Source: Schistocephalus solidus (taxonomy: Eukaryota; Platyhelminthes; Cestoda; Diphyllobothriidea; Diphyllobothriidae). Taken from it: a DNA stretch of 64,000 nucleotides. The stretch spans positions 24,923 through 88,922 of the forward strand of contig WEDG01002912.1 in the NCBI GenBank assembly GCA_017591395.1, written 5' to 3'. Of the stretch, positions 1-64,000 are shown one piece after another (the stretch's first letter is position 1; each line of letters begins with the position of its first letter). The notes beneath the pieces are model-generated. The model made no database searches, was not told the DNA's origin, and was given only the letters and a program-made list of their open reading frames with translations. Both the position numbers and the translations under genes were made by a program.

Positions 1-1440
1 CATCTAGACTTGATGTACCTGGCACTTTTACGGATAGCCATATCGCCTCGGAAGTAGACGCGAGTTAATAACTTTTGTCTAAAACGGTAAAATCGCTTTT
101 TCCGTATGTGAGTACGCCACCTCGTTGACGCTCTTTCCTGTCTTTTCTAAAAAGTTGGTAGCCAGCCATAGTACCCTCTCGGTCGTCCACGTGTTGGGAC
201 AACCAAGTTTCTGTTACGGAAATTATATCTGGAGATAGATCACAGACATGAATCTAAAGCTCGTCGAGCATCGATAATATACTCTGTGCATTAGTGTACA
301 TGAATGTTAGTTTTCGGTTTGCTCGGAAAGTGCTAACAGTCGGGTGCGAGCCCCTGTTTACTGGGCCAACTGCTTGGTTATCTGGAACGGGCCTCTCCAT
401 TGGGATAACATGGACGATGGATCACTTAGTTGTTGTAAATAACCAAATTTGTTTCCCCCTCGCTGAGCCGCCGTCGTAGTTCGAGGACAAGTTGGTGGCG
501 TTTGTTCCGCTCCGCAGGTTAGAAGTCTTGTTGAAAAAAAAACCCCAGGGTTTGAGTTTTTTAACTTAAAGCGCCTAGACAGAATGAGACTGGCTTCCTG
601 GCTACTGGTCAAGATAACTTTAAGAGGCCTAGGACGTGTTGATTCAGATTGGTTTTCGGGCCGATTTTCCAAGGCGGAAGGCTTTTTGCAGTTCAATCGA
701 CATCTAAGGTTCAAGCATATTGTTCAGAAGGTCATGAAAGCGGTTCATGTCTTCAGAATATCAGTCTCCTGAAGTCACAGCTTTTCATTCAGGTAGTCAC
801 TGTATTATGAAAATTTTTTCTGTCCGTGGCCTTTTTTGCAACTACGACGCTGTTTTCCATTATCTGGTGGGAAGGTTTCACGTTGCGCATTGGAGATGAT
901 GGAGGGGATGCTGATTGGCTATGTGTTGGCTTTGATCCGGTTTTTTTTGGTTTCGGCGAATTCCACGGGTTCGAAAATTTTGAATCACATGTGGTAGTTT
1001 CAGTTGGGGAATCAGTTTCACTGCTTGTGCTTGGTGTGAGAATATCAGTAGTTCCTGTAGAGGACAAGGCAATAGTCGAAGCCCCGTGTTCGAGCTTTTT
1101 CGATTAATCTCTCAAACTCGGTTGTCCATTGGCGTTTTTACTTCTTGGTGTCAGTTTTGCGTATTGGACGGTTTTTGGTTTTAAGACGGACTATTTTTGT
1201 CCTGTGCCGTTGGTAATTGTTGTTCGGTAGCCGTAGCAGCTGTCGAAGTTGTTTTTGGGATATCATTTGATCGAGTATCAATGGTTTTGCTTCTGGTTAG
1301 TCGTTCAGTGGACTTCTGAGGGGCAACATCTGCTTTAGAGGTGCCTTTTAGCGCAGATTTAATTTATCTTATCTCATCCTCGAGCTGGTTTAGCTTCGTG
1401 GACAGTTTCTGACAGCCTCCACAAATGGCAGGGTCGTAAA
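1..1440 (-). pseudogene. family alpha ORF1 and start of endonuclease, broken
   Basis: Read on the minus strand, about 1,440-1,130 matches the cysteine-containing, coiled-coil-forming start of ORF1. The frame at 1,067-789 is the Ser/Thr/Pro-rich linker (ASPPSSPMRNVKPSHQ). The frame at 714-358 is the RRM-like domain (PLKVILTSSQEASLILS, then RRFKLKNS). Sequence below about 330 matches the start of the APE-type endonuclease in copy B. Flatworm CR1-type ORF1 proteins bind element RNA and act as chaperones in the retrotransposition particle. Several frame changes mean no intact protein is made from this copy. The assignment to ORF1 is inferred from domain order and from the match to copy B. Confidence 0.75.
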
Positions 1441-1470
1441 TAGCGTGCATATTAATTTGAGAGAGCGCTC

Positions 1471-1559
1471 GCCGCCGTGATGAGGTGGTAGAGTGGTTAG
1501 CGAGCGTCCCCATCGCGTTGGTGGTCGCGGGTTAATTCCAGCTCGTGGCGTGACTTTTT
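1471..1559 (+). promoter_or_regulatory. tRNA-like Pol III promoter unit, antisense to the LINE
   Basis: Box A, TGGTAGAGTGG at 1,486-1,496, fits the TRGYNNARNGG consensus. A box B match, GGGTTAATTCC at 1,529-1,539, follows about 32 bases later; copy B has the better form, GGTTCAATTCC. A TTTTT run at 1,555-1,559 is a natural Pol III terminator. The acceptor stem does not pair, so this is tRNA-derived and not a tRNA gene. It points opposite to the LINE reading frames. It could be an antisense Pol III unit of the LINE, or a SINE head captured by the family. Confidence 0.6.
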
Positions 1560-1844
1560 GAATTTATGTGTGGTGACTTAAGTAGTAACGGGTGGCTAGG
1601 TGTAGGTTTACACTATCAGCGCTTTTACACAAGCAGTATATAAATTATCTACTCCGCTTTTATTGCAAATTTATGAAATTTCCAGAACGTTATTAACTAC
1701 TTCTACTAGTGGAAGTTTTTAAAAGTATTTGTTATAACGAGTTTCTCGATATAAATTGCACAATCAATTAGACAGACTATGAATAGTGAATGACTCAGCC
1801 TGTTTTTTAGATACTCCTTACCAAGCCTGACGAGCAGTTAGAGC

Positions 1845-2040
1845 CTGGATAGGACTGGTAGGTTGTGTAGGCCAAAGCCAGATTTCCGGCAGGTTGCTCT
1901 ATTTGGAGAACTGTCCTAGTCGAACAAAAGTCCTCAGAAACCCTGGAGAGCCGTCAGAGAATGGATTGGACTGGTAGGTTGTGTAGGCCCTAGATTTCCG
2001 AGAGTCCTCGATTTGGAGAACTCTCCTGGACAAATTGTGA
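1845..2040. repeat. about 116-bp tandem repeat in LINE alpha 5' region
   Basis: The string GGACTGGTAGGTTGTGTAGG starts at 1,852 and again at 1,968, with related flanking sequence (TTTGGAGAACT, then CTCAGAAACCCTGGAGAG). Copy B has the same arrangement at about 39,400-39,640, with a period near 109 bp. Tandem 5' blocks in LINEs often carry promoter activity. That role here is inference only. Confidence 0.7.
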
Positions 2041-2200
2041 ATGTATCAAAGGCAACTGCGCGGAAGATTCAATTAATTGATTCAATAATTCGAACCAATA
2101 AATGTCTGTGGACTGTTGGTTTCCGTGAAAAGACTCGATTAAATTCGGTCTTCTTGTTGCTGGAAAATTCAAAACGCACGTCCGTTATTCAGTTCAGATG

Positions 2201-4468
2201 TCCAGATAGAAAGTTATTCGAAGAAGGCTGAACTTACTTTAATTTTCAAGTCTCTTACTTTGCTAGCTTATCATATGTACTTTCCTTAAAGCTGAAAAAT
2301 CTCCAGTTCTCGCATGGAGCAATCCATGTTAAAGGTCGAAGGCTATATGAGCATTAATTATTTTGGTATAATACTTAAATATTTCCACAATTTAAATGTT
2401 TTTCAGTCAATTTCTCTTAGTTCGTGGTCGTAATGAAAAAACCGATATTGTGTTCTTGTCGATATTATTTTGTCTCTATAAAATAAATGTTTAATCAACC
2501 AGAAGGCGAATCGTCAAGTAACACAGAAAATATAAGTATTTGAATAGTACAGGTGATTTAATGTAATAGTGGTGCATTAAAAAATCGAGCAGGATGGCAC
2601 GTTACACGCACACGTACTCATGGTATCTTCTCAAGTCAGTTTCAAGTTATCAGAAACTGCAGAAAAGCTACTGCATATCCCTTTTGACCTGGCCTGTAAA
2701 GTAGCAATAATTTATTTAATTCTGCATGATCCACTACGAAAAAAATGTCTATTACTATTTCGACTGACCCAGCTTATGATCTGAAGATAAATAAGTGCTG
2801 ACACGGCAACAATTATCACGACAAATAAAGTCCCCTCTAGAATCGCTGTGTGTGTTCTCAGTTATGCCCCAGTGTGACCTGCCACGATAAAGCGAAGACT
2901 TGGGTCTTATCATCGATGCGTGTTTTTACCAGTTTGACGATCGCACATCACAGGGCTATCTTTTATGCTTTTTTTATCATCGTGTCTCATTGTATCAGCT
3001 CTTAGTTGGATTTTTACATATTTACATGCAATTCATACAAGAAAACCTTCTAAGTGCCTTCTATTTTGCCCACTTTGTATGGTAAGCTCTTCGAAACATA
3101 TGAAGGAAATTTAGAAATCAGTAAATGTTAGTAAGGAATACACTTCCATATCCGATTTATCTTCAAGTGTGAATTCTGGCTCCTTATAATAGCTTCACAG
3201 AGTTGAGTTTTGAGAAAAGTTAACCCATTAGGGTATCAACCTTCAAATATTCGATCGGTTTTAAGCTTTTTCTTTACATCAGCATCTTTATTAGTTACGT
3301 AGAAAGAATGTACAAAAAATAACGTTCTATCTATGTTATTTCGCAAAGATTAATGCTGTTTGCTGACAACCATAAAAATATTAATACATCTTGTTTTACT
3401 TAAAGATTTGCAGCTTCGGAATAACAAGAGTGAAGCTTGGTTTACTGGGCGATTTGAAAAGAAAATAAAGATACAGATACCTACGTATTTTCCAATGGAC
3501 GCAATCAATTTGTTTCAGTTTCTGTCGATTGGATGCAGTCAGGTAGGTTTCATTTTCTTGCAACTGATGTTAATTTTTGTAATTATTCACCTGAAAAAAC
3601 GGCTGTACATAAAAGCAGTTCGGATTAAATTTATTACAAGGACAGACAATATGTGTGTCGTGAATACGAAGTAACGAATATTTCCTCTAATCTACTTAAA
3701 TGTGTGTTTTTAATTCGAATTTGGCCTTTTTATATCCGCTTATGTCAAACGGACTTCAACCGTTCACTACCGCAGTGTCACATTTGAAAATGTGGCTCTA
3801 GCTATTGTTTGCCGATTTTAAGATTAAAACATGCAATTGTTCACCGAAATCCTTATGTTTTATGACAACGATGTTTACAATTAACTATGCAAGCAGACAA
3901 GGAGAAATTATATATGCGATTTGGTGTGCACGAACGAAAAATGAGTTCGCTCTGGACTCCTGCATACTTATTGAGGAAAACTGGATATATGCAACGAAGT
4001 TCCTCTAGTTTGGCTTCAAGAACTCTGTTTTTTTATTTTTGAACTTCGTTAAAGTAACAGCCAACAAGATGGTTTTAATCCGAAAACTACGTTTTATGAA
4101 AGAAAAAGAAGGGGTTGTTTAAGTGCAACATCTGACATAAAAATATGTAAAGTAAACTACCATCAAACGTTAAACCAGTATTCAGACAATGCTTGTAATG
4201 ACCTCTGTTGTTTAAAATTTAAGGAAATGCACCTGAGGATGAAATTTGCTCAAGTAAGTTGACATACGATTAATGAATTTTAATGTTTTTTTGAAGTTTC
4301 TGTCAAAATTTGGATGCTGTCTTGTTTATGCGAAAGCATAGCCCCTACATTTGCCCAGAAGAGCATAAACTAAACCTCAATCTCATGTTATAAGGTAAAA
4401 TATGATGTTTTTTCTGCTGTTACGTCATTCGTTTGATGCTCTTTTACTGTGAGGTCTTTGACTCGTGA
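2201..4468. other. AT-rich stretch, mostly unassigned
   Basis: No transposon reading frame was recognised here. Apart from one exon-like block at 3,414-3,542 the short open frames look like chance. This may be genuine single-copy host intron or intergenic DNA. Confidence 0.5.
3414..3542 (+). CDS. candidate internal host exon, unrecognised gene
   Basis: The block is preceded by an acceptor-like TTTACTTAAAGATTTGCAG ending at 3,413 and followed by a donor-like CAG|GTAGGT at 3,543. It is exactly 129 bp, 43 codons, open in phase 0, and starts LRNNKSEAWFTGRFEKK. Codon use looks more gene-like than the surrounding AT-rich DNA. I do not recognise the protein family and found no neighbouring exon to join it to. 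Two good splice signals around a multiple of three could still arise by chance. Confidence 0.3.
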
Positions 4469-4483
4469 AATATATATATATAT

Positions 4484-4545
<62 letters not shown>

Positions 4546-4546
4546 T
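4469..4546. repeat. (TA)n microsatellite
   Basis: A nearly pure TA dinucleotide tract with a short TACATACA interruption. It directly abuts the duplicated repeat that starts at about 4,552. A shorter (TA) tract at 5,271-5,282 lies on that repeat's other side. Confidence 0.95.
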
Positions 4547-4551
4547 CAAAC

Positions 4552-5270
4552 AGGAATAGGCGCACACCGATCTAGTTGCTTCCCGAAGCAAACAAGCTCC
4601 GTATGGGTGGCAAAGGTCACGAACAGGCAACCAATTACCAGGCCGAAGTCGGCCAATTTATAATTGCAGAGAGGAGACACGACAGAGAATATGGGCAGAT
4701 TGAGACAGTCTGTTTCGGGCTTATTCTGCCTACAATCAGCCAATCATAACCCTGATTACCAGCTGGGACTGGAAACACAAAGATACGCTCCAGTACGGCG
4801 CAGACAGTCAACACACTGGGTTAAGCAGATGGGTCACAAGTACCTAATCGAACCGAAGGTCATCAGTGCCTCACCACCACTCATTCTCTGTCGCTGCAGA
4901 TCGGTTATTTCTTCAAATAGGAAGAGGCGCACACGGATCTAGTGGCTTCCCGAAGCAAACAAGCTCCGTATGGGTGGCAAAGGTCACGAACAGGCAACCA
5001 ATTACCAGGCCGAAGTCGGCCAAGTTATAATTGCAGAGAGGAAACACGACAAAGAATATGGGCAGATTGAGACAGTCTGTTTCGGGCTTATTCTGCCTTC
5101 ATTCAACCAATCAAAACCCTGACTACCAGTTGGGAGTGGAATTGCAAAGATACGCTTGAGTACGGCTCAGACAGTCCACACACTGGGTCGATTGGCTGAA
5201 TGAAGGCAGAATAAGCCCGAAAACAGACTGTCTCAATCTGCCCATATTCTCTGTCGTGTCTCCTCTCTGC
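4552..5270 (-). repeat. direct plus inverted (fold-back) repeat unit, unclassified
   Basis: Unit 1 (4,552-4,918) and unit 2 (4,919 to about 5,190) are direct copies sharing most of their sequence; unit 1 carries about 95 bp that unit 2 lacks. The last 80 bp (5,191-5,270) is the reverse complement of 5,033-5,111, giving a hairpin with about 80-bp arms and a 79-bp loop. The block is bordered by (TA) tracts on both sides. No coding domain was recognised, although the minus strand has a short open frame (LADFGLVIGCLFVTF). The strand is tentative and taken from the adjoining hammerhead units. It may be a non-autonomous fold-back element or the body of a larger minus-strand element. Confidence 0.7.
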
Positions 5271-5303
5271 ATATATATATATAGCACAAATATGTTGCTA
5301 AGA

Positions 5304-5376
5304 GTGCAACAGGCAAGACGCAGACAGCTGTTTCACGGTCATTACCGATCATCAGTACATCATCTGCCTTGTGCAG
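5304..5376 (-). ncRNA. hammerhead ribozyme candidate 1 (type I, short stem III)
   Basis: On the minus strand the core CUGAUGA lies at 5,355-5,349 and GAAAC at 5,334-5,330. Stem II is CGGU/ACCG around an AAUG loop. Stem III is the self-complementary ACAGCUGU (5,331-5,324), which cannot form a loop alone but could pair between two RNAs. The predicted cleavage is after the C complementary to 5,323. Stem I starts GAUGUA with UGCGUC, then an internal loop, then AGGCA with UGCCU. The closing pair of stem II is U-U where G-C is usual, which may lower activity. Palindromic minimal stem III is known from Penelope-associated hammerheads. Confidence 0.68.
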
Positions 5377-5535
5377 TGAGGTACATAAACAAGCCAAACC
5401 AGTGCGTAACACTCACTAATGTGGTAAGGATCTCACTCGATCCCATTTGTCCGCCCGCCAGTTACCTACCGGCGATAAACGAACGTTGTGTCATAGGACA
5501 CAGACCATAAACATAGCACAAATATGTTGCTAAGA

Positions 5536-5608
5536 GTGCAACAGGCAAGACGCAGACAGCTGTTTCACGGTCATTACCGATCATCAGTACATCATATGCC
5601 TTGTGCAG
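5536..5608 (-). ncRNA. hammerhead ribozyme candidate 2
   Basis: Same motif, 232 bp further on: CUGAUGA at 5,587-5,581 and GAAAC at 5,566-5,562 on the minus strand, with identical stem II, palindromic stem III and first stem I segment. The only change within the motif is one base of the stem I internal loop. With unit 1 it could release a 232-nt RNA by double self-cleavage; that is inference. Confidence 0.68.
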
Positions 5609-6896
5609 TGAGGTACATAAACAAGCCAAAAAAGTGCGTAACACTCACTAATGTGGTAAGGATCTCACTCGATCCCATTTGTCCGCCCGCCAGTTACCTA
5701 CCGGCATATGATGATAAAATTAAGATAAATAAATGTTTGGCATGGCGTTAAAAAAGCTTTTATATGGTTGACAGAAAAAACATAAAATATTAGATGGGAT
5801 CCTCTCCCTCAGAGGTCACCGATTTTTTTCAAAAAGAGATTAAAAGATAAGTCAAATTTGCCAGCTCGCATATTAATCAGTACTATTCAAGAAGATAAAA
5901 TAAGCCGAAAGAGCCAAATAAAATTCCATATATATTCAAGATAAATTGAAATTTCTTAATATGTCTGAAGTCCTTATTCTATTTCGGATAATTAACAACT
6001 TGCAATATGCCAATTTTAATTCACCTAAATAACCCCATATTCGCCAAACTGGACAATCAGAAATTAGTTGGCTCGCCTAAAACTCGCTTTAGTAAGGGCG
6101 AAGTAGATGGTGCAGCAACACATGGTTACACAACATTTTAGAAAAGAAACCAAATATGCATCTTCAATGAACAGTATGTATACAAATATGCAGTTAATAT
6201 GAAAATCAAATTTCTGCCTGTTTTGCGGCCAAACAAATAATCAATAGTTGCTTTTTCACGTTTAAGGAGTTAAAACGGTGACTAAAGTCTCCCAAGTTTA
6301 GTGACCATACGCCATCTGTCTTTTTTGAATTTATGTTTTTAAAGTTTCACCACGAATTCTTAAGCCTTCTCTTCCATGCAAAATTATGATGGTTGTTATT
6401 TTTGTTGACTTATCAATTGATAAAAACAGGGCGTAGCTCATGGTTGGGAAGTAGCTTAAATTAACAATCGAATGATTCACACAGACCACTGTCAATTATT
6501 ATCCAAAAATATTGATGTTTTTATTCAAAGAATGCAATTCCTTAGATAACACTGTCCATTAAAATGCAACCACCCACATAAGTACGTTTAGGTTCATTGA
6601 GTAAATTAGCTTTATCTAGCTGACTTCTGTTTCGGAATTGCTTTAAGAGTCTTTTAAATATTCTAGTGCAAACTAATCCCCCATTCAATTTCTATAAATC
6701 GGAGTAGCTAAAATAATAAACATATGCGTTTAAGGCCTTTGAATGTAGGAAGCAATTGCATTTAAAATTATTTCATATTCTTTCGAATCCTTGCACAATA
6801 TGGGTAGCTTATACTCAAGTTAATGGCCTATTGCAGTCTAATATAGAATTCGATACTTAATTTTTTGCTTTGAATGCTAACTCATAGATCATAATC

Positions 6897-8130
6897 AGGT
6901 TCAACCAATATTGAAATTAGGAAACGGAATGTGCATCTTGGTAAACAGTTTTTTTAAAGATATGCAATGAATATAAAAATAAAATTCAAGCCCATTTTGC
7001 GGCCGAGAAAATAATCAATCGCTGCTTTTTAATAATTAAGGAGTTAAAACTGAGACTGGAGTCTCCCAAGGTTAGTTGCCATACGCCTTATGCCTTTTTG
7101 CATTTATGTTTTGAAGTTTCCCACGGTATTCGTCAGCCTTCTTTTCTTTGCATAAATATAACGGTTTTTAGTTTTCCTACCTAATAGATGAATACAAATG
7201 TGGCTAAATTAATGTTTAAGATGGAGCCTTAATTAACTGTACAATTATTTACCGACCACCGACAATTTTCATCTATGAAAATTGATCAGCATTAACCAAA
7301 GAATGCGATTGATAAATTTATACTGTCCTTAATGGTCTAACCACAAACAAAAAGTACTTAAAGGTACATTGCGAAAACAAACTTTATTATGCTTACTTCT
7401 GTTTCGGAACTGTCCGATTTTTTTAAAATATAATGTGTACAATAATGGCTTTACGATTGTATATTTATCGAAGTAGCTGATTTAAATAACATATCTCTTT
7501 GAGTGTTTTTGAATGGGTTAAGCAAATCTATTTAAAATTTTTACATACCCTTTCGCATCGTTGCCAAATATGGGCAGCCCAATGCTCAAGTAAATGCACT
7601 GTGCAGGCTAATATAGCATTCAATTTTTAAATTTATGCTGTAGAATGCTATATCAATTAGATCATTGGCATATGTTGAACAGTAACCTTGTCAAAATTCT
7701 CTAAATTTTCCATCGTTGAGTGATTATGGAAAATGCGCAATTATGTGTAATTTATTTCGATTCATCTCGAGAGACCAACCTGCAATTTTTATTATGCAAT
7801 AATGTTATCAATTTTGTAAACTTAGAAATATTTAAATAAAATAATAATGTGTGACACCATTTTAATTATAACTGAATATAGTATCAGCAGAATTTCAAAA
7901 TTATTAATTTTTCGGAATTAATTTTTCTATTTCGGATAGTAAACTGTTTGCAATAAGCCCATTTTGCTTGGCTTCGATAACCCCATTTTCGCCAAACTAT
8001 CTCAATCAGAATTCAGTTGACTCGCTTGAAACTCGCTTAAGTTAGGGCACAAAATATAGTGCAGTGACACAGGTTCACAAAATATTTGAGGAAGGAAACA
8101 GCATGTGCGTCTTTGTTCAACAGTATCAAA
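6897..8130. repeat. satellite segment, near-identical to 9,825-11,060
   Basis: This stretch matches the one 2,928 bp downstream with only scattered differences, whereas neighbouring units are clearly more diverged. Alignment stays tight until about 8,130 and then drops to ordinary inter-unit similarity by about 8,240. It reflects a recent duplication or gene conversion. Confidence 0.85.
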
Positions 8131-9824
8131 AACAATATGCTATGAATATAAAAAAAGAAGTTTTGCATTTTTTGCGGTCAAAGAAATAATCTAACGCTGC
8201 TTTTTCACGTTAAAGGGGTTAAAACTGAGAATAAAGTGTCCCAAGGTTAGTGAATATCTGCCCTCTGTCTTTTTGCATTAATGTTTAAAAGTTTCACCAT
8301 AAATACGTTAGCATTCTCCTCTATGCAAAATTATGATTGTTGTTGGTTTGGTTGACTTATAAATTGATAAAAACAGGGCTAAGCTAATGTTTTTGGAAGA
8401 AGCCTTAATTTACAAACGAATGATTCACACAGACCACTGTCAATTCTTATCCATGAAAACTGATCGGTTTTTATTTAAAGAATGCAATTCCTTAAATAAC
8501 ACTTTCCATAAAAATGCAACCACCAACAAAATAACATTTAGGTTCATTGAGTTAACTAGCTTTATCTTGCTGACTTCTGTTTCGGAATTGCTAAAAAGAT
8601 TTTAAAAGTTTTATGTGTAAACTAATGTCCCATTTATTTTGTATTATACGGAGAAGCTGAAATAATAAACATATGCGTTTTAATGCTTTTAAATGTGGAA
8701 AGCAATTGCATTTAAAATAATTTCATATTCTTTCGAAAACTTGCACAATATGGGCAGCTTATGCTCAAGTTAATGGCCTATTGCAGTCTTATATAGAATT
8801 CGATACTTTACGTTATGCGTGGAATGCCAACTCAGAGATCATAATCAGATAATTGGCATAGTTGAAGCTCTATTTTAAAAACTCTATTTTTATGGAATCA
8901 TTGCTTTTTTATGGAAAATGAGCATGGAAGGATAATTTTGTTCGAATTCTCTCGAAAGAATAACCTGAAATGTGTTTATGAAAAAGTTTATTAATTTAAC
9001 AAGATTACAAATATTTGACTTATTTTAAAATAATAATGCATTTTGCCATTTTAATTATAACTGAATACATTTTCTGCAAAATTCGAAACAGCTTATATTT
9101 GACGGAAGTCCTTATCCTTTTTTGAATGATTAAATATTTGCAATAAGACAATTAAGCTTCGCATAGATAACCCCATGTTCGTGAAAACTGGAAAATCAGA
9201 ATTTTATTGGCTTGCATGAAAATTTTTAAGTTAGTGCAAAGTAGATTGTGCAGTTACACAGATAAACAAAAATTTTAAATTAAATATGCCTTTTAATGCT
9301 TTTTAATGTAAAAAGCGATTTGATATAAAATTGTAACATTTTCTTTCGAATCATTGCCAAGTATGGGTAACCTTATGCTCAAGTTAATGGCCTATTGCAG
9401 TCTTATAAATAATTAGATTCTTAGATTCATGCTTAAGAATGCTTACTCAGAAGTCAAAATCAGATCATTGGCATATTTTGAACAGTAACCTTGTCAAAAG
9501 TCTCTTAATTTTCAATCGTTAAGTGATTATTGAAAATGCGCAACTAAGTGTTATTTTTAAAGAATCCTCTTAATGGACCAAACTGCAATTTTATTATGCA
9601 TGAGTTTATGAATTTTATAAGTTTAAAAATATTTGACTTCTTTTAAAATAAAAATTTATTTATTTTTCAGAAGTCAATTTTCTATTTCGGATGATTTATT
9701 ATTTGCAATAAGCCCATTTTGCTTCACATCAATAAACCCATGTTCGCTAAACCTCACAATCAGAAAGCAGTTTGTTCACCTGAAACTTGCTTTAGTAATG
9801 GCTGAGAAAATGGTGCAGTAACGC

Positions 9825-11060
9825 AGGTTCACACAATATTGACATTAGGAAACAGAATGTGCATCTTGGTTAACAGTATTTTTAAAGATATGCAATGAAT
9901 ATAAAAATAAAATTCCAGCCCATTTTGCGGCCGAGAAAATAATCAATCGCTGCTTTTTAATAATAAAGGAGTTAAAACTGAGACTGTGGTCTCCCAAGGT
10001 TAGTTGCCATACGCCTTATGCCTTTTTGCATTTATATTTTGAAGTTTCCCAAGGTATTTGTCAGTTTTCTTTTCTATGCATAAATATAACGGTTTTTGGT
10101 TTTCCTGCCTAATAGATGAATACAAATGTGGCTAAATTAATGTTTAAGATGGAGCCTTAATTAACTGTCTAATTATTTACAGACCACCGACAATTTTCAT
10201 TTATGAAAATTGATCAGCATTAACCAAAGAATGCGATTGATAAATTTATACTGTCCTTAATTGTCTAACCACAAACAAAAAGTACTTAAAGGTACATTGC
10301 GAAAACAAACTTTATTATGCTTACTTCTGTTTCGGAATCGTCCAATTTTTTTAAAATATAATGTGTACAATAATGGCTTTACGATTGTATATTAAACGAA
10401 ATAGCTGATTTAAATAACATATCTCTTTAAGTGTTTTTGAATGGGTTAAGCAAATCTATTTAAAATTTTTACATACCCTTTCGCATCGTTGCCAAATATG
10501 GGCAGCCCAATGCTCAAGTAAATGCACTGTGCAGGCTAATATAGCATTCAATTTTTAAATTTATGCTGTAGAATGCTATATCAATTAGATCATTGGCATA
10601 TGTCGAACAGTAACCTTGTCAAAATTCTCTAAATTTTCCATCGTTGAGTGATTATGGAAAATGCGCAATTATGTGTAATTTTTTCGATTCATCTCGAGAG
10701 ACCAACCTGCAATTTTTATTATGCAATAATGTTATCAATTTTGTAAACTTAGAAATATTTAAATAAAATAATAATGTGTGACACCATTTTAATTATAACT
10801 GAATATAGTATCAGCAAAATTTCAAAATTATTAATTTTTCGGAATTAATTTTTCTATTTCGGATAGTAAACTGTTTGCAATAAGCCCATTTTGCTTGGCT
10901 TCGATAACCCCATTTTCGCCAAACTATCTCAATCAGAATTCAGTTGACTCGCTTGAAACTCGCTTAAGTTAGGGCACAAAATATAGTGCAGTGACACAGG
11001 TTCACAAAATATTTGAGGAAGGAAACAGCATGTGCGTCTTTGTTCAACAGTATCAAAAAC
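9825..11060. repeat. satellite segment, near-identical to 6,897-8,130
   Basis: Partner of the segment at 6,897-8,130; offsets of 2,928 and 2,927 at the two ends show almost no net indels between them. The copy upstream of it (9,260-9,825) is a shortened unit. Confidence 0.85.
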
Positions 11061-11449
11061 AATATGCTTTGAATATGAAAATAGAAGTTTTGCCTTTTTT
11101 GTGGTCAAAGAAATTATCAAACGCTGCTTTTTCACGTTAAAGGAGGTAAAACTGAAAATAAAGTCGCTCAAGGTTAGTTACCATACGCATGCTTAATCTT
11201 TGCATTTACCTTTTAATTTTCTTTAGAAATTCGTCAGCTTTTTTTTTTTTGCAAAACTATGACCCTCTTTGGTTTTCGTGCCTTGACATTTAATACGAAT
11301 AGGGCTTAGTAAGTGCTCTCCAATGATTTACATACCACCGTCAATTTTCCTTGATGAATATAAAAAGGTTTTATTTAAAGATATTGATTCATCAAATAAC
11401 ACTATCCTTATTTATGAAACAACCAACAGAAGAACTTGAAGGTACATTG

Positions 11450-14400
11450 GGAATCTTAAATTCGGAATTTGTATTTTTGTTAAACACTGGCAAGGCACTG
11501 TTTAAGCAAACATTAATAACGAAATAAAGTTATGACAATGTGTGCAGGTCAAATATACAAATACATAATTTGTCCTTCTATGTCAACAGTAAACGATGCT
11601 TTAAATTTAATGGTTAACTAGAAAAAATAAGGAGTAAAAAAAACTCCTACCTAAGAAATGGAGGCAGAGTTTAATAGACCTTCATTTTTAAATAGAAGGT
11701 AAGAGAAAAAACTGCTTAAGAAAAAATAGTCAGGTAGTAGAGTAGAATTATACTGCAGTAGCATTTCAGAATGAGATAATAAAACGTCGAGGTGATTCGT
11801 TCTTAATCCTTTAGGCGTATGAAACAAAATCTCACGAAAATGCGTCAATGAACTTAAGTCCTCTGCATCTTAGGATCCAGAATTGAATTCTGATGATTGT
11901 TAGTATCCAAAGAAACAATAGCATTCTAGACTGTTGAGCACCAAATGTGTACGTCCAAATGACTTCATCGTTTGGATGACTGGTGATATGAGGAGACATT
12001 GTAGTTCATGGGCGTCACAAGGTAGCAACAATTTAGTTTCAAGAGGTTCACTCAAATTCCCGACGGTCCTTTTACCGAGTCATGGGAAAAGCTACTGGGA
12101 AAAAATGAGGAAAAGAAATAGTTAATAGAATCAGAGTTAAGATAAATGTGCAGTCTTCGCTTGAATGCAGATAGGTTGGTAGACGACTTTCTTTCAATTG
12201 GCAAGTTATTCCAAAGAAAACTATACCTAGAAGCAAGAAGAGAGCGTTTACACGTGGAGGATGCAGGGGGAGGTATGATTAGTGCAGAATTTCTTATGTT
12301 TTAAGGAGGACTAACGGGGGCAATGACAGAAAGCTTGGGGAGAGTTGAACTATTATTTAGTTGGAAATTGAGACAAAAGCCTGATTCCAGTCTCCTTATT
12401 TAAATACATTTTAGCTTCATTTGCTGGCATCTTGTTGAGTAGGAAGTATTTAAAAGAGTCGGAAATAGGAGTTTTTGTGTAAAATGTCTTTGGAACTTTT
12501 CAATTTTGAACGGCTAGATTTGTTCATTAAAGCAAAGAAACGACAGCATATTATAAGAAATAAAGCCACAAATCTGAGCAGCTTTGGCCATAATTCTATC
12601 GGCATTAAGCGAAAGATCTAATATATTGGTGTAGGTTAAGCCTAAGTCGTTGATTAAGGAAAATTCAATCATAGGGCAACCTTCAAAGATAAGAGGTTGC
12701 GGCAGCCTTACAGGCCCAAAACTCATGTAGCGACACATAGTAGGTGAGAACTCCATTAGCCATGTGGAGCTCCAGGTCGAAAGAGCGTCTAAGTCCGAAT
12801 GAATTTGTTCTAGGCACCGTTTGGTTGTAGAGTTAGAGAAGGATTACACGCATTTGAGGTCATCAGCATAAATAAAAGATTGATAATGTTTAACTATCGA
12901 TAAAATATCATTTATATACAGTAAGAACAACATAGGACCTAATACGGTACCTTGAAGGACACCACTAACATTAAAGGTAGCACTTGAGTATAAGGACCCT
13001 ACTAAAACGTTTTGTTTTCGATCATTTAGGTATGATCTAATAAAGTCAGTAAGGGGACTACGAAATCCTATAGCTTCTTCTTAAGCTAAAATTCGTTTAT
13101 GAGGCACCTTATCGAATGCCTTACTAAGATCAAAATAGATAACTACTACAGATAGATGATCATTACGAAGAGAGGTTAGTAGATTAAGAAAAGACATGTG
13201 GCAGGTTTCACAAGAGCGGTCCGGTAAGAAGCCGTGTTGGGAAAAGTTGATAATTTGATTGCTTATGCAAAAATTCGTGATCTGTTTTGCAATAAGTTTT
13301 TCGAAGAGTTTAGCAAGAGAGGGCGTTAAATGAACACTTAACGAGTGGTTACCAAATTATCAAACTGTTATTATTTAATAAGTTTTTAATAATCAGGGAA
13401 GAATCCATTTTCGAGAAATACTGAGAATAAACTGTTAAGTAAAGGTGGAAAATCCATTAACTGTTTAATAAGTGAGTTTTAAATGTTATCAGTTCCAACC
13501 AAATGTGAATATTTCAGTTGAGATATTTCTTTTTAAATGCGTAAAGACGAGAAAAAAGGTTGTTAGAAGCAAATTTGAAAGCAGAGAAATTGTGGAAGTT
13601 GTGTTAGTTCAGTTGTAAAGTGGTTGGCAAAAAACAAATTTAACAACTCTGCCTTTCCCAAATCTACCGTCAAAAAATTTTTGTCACAGTCAAGTTAGGG
13701 CGGAGTGAACTTCAGACGCTTAGCCGATGACTGAAAATATAAGATTTGAAAAACAGATTTGGATGAATTGTCATCACTTAGTGCCCGGTGCTCCCTAGGC
13801 TTATCTGTCTTGAGCCTAATTTTCGATGCTTATTTAATTATTTGTGCAATCCTTAAATGAACTGACAAAGAGCTTTTAGATGCATCTAAACGTTGCTTTC
13901 GCAATTTTTTAAGTCTGTTCTGGAAAACATGCGGAACAGTATAAGAAGCTGTATGTGAATTAAAATTCTTAAACGGGATAAAAACCTTGATTTTCTCGGT
14001 GAGGTTCTGCATGAGCTCATGGATAAAATTTAAAATCGTTGATTGATAATATGCAATGCCAATCTAGAATGCTTACAAAATTATTAGTTATTTCATGGTT
14101 TGTCTTAGCAAAGTCGACGTTATTGCATTTAATCGCAGGCATCGTATGAAGGGGAATGGAAAACAATAGTAAATTATTGCGGAATTACTTGTAAAAAGAT
14201 CATGATGGAAATTCATAAAGAGATGGTGGACATCATTTGTAAAAATTAAATCTTAAATGTTGTCTTTTCTAGTTACTAATCTAACCAGTTAGAACATGTT
14301 TGAAAAGTCAATAAAATCGACCAATTTTTGTTGTTAAGGTGGAAAGGAATTTGCCTGCCAGTTAATGTCTGGCCTATTGAAATCGGCTACGATTATTTTG

Positions 14401-15203
14401 ACATCAAATTGAGTGTCGCAGCCAATTACCGCTTTTTGATTGTGCGGGAGGATGAATTAAGCAAACCATACATTTCCAGAAAAGAACGAAATACACAGCT
14501 AAAAAAGGAAATGTACAAAGAATGACTTAATATAAAGGTAGCAACCACCGCCACGTTTATCAGTGCGTTCTTTTCGGTACGAATTGAAAATTATCTATAG
14601 CAAGCATCGAGTCAGAAATAAGAGAGTGAGCCCGGGATTCAGTGATGCGCAGCACATCTGGATCAAGCTCAAAGGCTACTGTTCTGAGCCCAGCCATCTT
14701 ATTGACAACTGCTCTCGGATACAGTGAAACTAAGCTGAGCGTATTCCTGAGCTGCGGGTTACGCTCATCAGTATTGATAATAAAGAATAATTTTGTGGCG
14801 GAGAAGAAAACTGGAAAGATGAAACGAAAGGTGGGAAACAAAATTGCTCTGGTTTTAAATTTGTTGAAATGTTACTGTTAAGAAAACAAAGATAATCGTA
14901 CAACGGCAAATTTGGATAAAATCCTAGGAAGGGAAGGCTATATTGCAGCGTTTGAAAGATAAGGGGTGGCAAAGAAATGAGAATTTGATGGCAGTTAGCA
15001 AAATGTACGGAAAACGCGCATTTGAAAAAGGAATAAATGATTTTAAAAAACTGGTTACATAATAGGAAGCGTTAATTATTTGGGGATTTCGGACACTGTT
15101 AAGGTTAGGAATATGCTTACGTTAGCGATCGCAGCTGTTGTATATGCTAAGGGGTTAGCAGGTTTTCAATAGATGATGACATAACTGATTTTAATGCTTG
15201 GAT
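11450..15203 (-). mobile_element. CR1-like LINE, family beta, insertion inside the satellite
   Basis: Between TACATTG at 11,443-11,449 and TACATTG at 15,204-15,210 lies a 3,754-bp minus-strand LINE. Satellite sequence stops at the left copy and resumes at the matching point at the right copy, and removing the insert restores one satellite unit of about 1.16 kb. The 7-bp repeat is therefore a likely target-site duplication. From 5' to 3' on the minus strand: endonuclease about 14,850-14,300, linker about 14,010-13,830, RT about 13,350-12,500, C-terminal region about 12,250-12,100. No clear ORF1 was seen at the 5' end, so it is probably 5' truncated. Confidence 0.85.
11640..14850 (-). pseudogene. 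family beta endonuclease-reverse transcriptase, decayed
   Basis: The APE-like endonuclease is visible as AFELDPDVLRITESRA at about 14,700, followed by VADFNRPDINW at about 14,370, where GDFN has become ADFN. The RT shows IYFDLSKAFDKVPHKR near 13,120, SGVLQGTVLGPMLF near 12,960 and the catalytic YADDLKCV near 12,860. Several in-frame stops follow, for instance after FDKVPHKRILA and after YADDLKCV. These enzymes nick the target and reverse-transcribe element RNA. The copy cannot make a complete protein. It belongs to the same subfamily as the fragment at 35,640-37,060, judged by shared RT and downstream sequence. Confidence 0.85.
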
Positions 15204-18200
15204 TACATTGCGTAACCTAGCTTCATCTTGATTTCTTCTGTTTCAGAATCAACCGAATTTTTTTTTAAATAACCTGCGTTTAATAACGTCCTATCTATTA
15301 TCTGAAATACGAAGTAGCTGAGTTAATTAAGAAATGCCTTTTAATGCTATAATATGCTAAGCAAATTTATTTAAAAGTGTAATATACCCAATCGAATCAA
15401 TGAAAATATGGGCAGCCTCAAGCTTAAGTAAATGCCCTGTTGCAGTCTTATATAAAATTCCATTCTTAAATTTATGCTGCAGAATGCTTACTCATGGATC
15501 ATAATCAGATCATTGGCAAATTTTTGAACAATAACCTTTTGAAAACCCTCTCAATTTTCCATCGTTGCAGTATGATGGAAAATGAACAATTTTGTGTTAT
15601 TTTGATAGAACTCTCTTGAGGGACCAAACTGCATTTGTTTATGCAAAACGTTTCTGCATGTTTAAACCTAAGACATTTTTCACTTCTTTAAAAATAAAAA
15701 TGCATTAAATAATAATAATTATAAAGTATTAAATTTTTAGCTAAATATTAAACTTCTTAAATTTGTGGAAGTTATTTTTATATTTCGGATGATAAAAAAT
15801 TTGAAATAAGCCCAGTTTGCTTCGAATCGATAACCCTATTTTCGCCAAACTGTCCAATCAGAATTTTGTTGGCTCAAAAAAACTCGCTTAAGTTAGGGCA
15901 AAGAAGATGGTGCAGTAACGCAGGTTCACACAATAAAGAAGGAAACACAATGTGCGACTTTATTGAACAGTTTTTATACAAATATGCAATAAATATCAAA
16001 ATAGAATTTCAACCCATTTTGTGAACAAGGAAATAAACAATCAATGCTTTTGCATGTTTAAGGAGGTAAAACTGAGACTGAACTCTCCCAAGGTTAGTTA
16101 TCATACGGCCTCTGCCTTTTGCATTTATGTTTTGAATTTCCCCTAAGTATTCATCAGCCTTCTTTTCTGTTCATAAATATAACGACTTTTGGTTTTCTTG
16201 CCTTATTAATTGATACAAATATTGCTAAGTTAATAATTGTGTAGGAGCCTATATTAACTGTCTGATGTTTCACAGACCACCGTCAATTTTATCCATGAAA
16301 ATTGATCAGCATTAGCCAACAAATACTTTTTATCAAATAACACTGTCCTTATTTATCTCAACACGAGCAAAAGTATTTTAAGGTATATTGAGAAAACAAA
16401 CTTTGTCTTGCTGACTTTTGTTTCTGAATGAACATATTGTTTTACAAAAAGACGTGTTTATAATAATGTCCTACCCATTGTCTTTTTTATACGAGGTAGC
16501 TGAGTTAATGTACAAATGTGTTTTAATTTTTTTAATTGTGTGAAACAAATCCATTTAAAATTATTTAATATTCTTTCGAATCCTTTCCAAATATGGGCCA
16601 CCCAATGCTCAAGTAAACGCCCTGTTGCAGGCAAATATATAATTTGATTTTAAAATGTATGCTGTAGAATGCTAACTCAGATATCATATTAAGATCATTG
16701 GCATTTTTTGAACAGTTTCATTTTCAAAACTCTCTCAATTTTCCATTGTTGCCTTATAATGAAAAACTCGCATTTAAAGATGATTTTGCTCGAATCCTCT
16801 TCATGGACCATCCTGCAATTTTTAATCGCAAAACGTTTATTAATTTAATAAGTTTGAAAATATTTGGCTTTTTTAAGAAAAATAATGCATAACATCATTT
16901 TAATTATTGCTGAATATATTTTAGCAAAATTTAAAATTCTGAATTTTTTTGAAGTCCATATTCTATTTTTAGATGATTTTTTATTTGCAAAAAAACCATT
17001 TTGCTTCGCATCGATAACTTCTTTGTTGGCTTAACTGGCCAATCAGAAATAATGCGGCTCGTCTTCAACTCGTTTTAAGTTAGGGAAAATTAGATACTGT
17101 AGTAACTCAGCTTCAGACAATATTGAAGGAAGGAAAAAAGTATGTGTTTTCACTGAACAGTATTATCGAAAATATGCAATAAATATAAAAATAGAATTGT
17201 TGCTCGTTTTGCGGCCAGTTAAATAATCAATCGCTGCTTTTGCATGTTGAAGTAGCTAAAACTAAGAGTGAACTCTCCTTTGGTAAGTCACCATACTAAC
17301 TCTGCCATTTTGCTTTTATATGTTATCGTTTCAATAGGAATTCGTTAGCCTTCTTTTCTTTGCAAACTTATGATGCTCGTTGGTTTTTGTGCCATTCAAT
17401 TGATAAAAAATAGGGCTAGGTTAATGGTTGAGTATGAGCCTCAAATAATTATCCAATGATTCACAGACCACCGTCAATTTTTATCCCTGAAAATTGATCA
17501 GTTTTGCGATTCAGCAAATAACAGTGTCCTTGATTATGTAGCAACCAACATAAAAACGTTAAAAAACATTGCGTAAACATACTATTTTATGTTGACTTCT
17601 GTTTCAGAATTGCCCAAAATTGTTTTAAAATTACATGTGTATTATGATGTCTCATCCCTTGTATTTTATACGAGGAAGCTGAGTTAATTTACATATGCGT
17701 TTTAATGCTTTTGAATGTGTTAAGCAAATCCATTTAGAATTATTACATTTATTTGCGAATTCTTGCCCAATATGGGTAGCCCGATGCTCAAGTAAATGCT
17801 CTGTTGCAGTCTTATAAAGTTTTTGATCTTAAACGTTATGCTCAAGAATGCTAACTCAGAGATCACAATCAGATCATTGGCATATTTTAAACGGTTTCGT
17901 TTTCAAAATTTTAACAATTTTCGATCATTGCGTGATTATGGTAAATGCGCACTTAATAATAATTTTGTTCGAATTCTTTTAATGGACCAACCTGAAATTT
18001 GTATATGCAATAAGATTTTGAATTTTATAAGTGTAGAAATATTTGACTTCTTTTAAATAATAATGCATTTAACAATTTTAACTATTACTGAGTATATTTT
18101 CAGCAAAATTTGAAATTTCTTAATTTTTCAGAAGTTCATATTCTATTTTGGATGATTAAATATTTTCAAAAAGCCCAGTTTGCTTGGCATCGATAACTCC

Positions 18201-18330
18201 CATGTTCGCCAACCTGGACAACCAGAATTTAGTTGGCACTCCTAAAACTCGCTTTCGATAGGGTGAGGTTGATGTTGCAGCTACTCAGTTTCACACAATA
18301 TTTGAGGAAGGAAACATTATTTGCGGTTTT

Positions 18331-18754
18331 GAAGCAAGATCTGACCAGACAATTACGCAGTGAAGAATAATATGTAATTTATAACAGTTTTATGACAAAG
18401 AAATGAATCGATCATTGTTTTTTTCATATTATAGTTAAATGCTTCTTCAAATTCCGGAATATGTAAGTCAGTACTAAGTTGTCACATTTATGTATTTTGA
18501 CTGCTTAATAGTAAACATGCACAAATATTTAACTTCTTAGTGGTGTCGATCTGTGGTAAGTTCTTTTTTAATTCATTTGCGTAAACCCGAGTAAATATCA
18601 TACTCTGTGCATTGAATATAAAGCAGAAAATGATATTAAAAAGAAGCATATTAAAGAAGATGAAAGAAAAATATTTTTTTAATAAATAATATTTTCGAAG
18701 CCTTGTTTCTCCAATAAGCTACTGTGATTGAGATAGGTATTAGATTGATAAAAC
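18331..18754. other. AT-rich spacer between satellite and RTE-like element
   Basis: No feature was recognised. Satellite similarity ends near 18,330 and the LINE reading frame starts at about 18,755. Confidence 0.5.
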
Positions 18755-18757
18755 ACC

Positions 18758-20402
18758 GTGACGGAGGAGGACATGCAAAGGAGCATGGACCTCATCGCCG
18801 AAGGCTGCGCCGATTTTGGATTAACAATCAGTACAGCCAAAACGGTTGTCATGCACCAGCCGCCACCCAGCGCGGAATACAATGCTCCTCGAATCAATGT
18901 CAACGGTGCTCAACTCAAAAACGTGGAAACCTTCGCTTATCTAGGAAGCACGATGTCGCGCAACACGAGAATCAATGACGAGGTTGCCCAACGGATCTCC
19001 AAAGCTAGTCAGGCTTTCGGCCGGCTGCAGTCCTCCGTGTGGAATCGCCACTGTATTCAACTGAACACCAAACTGAAGATGTACAAGGCCGTCGTCATGT
19101 CGACACTCCTTTACGGAGCGGAAACCTGGACCGTCTACTCGAACCAAGACAGGAAGCTGAACCACTTTCATCTCAGCTGCCTTCGCAGAATACTGAAGCT
19201 GAGATGGCAAGACAGGATCCCGGACACGGAAGTCCTGGAGCGGACCGGAATCCTCAGCATCCATGCCATGCTGAGGCAAGTGCAACTGCGATGGAGCGGC
19301 CACCTGGTAAGAATGGACGACGAGCGACTACCCAAATGACTTTTCTATGGTGATGTCGCTATTGGTTCTTGCAGGCAGGGAGGTCAAAAACGACGCTACA
19401 AGGACACTTTGAAGAAATCGCTGAAGCAACTGCAAATCAACTTTGCGACCTGGGAGGACCTCGCCCAGGATAGAGCGGCATGGAGAAGATCAGTAAAGAC
19501 TGGTTCAGCAATCTATGAGGCCAACCGGATCGCCGCCGCCAAGGCCAAAAGAGCGGCACGAAAGTCACCAGCGCACCGAACCAACACCGCCAATGCCCAA
19601 ACGCTGCCAACGTGCCCGCGCCGTCAATGCGTCTTCCGCGCGCGAATCGGCCTGGTTGGACATCTTCGGACGCAATGCACCAACAATCCGACAATTGCAA
19701 TTTCTACGTCAAATTCTGCCAACCCTCCTTCTGACTCCCCTACCCTCACTCCTGGCATCAATTTTTATTACTCCCACCATCACAGAGACCGCATTTATCT
19801 ACTCATCGCCTGTTACCCCCACCACCGCCTTCACTACCACCACCACCACCACCATTAGCGATGGGGAATCTCTCCTAAGCTGGACTCAATGTGACCACAC
19901 ATTCACCTCACGCATCGGCCTGGTCGGTCACTTGCGAATACATCGTACAGAGACTGGTGAGCCAGTGCCTGGAGCACCATCACACAGCAGAGATCGTCAC
20001 CTCCACTGTCCTCACTGTCCTCGCGCATTCACTCATCGCATGGGCCTATTCGGTCACATGCGCATCCATGACAGCGGAATTCACCTCAATGCCGACAACA
20101 CCGATACACCATGCAAACCCTCCGCTCCTGCCATTCTTAGAGCCCCTGCCACCCTCACTACCATGAATGACATCCTCCCAGCCTCTACCGATTTCTCCTG
20201 CCCACACTGCGCCCGCAACTTCAACACACGCATCGGCCTGGTCGGTCACCTGCGAATCCATCGCACGGAGGCTGGTGAACCAGTGCCTGGGGCTTCGACA
20301 TGCAGTCGTCGCGCACGCCTTTACTGCCCTCACTGCTCCCGCACATTTACACACCGCATGGGCCTATTAGGACACATGCACCTCCACGAAGACCTCCGGT
20401 AA
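18758..20402 (+). pseudogene. RT C-terminal domain plus zinc-finger array, two lesions
   Basis: The frame from 18,758 starts with [19 protein letters not shown] and includes [18 protein letters not shown] and [15 protein letters not shown], the C-terminal signature of RTE-like reverse transcriptases. A TGA at 19,337-19,339 interrupts it, and the same frame then continues (KDTLKKSLKQLQ) into a first finger, RARIGLVGHLRTQC, whose cysteines are displaced. A frameshift at the (CAC)n tract near 19,840 moves the rest into another frame, ending at 20,402. There follow four fingers, alternating RIGLVGHLRIH and HRMGLLGHM types. The first of these four has lost its leading Cys; the other three keep C2H2 ligands. 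The fingers may bind nucleic acid; their role is not shown. Confidence 0.85.
19836..19856 (+). repeat. (CAC)n trinucleotide tract
   Basis: A short run of CAC repeats sits where the reading frame switches between the first finger and the following finger array. Slippage here is a simple explanation for the frameshift. Confidence 0.8.
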
Positions 20403-21190
20403 ACCGCCGTAGGCTAAGCTACATCAGCGCACACTACCTACACCAGTGCATCTACAACACTCTCACAATCACCATTTACCAGAGTATGTCACGGTTTCCT
20501 AGAAACCGTGGCTGTGATGTCTGCCAATCTGACGCTTCTACCAGACACCGCCGTCGGCTCAGTGTATGTGCTGTGTGTGTCGAGTGGCTGACCAGTAGAC
20601 TGGAGTCAGACGGCGATGGCTGCTCCATATCCCCTGAGTTTGTGAATCCTGGTGTGTGCGTTATGGGGGCCAGGTCGTGCTGTGGCGCTCGAAGATGGAT
20701 ACGCCGATCCGTCAGCCAATGCGCCCACTCCCACATCAGGCAACTGACCGGCTCGGACAGTGGTCTGATTGTGGGGGTGGGGGAGAGAGTGAGGTCGACA
20801 GCTCAGCGCAAGTTCCTCACTATAAACAATCTGACGCGCTTGAAACTATCACGGTGCGCTAAAAGCCGTGGCTTGGAAGGTTGCCAACTGACGGTATAAC
20901 TCGGACCGAGTGGTCATCCCAATGTGTGTTTTGTGTGGAGTGGTTGACTTGCAATGGCTCCTTCTTAATGTGGCCTTTATGGCACTCCCACTCCGTGGGA
21001 TCCGAGCCAGGTGTGGTGGCACGCCCAGGGGCGGCTTCGGCTGCGCCAGCCACCTGCGCCCTCTCCCATCTCCGGTCTTTTTGACTCTGTCTTGACACCG
21101 GACTAAGGTAGGGGAGGAGGAGAGGGTGCGGTAGCTGCAGCGCAAGGCTACTATCACTAAAAACTAATTCACGCGCAAGTCACCGTCCCT
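20403..21190 (+). other. 3' untranslated region of RTE-like element
   Basis: GC-richer than its surroundings and shared with the inverted copy at 28,300-28,900. It contains a perfect 9-bp inverted repeat, CACGGTTTC / GAAACCGTG, at 20,490-20,510 with a 3-base loop, and a weaker related hairpin near 20,850. Two internally similar blocks, near 20,580 (CGAGTGGCTGACC) and 20,937 (GGAGTGGTTGACT), suggest an internal duplication. Such 3' structures can be RT recognition sites in LINEs; that role is inferred. Confidence 0.6.
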
Positions 21191-24100
21191 GCACCACTTT
21201 GTGTGGAGCATACGGTGGACCTCGTCGAAATCGACGGTCGAACTGCCAGATTGATAAAAATTATGCATCGATTATATTTATATTTGGCATACAAATGTAC
21301 ACACTTGTCTATTGCAAAGAGTAAACGAGCTTTCACCACCGCAATAAATGTGCTCGTTCATTGTTTAAGCTGTGATAATTATTAGCTGCCTGTAAAATCC
21401 CTCTCACTTCCTACCTTTTAACTCAGGTTACTTAACATTGTATGATTGGGATAACTTATACTTTATAAACAGCAACCCAATGAACTAATTGAGAACGTCT
21501 ATCAGGATAATTGTGACTCGTGTTGCTTGTCTTTATCGGTTGACAAGAATGGAGGCGTATGTTTACAAAAACGTTGACTGCTCTGTTTTTTGTATCCTAC
21601 AGACTGCTTTTTCCTTTTAGCGGACCTAATGGTGCTCCTCCTGCTACGTTCATTATGTTAGGCAAAAGCGAAAATGACTGAAAATTACAACTTTTTGCAC
21701 TTTATTATGGCTGGTTTACTGAACCCCATTCTGTACGGTCGCTTGTCTTTTGACAAACACATCTGCTGTTAATTTACTAATAGTTTAAACGCATGCTTAT
21801 TGATTACTTTTACAATTCCATCTTCCTTAGAATTGAGATTTCTGACTTTTTTCTACTACCTGGATTAGCCTTTCGTTTTTCGTAACTTAATATATTTCCT
21901 AGAGATTAAATGAATCTTTTTATGTACGAAAATGTGCCCTTTATTCTAAGTTGTGATTTTGCACATTTACGTAAGTGTCCTTTAAAGGAAACGACCTAGT
22001 CCGGTATATTAGGCCTGGTTAAGAATCTGAGAGCATTTTTTGGGGTCGACTTTGTGGTTTCGTATTGATAAGCATACAATAATTGAGCTTTGATACGATT
22101 AAACTATTCCTTAACCTAACCAGGCAGATATTTAGACACGTGAGCTCTGCTTCAGAGTTCTTGACGTATGGCAAATGTGCCTCACTCAACAGAATATGGT
22201 GAAGGCACAAAATGCATAAAGAAATGGCCTGCAAAGACAGTCAGTCTGTAAACTCCTGCGTTTAGCAGGGAGAGTGTTTGAAGATTATACACAAGCTCGC
22301 TTCGGGGAAGGCACTCCTAATAGCTGTCATTATGTATAATCTCATTAATATACTTGCTGCGTTACCTAGGAACGGAAGTCAGAAAGGCATGTTTTAATGT
22401 TCTGCAATGTCAGCGCTGGTTTTGTTGCACACTTCCTAATATAACGGTGGATAAAGCCATCTGGTTGATTTTTGAAACCTCAGTAAACTCTCTAATATCT
22501 ACGTTTCTTGTTGAAAAATAAGCTAACGTTTGGAATATACCTTCCTATTACTAAACGTTTACAAAATGCAAATACGTGTGTTTGCTGTCGTTAGAAATAA
22601 GTGGAGATTATACAGTCTCGTACTCTATCTCCATACATAGCCCCATTTCTTGTTCTCAAATTTTTTAAGCAGATTTCTTCGATATTTACTAAAATTATTG
22701 GCGGAAGAGTTAAAACCGTTGTATTTAGTAATGTTACACAACTGCACATTACTGTGGTTTTTGTATTTAACAAAAGGTGAAAATGTACAGTCTCATATTA
22801 TTTCAACTGAAAAAGCCTTATTTATCGCTCTTGAAGAAACATTGAACTTAAGTAAAGCTTTTGAAAACTCATTCAATTTTTAACAAAACGCTGTTGCAGT
22901 CTCCATTTCTTACTGTCGGTAAATCATCTAGTTGGAAAGCTTTACTTGTATAAAATGCATCCAAAGTATAATTTTTTGATTGCATTCATACTTTCGACGA
23001 CTTCCGTAAACGATAATCGTAATGTAATGTTAGCTTCCCCCTCTAGTCCCCAGCGTTGCTTGATAACAACTTGTTATCACAATAATGACATAAATATACA
23101 ATGCATAGAAAAAGCTGTACAGAACTGTACTAACTACTTGATGATGCTAAGAATCAAAATCAAAATTGACACAATGTTTGCTCTACGAGGTCGTATTTGT
23201 AATAATTAGCAAATTACAAAATGTTTCCTTTGTAAGATCTTACACCAATGGAGAGAAGAAATCCATTTCTCCTGTCAAACATATTATTTATATCAAAGCC
23301 TTATATTAAAAATTCTGATCATAGTTTTAGTGACCGCAATAAACCCGTTAATCTTTCTACGCCTATGATCAGTTCGTAAAAGCCCCTCCGCTCCAACTTA
23401 TACTTAATTTTCAACTTATCCAAAAACTTCCTCTGCCCCACAACTGATAACTTGAAATTCCGGTGCTCTTTTACCTGGCCGCAGCCCAACTTTCATATCC
23501 GCAAATCCCTCTTTAGCACCTTAGCATAGAGTTTCCTTAGCGTACCGCAATAACCTTCACCTCATAGTGACATTTATCGAACCACACCGACAAATAGCAA
23601 ACAAAGCGTGTTTTAAATACAAATTCCGCGCTCATCAAAATTTCAAGCTATTCCTGTCAGCCTACGGGCCATATTATACTTCCAATTAAATTGCAAAGGG
23701 CAGGTCAGAAAACGAAATTCAAAAACCTTTATATCCCAAAGGCAAGGTCAAGCATTACTAACTTATCGCATGCTGCCTTTACCCAAACAGACTTAGCCTG
23801 TACAATAGCAAAATATCCCTTACAATGTTAACCACTATAGGAGACCCTATACGATACCCAATATGTAACCCGGTTTCATATAGCTGCTTGTAATATCCTA
23901 CCATCCTCTATCTTTCTTCTAGATTCCCATCATTTTATTTCAACAACAAACAAACGTATTCTCCTCTTTAAAATTATGCTGCTGTGATATCGGAAAATAA
24001 TATCCCTACAACTTTAAAAAATCCCTCTCTGCGTTTTTCTACCAAATATTTTTAGGCCAAACGTTCTGGCGCAGTTGGTAATTAATCTTCAAACAAGACT

Positions 24101-24429
24101 TTATTCCAACTAAATTGCATGCGTCAAAATTGTTATCCAAAATAAAATAAATCTAGTTCAGCTACGTTAACTACTCTAGATGTCAAATCGCTTTATGATA
24201 GGTATGTTATAAATAAGATGGCCCCACTTAAAGCCATTGATTTCGAGTTGAATAACCCAATGTTATATGTACAACTGAATGTTGAACCCATCTAATTATT
24301 TTTGAATCTTTGTTTTTCACAGACGAGTAAAATATCTTTAGTCAAGACCACATAAGTAAGTATGGTCGTTTCCATAATCTTTTTTAAAGCTTCAAATAAG
24401 CAATCGCCATTTGACATACATGTCACGTT
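21191..24429. other. AT-rich stretch, no feature recognised
   Basis: No transposon domain, RNA gene or convincing exon was found. A weak inverted repeat pairs GCCTGGTTAAG near 22,013 with CTTAACCTAACCAGGC near 22,110. The stretch at 23,380-24,250 is richer in C than its surroundings and might be a very old LINE 5' part, but no motif supports that. Confidence 0.4.
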
Positions 24430-25572
24430 ATTCTCTGGTAATTATTGTTTTGCATTTATTTTTTTGTCACCCCCACAAAACGGATTATCAAACGTGTAGA
24501 AACCCACTTAATTAATCAGCAGCTAAGGATTCACAACAATGTGCAATTTTTAAATGAATTCACATTTAACTTTTGTCATAAAATGTTATCTGTAAATTTT
24601 AATTTCCCTGCACTTGACAGGTTTTAAACCGTTCTTCACATACATATCAGCCTTTCGTAGGTACCAGTAATTTTACTAACTTATATTAGCTGCTGTGTTG
24701 TCCAATAACAGAAAATCATATTTTAGACCTGATTATAACAAACAAGAGTGCTCCCATCTTCATAGATATTAAGCAGTGACTCTTCCAAAGTCACCAAACA
24801 TTTATTCTCTGTTGCCTTCCACATTTCTCTTTCAAAATTTTATCTCCGTTAGCACCTAAGATGCGTTTGATATCGTAGGAATTTGCTTCTAAATACTTTT
24901 TCGACTAAAAACATCGATCGCATCTCTTTGCTATTAAAAAAAAAGCAAGTCTTTGTTACTTCATGTGGGTGGTTGCAAACACTATGCTAGAATTTGTTTA
25001 AACTGAAACTTTTAATTCCTATGCATTGAAATCATAGACGGATGAACTTGTGGAAGCAGTTTACAGATTAATCAACCAGATCAGTATCTCTGAATTTAAG
25101 AATCGCACAGATTTATTGGCCTATAAAATTGGTCTTGCAAGTGTCAGAAAGAGAGAAGCTTGTGCACTCAGCGGACTAAACTCATCTAAATATATGACTC
25201 AAAGGTTCCATTTTCGGTCTTCTATAATGAGGTCATTAAATTTCTCAATTACTAAATGCAGATTAAAACTTCGTACTCAACGACTCAAAAAGGCTGAACT
25301 TTAAAGTACTTCTTTGTAAAACATACTCTGACAGAATCTGAACTTTTTATGTAGTCTCAACCATACTCATGCAATTTTTTAAGTACTACTTTCGATTTTT
25401 CATTGGAATTAATTTATTGGCATATTGCTCATGTACATTGTTGCACACTTTGGGTCTAACGGTATTCAAAACTCATTAATAAAGAGAGTGTGAAAAAAGA
25501 GTTGTGAAAAAATTATTTGTAATTAAATACCTGATATTTGCCTAGAATATATGCTAATAAGCGAATCACAAT

Positions 25573-26100
25573 ATGGTATTTTTCCATGGAAGATCATGCG
25601 AAGTGGGTAACCTTCATTTTCTTAACCTCGTCAGTTTTATTCTTAATGTGCAGCAGTCAATGTTTGTGATCTACTTTGACCAGAGCAAAGCCTGTGTCAA
25701 GGTACCGCACAGACGTGTTCTGGTGAAATTAGAAGCCATCGGAATCCGGGCTCCTCTCCTTTGTCAAAGTCAAACCCAAGGTCAACCCAAGGTCAACTCA
25801 AGATCAAACCCAAAGTCAAAACGGCGTCGATGGTACTATGCACTCAACGTCCTTGCCGATTACGATTGCCGCCTTTCAAGACATGGTTTTAGGTCCACCC
25901 GTCTTCATTTTTTCATAAACTTAATTTCAAATGTACACATAAATTAACTAAATGTCGTTAACACTGATGATCTCAAGCGCATTTTCTCCTTTTCTGTGGA
26001 CAAGGCCAAAAGTTGCATTGATAATATAAGCACTGAAATATTTATGCTCTCACGTTAAATATCTGGATGGAAGATGTAAGTTTCTCAGTTTAAGTCTTGT
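25573..26100 (+). pseudogene. family beta RT remnant interrupted by a minisatellite
   Basis: RT block 1 reads VIYFDQSKACVKVPH, where KAFD has become KACV, so a catalytic aspartate is lost. The catalytic box YADD has become NTDD at about 25,962. The expected sequence between these blocks, including the SGVLQGTVLGP motif seen in the sister copy near 49,880, is missing and replaced by a short minisatellite. This copy cannot encode an active enzyme. Confidence 0.8.
25762..25822 (+). repeat. 11-12 bp minisatellite inside RT remnant
   Basis: Repeats of the form AAGGTCAACCC / AAAGTCAAACCC occur about five times in a row. They lie exactly where the RT middle domain should be, between the IGIRAPLL block and later RT sequence. 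Confidence 0.8.
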
Positions 26101-27699
26101 TTCATGTGTTAAAGCCCCGCCAGCTTCCTGGGCCCAGGTGTTTTATTAGAGTCTACTGTTAGAACGACCAACCATTACAGAATTCTGTCCAAGTCACCCT
26201 AACTAAGCTAACATTATCAACTCTTGCATATTGAAAATCTGCAATGACTGCACGGATGTGTGCTTTTAGATCACATGATTTCTTCCTACCGAAAATAACG
26301 TTAATTCTGTACAACACGTTTTTTATCATTTAATACGGCTTTAATCCCTTTGGTCTGATGAACGTCTCTGAACGAAATAAGATTAAAGGCATTTAGATTA
26401 GTTTTTAGTCGATGGTAAATTTCTATTTCCTGATCCAATTGCTCCTTAATGGACAGTAATTGTATTTGATGCCAATTAACAGTCATTTTCGTATGAAATA
26501 TTCAGTGGGGATCAGGATAAATGTCAGTTAGGGAAAATAAAATTCATGCTTATTGAGGAGACTCGACGCTGGTTTCTGCTTCAAGTTTCGCGTTAACTCT
26601 AGCCTACATCTCAAAATAATAAACGGTCTTACTCCGGTAGATCTACTTCATGCCTTTCGTAATTACCAATGTCCATTTCACCATCCTTAGCTTTCCAACA
26701 AAATGCTTTCTAGTTTTAAGCCTCCATATATGCTTCCATGAGAACTATGAAAACACTCTAAATAAGGTTGTCTTTTACAATAACAAATTTAAAAACCAAA
26801 TAAAGTAAACCTGTAACTTCGGAAGAAATAAAGTTCTTAGTTTCAGTTGCCATCCCACCATCGCAACTTTTGTACTTTGACAAGAGTCTTCCTGGTATTT
26901 GAGGGGTCTCCCTGATTTTTCATTGGCCTCTAAAAATAAATATAATTATCCTCTGCAGAATCAATCTTCGGAGCTGGTTTCATTTCCCTTCGCTTTTCAA
27001 CGATCATTTCAAAATGTTGCCCATATCGATGCGTTTCTCCGTTTTTTCAACCCTGGCAATGAGCACTGCGAGCTCTGTGGTGGGTTCTGCTCTTTTTGCC
27101 ACTTTTTCGGTGGACAAAGCAGTCAGAAACTTCACAGCTCAACGATGATTTCGTGAAAGTAACATGCTCCTCTTCTTTTCGATCCTGTTTTCTACTATAT
27201 GTTCCTCCTTTCTCACCTCCATGACGAAAGTGAACAGTAACTCTGGCTCTTATATTGTCTCTATCTCGACAAGGAGCATTCCAAACACTCGCACGTCGTC
27301 AGGAACATCACGGTCCTATCTCACTGCTTAGTATCAATCCTACCAAATCGATCTTTAAATTGTTTTAGTTTTTAGTTTGTAGTTTAGTTTGTAGTTTTTT
27401 TAATTTGGGGCTCGCTGAACTCTGCTAAAGAATTCGTCCCAGACGATTTTGCACTGCATCTCTCCTAGTTCACCATAAATTACAAACATTGTTGACTCTT
27501 GGTTTAAAAAATACAAATCATTGTGTACCGTATTTGAATACCATGCTTATCATTTCTGTTTTTCCTAGGGTTGCTCAAACACAGCAGAAATTATTCATAT
27601 TGTATTTTTTACCACGTTACCTTGTTTGGAATAATGGGGCCCTCTAGGCCATTAATATACCATTAATTTATTTATTAATAATAGTTTTCGTGGTTTATT

Positions 27700-28020
27700 C
27701 CGCATTTCTTTTACTAGGAAGAATTGAATGTGTGTCACCTGTTCCCTTACTTTACAGGCATCTAAGCAGCAGTCTCTTTAGGGCATTCTGGTTTGTCCGT
27801 GGCCTCGGTCGATCATTGAGCCTGAAAAACTTATTTGAGTTTGCTCATATAAATCAATTACCTGGTCATCCATACAAATTTAAAACCGAACTCTCGCTGT
27901 TTGACCGCAGGAAGTTTTCCCTTCAGCCAGTATCTAATCCAACCCTTGATTTGTCTAGCAAGAGAGATGGTGATGACCGACAAAATTCACGTGTTTAGGA
28001 AGAATTTTCGACAAAGATCA
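27700..28020 (+). pseudogene. CR1-like RT C-terminal fragment
   Basis: The frame contains LFEFAHINQLPGHPYKFKTE and FDRRKFSLQ, which align with FFELAKTTNLRGHPLKF and LNTRKYFFSKR at the C-terminus of copy B. It begins directly after the 3' end of the family beta LINE at 27,690. Only the last part of the protein remains and the end is frame-shifted. Confidence 0.65.
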
Positions 28021-28899
28021 TCTGTAACAACATGGTTTCACACAGCCAGCTATGATAACCAATTATACTCCACAATCTTTCCGCACTGAGCAAAGTACAA
28101 AAATTAAATTTATTTTTGCTAAATTTTAATCGTAAAGGCATCACATACATCATGTTTCCAATTTTATTTTGAGTTAAAAATACTTGAAAATATTGTAAAT
28201 AAGTCAGTTCGTTTGTCGTAGTCTGAGGTTGTCCACCGTATTCACAGCACCATGGTGGTGCATGGACGATGACTTGCGCATGGGTTAGATTTAAGTGAAA
28301 GAAGACTTGCCCTGCAGTTACCGCAACTTCTCTTGCTCATCATCTTAGGACAGGTTGAATGACACAGGGAAGAAGACCCTAGGAAGACGAGGGCGCAGCG
28401 GCTGGCGTGAACTTAGACGCTCCTGGAAGCGCCACAACACCTTTCTCAGATCCCAAGGTATGGGTTTCAGAAAGGCAACACAAAGAAGGAGCAATTGTAG
28501 CCTGACTGTCGATCCACCATTCAGTCACTCTAACCAAAACATGCATGGGGCTGACCATGCGTTGACATTTCGACCTCACTCTTTACCCAACCCACGCAAT
28601 CAGACCACCGTCCGCGCCGGTCAAGTGTCTGATGTGGAAGTGAGCGCAGCTGCTGTTGACCTCGTAAAAGCATTCTGCACCAAGAAGCAGGATTTCGCAG
28701 ATCAAGGGTTTCAAAGCATCTCATCTCACATGTGTGAGCCAGGCAGAGTTCACGCTAGGAAGGAGGCATCGCAATCTGAGTCTAAGACCACCAGTCAGCC
28801 ATCCTACAGAACACATATTGTACTGACAGCGAGGTCTGAGTGGTTTTATCAGGTAGCACATTTCTAAGCTCCAGCGCGTTTCGTCCCGTGGTATCCTCA

Positions 28900-31800
28900 A
28901 GCTTTGATCACACATGCAGCTGAGGAGCCACATGGGGAGAGAGCAAAGAATCATACTTTTCACTAAACCAGCTATGCAGACTGGGAGCATAATTCGTGTG
29001 GTGGTGTATCTGATCATGTGAGGGACATGCTACTAGTATTTTAGCGGTATTTATACCACAGGTTTTCATGGAGACGCATGTGACCTTATAGGCCCATGCG
29101 GTGTGCTTATGTGCGTAGGCATTGTGGGCAGTTTGGTCAGATGCGTAGGGTGTATTTTGGTGCTCGTGGTGTATTTTGGTGCTCGTGGTGATTAACCAAT
29201 CTTTGTGTGATGGATTCTCAAGTGACCAGTCAGTCAATCAGGTCTCTGTACAATGGATTTGCAAGTGACCGACCAGGCCGATGTGGGAGGTGAGTGTGTG
29301 ATCGTGATGAGGACAGGTAAGTACCAAGACCCCAACGAAATTACTGATGGCGATGCTGATAGTGGTGCTGGTGTTGGCGGTGTAAGAGGTGGAAGAAAGA
29401 TGGAGATGGCCACTGAGTTTGCGCGAGTGCGAAAAGTTGTGTTCATCTCTGTGATTGGCGCAAGGGTTCGGGGAAAGGGATCGTGTCTGTGATTACATTT
29501 ATCAGTCGTTGGAGAGGTCATCATCGTGGGGTCTGAGGCAGGTGTGACAGAATTTGATGTTGTGGGATTGTTGATGCATTGTATTCTCAGATATCTTACC
29601 GAGCCGATTCACGCGTGGAATGTGCGTTGACATCAAGAGCATTTTGGCAGGGTTTGGGCATTGTCGGTGTTGATCATGGTTGTTTGTGTCATTTGGGTCA
29701 GCCACTCGGCCTTAACAACAGTCGTGCAGTTGGCATCAAAGATTTCGTGACAAGGCTTCATGGATCTCAGCCAGGCCGCTCTGTCTTTGACAAGGTTTAA
29801 CTAGGTAGCCGGGTTGATTTGCAGTTGCTTCAGAGGTTTCTTCAAAGTGTCCTTGTAGCTGCCTTCTTTCTTCCTGTCTTTTAGCCCTCGTAGTAACAGC
29901 TCCGTAGAAAATTGGTTTGATTTGTCTCTAGTTATCCATTTAACCACGTGGCAACACCATCGCAGTGTTTACTTGCCTCAGCATGGTTTAGATGCTGCGA
30001 ATTCCGTTCCAGTCCAAAAGATCCGTATCCTGTATTCTGTCGTGCCTTCTCAGCTCAGTTATCTGCGGAGGCGGCTGTAATCGTAATGATTCAGCATTTT
30101 GGCTTGGTTCAAGTTGACGGTCCAGGTTTTCGCTCCATTTAGGAGTGTCGATTGCATTGTACATATTCAGTTTGATGACAGGTGAGTACAGTGGCAATTA
30201 CACACGAGACCTGCAGCCGGGCTAAGGTCTGACAGGTTTAGGGTATATGGTGAGCAACCTCAGCGTCGAGTCTCATGTCTCGGGGCAGTTAACTTCCGAG
30301 ATAAGCAAAGCCTTCCACATGTTTGAATTAAGCGAGCATTGTATAGCGCACTGGGTGGTGCTTTCTTGATTGTCAATTCAAAATTGTCACAGCCTTAGAC
30401 GAAGAGGTCCATGCTCCTTTGCATATCTTCCTCCATCATGGTTTTGCGTGCACAGTCATCCACGAAAATCAGGTCCGTTGTGCCTCTTTGTCATCGGAAG
30501 CAACATTGGCCTTCCGGGGAAATCCCTGCTATAAGTTATCGTCCAGTCTATTTAGAATGATACGGCCGACGATCTTTCCGGTGTTGTTGAGCAACGAGAT
30601 GCCTCTGTTGTACAGATGGAAGATGGTTGCCTATTTATCATCTTCAGGAATTTTTATCTGGCACCATATCTGCTGGAATAGTATTGTGAATTCCACCATC
30701 AGCCTGGGACCCCCTTGCTTGTATACTGTTGGCAACATTTTTTCAGATCCCAGTGCTTTCCTGCTGGATATCTTTCATGTGGCCTGGATGATTGCTGGTA
30801 GGAAAAATGGCAGATGCAGGCCATTATTCTTGGCGAGTAGATTTCTGACGTCATGGTCTTTATCCTCAAACCAGTCCTGCTGTTGATGGTTTACACGTCA
30901 AAGCACTTTGCGAACGGTGAACCAGATGATGTTTCACAGTTAATGACATCGTTTCTTCACGGTAGTGGTATCATCATAAGCATGCAATCCTCCAGTTGCT
31001 GGGCTATTTGATTGCTGTGATCGAAATATTAAGCATCAAACTTTATCCAAGGATTATTTAAATTACCTGGCGGTCCCTCAGCTTAGTGCCCTTAGTGGGG
31101 TTGAAGTCAGATCCTCATCTTGGAAATAACGAGGCAGTGATTCGTCCAACCATCGGTTTCACGAATCATCTTGGTCACCAGCATGTCCAATTGATCATGC
31201 CTCTCGGTGTGAACATACTGCAGCAGCAAAAATCGCCACAATCAACGGAGCATCCACGTGGTTTTTTTCCCACGTTAGAAGACAGAAGTAAGTTTTGGTC
31301 ATCCGTAGATGGTGTTCCCCACATGTTCACAGAAGAATGAGAGCCCTATAGTTACAGCCACCAAAACCATGGATCCTAGCACTTAATGCCAGGCAGCGAG
31401 GTCGGCCACAAAGCGGGCGTTGAAGTCAATTAGTTTTTCGCATTTTGCACAGTTTTAAGGATTGCTTCCATGTCCAAGTTAAATTTTTGTCCTTCACAAC
31501 ATCATAGCTCGTTATTGGGTGGGGGGCGTAGGCACTGTTAATTGTGGCGAACATGTCTCCCTTTACAGGCAGGCTTATGCTTATAAAACTATAATTTACA
31601 CATAGCAGCAGACAGTTTAGACGTTCAACGATATCGTTTCGGATCGCAAAGGCGACACCAGCGATAAGTTGCTCTGCATTAGGCCAGCCCCACAAGAATG
31701 AGGAATGACAAAGCTCACTTACCCCAGCTAACCCCGCTCTAAGATTCGGATCTCGCTGAAAGTAGCAATGTCAAAATTTTGGGGAATATTCAAAGTTGCT

Positions 31801-31930
31801 GATGGAAGAGGACTCACACGAGCTGCCCAAAGATGCTGGCGCAGGGAATGTGGACGGTATATTGTTGGCGGTTTGAATTTTATGACCGGGTAGTTTGCTA
31901 TCTGCGAGCAACGGCAAGCTCTAGTAGACG
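28900..31930 (-). pseudogene. RTE-like endonuclease / RT / zinc-finger polyprotein, heavily degraded
   Basis: Recognisable pieces on the minus strand are SEIRILERG (31,770-31,730), where ETRF-type sequence is expected, GVAFAIRNDIVERL, a GDFNAR-type site altered to DFNARF near 31,410, TDGWTNHCLVISKMRI near 31,130, [10 protein letters not shown] near 30,430, the C-terminal block near 30,000, and finger remnants RIGLVGHLQIHCTE near 29,270 and AHRMGL near 29,090. The order matches the plus-strand copy, so the zinc-finger tail is a stable part of this family and not a chance fusion. No intact domain remains. Confidence 0.8.
29150..29191. repeat. 20-bp tandem duplication
   Basis: GTGTATTTTGGTGCTCGTGG occurs twice in a row inside the finger region of the minus-strand RTE-like copy. 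It is a small private duplication. Confidence 0.85.
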
Positions 31931-31950
31931 TGATACCCAGTATTTTAGGG

Positions 31951-33779
31951 TTTTCTATCTCTCACGATGAGGCAAGCAGTTTTGGCCCTATAAAGGGTTG
32001 CTTGAACATGCCAGTCAGCTGCCAAGCTCCACTATGCAATAATGTTTAGTTACCATAATATTCTGTTAGTAAATTTCAGGAGTATTCAATTGACAGAGGT
32101 ATCAAAGTCTGCGGCTGATTTTAAGCGATAAGAAATTCCATTCAGATGCGAGTGCAGTCGATTCCGGTGTGCGGGCGTTGGACTCATTCGAATTAAGGGT
32201 ACTGTTTGCTTAAAAAAATTTTAAATGGATAAGGGGCAAGAAAACATTAGCGGTATGAAAAATTCAATGCTGTCAAACAGTTATCAAAGTGTATTTGATA
32301 ACATATTGTTGACTATATTTGATCTAGTATTTTGAAAGGACTCTTCCCTGCAGGCTAATCTGGGGTACAAATATTCTGATTTAAGCAATTTTGCTGAGCT
32401 ACTTGCTAGTCTGCCTAAATGCTGGGACACGTTTTAGTCTGTTTATTCAGTTTAAGATAAGAAAAGAACAACTAAAGAACATTAACGCAATAAGTCTTGT
32501 CAATTGCAGTATTCCATTGGCTATATCGAGAGGACGATAATGATAACCTGCTTCTCAGGTGAACTTACATGTAGCGTAGTAAGTTTTAATCAGTTGCTTC
32601 GTTTGTAAAACAAAATCTTACAATTCACTTAGCGATATTTCCATTGGCTCACTTAACCGAAGGATTTGAAATCAAAGATAGGTTTTTTATTTCACACTTG
32701 CGAAGAAGAAGAGCATCGTGTTGATTGTTTATGGTAAAACTACTTGAAAAATACCTTACTAATAAATTCAGTAACTTGAAGCGTCGAACAGTAGTTAATT
32801 TTTGTACAAAATTTCCCTTCGATTAATTTTTACTTAATTCTCAGTATATTCCTTCCTCCAATTGACTTAATTTTTCTGGGAATCTCGTCACAGAGAATGC
32901 TACACCGTCACACATTTATTTGGTACTAAAAGTCTTTTTTGCGATTTTTAATCGAGTACCTGTCAGTCCGATTTAAATTCATTGATATTCATGTCCTGCA
33001 TAATCAATTTCCTGAAAAACTCTACTCTTACCCTTTCCTGCTGCTTTGCGCGAATTTTGTACGTCTTTTCCACACTCATTCTTTACTTTTCCTTTCTTCC
33101 TTTAGTTCGTTACAACAAATATTGTCGACTGCTCGGTTTTATCTCTCCCTTCCTTATTTCTGGTGTTAACTTTTTGGGTTCCGTCCATCCAACTTATACA
33201 AACCCCTATTTCCGCGGTGCTCATATGAGATTTGTCCGTGTTTACATATAGAGTTGGGCAGCTATGCACGGCAGCCCTAACTTTCTTTCCTTCTGAGAAT
33301 TTTTTAAATGAACTTACATTGCTTCGATATGCTAGATACAAAAATGTGTCTACGTCTCTCGTTTAGGCAAAAGAATATTGAAAAGAACCTATCGAATTTG
33401 GTACGAATTTAAATTTAATATCACACCGTGAAAGACCTTAAAAATCATACACTGATAAAGTTGACTTATTATTTTATTACCTTACTCGAAGCAGATTTAA
33501 GATATCCTTAAAAAAACAAATTATATTTAACATGAATGTATGTTCAATGAGAAAAGGAAAAAAACAACGTTTTATTTGTTAAGGACGCTACAAATAAGAC
33601 AATTAAATTAATTTTACATTCGTTGCAAATGAAGCGTGCAGGGATTTTAAGCGTTAGAATATGAAAATAAAAATATTAAATCGCGGATTTGATTAAATCA
33701 AGCAATATGGCACCAGAAGCAAGATCTGCTAGAATAGCATACAACACAAACTGGAAGTTCAATAAGGGCAGTGAAAATC
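31951..33779. other. AT-rich stretch, no feature recognised
   Basis: No RT, endonuclease or exon-like block was identified on either strand. Confidence 0.4.
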
Positions 33780-33960
33780 ATTAAAGGCCTTAGTATTTTA
33801 TCACGCACATGTAGCCTGGATGCACTTTATGTATTTCCCTTTGAGTACGGGCAGATCCGAGGAGATTCTTTACAGGTCTGCCGTCTTGTGAGAAAATGGA
33901 ACTGTTCCCTGCTAGTTGACGAATGTTTGATTACCATAGACAATATTTACTGCCTGGGGA
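33780..33960 (+). pseudogene. CR1-like RT C-terminal fragment
   Basis: The frame reads LDALYVFPFEYGQIRGD and then LQVCRLVRKWNC, which aligns with LSSLNLFPLHYRQLRGD and the following LTFRILRIQDC in copy B. This motif lies just after the RT thumb in CR1-type elements. Only about 60 codons are left, with AT-rich unassigned DNA on both sides. Confidence 0.7.
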
Positions 33961-35639
33961 TTCTGACAAACTTCGCAGAGCATAACACTAAATGTAGGTT
34001 TGTGAATACTTGATTTCGGATTGCTTTTTTTGGTGATTGCAATAGACTTACTGAAGATGGCATAATGATGCATATGAAAAAAGCTTTCAAGCAAAATTTT
34101 GACGTTCCTTAACATTAAAGATATAATATCGTTGACCAGAAAAGAGATTTAACAAAACCAACGCCTTGTTTTAACCTACATATAAGTTTGATGATTATTG
34201 TGTTTGCTTAATAATTTATCCTTCAGGTGGACCTGTGGTTTAATCCACAAATCTGAAGAAAATTCCATCTAATTAAATATGTTACTCTTTTTTTAAGGTA
34301 AATTATTAAGGTACATGCGACCATTTCACCAGTGCGAATTCCATCCGTAGTTTATGCCCAAAAGGCAGCAAGTGCCTCTTGGCGATTAGAATTATATCAG
34401 TGTGTAGCTCACATTTTTTTATAAATGCCTTTTCATGCAGCGGATATTCACTATTATTTACGATGTTGCCTGGAAATCAGAAAACCATTTTCAGCATAAA
34501 TAAACTTTCATTTTATTTATTTAAGTGCTTTAGCACACTTAAACAAATAAACTTTTATTATATTTATTTAAGTGCTTTAGCACACTTAAACTAAACATCA
34601 ACTTCCAAACGGACAACCTCTTATAAACACGCAATTGCTGCCAATCCTCTGCTTCTTTTGGTAACTGTAAACGACTGAAAACGTAATTCATGAATTCTGC
34701 AAGCAAAAATTGGTACAAGAAAGTAAAACGTGGGTTTATTAAAATAATAAGTACTCATACTCCAGTATATTTCTTAATAAAGCTAAACAAAACACTATTT
34801 TATACCCCTGTGTCGAATGCAGGCTTAAACATGGTCATTTCAATTATAAAAATGTTTAAGTCGTAATGCACTCCAACATTGTATATCTTCTTAACTTTCT
34901 ACAATGCTATACAAACCATATGTAAACAGCTAAAGAATAAGCCCAGACGGAATTCTGAAAGGCGAGTTTTCCCACCGTAGATCTCTGGCCACCGATGGAA
35001 AATGTGGTTGGTTGAACATTTTCGATTTTTATAAAAACGTATGCAAAAAACCATGGTGAATATTGCTCGCGTGCGTGTAATAAAACACAAATTAATTTTG
35101 CATATTAATCTTCTCTTTGACTTTCTAGCTAAGTAATATAAGGACGGTTTTGAGCTCATGCATACTCAATTGTCTAAATCATTGGACTTGTAGAAAGTAT
35201 GTCAAAAATAGCAAAACGCTTATGTAATACTTAAATTGATATAACAACTCACGGGCGATATCGATGTCCTTAGAACACAGGGAACTCCTAAAACAACTCT
35301 TTGTTTCTGCTGTCACTTTGAATTTTTTGATAACAGTCTGAGTCAATTTTGTGCAAAATTAGGATGTCAGAGTAAAAAAACCTACTTCTCTCGGCATAGT
35401 TAATTGAATCACAAACTTCGTGGTATTGAACGTTTGACAAATAATAAACACTCAAATAATATTGAGAGACGTTATGTTTACTTAATATATGAACATGAGA
35501 TAAAATATTGAAATTCGCTCTCATGGAATTCTGACACAAAATTTTCTGTTACTCTGAAAACATAAAATAACGAAAAGTCTTTAAGAGACAAACTCTTTTA
35601 GTCAAGCAATTTTACTTGTTTGCATTATTTCGACGGAGA
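33961..35639. other. AT-rich stretch with one duplicated hairpin
   Basis: Nothing was recognised apart from the duplicated palindromic motif at 34,519-34,592. Short open frames here have no family features. Confidence 0.4.
34519..34592. repeat. tandemly duplicated hairpin motif
   Basis: TTAAGTGCTTTAGCACACTT occurs at 34,521 and 34,568, a period of 47 bp, each preceded by ATTTATT. TTAAGTG can pair with CACTTAA in each copy, giving two adjacent hairpins. No function is evident. Confidence 0.75.
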
Positions 35640-37060
35640 CTGAATTTGTGCCTTCGGCGTCAACCCACGTATCTGATAGAAAACAAAAGGTTTTAGTGGG
35701 GTCCTTATACTCAAGTGCTACTTAAATTGTGAGTGGTGCCCTTCAAGGTTCCGTATTAGGGCGTTTATTTTTCTTACTTTACATTAATAATATTTCATCG
35801 AAACTTAAACATTCTCAATCTTAAATTTCTTCTGATTATCTTAAATGTGTTTATTCCTTTTCTATCTCTACGGTCGAACGATGCCTTTAACAAATTTATT
35901 CGGACTTAGACGATTTATGGCGTAGATATCCACATGGCTAATAGAGTTCTTATATTCAAAATGTCGCTTTTTGTGCGTTTGGCCTGAAAGGCTGCCGTTA
36001 CCTGTTATTTTTAAAGGTCTCCCTATGACTGAATGTTACTTCAAAACTTTGGCCTTCATCTACGCCAATATATAAAATCAATCACCTCATGCCGATCGAA
36101 TTACGGCAAACCTGCTCAGATATGCGGCTTAAATGCTTGTAATTTCTAACGTGCTCTAAATAAATTAATATTTCATCATCTGATTCTGTTTCATAGCATG
36201 GAATGCTGCTTTTCATTCTTTGGTTTAATGAACAAATATAGCCGTTAAAAAATTAAAAAAGCCCGATCAAATTCCACAGAAAATCGTCCTGTTTCAGAAT
36301 CTTTCAAATAATTCCTACTCAACCAGATGCCAGCCGACGAAGCGTAAATTTATTCGGGTCAAGGGACTGCAAGCAGGATTTTCTCTCCTTATGTAGATTA
36401 AATAATAGCAAACATCTCAACATTTTGTATCATTACTTCTGTATTTCTTATAAACCAAGATTTATACCTCCTCCTGCATCCTCCAGATTTAAACGCTCTC
36501 TTTTCTTTGCTTCTTGGTATAGCTTTTTTCCGAAAAACTTTTAAATTGAAATAAGGCCTTTAAATATTATTTGAGCTTTCAAGTTAAGACTGCACATTCA
36601 TCTTAAACCTGATTTTAATAAATTGTACATTTCGTAATCTTCTTCGGGCAGGATTATCCATGACTTGGATAAATTACCATCTGGAATTTATGTGAACTCC
36701 TTATAACTATATTTTCTACCTTAAGTCTTTCAGTTAACATTATGTCTCCTTTAACCACCAGTCATACAAACGATGGAATTCATTCAGACATACAAAGTCT
36801 AATATGCTCCCATTTTACTGGATACTAAACATCATCATAATTCATTTCTGGATCGTGAGAAGCCTTTTCGCGAGATTTCGTTTCAAGCGACTGAGTGACA
36901 AAGAATTAGCAATATCCACCTGTCATTATCTCATTCTGAAATTCTACTGCAGTATTAGTCTACACTGCCAATTCTCTTATTTTCCTTAGAATTTTTTACT
37001 TCTAACCTCCATTCAAAAATGAAGTCCCATTGATATCTGAATACATTTATTTGATTTGAA
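35640..37060 (+). mobile_element. CR1-like LINE, family beta, RT to 3' region fragment
   Basis: RT blocks RKQKVLVGSLYSSAT and SGALQGSVLG at about 35,680-35,760 are followed by a decayed catalytic box (SSDYLKCVYSF, where YADDLKCV is expected) near 35,840. Downstream sequence also matches the LINE at 11,450-15,203, including a stretch reading LSHSEILLQY near 36,930 against LSHSEMLLQY near 11,760 on the minus strand. This long shared non-coding part ties the two to one subfamily. Confidence 0.8.
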
Positions 37061-37089
37061 AACATCGCTAACTTTTGCCCTAAGAGTAA

Positions 37090-37488
37090 ATGTTCTATTA
37101 TTTATTTGTACATTTTATCTGCACAAACTTTCATGATTTTATTTTGGTATTTACATTTTTTCCACAGTGCCTTCCCGTCGCTTACCAAATGATTATTCTA
37201 AAATTTCTAAATTCTTATTTAGAGGATTGCGGTTTTGGTCATTTATGCGGTTCTAATATGGCCATTTACCTTGATCTATTTATACTTTTATGGCTCGCGG
37301 CTGAACCCTACAGAGAATTTTATAATTCTGCTGCATTCACGATCGTCAGGCTTGCATTCATTTTCCAAGATGCGGCCTCAAATACAAACGGAAGATATAA
37401 GAAAATAATCTTCGTCAAAAACTTTGAATTCTATTTCATTTCTCCTAGCATTGAACTTGTGGCTTTAGCCACCTTGCAACATGATTAA
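37090..37488 (+). CDS. open frame of unknown nature
   Basis: A 132-codon frame. An acceptor-like TTTTTTCCACAG ends at about 37,168, after which the frame reads CLPVAYQMIILKFL and later YLDLFILLWLAAEPYREF, partly hydrophobic. I do not recognise it. It may be an exon, part of the preceding LINE 3' region, or chance. There is no supporting neighbour. Confidence 0.15.
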   Translation: MFYYLFVHFICTNFHDFILVFTFFPQCLPVAYQMIILKFLNSYLEDCGFGHLCGSNMAIYLDLFILLWLAAEPYREFYNSAAFTIVRLAFIFQDAASNTNGRYKKIIFVKNFEFYFISPSIELVALATLQHD

Positions 37489-37639
37489 GCAGTCTTAAAG
37501 GTGTCGCTTATCCAAACTATAAGATTCGTCTTTGTGTAGACCTCTCGGAGAAGCATTCCGTTCAAGAAGTTTGGCCGCAAAAATGGGACTAGATTTTGAT
37601 TTCACAGACGTAGCAGGGTATATTTTGTTGGGTGTAGAA

Positions 37640-38570
37640 ACAGGAGACACCCGTGAGACCTCGCATTCAGTCGATGAATATTTTATCCAAAGCCCACTTC
37701 GTTAGCAATATATTTTTATATCATCCGCAAAAACGGCACACTTTAAGTTTAACCAGTCACTCAATTTGCATAGGAAACACTGATGTGGAACCCTATCAAA
37801 TGCGTTCAGGAAATCAATATAGGTTATATACACCGTAACTTTTGCGTCGATTAATTTTTTCCAGTTTCGCATTGTATAAAGCAAGTAAGTAACGCACGCT
37901 TATTCCCAAAAAAACGTTTTTTTGGGCATTTGACAAGAAATTATAGGTTTCCAGATAAATAAGCAGGTCATTTTTAATGACCTCCTCAATAATATTGCCA
38001 CATATGTACGTGCAGTGCTGTTATGTGATGCTTTCCAATCTGTGGGAAGAATTTTAGTATCAAAGAATTTCTGCCCCAGTGAAGATGGTGGTTTTGCCAG
38101 GTTTTAGGCAATTATGAACTACAGCATAGCTGAAAATTCATCCAGGCCAGGAGATTAACATACCTTCAAGGTAGGTAGTTCTGCAACAATCTACTTTTCG
38201 TGAAATATAATATCGTGAATACATGGCCTCGTAACAAGTTGAAATGAAAACAGCTTCTCTGGTGAAAATCCACAGAATGAACCGATAAAAAGGCTTAGTT
38301 TTGCCTCTTAGGAGTTCACTTCTTTTAAGATTTCGGTTTTCGGAAATCTGTTGTGGACATTATTAACTAAGCTTTTGATTCTTTTCAAAATTCTCTTCAT
38401 CACAGTAGGCTTACTGCTAGACAGCAGTGGAAACGACTGATACCCTCCTGTGCACCTCATACCAGCAGCTGCACGAAATCTTCCTATTTTCAAACGGCTG
38501 AATCATTTAGATATTTTATTCATAAAGGGGCTTTTACTTTAAATTTCTTCCCATTACTGTAGCAGACTCG
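37640..38570 (-). pseudogene. CR1-like RT fragment, separate family (FADDIKIY type)
   Basis: On the minus strand SPGLDEFSAML and LPTDWKASH (about 38,140-38,020) are RT N-terminal motifs, followed by ITYIDFLNAFDRVPHQ at about 37,820 and FADDIKIYC at about 37,710. Only about 20 residues separate the last two, although the RT fingers and palm normally put some 60 or more between them. An internal deletion has removed the SGVPQG-type motif. It differs enough from families alpha and beta to be treated as a separate lineage. Confidence 0.75.
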
Positions 38571-39149
38571 ATTTTTTTGCGGTCTATCATTGATGTCAAA
38601 AAAATAGGCACTTCCGTTATCATGCAAAACATGGGCTTCTGTTGAAGTTCAAACTGGGGCACCAGTATGTGGGGAACTACGGAAATAACACTTTTGACAA
38701 TTTGACAGCGATCCTTCTCGAGGAATAAAGTGAGTGTTTGTCATTACCAAACCATTGAAAGTGTGATAGTCTACTTATTCCATATCTCCCTTTCGTCCTA
38801 TTCATAAAACAACAAAAACGGTAAAATCAAGGCACAAATTTTAAACACCCAGAGTAAGGCGTGAGTAGAGCTGATTAGTTTCTTCCATCCTTACTGTCTA
38901 GAATAATAACAAAAGTCATACCTCTTTTATATACAGCCAGGAAGGGTCAATATGCAATTCTTGCTACAGTTCATTTTAAAAGTTCGATAACGAGCATCGT
39001 TTGAGTCCTTTTTTAAACACGCTCGTTTCCGAGCGTTTTCGTATTTTGTTTAGTAAAAGAAGCTTTAAATATGCTTCTTTTAGATAAAAACATATTGACC
39101 AGGATACAAATCGCAACCGTTATCTCAACAAATAAGGTCACCACGTTTA
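38571..39149. other. AT-rich stretch upstream of LINE copy B
   Basis: No feature recognised; it could hold an upstream remnant of the adjoining minus-strand RT fragment. Confidence 0.35.
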
Positions 39150-39875
39150 TTTCGAACCAAGTGCGTAATCCGGCGCCTTAAGGTTTGAGACCACAGTTTT
39201 TCGACAGTGATGGGTTCGACCATCGGCAAGGAAGGCAAAACTACTGAAAAACTGAACTGAACGGTTGCCGCGCGGTTTGAATTTTCGAGCAACAAGAAGA
39301 CCGAATTTAATCGAGTCTTTGCACTGAAACAATCAGCCCACAGACATTAATTGGTTCAAATTATTGAATCAATTAACTGACTTTTCCGCCGAGTGCCTTC
39401 GATACCCCCACAGTTTGACTAGGAGAGTTCTCCAAATCGAGCACTGTCGGAAATCTTGGCCTACATAACCCACCAGTCCAATCCATTCTCTCTCCAGGGT
39501 TTCTGAGGACTTTTGTTCGACTAGGACAGTTCTCCAAATAGAGCAACCTGCCGAACATTTTGGCTTGGCCTACACAGCCTACCAGTCCAATCCAGGCTCT
39601 AACTGCTCGTCAGGCTTTCTGAGGAGTATCTACAAATCAGGCTGAGTCGTTCATTATCCATATTCTGTCTAATTGATCTTGCAATTTATATCGATCGTTA
39701 TAACAAATACTTTTAACAACTTCCGCTAGCAGAAGTAGTTAAGAACGTTCGGGGGATTTCATTAATTTGCAAAAAAGGCGAAGTAGATAATTTATATGCT
39801 GTTTGTGTAAAAGCGCTGATAGTGTTAACCTACACCTAGCCACTCGTTACTTCTTAAGTCACCACACAGAAATTC

Positions 39876-39975
39876 AAAAAGTCAGGCCGCAAGCCGGAAT
39901 TGAACCCGCGACCACCAACGCGATGGCGACGCTCGCTAACCACTCGACCACCTCATCACGGCGGCGAGCGCTCTC
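39876..39975 (-). promoter_or_regulatory. tRNA-like Pol III promoter unit, antisense to LINE copy B
   Basis: On the minus strand box A is TGGTCGAGTGG (39,950-39,940) and box B is GGTTCAATTCC (39,906-39,896), each an excellent match to consensus at tRNA-like spacing. A TTTTT terminator lies at 39,880-39,876. The T arm nearly pairs (one mismatch) but the acceptor stem does not. Copy A has the same unit at the same place, so it is part of the family. Read in the LINE sense it gives the nonsense peptide GIEPATTNAMATLANHS. Confidence 0.65.
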
Positions 39976-39985
39976 TCAAATTAAT

Positions 39986-40765
39986 ATGCACGCTATTGAC
40001 AACACTGCCATTTGTGGAGGCTGTCATAAACTGTCCATGAAGCTAAACCAGCTCGAGGATGAGATAAGACAAATAAAATCTGCGCTGAAAGGCACCTCTA
40101 AAGCAGTAGATGCCACTCAGGAGTTCACTGAACGACTTACCAGAAGCAAAACCATCGATACCCGATCAAAGGGTATCCCAACAACAACTTTGACAGCTGC
40201 TTCGGCTACTGAACAACAAGAACCAACGGCGCAGGACAAAAATAGTCCGTCTAAAACAAAAAAAGACGTCCAAACCGCAAAACTGACACCAAGAAGGAAA
40301 AAGCCAATGGACAACCGCATAGCCAATCAGCATCCCCTCCATCATCACCAGTGCGCAACGTGAAACCTTCCCACCAGATAGAGGAAGACAGCGTCGGAGT
40401 TATAAAAAATGCCACGGACAGAAAAAAAAAGCTTCATAATACAGGGACTACCTGAATCAACAGCTGCGACTCCAGTAGACCGATATTCTGAAGACATGAA
40501 CCACTTTCGTGAACGTCTGAACAGTATGCTGGAACCTAATACGTCGATTGAACTGGAAAAAGCCTTCCGCCTTGGAAAACGGCCCGAAAGCCAATCCGAA
40601 TCAACACGTCCTATGCCTCTTAAAGTTATCTTGACCAGTAGCCAGGAAGCCAGTCTCATTCTGTCGAGGCGCTTTAAGTTACAAAACTCAAACCTTGGGA
40701 TTTTTTTCAACAGGACTTCTAACCTGCAGAGCGGAACAAACGCCATCAACTTGTCATCGAACTAA
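39986..40765 (+). pseudogene. family alpha ORF1 (coiled coil plus RRM-like), frame-shifted
   Basis: The likely start is ATG 39,986 (MHAIDNTAICGGCHKLSMK), not the in-frame ATG at 39,803, because the intervening codons are antisense tRNA-like sequence. A predicted coiled coil (LNQLEDEIRQIKSALK) follows. Near 40,315 about 190 bp of linker present in copy A is missing, and the frame shifts. An RRM-like domain follows from about 40,430 (FIIQGLPESTAAT, KAFRLGK, PLKVILTSSQEA), reached only after a further shift at the A-run near 40,425. The protein would bind element RNA. This copy cannot make it intact. Confidence 0.75.
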
Positions 40766-43730
40766 GACGGCGGCTAAGCGAGGGGGAAACAAACTTGGTT
40801 ATTTACAACAACCAAGTGATCCATCGTCCATTATTCTCCCCCTGGAGAGGCCCGTTCCGGATTACCACGCAGTTGGCCCAGTAAACAGGGGCTCGCGCCC
40901 GACTGTAAGCACTTTCCGAGCAAACCGAAAACTGACATGCATGTACACTAATGCACAGAGTATATTATCGAAGCTCGACGAGTTTAAGATTCATATCTGC
41001 GATCTATCTCCAGATATAATTTCCGTAACAGAAACTTGGTTGTCCCAACACGTGGACGACCGAGAGGTAAATATGGCTGGCTTCCAACTTTTTAGAAAAG
41101 ACAGGAAAAAGCGTCAAGGAGGTGGCGTACTCACATACGTGAAAAGCGAAATTACAGTTTTAGACAAAACTTATAAACTCGCGCCTACTTCCGATGCGAT
41201 ATGGCTATCCGTAAAAGTGCCAGGTACATCAAGTCTAGATGTCCTGATAGTCTACCGCCCACCGAGAAGAGACCCCGTAGCTGATGCTATCCTGCTAGAG
41301 GAACTTGGAAAAGATTGCCACACGATTGGATATCCTGATCATGGGTGACTTCAATGCGCCTCACATCGACTGGAGCTCGACCTGTGCACGTTGTTCTGAT
41401 CTAGCCTTCGACGGTTGTTTTCTGAGCACGACACTAAAGCTACGTCTCACACAGCACGTCACTTTTCCAACTAGGGTGTGCGAAGGACAACAGGCCAATT
41501 GCCTGGACCTAGTTCTCACGAAGTCGCACGACAGCATCGACGAAGTGACGTGTCTACCGCCGCTATGCAAAAGTGACCACGTGGTTCTGCGATGGGAATA
41601 CTCAATATTTTCTATACCAGCAAGACCCACAACAATCAGAAGGAATATATGGCAAGGCGATTTCGGTGGAATGAAGGCCCAACTCATGCGCACTCAGTGG
41701 GAACCTTTATTCTCTGGAAACGTAACCGAGGACTGGAAAACGTTCCGGGACATACTGCACAGGCTCATGGAAAAACACTGTCCAATTTTGAGAAAAAGGT
41801 TAACGAACAGACCGCGATGGCTTTCACAGGCCTTAAAAATCGAAGTTAACAAAAAGCGGAGATTGTGGAAAAAATCGCTTACGGACGGAACTCCTGCATC
41901 TCTAAATGCGTATAAAATGCAGAGAAATCGGGTCAAGGGCCTTATTTTTAGAACAAGACAGGCTTTCGAAGTGGACCTGCTAAACCGGGCCAACGTGAAC
42001 CCGAAACTGTTTTACGGTTACCTCAGACAGAATACACGGAACAAGGATCAGATACCCCTGCTGAGGACCGCCGAGGGCATAAACCTCACTGAAGACGGAG
42101 CGAAGGCTTATCATCTTTCGGAATTTTTCCAGTCGGTTTTCACAAAGGAAACGAGATACGATCACCCTACCGATGGCTTCGAAGTGGATACAATAGTCAA
42201 GACTGTTAATTTTACCGAGACTACTGTCCTCAAGGAACTTTTGGGGTTAAAGGAATCTAAGTCTCCGGGTCCCGATGAAGTACCTGCCAAGCTGTTGAAA
42301 GAGATCGCGAGGGAGTTGGCAAAACCACTCTCTACGCTTTTCCAAGCATCCTTCCAGACCGGAAGTCTACCAGCCGACTGGAAATCCGCATGGATTACGC
42401 TGCTTTATAAGGGTGGAAGCCGGGCCTCTGCTAACAATTATCGACCGGTCAGCCTAACTTCAGTTTGCTGCAAAATCATGGAAAAATAATTTAAGCAACA
42501 ACTAATGCAGTTCTTGAACATAACAATCTGCTATCCGAAGCCCAGCACGGTTTCCGTAGAGGTAGATCCTGCGTCACAAATTTGCTCTACTGTTTAGAAC
42601 GTTGGACTGAAGCGGTCGATAGTGGTAATACGGTGCACGCAGTCTATATAGACTTCAAAAGGCTTTTTGATAGCGTGCCGCACCACCGCCTTCTTTATAA
42701 ACTCAACCGCATAGGTGTAAGAGGTAGACTTCTGACATGGATAGAAAACTTCTTAACTGGCCGCTCACAAACTGTGCATATCAGCGACAAACAGTCGACT
42801 AAAGTTGAGGTTGAGAGTGGTGTTCCCCAAGGCTTTGTTCTCGGCCCTATACTGTTCATTGTCTACATCAACGATTGTGCCAACGAACTGAACTGCGATA
42901 TTGCCATGTTTGCCGATGATCTCAAACTTTGGCGCGTCATTCAAACTGCGGCTGATGAAGAGAACTTGCAGGCAAACTTAAATCTTCTCCAGAAATGGTC
43001 CAATGACTGGCTCTTGCCGTTTAATGAGAGCAAATGCAACATCATACGAGTCGGGAAAAGCAATCCTTCGAACCGTACGGTTTACAGTCTGAATGGCATT
43101 CCATTGAAAGAAGTGGATGTCCAAAAGGACCTTGGAGTCTGGATCACGCCTTCGCTTAAACCCTCACTACATTGCGCAAAGGTAGCGAAGTCAGCCATGT
43201 CGATTCTGTACCTCGTTTAACGAGCTTTTGCAGCCTTCACTACCGACTGCTTCGCTAAAGTCTTCGGAACATTCGTGCGGCCACAGTTGGAGTCCGGTAT
43301 CCAAGCTTGGAGACCCTGGGCTGCGAAGGACATCAACATCCTCGAAAAGGTCCAAAGGCGAGCAACCAAACTTGTCCTTGGACATGGCTCACTGCCTTAT
43401 GAAACACGGCTGTCGAGTCTCAATCTCTTTCCCTTGCACTATAGACAGCTTCGGGGGGACCTGATACTAACATTCCGCATACTACGTATCCAGGACTGTT
43501 GTCTCGTGCCAGGGGATTTCTTCGAGTTAGCAAAAACAACGAACTTGAGAGGTCATCCTCTCAAATTTTGTGTGACTGGAGCAAGGCTAAACACTCGGAA
43601 GTACTTCTTCTCCAAAAGAGTAGTCGAAGCTTGGAATAGTCTTCCTCTGGATGTTGTAATGTCAGACTCCTTGGAGGTTTTTAAGCGCAAGTTAGATCGA
43701 TATAATGGTGCGAGCTACAACACTAACTAA
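40695..43730 (+). pseudogene. family alpha ORF2: endonuclease and reverse transcriptase, three lesions
   Basis: The APE-type endonuclease starts near 40,930 (TNAQSILSKLDEF), with the catalytic ETWL near 41,030 and GDFNAPHIDW from 41,344. An extra G in the GAACTTGGAAAAG string near 41,307, absent from copy C, shifts the frame. RT follows with KSPGPDEVPAKLLK (about 42,260), NNYRPVSLTS (42,430), a second frameshift with stops at 42,487-42,495, IDFKRLFDSVPHHRL (42,650), SGVPQGFVLGPILF (42,820) and FADDLKLW (42,910). A third shift lies near 43,215, after which the C-terminal part runs to 43,730. Unusual residues are RLFD for KAFD and GFVLGP for GSVLGP. Catalytic aspartates are kept. Confidence 0.9.
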
Positions 43731-44105
43731 AAGCTGCAAGTGTGACGTCAGAAAGTAAGGCATTAATGATACTACTAGTTATATTTGAGTAACATTGCCT
43801 TGTTTGTTATTTTCGTTCGAGGGCTTGCATTCTCCCATTATTCCCATGCTGGGGTCCTCGAGCTCTTCGATGCTTAACTTATTTACACACCTTGGTGACA
43901 CCGTGAGTATTCGCATCAGCTGGACCTGGCGTCCGTCGTCCATGAGGTGTATGAACGTTATCCCCTGGTTCGAACCGCAATGGACCGAGGATAATCTGGA
44001 CATCTATTTCAGCCTTTGAAATCCCTCAACGGACGCTGCAATCAGCAATGGAGCATCATGTGACCTCCGAAATGACGCCCGTTGGACCCCCCCTTTGTTG
44101 TAAAT
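43731..44105 (+). other. 3' region of LINE copy B (boundary uncertain)
   Basis: A GC-richer tract after the RT stop, ending near GTTGGACCCCCCCTTTGTTGTAAA. It has no obvious reading frame. It may include the end of a second element. Confidence 0.45.
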
Positions 44106-44106
44106 T

Positions 44107-45400
44107 GTGTCCTGCAGGTTGACCATCCTGGTTCAATTTTGTCTTAACTTACACGTATTATATCTCAATGTTAATTTATCACTTCGATCATTCATTCATG
44201 CTGACGATCTCAAACGTGTGTTCATTATTCAAATAAACAGTCCAACTATGCCCTCAAGAAATTATTGCAGACTTGCATGCTCTTTCCGCGTGGAGCTAAC
44301 CTCAAAAAATGAAATACTTGCATGCTAAGTGTTGATACATGTGTCTTGACACATAGGCTGCGTTAGCCTGTTATTTTCCAAGGCAAATCTGGGACTGAAT
44401 ATTACACCATCAAGGGCTTTAAAACCTAATGAAGGACGTTATAGAGCAATTGCCCTTGCTAATAGAAATACGGCCAAATCGACCCGAATTTTAAGCTATA
44501 TTTCTTATACTTTAAATATACCAGCTATTAAATTATTAAATGTTTGTCCTTCCATTCTTGAATATAACTGTTCAGTTTTTTGATTAATGTACATGTATAA
44601 TGTATAATGGTAAAAGCTCCAAATATTTACTCGGAAGCCCTTACCACTGACACGCCCTAAAATTTCATACACGAATATACGTCAATTAACTAACCTTAAC
44701 TTTATAATGTTTTGGAGACGGGAAGATGGCTTCTGCCTCTTTTTCTGCCTTAATAAAGCTTTAAATCTTTTCCCATAATGCAGTCTACGTAATTCTTTAC
44801 TGTTTTTACGTCCTTCCGTGCCTTCCACATCAAACCGCTTCCTAATATTGCATCCGTGTAGTGCTTTGTTAGCTAATCCATACGAAATTGTCAAATAATC
44901 TATCTACTTTTAAGTAAATCCTGCACACTAATCTTACTACTGACATGATTTTTCTCTTTTTTCCTCATATTTTCTAAGCAGCTTCCTCCATGAACTTGAG
45001 AAAAGGCCATGGCGTATTTAATATGCTGTTTGAACATCACGTTTCAATTCATCGTGTCCCCCATGAACAGTCTTTTTAGAAAAATAATCGAAGTTATTTT
45101 GACGCGCAAAGTTGAAACCGCATCCGTTTTGTTTGCTTTAAACGATCCGCAGGGTCCAACCAGGCAACTTAGATGTCCAGGCCTCGTCCACTCTCGGTCA
45201 TCATCGGTTATCATTAGAACTACAAACCCCTGAGTGCACGCACGTACTCATTTACTAAATGCTTTGATAATGTTACCCTACACGTAGAAGCAAACAACCC
45301 TTCTCGTGTATATCCCAAAGTGAATCAGTTTTTTTCTCCTGAGCCACTTTGTTTTCAATTGGGGCTACCTGGAATCACACTCTTCTTTCACTGCTGGAGA
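44107..45400 (+). pseudogene. family beta RT and downstream fragment
   Basis: SFIHADDLKRVFI at about 44,190 is a YADD-type catalytic box with the family beta context (compare NFVYADDLKCIYSF near 49,970). Decayed sequence resembling the beta downstream region continues to about 45,400, including a SSFLHELEKRPW stretch near 44,990. The upstream RT half is missing; the fragment starts right after the 3' end of copy B. Its 3' boundary is uncertain. Confidence 0.6.
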
Positions 45401-46679
45401 TTTAAATAATTGTTTCTTTGTAAGCTTACTATTTGGCTAACATATGGTGAATGCTGTTTCTAAAAAAATAACTCAGGCTCGTAAGACACGAGTCTGGTGG
45501 TAAAAGGGGAAATAATCGATGAGGCATTCTAAAGAAGAATGATAGAAAATGTAAAAAATCGAAATTAATGTTTTGTGAAATTAAGAAAAAATGAAATTTG
45601 GCATCGCTAACGTGCGAGATAAATAAAAATTAACTGCCTTTTAGGGAAATGGATAGACGGGGGACGAAGGGTATGACAGCCAACCAAAAAAGAAAGGAAT
45701 GCAAACCCACCACTTGGACAAGTAAATAAGGACTATGTTCTTGAACCAGAACACTATCGTAGCAAAGCCAATGCATCTAAAGAAAAAGGAGATGAAATAG
45801 ATCATGAAGGTACATAATTAAGTCAGCGAACTGAAAAACGATCGTGTAACACAATAGACTAGTAAGATTTATTCGTTAATAAACAAAGAAATGAAGGGTT
45901 GTCAGCCATAAAATATTAGTCTTTTCACTGATAGCGTATAAAAAGTAATTAATTGTTTGCAAACTGTGACAGATGTTCAAAAATGTCATTACAAATTTAA
46001 GAAGTATAAAGATAGCCAATACTGCCGAAGAGATATTGGACAAAAAAACTATTATTTGCTCCATCAATTTGAGGCGAACGACAGAAAAATCATAATAATA
46101 ACCGTTTTAATGAGCTAAATAAAAGGCATACAGAAATTTTATATTCAAAGAGGGCTGTCAACTGCCAACATCGTACCAAACATCCTTAACTGTCAATGCG
46201 GATAAAATATAGGACAAGAAATTCTGAAAAGGAAAACTGAAGGTTTCTTTAGATGTGTCAAATTCGAACGAGGACATTTATCAAAACTTGCTGGTTCTTT
46301 CAAAATGGTCAACCTACGTCGAGAGCAGTAAGCGAAATCATGACCGATTTCATAAAACATGCAAGATTGTGTGATTTGGAGGAATACAAAGTAGAATGTT
46401 ACGCAGCAGCAGTTTCTTAGCACGCACTTCGTCTGAATATCTGTTCAACAACAATAATAAATTAAAAATTAATTGGAAGAGAATGTTTTTGAAATTCACA
46501 GGGTAGGGGTTCTTTTAAGATGTCAATAACTAAAATCATGCAGTGAAGAATGATCAAAAAATTGAGAATGCACCACACAATATGTCAGAAAGCAATGCTG
46601 AGCAAGTCAGCAACAGAACCTGGCCGTTAATGAATAAATGGGTTGCTGAGAAATCATTGTGATATTTGACCAGGCAAAG
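45401..46679. other. AT-rich stretch, no feature recognised
   Basis: Short minus-strand open frames at 45,876-46,067 (hydrophobic) and 46,193-46,423 have no recognisable family, start context or splice signals. Confidence 0.4.
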
Positions 46680-47010
46680 GCCACCTCTCAGCCTACGGAA
46701 GCATTTTTTTCCTCCTTATTTTTTCGAATTGACGGCTTGCCTATCTTTGCCCCTGATTTAACCGTAGGATGATTTTTCTACACCTTTTTTCATAGTTTAC
46801 CGTATATTCTAAAGAATGTTTACTTTTATTTTAGAAAGTTCGAATCGTTCTGAATCATGTATGCATACCATACTGCTCATTTCTGCTCTTAATATTTCTG
46901 TTCGCATAGTGCAGCAAATATCCACATTGTATTTTTGATACCGCACATTTTACGTTTGGAATGATGGGGCCCCCTGGGCCTTATATATACAATTGCATAT
47001 TATTATTATT
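46680..47010 (+). mobile_element. family beta LINE, 3' end only
   Basis: It aligns with the 3' region of the LINE at 24,430-27,690: ACCGTATATTC, CATACCATACTGCTCATTTCTG and the terminal block GGAATGATGGGGCCCCCTGGG. It ends in an A/T tail with (ATT)n at 46,989-47,004. This is a strongly 5'-truncated insertion. Confidence 0.75.
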
Positions 47011-48399
47011 ATTGACTCTCAACCGAAGGATCTGAATAATATTTGAAAGATTAAATATCCTTTTAAATTATTAATGGGGAGACGGAATAGTCACGAAACC
47101 ACTGGCAATGAGATATTAAGAATGATTTTAGAATTAACTATGGTTAGCGCTTGGAACACACTGTCAAAACAAAGATTATATAGTCATGTCGTTCTTCTAT
47201 CGGCGCAGACAATAACATGCATAAAATATTATCAACTTTTCGTTTGAGACTATAACGTTTCTTTATCTTCTGGTAAACTTAGACTGTTTTGATTCCAACG
47301 GATACATTTTGGCATCGATTGCTTGAGAAGAAAACTTAAAATTTACTCTTCCAAAAGTTAACGTTAAAGACTTGCGTAAGTGAAGGAGATCGTTCGCATT
47401 TTCTATACCTTGTGTTCACGCGAGACTAAAATAATGTGGTGGATTTATCAGATCTACAAAATTTGTACTTCTCTTTGAGTATTCCATTTTCTCAAAGCGT
47501 ATATCAATTAAGCAAGGAGAAACAGACATCTGGAACTGACAATTTTCTTGGGTGTGCATGCAAATCCCGGCAGTAGAGTTGACCACTACATCACGGGGAA
47601 TCATTAACGAATACTGGAGAACGTTTAGCTCGTATGTTTAAATAATCAGTAATCTTAATTTTACCCTCAAAGGAAAGAATGAAAACAATCGTCCGATGTG
47701 AATAAACCGCAAACATCAAATTTTATTTTATAACTCCATTATAAGACTGGTCTGATCTCCATTTTTAGTTTTATATTGCGTGTAAACTGGAACTTAATAC
47801 AATGATTTTTACAAACAAATAAGATTTGGCAGTGGTTGCGAATGAAAAAGATTATCAAAACTTGCAGAAATTCAAAAGAACAACGAAAAGTCTATATAAA
47901 AGAGAAAACCGACTCGAAAAAACTTTGAGCAAACCATTCTACAGAACCCTTTGGAGCATCCAAGGACTCTATATGTTTAATTAACAAAAGCTTAAGAAAT
48001 CGTTACCGATTCAAGGTCTGACGTCTAAAAACGGAGTACGGGAAACGGATGACCAAACGAAATGCTTAGTTCTCTGGCTTCTTTCAGATAGTGCTAATAA
48101 TGAAAAAATTCATCCTCTGTTCGCTTCGCAAAGCAAATAGAAAATGTAGATATTTTTGCATTTGAAAAATAATATTTAATTTTGGAGCATATTGGTGAAG
48201 AGAAAATCGATCTACCTGAAACGCGAACCAGGAAGCGGATACCGGATACGAGTCTTCTTACCTACAGAAATGTATTGTTTGCTTACTGACATCTATCCGT
48301 GTAAGAGAATATGGATCCAGGAAGACAAAATATTCTTCGAGTAAAACTTTATTTCCAAAAGGAAGAAATTATGTGATATAAAACCGCATATATGTCCAG
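47011..48399. other. AT-rich stretch with one repeated block
   Basis: Mostly unassigned. The minus-strand block at 47,604-47,416 has a relative at 57,685-57,800 (see that entry). The part near 48,300-48,400 may be the 3' region of the LINE fragment to its right. Confidence 0.4.
47416..47604 (-). repeat. dispersed repeat related to 57,685-57,800
   Basis: The minus strand reads TAGICMHTQENCQFQMSVS and the plus strand at about 57,690 reads IAGICVRMLLKSPFQMFVC. The DNA is alike too, with GGGATTTG, TTCCAGATGT and GCTTAA shared in order. They are diverged copies of one repeat on opposite strands. Family unknown; possibly the 5' part of a LINE. Confidence 0.5.
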
Positions 48400-49690
48400 C
48401 CTTTCCAGAAATTTGATATGCATTATGCGATAAAACTAGCTTATTCGATGGGAAGAACGAACATGTGGTACAGTGTTACGTTTATTTCTGAAAGGAAGAA
48501 AGTATGTGATATAAAACCACATATCTGTGCAGTCTTTGCAGAAATATGATCTGCATGAAGCGATAATGCTAGCTTATTTATGTAACTTAGACCAAGTCCC
48601 TTATAAGTGGTAGTTCTAAAATTGTACTTTTTTGAAAAACCAGGGGTCCAGGACGCTTGGCGGGGCCAACACACATTAAACTACTCTTCGATGGAGAAAC
48701 GTTCATCTAACAACTAGATCTCCAACTCGAGAACATAAGTAGTTCAGCAACTATTGACGGTGTCCATAGAAAATAGGTAATTGCACTTGAGATCCTCAGC
48801 GCAAATGACATTTTGTGAATTTTTGAGCATATTAAAAATTTCGTTTATAAACAGAATAAAGAGAAGTTAACCTAGAACCGTGTCTTTAAAAATACCACTC
48901 GTGATCGGCTGAGGTGTCAGGTAGCTATTAACTTCAAAGACTTTCTGGCTGCGGTTGAACAAAGTTAAAACCCATGAAGTCAAGGAAAGGATGCCGGATG
49001 CTGAGGGCCCTTTTTCACCAGAAGGCGTCTTTCTGGTACCTATTTAAAGACTTTGCTTAGGTTAAAGTTGAAATATACTACTGAATGATGCTCAGTACAA
49101 AGAAAATTGAAAAGGTTAGTAAAAGCTAATTGACACACGTCGTATGATCTTTGAGGCAGACAACTGTGTTCGAGCCGTTAAAAACGTATTTTCCACGAAA
49201 AATCGACAATTTGATTACGAGTAATGTTATCAAGGCGTTCAGCTAGAGCCGGGGTTTGGTAAACGCATTGATAATTATTTAAGTGTGAACAAAATCCAGA
49301 CTTAAAGACAGGAAGAATAAAATATGCCTTCAATGAGTCAGGAAAGAATCAGTTTTTAAAAAAAGTGACAATATATGGCTAAGCAATCGGGGCAATCCTG
49401 GCAATCTCTGGATCACTTAGTTTGTAATACCATCAGTCCCCGCAAAGTGCTAGTTTTGTAGATGAATTATTTGTTTTCGAATTAATTCTAAGAAGAAATC
49501 AATGGCTGACTGGCTGAAATGTCGGACCCGGTTCAGATTCCATCGTAAGATGATTTGCAAAGAACGCACTTAACAATTCTTTCTAATCAAAGTCTTCAAG
49601 AATGAAATTCTTATCTTCATTAAGTAAAGAAGGTATTTCATATCCTTCATTACAAGACGATCAACGACGGAACCGTTGAGCAATGTATTT
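48400..49690 (-). pseudogene. family beta RT fragment
   Basis: On the minus strand: an N-terminal RT part (GTDGITN near 49,430), NRSQKVFEVNSYL (48,960), SGIFKDTVLG (48,900), AEDLKCNYLFSMDT at about 48,800 in place of YADDLKCI, then LGLSYINKLALSLHADHIS and AQICGFISH downstream. The lesions include the altered catalytic box and several stops. It stands head to head with the plus-strand beta copy that starts at about 49,690. Confidence 0.8.
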
Positions 49691-51545
49691 TGCAGAGTTA
49701 GGCTAGCTGATTGCGCAAAGCCTTTGACAAGGTACCGCACAGACGTCTTCTGGTGAAACTGGAAGCCCTCGGCATCCGGCCTCCTCTCCTTGACTTCATC
49801 GGTTCCTACTTGTCTAACCGCAGCCAGAAGGTCTTTGTAGGTAAAAGCTATTGTGGGCCTCAGCAGATCCGAGTGGCATTTTACAAGGCACGGTTCTAGC
49901 TCCCCTTATCTTCATTCTGTACATAAACGAAATGTCAACTTTACTCACAAATTCACAAAATTTCGTTTACGCTGACGATCTCAAGTGCATTTATTCATTT
50001 TCTAAAGAAACTGCCAATAGTTGCGTTGATAACATCAAAACTTATCTACTTATGCTCTCACGTTGGAGCTGTACTTGGCAGATGGAATTTTCTCCATTCA
50101 AGAGCAGTTTCATGTCTTTTGGCCCCGCCAAGCTTCCTGGACACCTAGTATTTTAAAATATTACACTTTTAGATCGATCAACCATAAAAGAATTAGGTCA
50201 AAGTTACACGAATAAGCTAGCATTATCGTCTCATGCAGATAAAATTTTCTGCAAAGGCTGCACAGGTATGTGGTTTTTGTATCACATAATTTCTACCTTC
50301 CGGAAATAAAGTAAAACCTATACCGCATGTTTGTTCTTCCTATCCTAGAATACTGCTGTCCCCACTTTGGGCTGATGAAAGCCTCTGACCGCAGTAAAAT
50401 TGAGCAAGTTCAGATAATTGTTACTTGAAGACATTTTTCTCTTTCTGAATCCAGTATCTCTTATACGTTTAGATGCCAGTTAGCAAACATAAAATTTATG
50501 TGGTTTAGAAGACTCGAAGCCGGTCTCTGATTCCTGTTTCACGTTAAATCTAGCCCAAATCTCCAACGAATTAACGCTCTCACTCCGGTAGATCGACCCT
50601 ATGCCACTTGTAATTCCTCAATGATCATTTCATAACCCCTTAGCTTCACAACTAACCGGTCTCAGTTTTTTGCTTCCATATATGCTTTTATATGGAATAA
50701 TCTTCTACTACAAATTAGGTTGTCGTCTACATTAGCTAATTTCAAAACCTAATTACGCAAACATTTAACTTCGGAAGATATAAAGTCCTTATTGTCTGTT
50801 TCATTCGCAACCTCGCAACTTTTAAATTTTTAAAAGGGTCCTCCTGGTATTTGAGGCAACTCCCTTGATACTATATTGGTCTCTAATTATATTTCCATCA
50901 TCCTCTGCAGCGTCAATCTTTGCATTCACTTTTTCTTCCCCTCCTTTTAAACTAGCATTGCCAACTCTTGACAACCTTGGTACTTCTCTCCGCTTTTGTA
51001 ACCCAGACGATGGTCTCCAGGTTCAGTTGAGGAGCAAGGTGGGTTCTGATGGTTTTGCTTCTTTGATTGGTGGACTATGCAGTCAGTAAGGTTGCATTTC
51101 GATGATGATCTGGTGACCTCTACTGTCCCCTCTTCGTTTCGACCATATTTTTAACGATGACTTCGTCCTCTTTCACCTCCACTGGTGTTTATAAACAGTA
51201 GCTCTGACTGTTATATTCTCTCTCATCCGACAAGGAGCTAACCGAACCGTCATACGTTGTCAGTAACATCACAATACTATCCCATTGCATTTAGCTATAC
51301 ATTTTAGTGAAGCGGTTTTTTTCTCCTAGTTTTTTTAAATTGGTGACTCGCCGAACTCCGCCTCTGATTTTACCCATAGAGTTTGTTTTACTGCTTCTTT
51401 TTCAGTTCACCGTATATGCCAAAGATTGTTGACTTTTGTTTTAAAAATGGCAAATCTTTTTGAATAGGATATGTTTACCATACTACTCATTGCTGCTGTT
51501 TCATTGGATGCTCAAATAGTGCATTAATTATTTTTAAATGAAAGT
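49690..51545 (+). mobile_element. family beta LINE, 5'-truncated copy
   Basis: It starts within RT (KAFDKVPHRRLLVKLEALG at 49,714), continues through SGILQGTVLAPLIF (49,868) and NFVYADDLKCIYSF (49,958), and then a long 3' region matching the copy at 24,430-27,690 (for example TCCTCCTGGTATTTGAGG near 50,838 against TCTTCCTGGTATTTGAGG near 26,886). It lacks the terminal GGGGCCC block and ends against the (TTTA)n tail of the minus-strand LINE at 51,546. YADD is intact, but a frameshift lies near 49,880. Confidence 0.85.
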
Positions 51546-54500
51546 TTGTTTTATTTATTTATTGCCAGTTTACAGGCAAGGTCAACAAAATATACAGTAG
51601 AGGGTCAAGCTGACAGTGAAAAAAACTCCTGATCGCTGTTTTAGGTGTTTTCAGGAGATAAGACTGCAGCTTATTGAGTAATTAAAGCTCAGGACAGGGA
51701 CGCATTAACACAGGTGCCCGGTGAAGAACTTCTCCGTTCAGTGTTACGGATCCGGTTTTATGCACCATCAGGTATGATGGCGAGCGGCTGTTCGCTGTCG
51801 ACTGAGAAATAAGCTGATTGAGGTCTGCAGAGCCAGCAATATTGCCCTCAGCATGAAGTCCGGCACAGGATTCAGAGTCCGTTAACGCCATCAGAACCGA
51901 AGAGAGCTTCCACAGAGTCAGCACACAAACGTTTTGGGAGGTGTCCTGAATGTAGAAAACTAGTGACAGTTCGCGTTAACAGTGCATAGATTTGCTGAAT
52001 TTTGATACTTCTAGGTAGTTTATTCCAGATTGCTATAGCGTTTACAGAAAAAAAACTGTCGGCATCTTACCGTGCGTGCCTAAGGAAGAAATAAAAATAC
52101 ATCTCGTTGACTGGTGCGCTGAAAGTGGTCGAGGTGCCTCAGGGGGTTGAATGTACGACTGTTTATAAGTTTAAACAGTAAAAATAGTCCCTATTGTAAT
52201 CTGCGAAGCCACAGCGGGTCAAGGCTTGTAAGCTTACAGCGTTGTTGCTATGACAGGTTTCGGTGTTCTGAATAGAAAACTCTTTTTGTAAAGAAGTGCT
52301 GGACTGATTCTATCTTCTTTCATTCACCAGCGTGCAGAAGGCTAAATAGAAACGAGACGTATTCCAGACTATGCCTGACATACATTTTAAAGAGGCTGAT
52401 TCTAATGTTGTTGGTTTTAAATTTTCTGAGAATTAACCCAGGAGTTTGGCGTGCTTTCGAGACAATCAGGGCGCAGGGCTCTGACAGATTAAGACTACTA
52501 GAATATGATATGCCCAGATAATTTATAACTCTGGGCACATTTAGATCGTGACAGTCTTTGCTAAGGTGGGGCTGATGGTTGTTGCCAATAACTATAACGG
52601 AGCACTTTCGCCAAGAAAGTGAGAGTCGCCATGTGCGAAACCACTGAGCGAAGGCCTGAAGATCCTTTTTCAAGAGCTCAAGCACGATGTTGCGATCAAC
52701 CGGTTTATATCGATAGGCAACTTTTAAATCTTCAGCGTACATGAAGGGCCTACCATACTGAAAACAATCAGGAACATCGTCGACAAAAGAGGCAAAATAG
52801 AAGCGGGCCGAGCACGCTGCCCTGAATAACTCCGCTCCTCACATGCGTGGGGTTGGAGATAACATCAGAAATTTTAACCCGTTGTGAGCGAGCATTCAAA
52901 TAGGAAAATATTAAGTTAAGAAGCTTGTTACCTATGCTTAAGGAGGCACGTTTCAGCAGTAGGAGATCATGGTCAACACGATCAAAAGCCTTAGTGAAAT
53001 CAAAGTAAACGGTGTAAATTGCAAAATCGTTGTCTCTAGATTGTAGCACATGATCAAAGTAAGAGAGCTGGCAGTTGTCACAAGACCTTTTTTTCGAGGT
53101 TATGCTCTGTTAGGTGACGCATCATCTTGTCTTTGATCAAGGTCTCGAAGATCTTCGAGGCTGCTCGTAGTGTATTTATTGGCCCAAAGTCGTCAAATGA
53201 CGAAGGTCGGCCGTGTTTGGGAATAGGCAATATGTGCGATTCTTTCCATAAAATAGGGAAAGTTTCACTTTCAAGAACAAGATTAAATATCTTATCTAGA
53301 AGGGACGGAAATATTTTGTTTACATCCGCCTTTAGAACGCTGACCGGTACGCCATCTGGTCCTGGACTGTAAGATTGACGAAAACGCCGAATGGCTACGG
53401 TCAAGTCCCAGAGGGTAAAAGTTATGGTTTCAAGGACGTTACCGGTCCAAACTCGGATGTTAGGAATAGGGGCGACATTATGTTCACTAAACGTTCTAGC
53501 CAAGAAAGTATTGAAGCTATCAGCAGTCAACTTAGCGTCAGCTATTGGGTCTCCTATGGCGTCTCGAAGTACGGGGTGCTGCGTTTTCTCCGCACTTTTA
53601 GTGTGCGCTAAAAGAGCTTCGCAACATTTAACGAAGGGTTTTCGGCAAAGTTAACTTCATCAGCTTGTCGTTTTTCGTCAGACAGCCTCTTAGCCTCATC
53701 AAAGATTTGTTGGATCAAGGGCAGGACGGAGGTGTCGTTTTGTAGATAAAAACGACGGGAGAGTCTACGCCGTATACGGCGGAAAGATTAAAGGAGGTAG
53801 ACTTCATCCTTGACATTAATTATTTTCTTATGGGGAACAAAACGAGTAATAAGTGGACCTAGAACCTTGTAAAAAGTATCAGTGCAAACATTCACATCCG
53901 AACATGCAAAGAAGTTAGTCCAGTCGTGGGAATTTAGGTTTGTTTGCAATTCCCTCATATTTGCTGATCTGAAATCACGGTAAAAGCTTTATTTTTTCGG
54001 AAAACGTTTCAGCAGCCTCTAGTTCTAGTGTAGAAAGAACTATAGTATGATCAGAATTCCCAAGTGGATCTAAAGGTGCCACTGACAATGGCCGACAACC
54101 TCTACAAAAAATAAGATCAAATATGTTTGATCCTCGGGTGGGAAAATCAACTACCTGGTCCCATATGCCTATATCTATGGCCTCAAGTAGGTCTTCGAAC
54201 TTTGCAGGACCGAAAGTTGGAAACCAGTGAACTTCAGGAAGATTGAAGTCACCTGCAATCAAGCAGTACTTCAGATTTCAGTCAGCTGCGGCGTGAAATG
54301 CCAGCGAGAGACAAAGATCGTAATCCTCGCTGGCATTGGGTGGGCGATAGACACTACCAACGAGTAAGGAGTAGTTATCTTTTAGAACTACTCGGAGCCA
54401 ACAGCTCTCCTCTACCGCGGTAAATTGGCGATAGTCCAATGGAAAAAATGTAATTGGTTGCCTAACATAGATATAGCTTCCTCTGCCACGGCCCTCGTGT

Positions 54501-54811
54501 CGATCATTCCGAATGTAATCGTAGCCTAGAATAGAGAGTTCGGAGTCGGATACAGAGGGTGTTGCCCATGTCTCTGTAAATATTACAATGTCGGGGCGGT
54601 GGATGAAAACCAGAGTCTGGAGCAAAGGCATCTTATAAAAAAGAGATCTGGAATTGAGGACGATAAGTTTAAGTGGGCACGTTTTTGGTTTCTGAAACGG
54701 GACAGTTAGGCTGTCAGGGTGACTGCCTTCGGTCAAAGAAATGTTCTTTTCACTTGAACTTGTCATTCCTGCCATATCTAACTTACTACCGTCAATACAT
54801 ACCGTTAGCAT
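51546..54811 (-). mobile_element. CR1-like LINE, family gamma, with 5' monomer array
   Basis: A minus-strand element with endonuclease at about 54,700-53,975 and RT at about 53,530-52,320. Its 3' end, read on the minus strand, is CTGGCAATAAATAAATAAAA at about 51,565-51,546, a simple-repeat tail as expected for CR1-type LINEs. At the 5' side the coding region runs straight into the 88-bp tandem array at 54,763-56,213. It is only moderately damaged, with large open frames surviving, so it is one of the younger elements here. Confidence 0.88.
51600..54811 (-). pseudogene. family gamma endonuclease-reverse transcriptase, altered catalytic box
   Basis: The first Met after the array is at 54,766. 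The endonuclease shows LNSRSLFYKMPLLQ, FTETWA, VYRPPNAS, AGDFNLPEVHW (54,260) and NSDHTIVLS. One in-frame TGA near 54,280 splits it. RT follows with SPGPDGVPVSVLKAD (53,370), LPIPKHGRPSSFDDFGP (53,200), YFDFTKAFDRVDHDLL (52,990) and SGVIQGSVLGPLLF (52,820). Frameshifts lie near 53,080 and 52,780. The catalytic box reads YAEDLKVAYR at about 52,740: the first Asp of YADD is Glu (GAA), expected to abolish or strongly reduce activity. The C-terminal part continues to about 51,680. Confidence 0.87.
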
Positions 54812-56213
54812 TGCCTTCGTCAGTTCAACATGTCAAATCACATACGCATGTCATTACTGCCAAATCTAACTTATTACCGCCAATACCTACCGTTATACGT
54901 CCCTTCGTCAGTTCACCATGTCAAATCACAGACGCATGTCATTACTGCCATATCTAACATACTACCGTCAATACCTATCGTTAGAAGTCCCTTTGTCATT
55001 TCACCATGTCAACTCACAGACGCATGTCATTACTGCCATATCGAACTTACTACCGTCAATACCTACCGTTAGAAGTCCCTTCGTCAGTTCACCATGTCAA
55101 CCCACCGGCACATGTCATTCCTGGCATATCTAACTTACCACCGTCAATACCTACCGTTAGCTGTTCCTTCGTCAGTTCAAAATGTCAACTCACAGACGCA
55201 TGTCATTACTGCTATTTCAAACTTACTACCGTCAATACCTGCCATTAGCAGTCCCTTCGTCAGTTCACCATGTCAACTCACCGACACATGTCATTTCTGT
55301 CATATCTAACATACTACCATCAATACCTACCGTTAGCAGTCCCTTCGTCAATTTCACCATGTCTACACACCGACACATGTCATTCCTGTCCTATCAAACT
55401 TACTACCGTCAATACCTACCCTAGCGGTCCCTTCGTGAGTTCACCATGTCAACTCACAGACGCAGTTCATTACTGCCATATCTAACTTACTACCGTCAAT
55501 ACCTTCGTTTAGCAGTCCATTCATCAGTTCACCATGTCAACTCAGAGAAGAATGTCATTACTGCCATATATAAATTATTACCGTCAATACCTCTCGTTAG
55601 CAGTTCCTTCGTCAGTTCACCATGTCAACTCCCAGTCGCATGTCACTACTGCCATATCTAACTGACTACCGTCAATACCTACCGTTAGCAGTCCCCTTGT
55701 CAGTTCACCATATGTACACACCGACACATGTCATTCCTGCCATATCGAACTTACTACCGTCAATACATTCCGTTAGAAGTCCCTTCGTAAGTTCACCATG
55801 TCTACTCACCGACACATGTCATTCCTGCCATATCTTACTTACTACCGTCAATACCTACCGTTAGCAATCCCTTCGTCAGTTCAAACATGTCAAACTCACA
55901 GACGCATGTCATTACTGCCATTCCTAACATTCTACCGTCAATACCTTCCGTTAGCAGTCCCTTCGTCAGTTCACCATGTCTACTCACCGACACATGTCAT
56001 TCCTGCCATATCTAAAATACTACCATCAATACCTACCGTTAGCAATCCCTTCGTCAGTTCAACATGTCAATTCACAGACGCGTGTCATTACTGCCATATC
56101 TAACATACTACCGTCAATACCTACCGTTAGCAGTTCCTTTGTCAGTTCACCATGTCTACTCACCGACACATGTCATTACTGCCATACCTAACTTACTACC
56201 GTCAATGTAGCTT
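54763..56213. repeat. 88-bp tandem array, about 16.5 monomers
   Basis: The CATGTC block starts at 54,829, 54,917 and 55,005 and continues every 88 bp (plus or minus one) to about 56,151. Two monomer subtypes mix: one with CTCACAGACGCATGTCATTACTG and one with CTCACCGACACATGTCATTCCTG. Because 88 is not a multiple of three and the unit has few stops, overlapping open frames of 71-101 codons appear in all plus-strand phases; they are by-products. The first monomer merges into the start of the family gamma LINE coding region, which suggests a LINE 5' monomer promoter array. Confidence 0.93.
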
Positions 56214-56814
56214 TTGGCGGTGCAACTTGGTAAATACAAGAATTATCTCACCAGGTCCTAGGACTACATTCTTCAATTTTTTTTCTCTTTTGCCATCATT
56301 CGACCTATCTTGAAGACAAATATCAGATTCATAAGCCAAATATCCCCAATGCGGCGGTTTTTAGAAGTTGTATGCCACCAAAATATTTTGCATGAGGCAT
56401 CCAGGCGCTGAAGAGTGAATTTCAAGCGCCTGCAAATGTTACCGTTGTTAGCTTCGACATCACAGACCCGCGAGCTTTCTTGAACCTAGCTGAGTCACCC
56501 TTGGCTCACTAGACGGTCCCAATCAATTTTGTGGTGCAGATTCAAAACTAGGTCGTGGACCAATTTTTTGTGACAATAAACTTATGGAACTTGAGTTTTG
56601 CATGTTAGGATTGCCACAAAATTAACAGAGTCAGGAAGGATATTCAACAATAAGAATATGAAAATATAAGGACTCAGCCTTTGGTTTGAGCCCCTTCCGC
56701 GATTGAGAGCAGATGCAGGGAGCACACAGCCGGCATGTGATTCAGAAAGCAGCAAAGATCGAGGGTCCAAGTCACAATTCACAAACTCAGAGTAATATAA
56801 AGACCATTCTTTAA
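56214..56814. other. region upstream of the 88-bp array
   Basis: No coding feature recognised. It could include 5' sequence of the family gamma LINE beyond its monomers. Confidence 0.4.
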
Positions 56815-56990
56815 TTATTTTCCAGCACCGTGTCTTTTACACTGAGGTAGAGACTAAAAACTCGTAGGCTCAAGGTCCTTGAAATTCGAAACCAATTTCA
56901 AACAACGACCCCAGCATGGACCCTCCATTGTGGATGGTGAGATGACGGGGCTCTCTGGGCCTTAAATATACAATTTATTTATTTAATAAG
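56815..56990 (+). mobile_element. LINE 3' end fragment
   Basis: It ends with GATGACGGGGCTCTCTGGG, then CCTTAAATATACAATTTATTTATTTAATAA. The same terminal block, with GGGGCCC in place of GGGGCTC, closes the family beta copies at 27,690 and 47,010. Only the 3' terminus is recognisable. Confidence 0.6.
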
Positions 56991-56999
56991 GGCATTCAT

Positions 57000-57400
57000 C
57001 CAACCCTGTGGAAGTTCACCTTCTTCGATTAAATTTTGGAATAAAAGCGAAACCGGCTCACATAGTACATTGGCAAATTATCAATGGAGTGCAGATAAAT
57101 GCTATCTGGATTCGCTGACTTGAGAGGCCTCGGGTGGAATAATTCTGACCTCATCATTGTATGCGAGAAGTAAACATTATTTCCAACTGCGAATATTTTC
57201 TTATTTTGTAGTTACCCTTAAAAGAGGAGTGGCCAAGAATTTGTTCCACGGTTAAAACCCCACTGAGAGAAGCTAGAGAGGATTGAGGCTTTCATTTCGT
57301 CATCCCTTTGCAGTACTCCATTTTCGGCCCACAGCACTGGAATCAAGTCACATATTCATTGGTTGTTGTGGATGAAACTGTAAAGGATATTGGGATTTTC
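57000..57400 (-). pseudogene. LINE RT N-terminal fragment
   Basis: The minus strand reads FANVLCEPVSLLFQNLIEEG and then ELPQGWMNA at about 57,080-57,000, the RT region that in LINEs precedes the NYRPISL motif (compare LAKPLSTLFQASFQTGSLP in copy B). The remaining upstream sequence is too decayed to place. It abuts the LINE 3' end at 56,990. Confidence 0.6.
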
Positions 57401-57552
57401 CAATGAGTTATGTTGTATTTTTAACATCATAGGTCCATTGCAGTCGGCTTGCCTCAAGCTTACAGACGTGCGTTCGTAGTTTGTATTAGTGCTAGTTGTT
57501 CACAGTTCCCATTATTTGAAACCACTTCTTTGTCGTTATTGTTTTTTAAGGG

Positions 57553-57834
57553 ATGTCTGTGTATCGAGGTTTATCTACAATGGACGACTGTTTGTTTCCT
57601 GCCATTAAAAAGGGACAGTTTACATTAAATATTCCTTTAACAAACTACCATAACGTTCCAATGCATTCAGTCAAAGTTTCTGATTATGTGGTTTTCCAGG
57701 GTATTGCTGGGATTTGTGTGCGCATGCTGCTAAAATCCCCCTTCCAGATGTTTGTTTGCAGTTGCTTAAGTGATTCAGGCTGCGAGCGCAGGACAATGTG
57801 GTCACTAGCACATATTGGTGGTAGCTCTAGATAA
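57553..57834 (+). other. open frame within a dispersed repeat
   Basis: A 93-codon frame starting MSVYRGLSTMDDCLFPAIKK. Its second half is a diverged copy of the minus-strand block at 47,604-47,416, so this is repeat sequence and probably not a host gene. The element family is not identified. Confidence 0.4.
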
Positions 57835-58056
57835 TTCGAGCGTTATCCTTTGGAAGCGCGTGTTCCGAATGGCACAATCTGGAAGAGTAATTTTTTGTAT
57901 GCCATTTCAGACAATTGATTACTAAATGTATCCGTCAATTCTGACAGTATATTGACATTGCGTTGGACATTATGGTTTTGAGGACGGTATGCAAATATGA
58001 ATGCCAGTTGCCACGCTTTCTCAATGGTATGAGTTAAATGAAACGTCCGCCTGTTT

Positions 58057-58062
58057 TTTATT
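58057..58062 (-). promoter_or_regulatory. possible polyadenylation signal AATAAA
   Basis: AATAAA on the minus strand, about 180 bp beyond the stop codon of the candidate terminal exon at 58,407-58,240. Such hexamers are frequent by chance in AT-rich DNA. Confidence 0.25.
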
Positions 58063-58239
58063 TTTTTTCCGTTTTTAACTTCATGTGTGCCCTACGTAAT
58101 TCAAATTAGCAACATGCCTATGCCTAGGCTTTGATATAGCCTTATGAAACGGCTAGTAATAGTTGTTTTACTAAACCTAAATCAAACATTATCAACACTT
58201 TTTTATAAAAATACAAATACGTTGCCTGTAGGAATGCGT

Positions 58240-58407
58240 TTAAATTTCTTTCCATTGAAATCTTCTTGATCGTGATCCATTTTCAAAGGTTTGACCAATC
58301 ATTTCAACTAAGTCGTATGAGTCAGCAGACCTGACACTGGAATTGACTGCGCTCGCATCCGATTGGAAGTTCCTCTCCCCTTCAATCGACAGCAGGGATT
58401 TTGACCT
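58240..58407 (-). CDS. candidate terminal host exon, unrecognised gene
   Basis: On the minus strand an acceptor-like ATTCATTTTACAG ends at 58,408, followed by 55 open codons starting RSKSLLSIEGERNFQSD and ending FQWKEI before TAA. The block is Ser-rich, less AT-biased than its surroundings, and shows no RT or endonuclease motif. A possible AATAAA lies downstream. The frame has no ATG start of its own, as expected for a last exon. The gene is not identified. Confidence 0.35.
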   Translation of the reverse strand, partial: RSKSLLSIEGERNFQSDASAVNSSVRSADSYDLVEMIGQTFENGSRSRRFQWKEI

Positions 58408-58949
58408 CTGTAAAATGAATACTTTCAAACGTCAATAACAGACTAGCCTTTACCTTAAAATAGTTTACCCTGATGCAGTCATCCTCAATCTTTATAGCTG
58501 TTAAATTGTTAGATTTCACTATTTAAAAACTTTCCAAGGCAGGTTTTTTTAACTAAAAACAAACTCATCCTTCCGAAAACTGCTAATTAACCAAAACATC
58601 GAAATGGAGCTAAAGTTTTAAGTAAACATTGGCGTTAGTTTTACGATTTTTTTATTCTAACGATTTGATGGAGCCTAAGAAGTGTGAGGTGCATGTACTT
58701 TTTTATAAATGTGTTGAGCTTAGGAAACCACAGTTATATTAGAGCTTATAGAAACAGTGATTCCTTCTACGTGGATTCGGCTGTCTATTCCACAGATTTG
58801 GTTACAACGGCGGGACACTTTCTGTTCTCTAAATGCTTCAGAGAATGTCGTTTCTCTAAGAACAATAATGCATGTTAATTGTTCATCAACAAACCATCGG
58901 AGTTCAGTACTTTAATCAAACAGGCTGTGTACAGTTGAGTACATAACCC

Positions 58950-59189
58950 TTATCGTCGGTCTTCTCGGCTTGAAACAACTCTAATAATATAACAAGTCTG
59001 CCACAGGAAAGACCTTTTCATCACCCGATATTGCTTGTCTTTTAATTGGAGCCTTTTTGTTCTTTTTTTCAGCTCCTTCCTTAGCTGCCTCATTTTGCGT
59101 TTTTCCACCTGTTTAAAATTCGCCCGAATTACATCTTTGTATAAGTTACGGAAAGCCATTCTTCGTTCCTGAATGTTTGAGGGCTGCAT
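58950..59189 (-). CDS. candidate host exon, basic coiled-coil-like
   Basis: A 79-codon minus-strand frame starting MQPSNIQERRMAFRNLYK, followed by a highly charged helical stretch (VEKRKMRQLRKELKKRTKR). An acceptor-like AATGCAG overlaps the ATG, and possible donors (CAG|GTGGAA, CGG|GTGATG) lie inside, so the true end is unclear. It lies about 540 bp upstream of the candidate terminal exon on the same strand and could belong to the same gene. No protein family was recognised. Confidence 0.33.
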   Translation of the reverse strand: MQPSNIQERRMAFRNLYKDVIRANFKQVEKRKMRQLRKELKKRTKRLQLKDKQYRVMKRSFLWQTCYIIRVVSSREDRR

Positions 59190-60049
59190 TGCATTTAAGA
59201 CAATTAATTATAAAGGCCAAGGTGATGAGAGTTCATAAGGAGCATTCGCCTTCACTTGACGGAAGGCTTTGTGCATTGTAACGTATTCTCCATCTTGAAT
59301 GACGTCATTTGAAAATGCTTGGAACAGATGCAGGCTATAATCCACTCATAATCGAATAAATTAGGTCAAAACATTTTTTGACGACAAAGAAAAGTCAAGT
59401 TCAAGGGCATTCGTACCGATTATTTAAGATAGAAGAAAATTTGATTTTACCTTATTTCTTGCCCCTAGCAGTGAATTTGATATAAATTTTTAGTTTAACA
59501 TATTCTCTTTACTGCAACGTATTATTTGTGCTGGCCCAAATAGTCAATTAGGTAATTAAGTGTAACTTTGCATAATTGTGATTGAAATTGTGCCCGGCTT
59601 GTCGTTTTCTATTTATTGTATGAAATCAACTGCAATTTAAGCCTTTTTTAATACATTCTTGTAAACTATTAACCAACATTTTCCTATTAAGTAACCCGAA
59701 ATTCCGTCCGGTAGTTTACGATGTCTCGCACGCGACTCGTAAAATGACACAAAGTTGCACTTCCCTCTCATGCTTGAGTAATCGAGTAATGGAAGGAGAC
59801 ATATCTAGCGTGTGCGAGACTTCGCAGCCCTCTGTACATATTATTAAATCTAAAATCCGTTTGGTAAATCTTAAAACGCTTAATCCTCAGATAGAGCAAG
59901 CGTACATCTCGTCCAAAAAGTAGAATTTTGGTTATAGTTTTATAGGTTTACTGATTTAGCACTGCTTATGCGCCAACAAATAATAAAAGTGAAAGAATCT
60001 CCTCTTTTCATTTACCACTTACGCTTTGTTTTAATTGTTTGCTTGAATT
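59190..60049. other. AT-rich stretch, no feature recognised
   Basis: Lies between the candidate exons and the satellite. If those exons are real, this could be intron. Confidence 0.4.
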
Positions 60050-63000
60050 ACAGCTTTCAGCTAGTACCTATTTCGAATGAACGGTATAATATATGTGCCA
60101 TATACGATTCATACTAATATTGGTACATATTGTTTGTAGATTGGGCATTACGTGGTTATCCTACAGTGGCTGATTGTCTTCGACCCAAATGTTCATTTAA
60201 ATTTCGGGTCTGACCCAAATAAAGTCATGTTCAAATAATCTAACTCCATGTCCTGCACTTCATAATTACAGAAATTATTTCCTTGATTATTGTCTGAAAA
60301 CCGCATAAAGAACGCTGATGGACTCACTGAGAAGACGAAACCCTCAATGCTGCGTCCCGCAGCTGCAAAAACATTGGCGAAACACGTGTCTAGGCTTTTA
60401 GCTAGTACCTATGTCAGTAGAACGGTATAATTTATGTGCCATTTACGATTCATACAACTTGTTGTACTACTTGTTTTAATAATGGATATTACATGGTTGT
60501 TTCACAGTGGAAGATTGTCTTCGACCCAAATGTAAATTGAAATTTTGGGTATGACCTAAAAAGTCGTGTCCTGCACTAAATAAATTCAGAAATTTTTTTC
60601 CTTGATTATTCTCTGGTGTCCGTATGCTAGAATCCACATAGAAAACGATGAAGAACCCTCCAGGGAGAGGAACCCTCGCTGCTACGTCACGTAGCTGCAG
60701 AAAATCGGCAAAACACGTGTCCGGGTTTTAAGCTAGTACTTATGTTGGAAGTACGGTATTATATATATGCCATTTACGATTCATACTACTTAAAGTAATA
60801 CTTGCTTAATAATTGGACAATTAGTTGTAATTCCACAGTGTTTTATTTTCTTCAAACCTACATTTTCAATGACATTTCGGGTCAGACCAAATAAAGTCAT
60901 GTCCGAATCATCTGACTCCCATGTCCAGGACTTAATAATTTCAGAAATTATTTGCTTGATTATTTTCTGGAGTCCATATACCCGAAACCGCATAGGGAAC
61001 GCTGGGGGACCCACAAAGGAGCCGAACTCCTCATTGTTGCGACACGCTGCAGCAGAAACTTTTGCGAAACACGTGTCTTGGTTATTATCAAAGATCTATG
61101 TCGGACGCACGACATAACATATGTAACATATACGATTCATAATAGTTGTAGTACACCTTGTTTGTAGAATTGACATTACGTTGTCACTCCACAGTAATTG
61201 ATTATCTTCGACACAAATTTTCATTAAAAGTTCGGGTCTGACCCTAAAAGGTCATGTTCGAATAATCTTACTCCATGTCCTGCTTTCCATAATTTCAGAA
61301 ATTATTTCCTTGATTATTCTCTGGAGTCCATATACTGGAAACCGCATAGAGAACGCTGATGGACTCACTGAGAAGACGAACACCCTCGATGCTGCGTCAC
61401 GCAGCTGCAGAAACATTGGCGAAACACGTGTCTGGGCTTTTAGCTAGTACCTATGTCGGTAGTACCGTATAATTTATGTGCCATATACGTTTCATACAAC
61501 TTGTTGTACTACTTGTTTGAATAATAGACATTTCATGGTTGCTCTACAGTGGTAGATTGTCTTCGACCCAAATGTAAATTGAAATTTTGGGTCTGTCCTT
61601 AAAAGTCGTGTCCTGCACTAAATAATTTCAGAAATTGTTTCCTTGATTATTCTCTGGTGTCCATATGCTAGAATCCGCATAGAAAACGATGAACAAACCC
61701 GACTAAGGAGAGGAAACGTCGCTGCTACGTCACGCAGCTGCAGAAAAATCGGCAAAACACGTGTCTGGGCTTTAAGCTAGTACTTATGTCGGAATTACGG
61801 TATTATATATGTGCCATGTATCATTCATACTACTTATAGTATTAATTGTTTAAAGAATGGGCATTTCGTGGTTATTCCACAGTAGTTGATTGTCTTCGAC
61901 CCAAACGTTCATTGAAAATGCAGGTCTGACCCTAAAAAGTCATGTCTGCAATATATAATTTTAGAAATTATTTCCTAGATTATTCTCTGGAGTCCATATA
62001 CCAGAAACCGCAAAGAGAACGCTTGGGGAACTACTGAGGAGACGAAACCCTCTTTGCTGCGTCACGCAGCTGCAGAAACATTGGCGAAACATGTATAAAG
62101 GGTGAAAGCTAGAACCTATGTCGGAAGTACGGTATTATATATATGCCATATACGATTCATACTACTTAACGTACTTCTTGTTTAAAGATTGGACATTAAG
62201 TTGTAATTCCACAGTGTTTTATTGTCTTAAACCCAAATGTTCATTGATATTTCGGTTCTGACCCAATAAAGTCATGTCCGAATCATCTGACTCCATGTTC
62301 AGGTCTTAATAATTTCAGAAATTATTTTCTTAATTAATTTCGGGAGTCCTTATACCCAAAACCGCATAGGGAACCCTGGGGGACCCACTGAGGAGTCGAA
62401 CCCCTCGATGCTGCGTCACGCAGCTGCAGAAAAATTAACGAAACACGTGTCTGGGCTTTGAACTGGTACCTATGTCAGAAGTACTGTACATTTTATGTGC
62501 CATATACGATTCATACTTTTTGTTGTACTACTTGTTTGAATAATGGACATTACATAGTCGATCTACAGTGGTAGATTGTCTTCGACCCAAATGTTAATTG
62601 AAATTTTTGGTATGACCTTAAAAGTCGTGTCCTGCACTAAATAATTTCAGAAATTGTTTCCTTGATTATTCTCTGGTGTCCATATACCAGAAACCGCATA
62701 GGGAACGCTGGGGGACCCAGTGAGGAGCCGAAGCCCTCGTTGTTGCGTCACGCAGCAGCAGAAACTTTGGCAAAACACGAGTCTGGGCTTTTATCTAAGG
62801 CCTTTGTCGGAATTACGGTATAATATATGTGCCATATACGATTCATACTACTTGTAGTACTGCTTGTTTGTAGAATGGGCATGACGTGGTTTTTTTAAAA
62901 GTGGTTGATTGACTTTGACCCAAATTAACATTTAAATTCCTGGTCTGACACAAAAAAAGGTATGTCCGATTCATCTGGCGCCATGTGCTGCACTTTATTA

Positions 63001-63213
63001 TTACATAAATTATTTCCTTGATTATTCTCTGGAGTCCATATACCAGAACGCGCATAGAGAACGCTGAGGGGCCCACTGAGGTGCCGAACCCCACGTTGCT
63101 GCGTCAAGCAGCAGCAGATACATCAGCGAAACGCGTGTTTGGGCTTTAAGCTTATACCTAGGTCGAAATTAGGGTATAATATATGTGCCATATATGATTC
63201 ATACTACTTTTAG
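60050..63213. repeat. satellite array, two monomer classes (about 332 and 355 bp)
   Basis: The AACACGTGTC landmark or its decayed form occurs with its core at 60,383, 60,714, 61,070, 61,425, 61,758, 62,090, 62,444, 62,776 and 63,132. Spacings are 331, 356, 355, 333, 332, 354, 332 and 356, so there are two discrete classes. They differ by about 24 bp around AAGTCATGTCCGAATCATCTGA, which short monomers lack. Each monomer also has TATAATATATGTGCCATATACG, a GCTGCGTCACGCAGC palindrome and TTTCCTTGATTATTCTCTGG. About nine full monomers and one truncated one are present. Confidence 0.93.
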
Positions 63214-64000
63214 TGGCTGGCTACCAACTTTTTAGAAAAGACAGGAAAGAGCGTAAAGGAGGTGGCGTACTCACATACGTGAAAAGCGAAATTACAGTTT
63301 TAGACAAAACTTATAAACTCGCGCCTACTTCCGAGGCGATATGGCTATCCGTAAAAAGTGCCAGGTACATCAAGTCTAGATGTCCTGACAGTCTACCGAC
63401 CACCGAGAAGAGACCCCGTAGCTGATGCTTACCTGCTAGAGGAACTTGAAAAGATTGCCACACGGTTGGATATCCTGATCATGGGTGACTTCAATGCGCC
63501 TCACATCGACTGGAGCTCGACCTGTGCACATAGTTCTGATCTAGCCTTCGACGGTTGTTTTTCTGAGCACGACACTAAAGCTACGTCTCACACAGCACGT
63601 CACTTTTTCCAACCAGGGTGTGCGAAGGACAACAGGCCAATTGCCTGGACCTAGTTCTCACGAAGTCGCACGACAGCATCGACGAAGTGTCGTGTCTACC
63701 GCCGCTAGGCAAAAAGTGACCACGTGGTAATGCGATGGGAGTACTCACTATTTTTCTATACCAGCAAGACCCACAACAATCAGAAGGAATATATGGCAAG
63801 GCGATTTCGGTGGAATGAGGGCCGAACTCATGCGCACCCAGTGGGAACCTTTATTCTTTGGAAACGTAACCGAGGACTGGGAAACGTTCCGGGACATACT
63901 GCACAGGCTCATGGAAAAAAACACTGTCCAATTTTTGAGAAAAAAAGGTTAACGAACAGACCGCGATGGCTTTCGCAGGCCTTAAAAATTCGAAGTTAAC
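63214..64000 (+). mobile_element. CR1-like LINE, family alpha, copy C (5' truncated, cut by window edge)
   Basis: From TGGCTGGCTACC at 63,214 onward it matches copy B from about 41,070, in the endonuclease. The satellite stops at this exact point, so either the LINE inserted 5'-truncated into the satellite or two contigs meet here. Base substitutions relative to copy B are few, but many A or T runs are one base longer. Confidence 0.9.
63214..64000 (+). pseudogene. family alpha endonuclease, repeatedly frame-shifted
   Basis: The frame starts within AGYQLFRKDRKERKGGG, continues to WLSVK near 63,354 and is shifted by an extra A. The next frame holds GTSSLDVLTVYRPPRRD, EELEKIATRLDILIMGDFN and APHIDWSS; a further extra T near 63,560 breaks it. 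More shifts follow every 50-100 bp. Unlike copy B, GAACTTGAAAAG here has no extra G, so the EELEKIATR region reads through. The catalytic ETW part is missing because of the truncation. Confidence 0.88.

What the first reader, a model, noticed from the sequence alone, without database searches (positions are those of the whole stretch)
5284..5708. Tandem 232-bp repeat with a hammerhead ribozyme in each unit
On the minus strand both units carry CUGAUGA, a stem II (CGGU-AAUG-ACCG), GAAAC, a palindromic stem III (ACAGCUGU) and an extended stem I with an internal loop. This is seen in the sequence. Tandem units of a few hundred bases with one type I hammerhead each are known as retrozymes and as Penelope pseudo-LTRs; such units can give circular RNAs. 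Odd points are the U-U pair at the base of stem II and the stem III with no loop, which would need dimerisation.
Basis: partly seen in the sequence, partly recalled or inferred. Interest (0 to 1): 0.88.

Follow-up and report, generated by a model that had tools for sequence, protein, structure and literature searches.

The report
Tapeworm hammerhead-ribozyme retrozyme at TA repeats
The repeat is a real and very abundant retrozyme (a tiny mobile element that carries a self-cleaving RNA motif) in a tapeworm genome, and the way its copies end in TA repeats suggests how such elements insert themselves, probably copied from an RNA circle by a Penelope-type reverse transcriptase.

Summary
Confirmed, and richer than reported. 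Window 5284-5705 (minus strand) is 1.8 units of a 232-bp non-LTR retrozyme with one type I hammerhead per unit. A strict descriptor finds these two sites and none in 100 random windows; Rfam finds no hammerhead. The host genome holds 2580 core matches, control 0, in arrays of up to 38 pieces. Animal retrozymes are published, so this is a new member of a known kind.

New as far as my searches show: array 3' ends join (TA)n tracts at two fixed unit positions, A and B (39 of 49 exactly, 43 within 4 nt), the two best separate annealing sites for a (TA)n primer. 5' ends scatter. Of 19 outward junction pairs 18 are A+B. This fits target-primed reverse transcription of a template with one A and one B site; copies being multimers, most simply a 232-nt circle. 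A Penelope-like element of the same genome has a minimal hammerhead, an inverted piece and a (TA)n 3' end. A second, 367-bp hammerhead-like family adjoins the finding. Cleavage and circularity are untested.

The parts
5284..5515 (-). retrozyme family 1, unit 1 (full 232-bp unit)
   Evidence: TRF; differs from the majority sequence of 132 full units at 5 positions
5516..5705 (-). retrozyme family 1, unit 2, 5'-truncated at unit position 43 (190 nt)
5305..5375 (-). type I hammerhead of unit 1; predicted cut 3' of the complement of 5323
   Evidence: own covariance model 102.4 bits (unit 1 is one of the six rows it was built from); descriptor; cut position
5537..5607 (-). type I hammerhead of unit 2; predicted cut 3' of the complement of 5555
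   Evidence: own model 104 bits (its letters equal the majority row of the model); descriptor; cut position
5271..5283 (.). (TA)n tract shared by the 3' end of family 1 (site A) and the 3' end of the inverted copy of family 2
   Evidence: sequence
4538..4821 (-). family 2 (367-bp unit), partial unit whose 3' end joins the (TA)n tracts at 4470-4537
4822..5188 (-). family 2, full 367-bp unit
   Evidence: 222 matches in the genome, a lower bound
5190..5277 (+). family 2, inverted head-to-head copy whose 3' end runs into the (TA)n tract
4687..4758 (-). hammerhead-like site of family 2 (departs from the consensus core)
   Evidence: family-1 model, 21.2 bits, E 0.0026; not found by the strict descriptor
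5054..5125 (-). hammerhead-like site of family 2, second copy (weak)
   Evidence: family-1 model, 14.1 bits, E 0.23; not found by the strict descriptor

Best explanation
The finding is a non-LTR retrozyme of a tapeworm close to Schistocephalus. A multimeric transcript of the minus strand cuts itself at each hammerhead into 232-nt monomers, which are closed to circles (published for other animals; inferred here). A nicked (TA)n microsatellite then anneals to the RNA at site A (UAUAUAUAUG, unit position 1) or site B (UGUUUAUGUA, position 125) and primes reverse transcription, which goes round the circle many times and stops at variable points. If both DNA ends prime, one takes A and the other B, and the two cDNAs meet head to head. 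Shown here: the hammerhead motif, the copy number, fixed 3' and scattered 5' ends, the (TA)n junctions, the A+B rule in the sample read, and a Penelope-like element with a similar 3' end. Inferred: self-cleavage, circularity of the template, and that the Penelope-like enzyme does the copying.
For: Motif: descriptor 2 hits against 0 in 100 random windows; 194 of 209 hammerhead copies in the stretches read keep the core pattern; the hammerhead region is better conserved than the rest of the unit in 5 of 5 diverged copies (in L061 the rest includes a 52-nt deletion). Spread: 2580 core matches, reversed control 0. 3' ends: A 24 (+2 within 4 nt), B 15 (+2 within 4 nt), other 6, of 49; 25 5' ends scattered over positions 12-216. 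43 of 49 3' ends have (TA)4+ in the last 10 nt or the next 30 nt; 0.3% of 30-nt stretches of the window have it. Genome-wide junction counts: A 268 against control 2, B 143 against control 1. Sites A and B are the two best separate annealing positions for a (TA)n primer; the third, about 221, fits the two ends at 226 (a simple score, made after the ends were known). Inverted arrays: 11 of 11 with both ends seen carry a B or near-B end, against 6 of 26 single arrays (Fisher 1.4e-5). Listed genome places: 18 of 19 outward junction pairs are A+B, 1 A+A, 0 B+B, where 45% A+B is expected (p 6e-6; 16 of 17 outside the first sample). Both arms exceed one unit in 4 of 12 inverted arrays (L010, L018, L058, L069), and in 7 of 12 the 5' ends meet with 1-3 nt overlap. 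PLE: RVT_1 and GIY-YIG, inverted piece and 3' end at (AT)11, minimal hammerhead; pLTR ends share the (TA)n tract with a retrozyme in 7 of 37 stretches.
Against: No Rfam hammerhead match. No pair has changes on both sides in the 6 sequences counted. The minimum-energy fold of the 71-nt motif forms stems I and II but pairs CUG with CAG instead of stem III, and the full-unit fold does not show the ribozyme. No RNA data were available. One A+A pair exists, and 6 of 49 3' ends lie elsewhere. For family 2 the annealing score singles out its ends only weakly: other positions tie. The outer end of the inverted piece of the C1673 PLE is not in a (TA)n tract, and the PLE copies read (2 of 5 GIY-YIG places) are broken; no intact one was sought. 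The arrays read are not a random sample: exact cores on low-numbered contigs and units most like the window copy.
Confidence: 0.8

Rival explanations
1. It is an ordinary satellite DNA: arrays spread and homogenise by unequal exchange or by reinsertion of DNA circles, and the hammerhead is a passenger.
For: Long, nearly identical arrays (37 identical full units in L019); few substitutions shared by all units of an array.
Against: Dispersed insertions with two fixed 3' ends, scattered 5' ends, and inverted A+B arrays; the ribozyme region is conserved above the rest of the unit.
Confidence: 0.07
2. Target-primed reverse transcription is right, but the template is a linear multimeric transcript, not a circle; A+B pairing reflects a preferred spacing of two priming sites.
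For: Multimeric transcripts must exist as precursors (inference); a spacing rule cannot be excluded with the data here.
Against: A linear multimer offers many A and many B sites, so A+A and B+B should be common; 1 and 0 of 19 pairs were seen.
Confidence: 0.2
3. The enzyme is a LINE (non-LTR) reverse transcriptase, not a Penelope-like one; the window itself holds LINE-like open frames.
For: LINEs also give 5' truncation and twin-primed inversions (recalled); Exo_endo_phos_2 and RVT_1 frames at 41299-43220.
Against: The PLE read here ends in (TA)n and has a head-to-head piece; head-to-head copies, partial tandems and simple AT-rich targets are described for PLEs (PMC3846280, passages). The 3' ends of LINEs here were not examined.
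Confidence: 0.25
4. The inverted arrays are artefacts of sequencing or assembly.
For: Inverted chimeras are common in some libraries (recalled).
Against: An artefact of that kind folds a molecule back on itself and should give A+A or B+B; 18 of 19 pairs are A+B.
Confidence: 0.04

Closest known systems
Metazoan non-LTR retrozymes (Cervera and de la Pena 2020, PMC7229834)
   Same: One type I hammerhead per tandem unit of a few hundred bp, dimers to long multimers, low G+C (45% here), thousands of copies in a genome; platyhelminths are named there among the carriers.
   Different: The main text holds none of the words inverted, head-to-head, truncat-, junction or AT-rich; fixed A and B 3' ends at (TA)n and A+B inverted arrays are described here. 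Its supplement was not available to me.
Schistosoma hammerhead repeats (SMalpha-like W-elements, PMC8490949)
   Same: Flatworm tandem repeats with hammerhead sequences in four W-element families; one, of 335 bp, resembles SINE-like SMalpha (passages).
   Different: 'Retrozyme' does not occur in that paper's main text. No sequence comparison was made here.
Penelope-like elements with minimal hammerheads in pLTRs
   Same: Tandem and head-to-head copies, AT-rich targets, hammerheads; a PLE of this genome ends in (TA)n.
   Different: They encode RT and GIY-YIG endonuclease; the 232-bp unit encodes neither, and its hammerhead has a longer stem I and a stem III.
Axolotl HHR_Amex2 retrozyme (PMC7229834)
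   Same: U U mismatch at the base of stem II and a stem III of two base pairs with a tetraloop.
   Different: 350-bp unit, vertebrate host.
Plant LTR retrozymes (described in PMC7229834 and PMC7761336; PMC4918200 itself seen only in a search listing)
   Same: Non-autonomous, hammerheads, circular RNA (circularity not tested here).
   Different: Type III hammerhead, LTRs, PBS and PPT, 4-bp target duplications; the unit here has a type I hammerhead, and LTR signals were not searched for.

Membership tests
metazoan non-LTR retrozyme | tandem unit of about 150-450 bp | tested here: met
   232 bp
metazoan non-LTR retrozyme | type I hammerhead in each unit | tested here: met
   descriptor; 194 of 209 copies keep the core pattern. 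The Rfam model does not find it
metazoan non-LTR retrozyme | many dispersed copies, dimers to large multimers | tested here: met
metazoan non-LTR retrozyme | no coding capacity, no LTR/PBS/PPT, low G+C | tested here: inconclusive
   G+C 0.453; no frame of 150 aa or more at the locus; PBS and PPT were not searched for
metazoan non-LTR retrozyme | self-cleaving and circular RNA in the animal | not testable with these tools
   needs RNA
metazoan non-LTR retrozyme | target site duplications longer than 4 bp (when present) | tested here: inconclusive
   most ends lie in (TA)n, where a duplication cannot be recognised
Penelope-like element pLTR | pLTRs flanking an RT + GIY-YIG frame | tested here: not met
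   no frame of 150 aa or more at 4538-5705; the PLE found elsewhere has another pLTR
type I hammerhead ribozyme | CUGANGA - stem II - GAAA - stem III - NUH cut, open stem I | tested here: met
   U.U at 10.1-11.1 departs from the usual G-C (recalled)
type I hammerhead ribozyme | self-cleavage activity | not testable with these tools
   no assay

The most novel reading that the evidence does not exclude
Animal retrozymes move by target-primed, rolling-circle reverse transcription of a monomeric RNA circle at (TA)n microsatellites, carried out by a Penelope-like enzyme: the circle carries two built-in primer-landing sites, each target DNA end takes a different one, and a genome therefore keeps a readable A+B record that the template was a circle. 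Template jumps between two retrozyme families occur on the way (L019).
Probability: 0.45. Interest if true: 0.78.

Novelty: new member of a known kind. Interest (0 to 1): 0.62.

Why it matters
A 2020 review of these elements (PMC7761336, passages) says that the repeats of metazoan retrozymes show no conserved motif from which the autonomous retrotransposon that moves them could be deduced. Here the ends of the copies give two clues: (TA)n targets shared with a Penelope-like element of the same genome, and an A+B rule that is hard to get from anything but a template with one site of each kind. Both can be tested in other retrozyme-bearing genomes from assemblies alone, and in a cell-free reaction.

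Tried and rejected
Rfam at gathering and permissive thresholds: no hammerhead. RF00163 on the genome: empty, but controls empty too. Exact core in IMG/VR: 0. Third hammerhead candidate at L061:732: rejected because the flanks read offer no stem I (by eye). Covariation on 6 rows: no double changes, uninformative. Array-private substitutions as a test of circle against multimer: too few; one array (L016) has one shared by its two full units. My first end classifier put B ends whose TA tract had been taken into the match under 'other'; corrected, and only one search is used for counts of end types. Three stretches thought to share flanks with others (L022, L062, L074) were dropped in a second count with the same result; L062 later proved to lie beside a PLE copy that differs from that at L021. 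The two arrays of L015 were counted as single arrays although they may be one inverted insertion with a 179-nt filler. One search counts only copies that cover nearly the whole 93-nt segment. A genome-wide count of PLE 3' ends at (TA)n did not complete.

Full report
What was checked. The window lies in contig C2413 of a 603.7-Mb assembly. The named matches listed for a reverse-transcriptase frame at 18752-19339 are from Sparganum, Schistocephalus and Spirometra; Schistocephalus solidus entries reach 87% identity. The host is therefore probably a diphyllobothriid tapeworm near Schistocephalus (inference).

The repeat. TRF reports a 232-bp period with 1.8 copies. Each copy carries, on the minus strand, a type I hammerhead: stem I GAUGUA/UGCGUC, an internal loop and a second helix AGGCA/UGCCU, core CUGAUGA, a U.U opposition, stem II CGGU/ACCG with loop AAUG, core GAA, the palindrome ACAGCUGU as stem III, and the cut after C. 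A strict descriptor finds these two sites only, on either strand, and none in 100 random windows. Rfam finds no hammerhead. My own model gives 104 and 102.4 bits to the two units, but it was built from this family, unit 1 included, so this is not independent. The minimum-energy fold of the motif has stems I and II but not stem III; the linear unit folds only somewhat better than shuffles (z -2.0). In five diverged copies the 71-nt ribozyme region is 89-99% identical to the majority sequence against 66-86% for the rest (the 66% is L061, which has a 52-nt deletion). This suggests that the ribozyme is what is kept.

Copy number and sample. The 26-nt core with up to 3 mismatches occurs 2580 times, reversed control 0. 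They hold 39 arrays of 1 to 38 unit pieces. The window unit differs from the majority sequence of 132 full units at 5 positions.

Ends. Of 49 3' ends not cut by a stretch border, 24 are TTTGTGC|TATATA (site A) and 2 lie within 4 nt; 15 are GGCTT|ATATAT (site B) and 2 lie within 4 nt; 6 are elsewhere. 25 5' ends lie between unit positions 12 and 216. Positions 43-48 recur (6 of 25), at the hairpin CGCCGGTAGGTAACTGGCGGGCG, where a reverse transcriptase might stop (inference; L021 and L022 share flanks). (TA)4+ lies in the last 10 or next 30 nt of 43 of 49 3' ends, and in the next 30 nt of 13 of 25 5' ends, against 0.3% of 30-nt stretches of the window. Genome-wide the A junction occurs 268 times (control 2) and the B junction 143 times (control 1). 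When a (TA)n primer is slid along the unit RNA, the best position is 1 (9.5 of 10), the next separate one is 125 (8) and the third is about 221 (7.5): site A, site B and the two ends at 226. The score is simple and was made after the ends were known. On family 2 the same score puts the observed end regions (about 154 and 274) at the top, 6.5 of 10, but positions 270 and 37 tie with them.

Inverted arrays. 12 of 39 arrays are head to head with 3' ends outward. In the 11 with both ends seen, 8 are A+B (one with a near-B end) and 3 are B (one near-B) plus another end; none is A+A or B+B (re-pairing P 0.003; B or near-B ends in 11 of 11 against 6 of 26 single arrays, Fisher 1.4e-5). In 7 of these 12 the 5' ends overlap by 1-3 nt. 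A (TA)n tract at the centre, as two separate insertions would leave, is seen only in L009, where the plus arm starts with the unit's own TATATATAT; so these look like single events. Independently, among the 100 listed A places (of 268) and the 52 listed B places in the same contig range (of 143 in the genome), 19 outward pairs of neighbours lie within 10 kb (92-3304 nt apart): 18 A+B, 1 A+A, 0 B+B, where 45% A+B is expected (p 6e-6); 16 of 17 hold for pairs outside the first sample. The DNA between these 17 was not read. One template with a single A and a single B site explains this; because the cDNAs are multimers (both arms above 232 nt in 4 of 12 loci), that template is most simply a monomer circle. 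A spacing rule on a linear multimer is not excluded.

Neighbour. Directly left of the finding, 4538-5277 is a second family: 367-bp unit, two minus-strand copies and an inverted plus-strand copy, both outer 3' ends in (TA)n. My model finds a hammerhead-like site in it (21.2 bits, E 0.0026, and 14.1 bits, E 0.23). Read across the copies in hand it is about GAUUGG-CUGAAUGA-AGGCAGAAUAAGCCC-GAAACAGACUGU-C/A-UCAAUC: the core has one extra A, the base of stem II is A.C, and the two minus-strand window copies depart further (UUGAAUGA, CUGAUUGU). The strict descriptor does not find it, so activity is uncertain. 222 matches were scored in the genome, a lower bound, with an array of about 17 units at C1931; four listed partial copies end at unit position 283, next to the window's 284. 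In L019 a 38-piece array of family 1 is joined at its third 3' site (226) to the 5' end of a family 2 array on the same strand, as a template jump would give (inference).

Candidate enzyme. GIY-YIG (PF01541) gives 5 matches in the genome, E 3e-4 to 1e-3; I read 2. At C1673 it lies behind a 322-aa RT frame, in another frame (RVT_1 2e-11, GIY-YIG 3.7e-6): a Penelope-like element, broken. Its pLTR is repeated directly (97.5%), a head-to-head piece lies at its 5' side (98.6%), and its 3' end joins (AT)11; the outer end of the inverted piece is not in (TA)n. The pLTR holds a minimal hammerhead, UUUCGU-CUGACGA-stem II-GAAA-AUUC-ACGAG; 10 of the 12 pLTR pieces listed keep CUGANGA...GAAA. pLTR pieces are found in 9 of 37 retrozyme stretches, and in 7 of these (5 if L021/L022 and L073/L074 count once each) the PLE piece and the retrozyme border one (TA)n tract. 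In some copies the pLTR runs on by about 35-40 nt before the tract, so the PLE too has more than one 3' end.

Literature. PMC7229834: parts 1-4 of 6 read, and two term searches; it describes 150-450-bp units, up to 62-mers, platyhelminths, axolotl HHR_Amex2 with the U U mismatch, RtcB circularisation, and PLEs as strong candidates. PMC7761336, PMC3846280, PMC3088659 and PMC8490949: passages. Searches of the held library for hammerhead + retrozyme + microsatellite (1 paper, on Nicotiana, not read), retrozyme with target site, retrozyme/hammerhead with tapeworm or flatworm, and hammerhead ribozyme with cestode (3 papers, not read) showed, in the titles and abstract starts listed, no report of (TA)n targeting or of tapeworm retrozymes. 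Subscription papers are mostly not held and supplements were not available.

Verdict. The object is a new member of a known kind. The value lies in the ends: they make the open question of how animal retrozymes move directly testable from assemblies.

Noticed in passing
window 4538-5277: Second retrozyme-like family (367-bp unit, hammerhead-like site with an extra core A), also ending in (TA)n on both sides.
   Followed up: partly
L019 around 785 (C191:216484): Family 1 array of 38 pieces fused directly to a family 2 array on the same strand, as if the reverse transcriptase had changed template.
   Followed up: partly
L075, L077, L078 (C1673:280900-286300): Broken Penelope-like element with a minimal hammerhead in its pLTR, a head-to-head piece and a (TA)n 3' end; other pLTR copies run on by about 35-40 nt before their (TA)n tract.
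   Followed up: partly
window 60053-63214: 332-bp tandem repeat, 9.2 copies; a similar sequence adjoins (TA)n tracts in 7 of the stretches read.
   Followed up: no
window 54761-56206: 88-bp tandem repeat, 16.4 copies, overlapping one end of an open frame with a weak Exo_endo_phos match.
   Followed up: no
window 18752-20402: Reverse-transcriptase-like frame (tapeworm family) followed by frames one of which has C2H2 zinc fingers.
   Followed up: no
L061 732-770 (+): CTGATGA...GAAAC...GTC motif with a 6-bp stem II but no stem I; probably chance or coding.
   Followed up: partly
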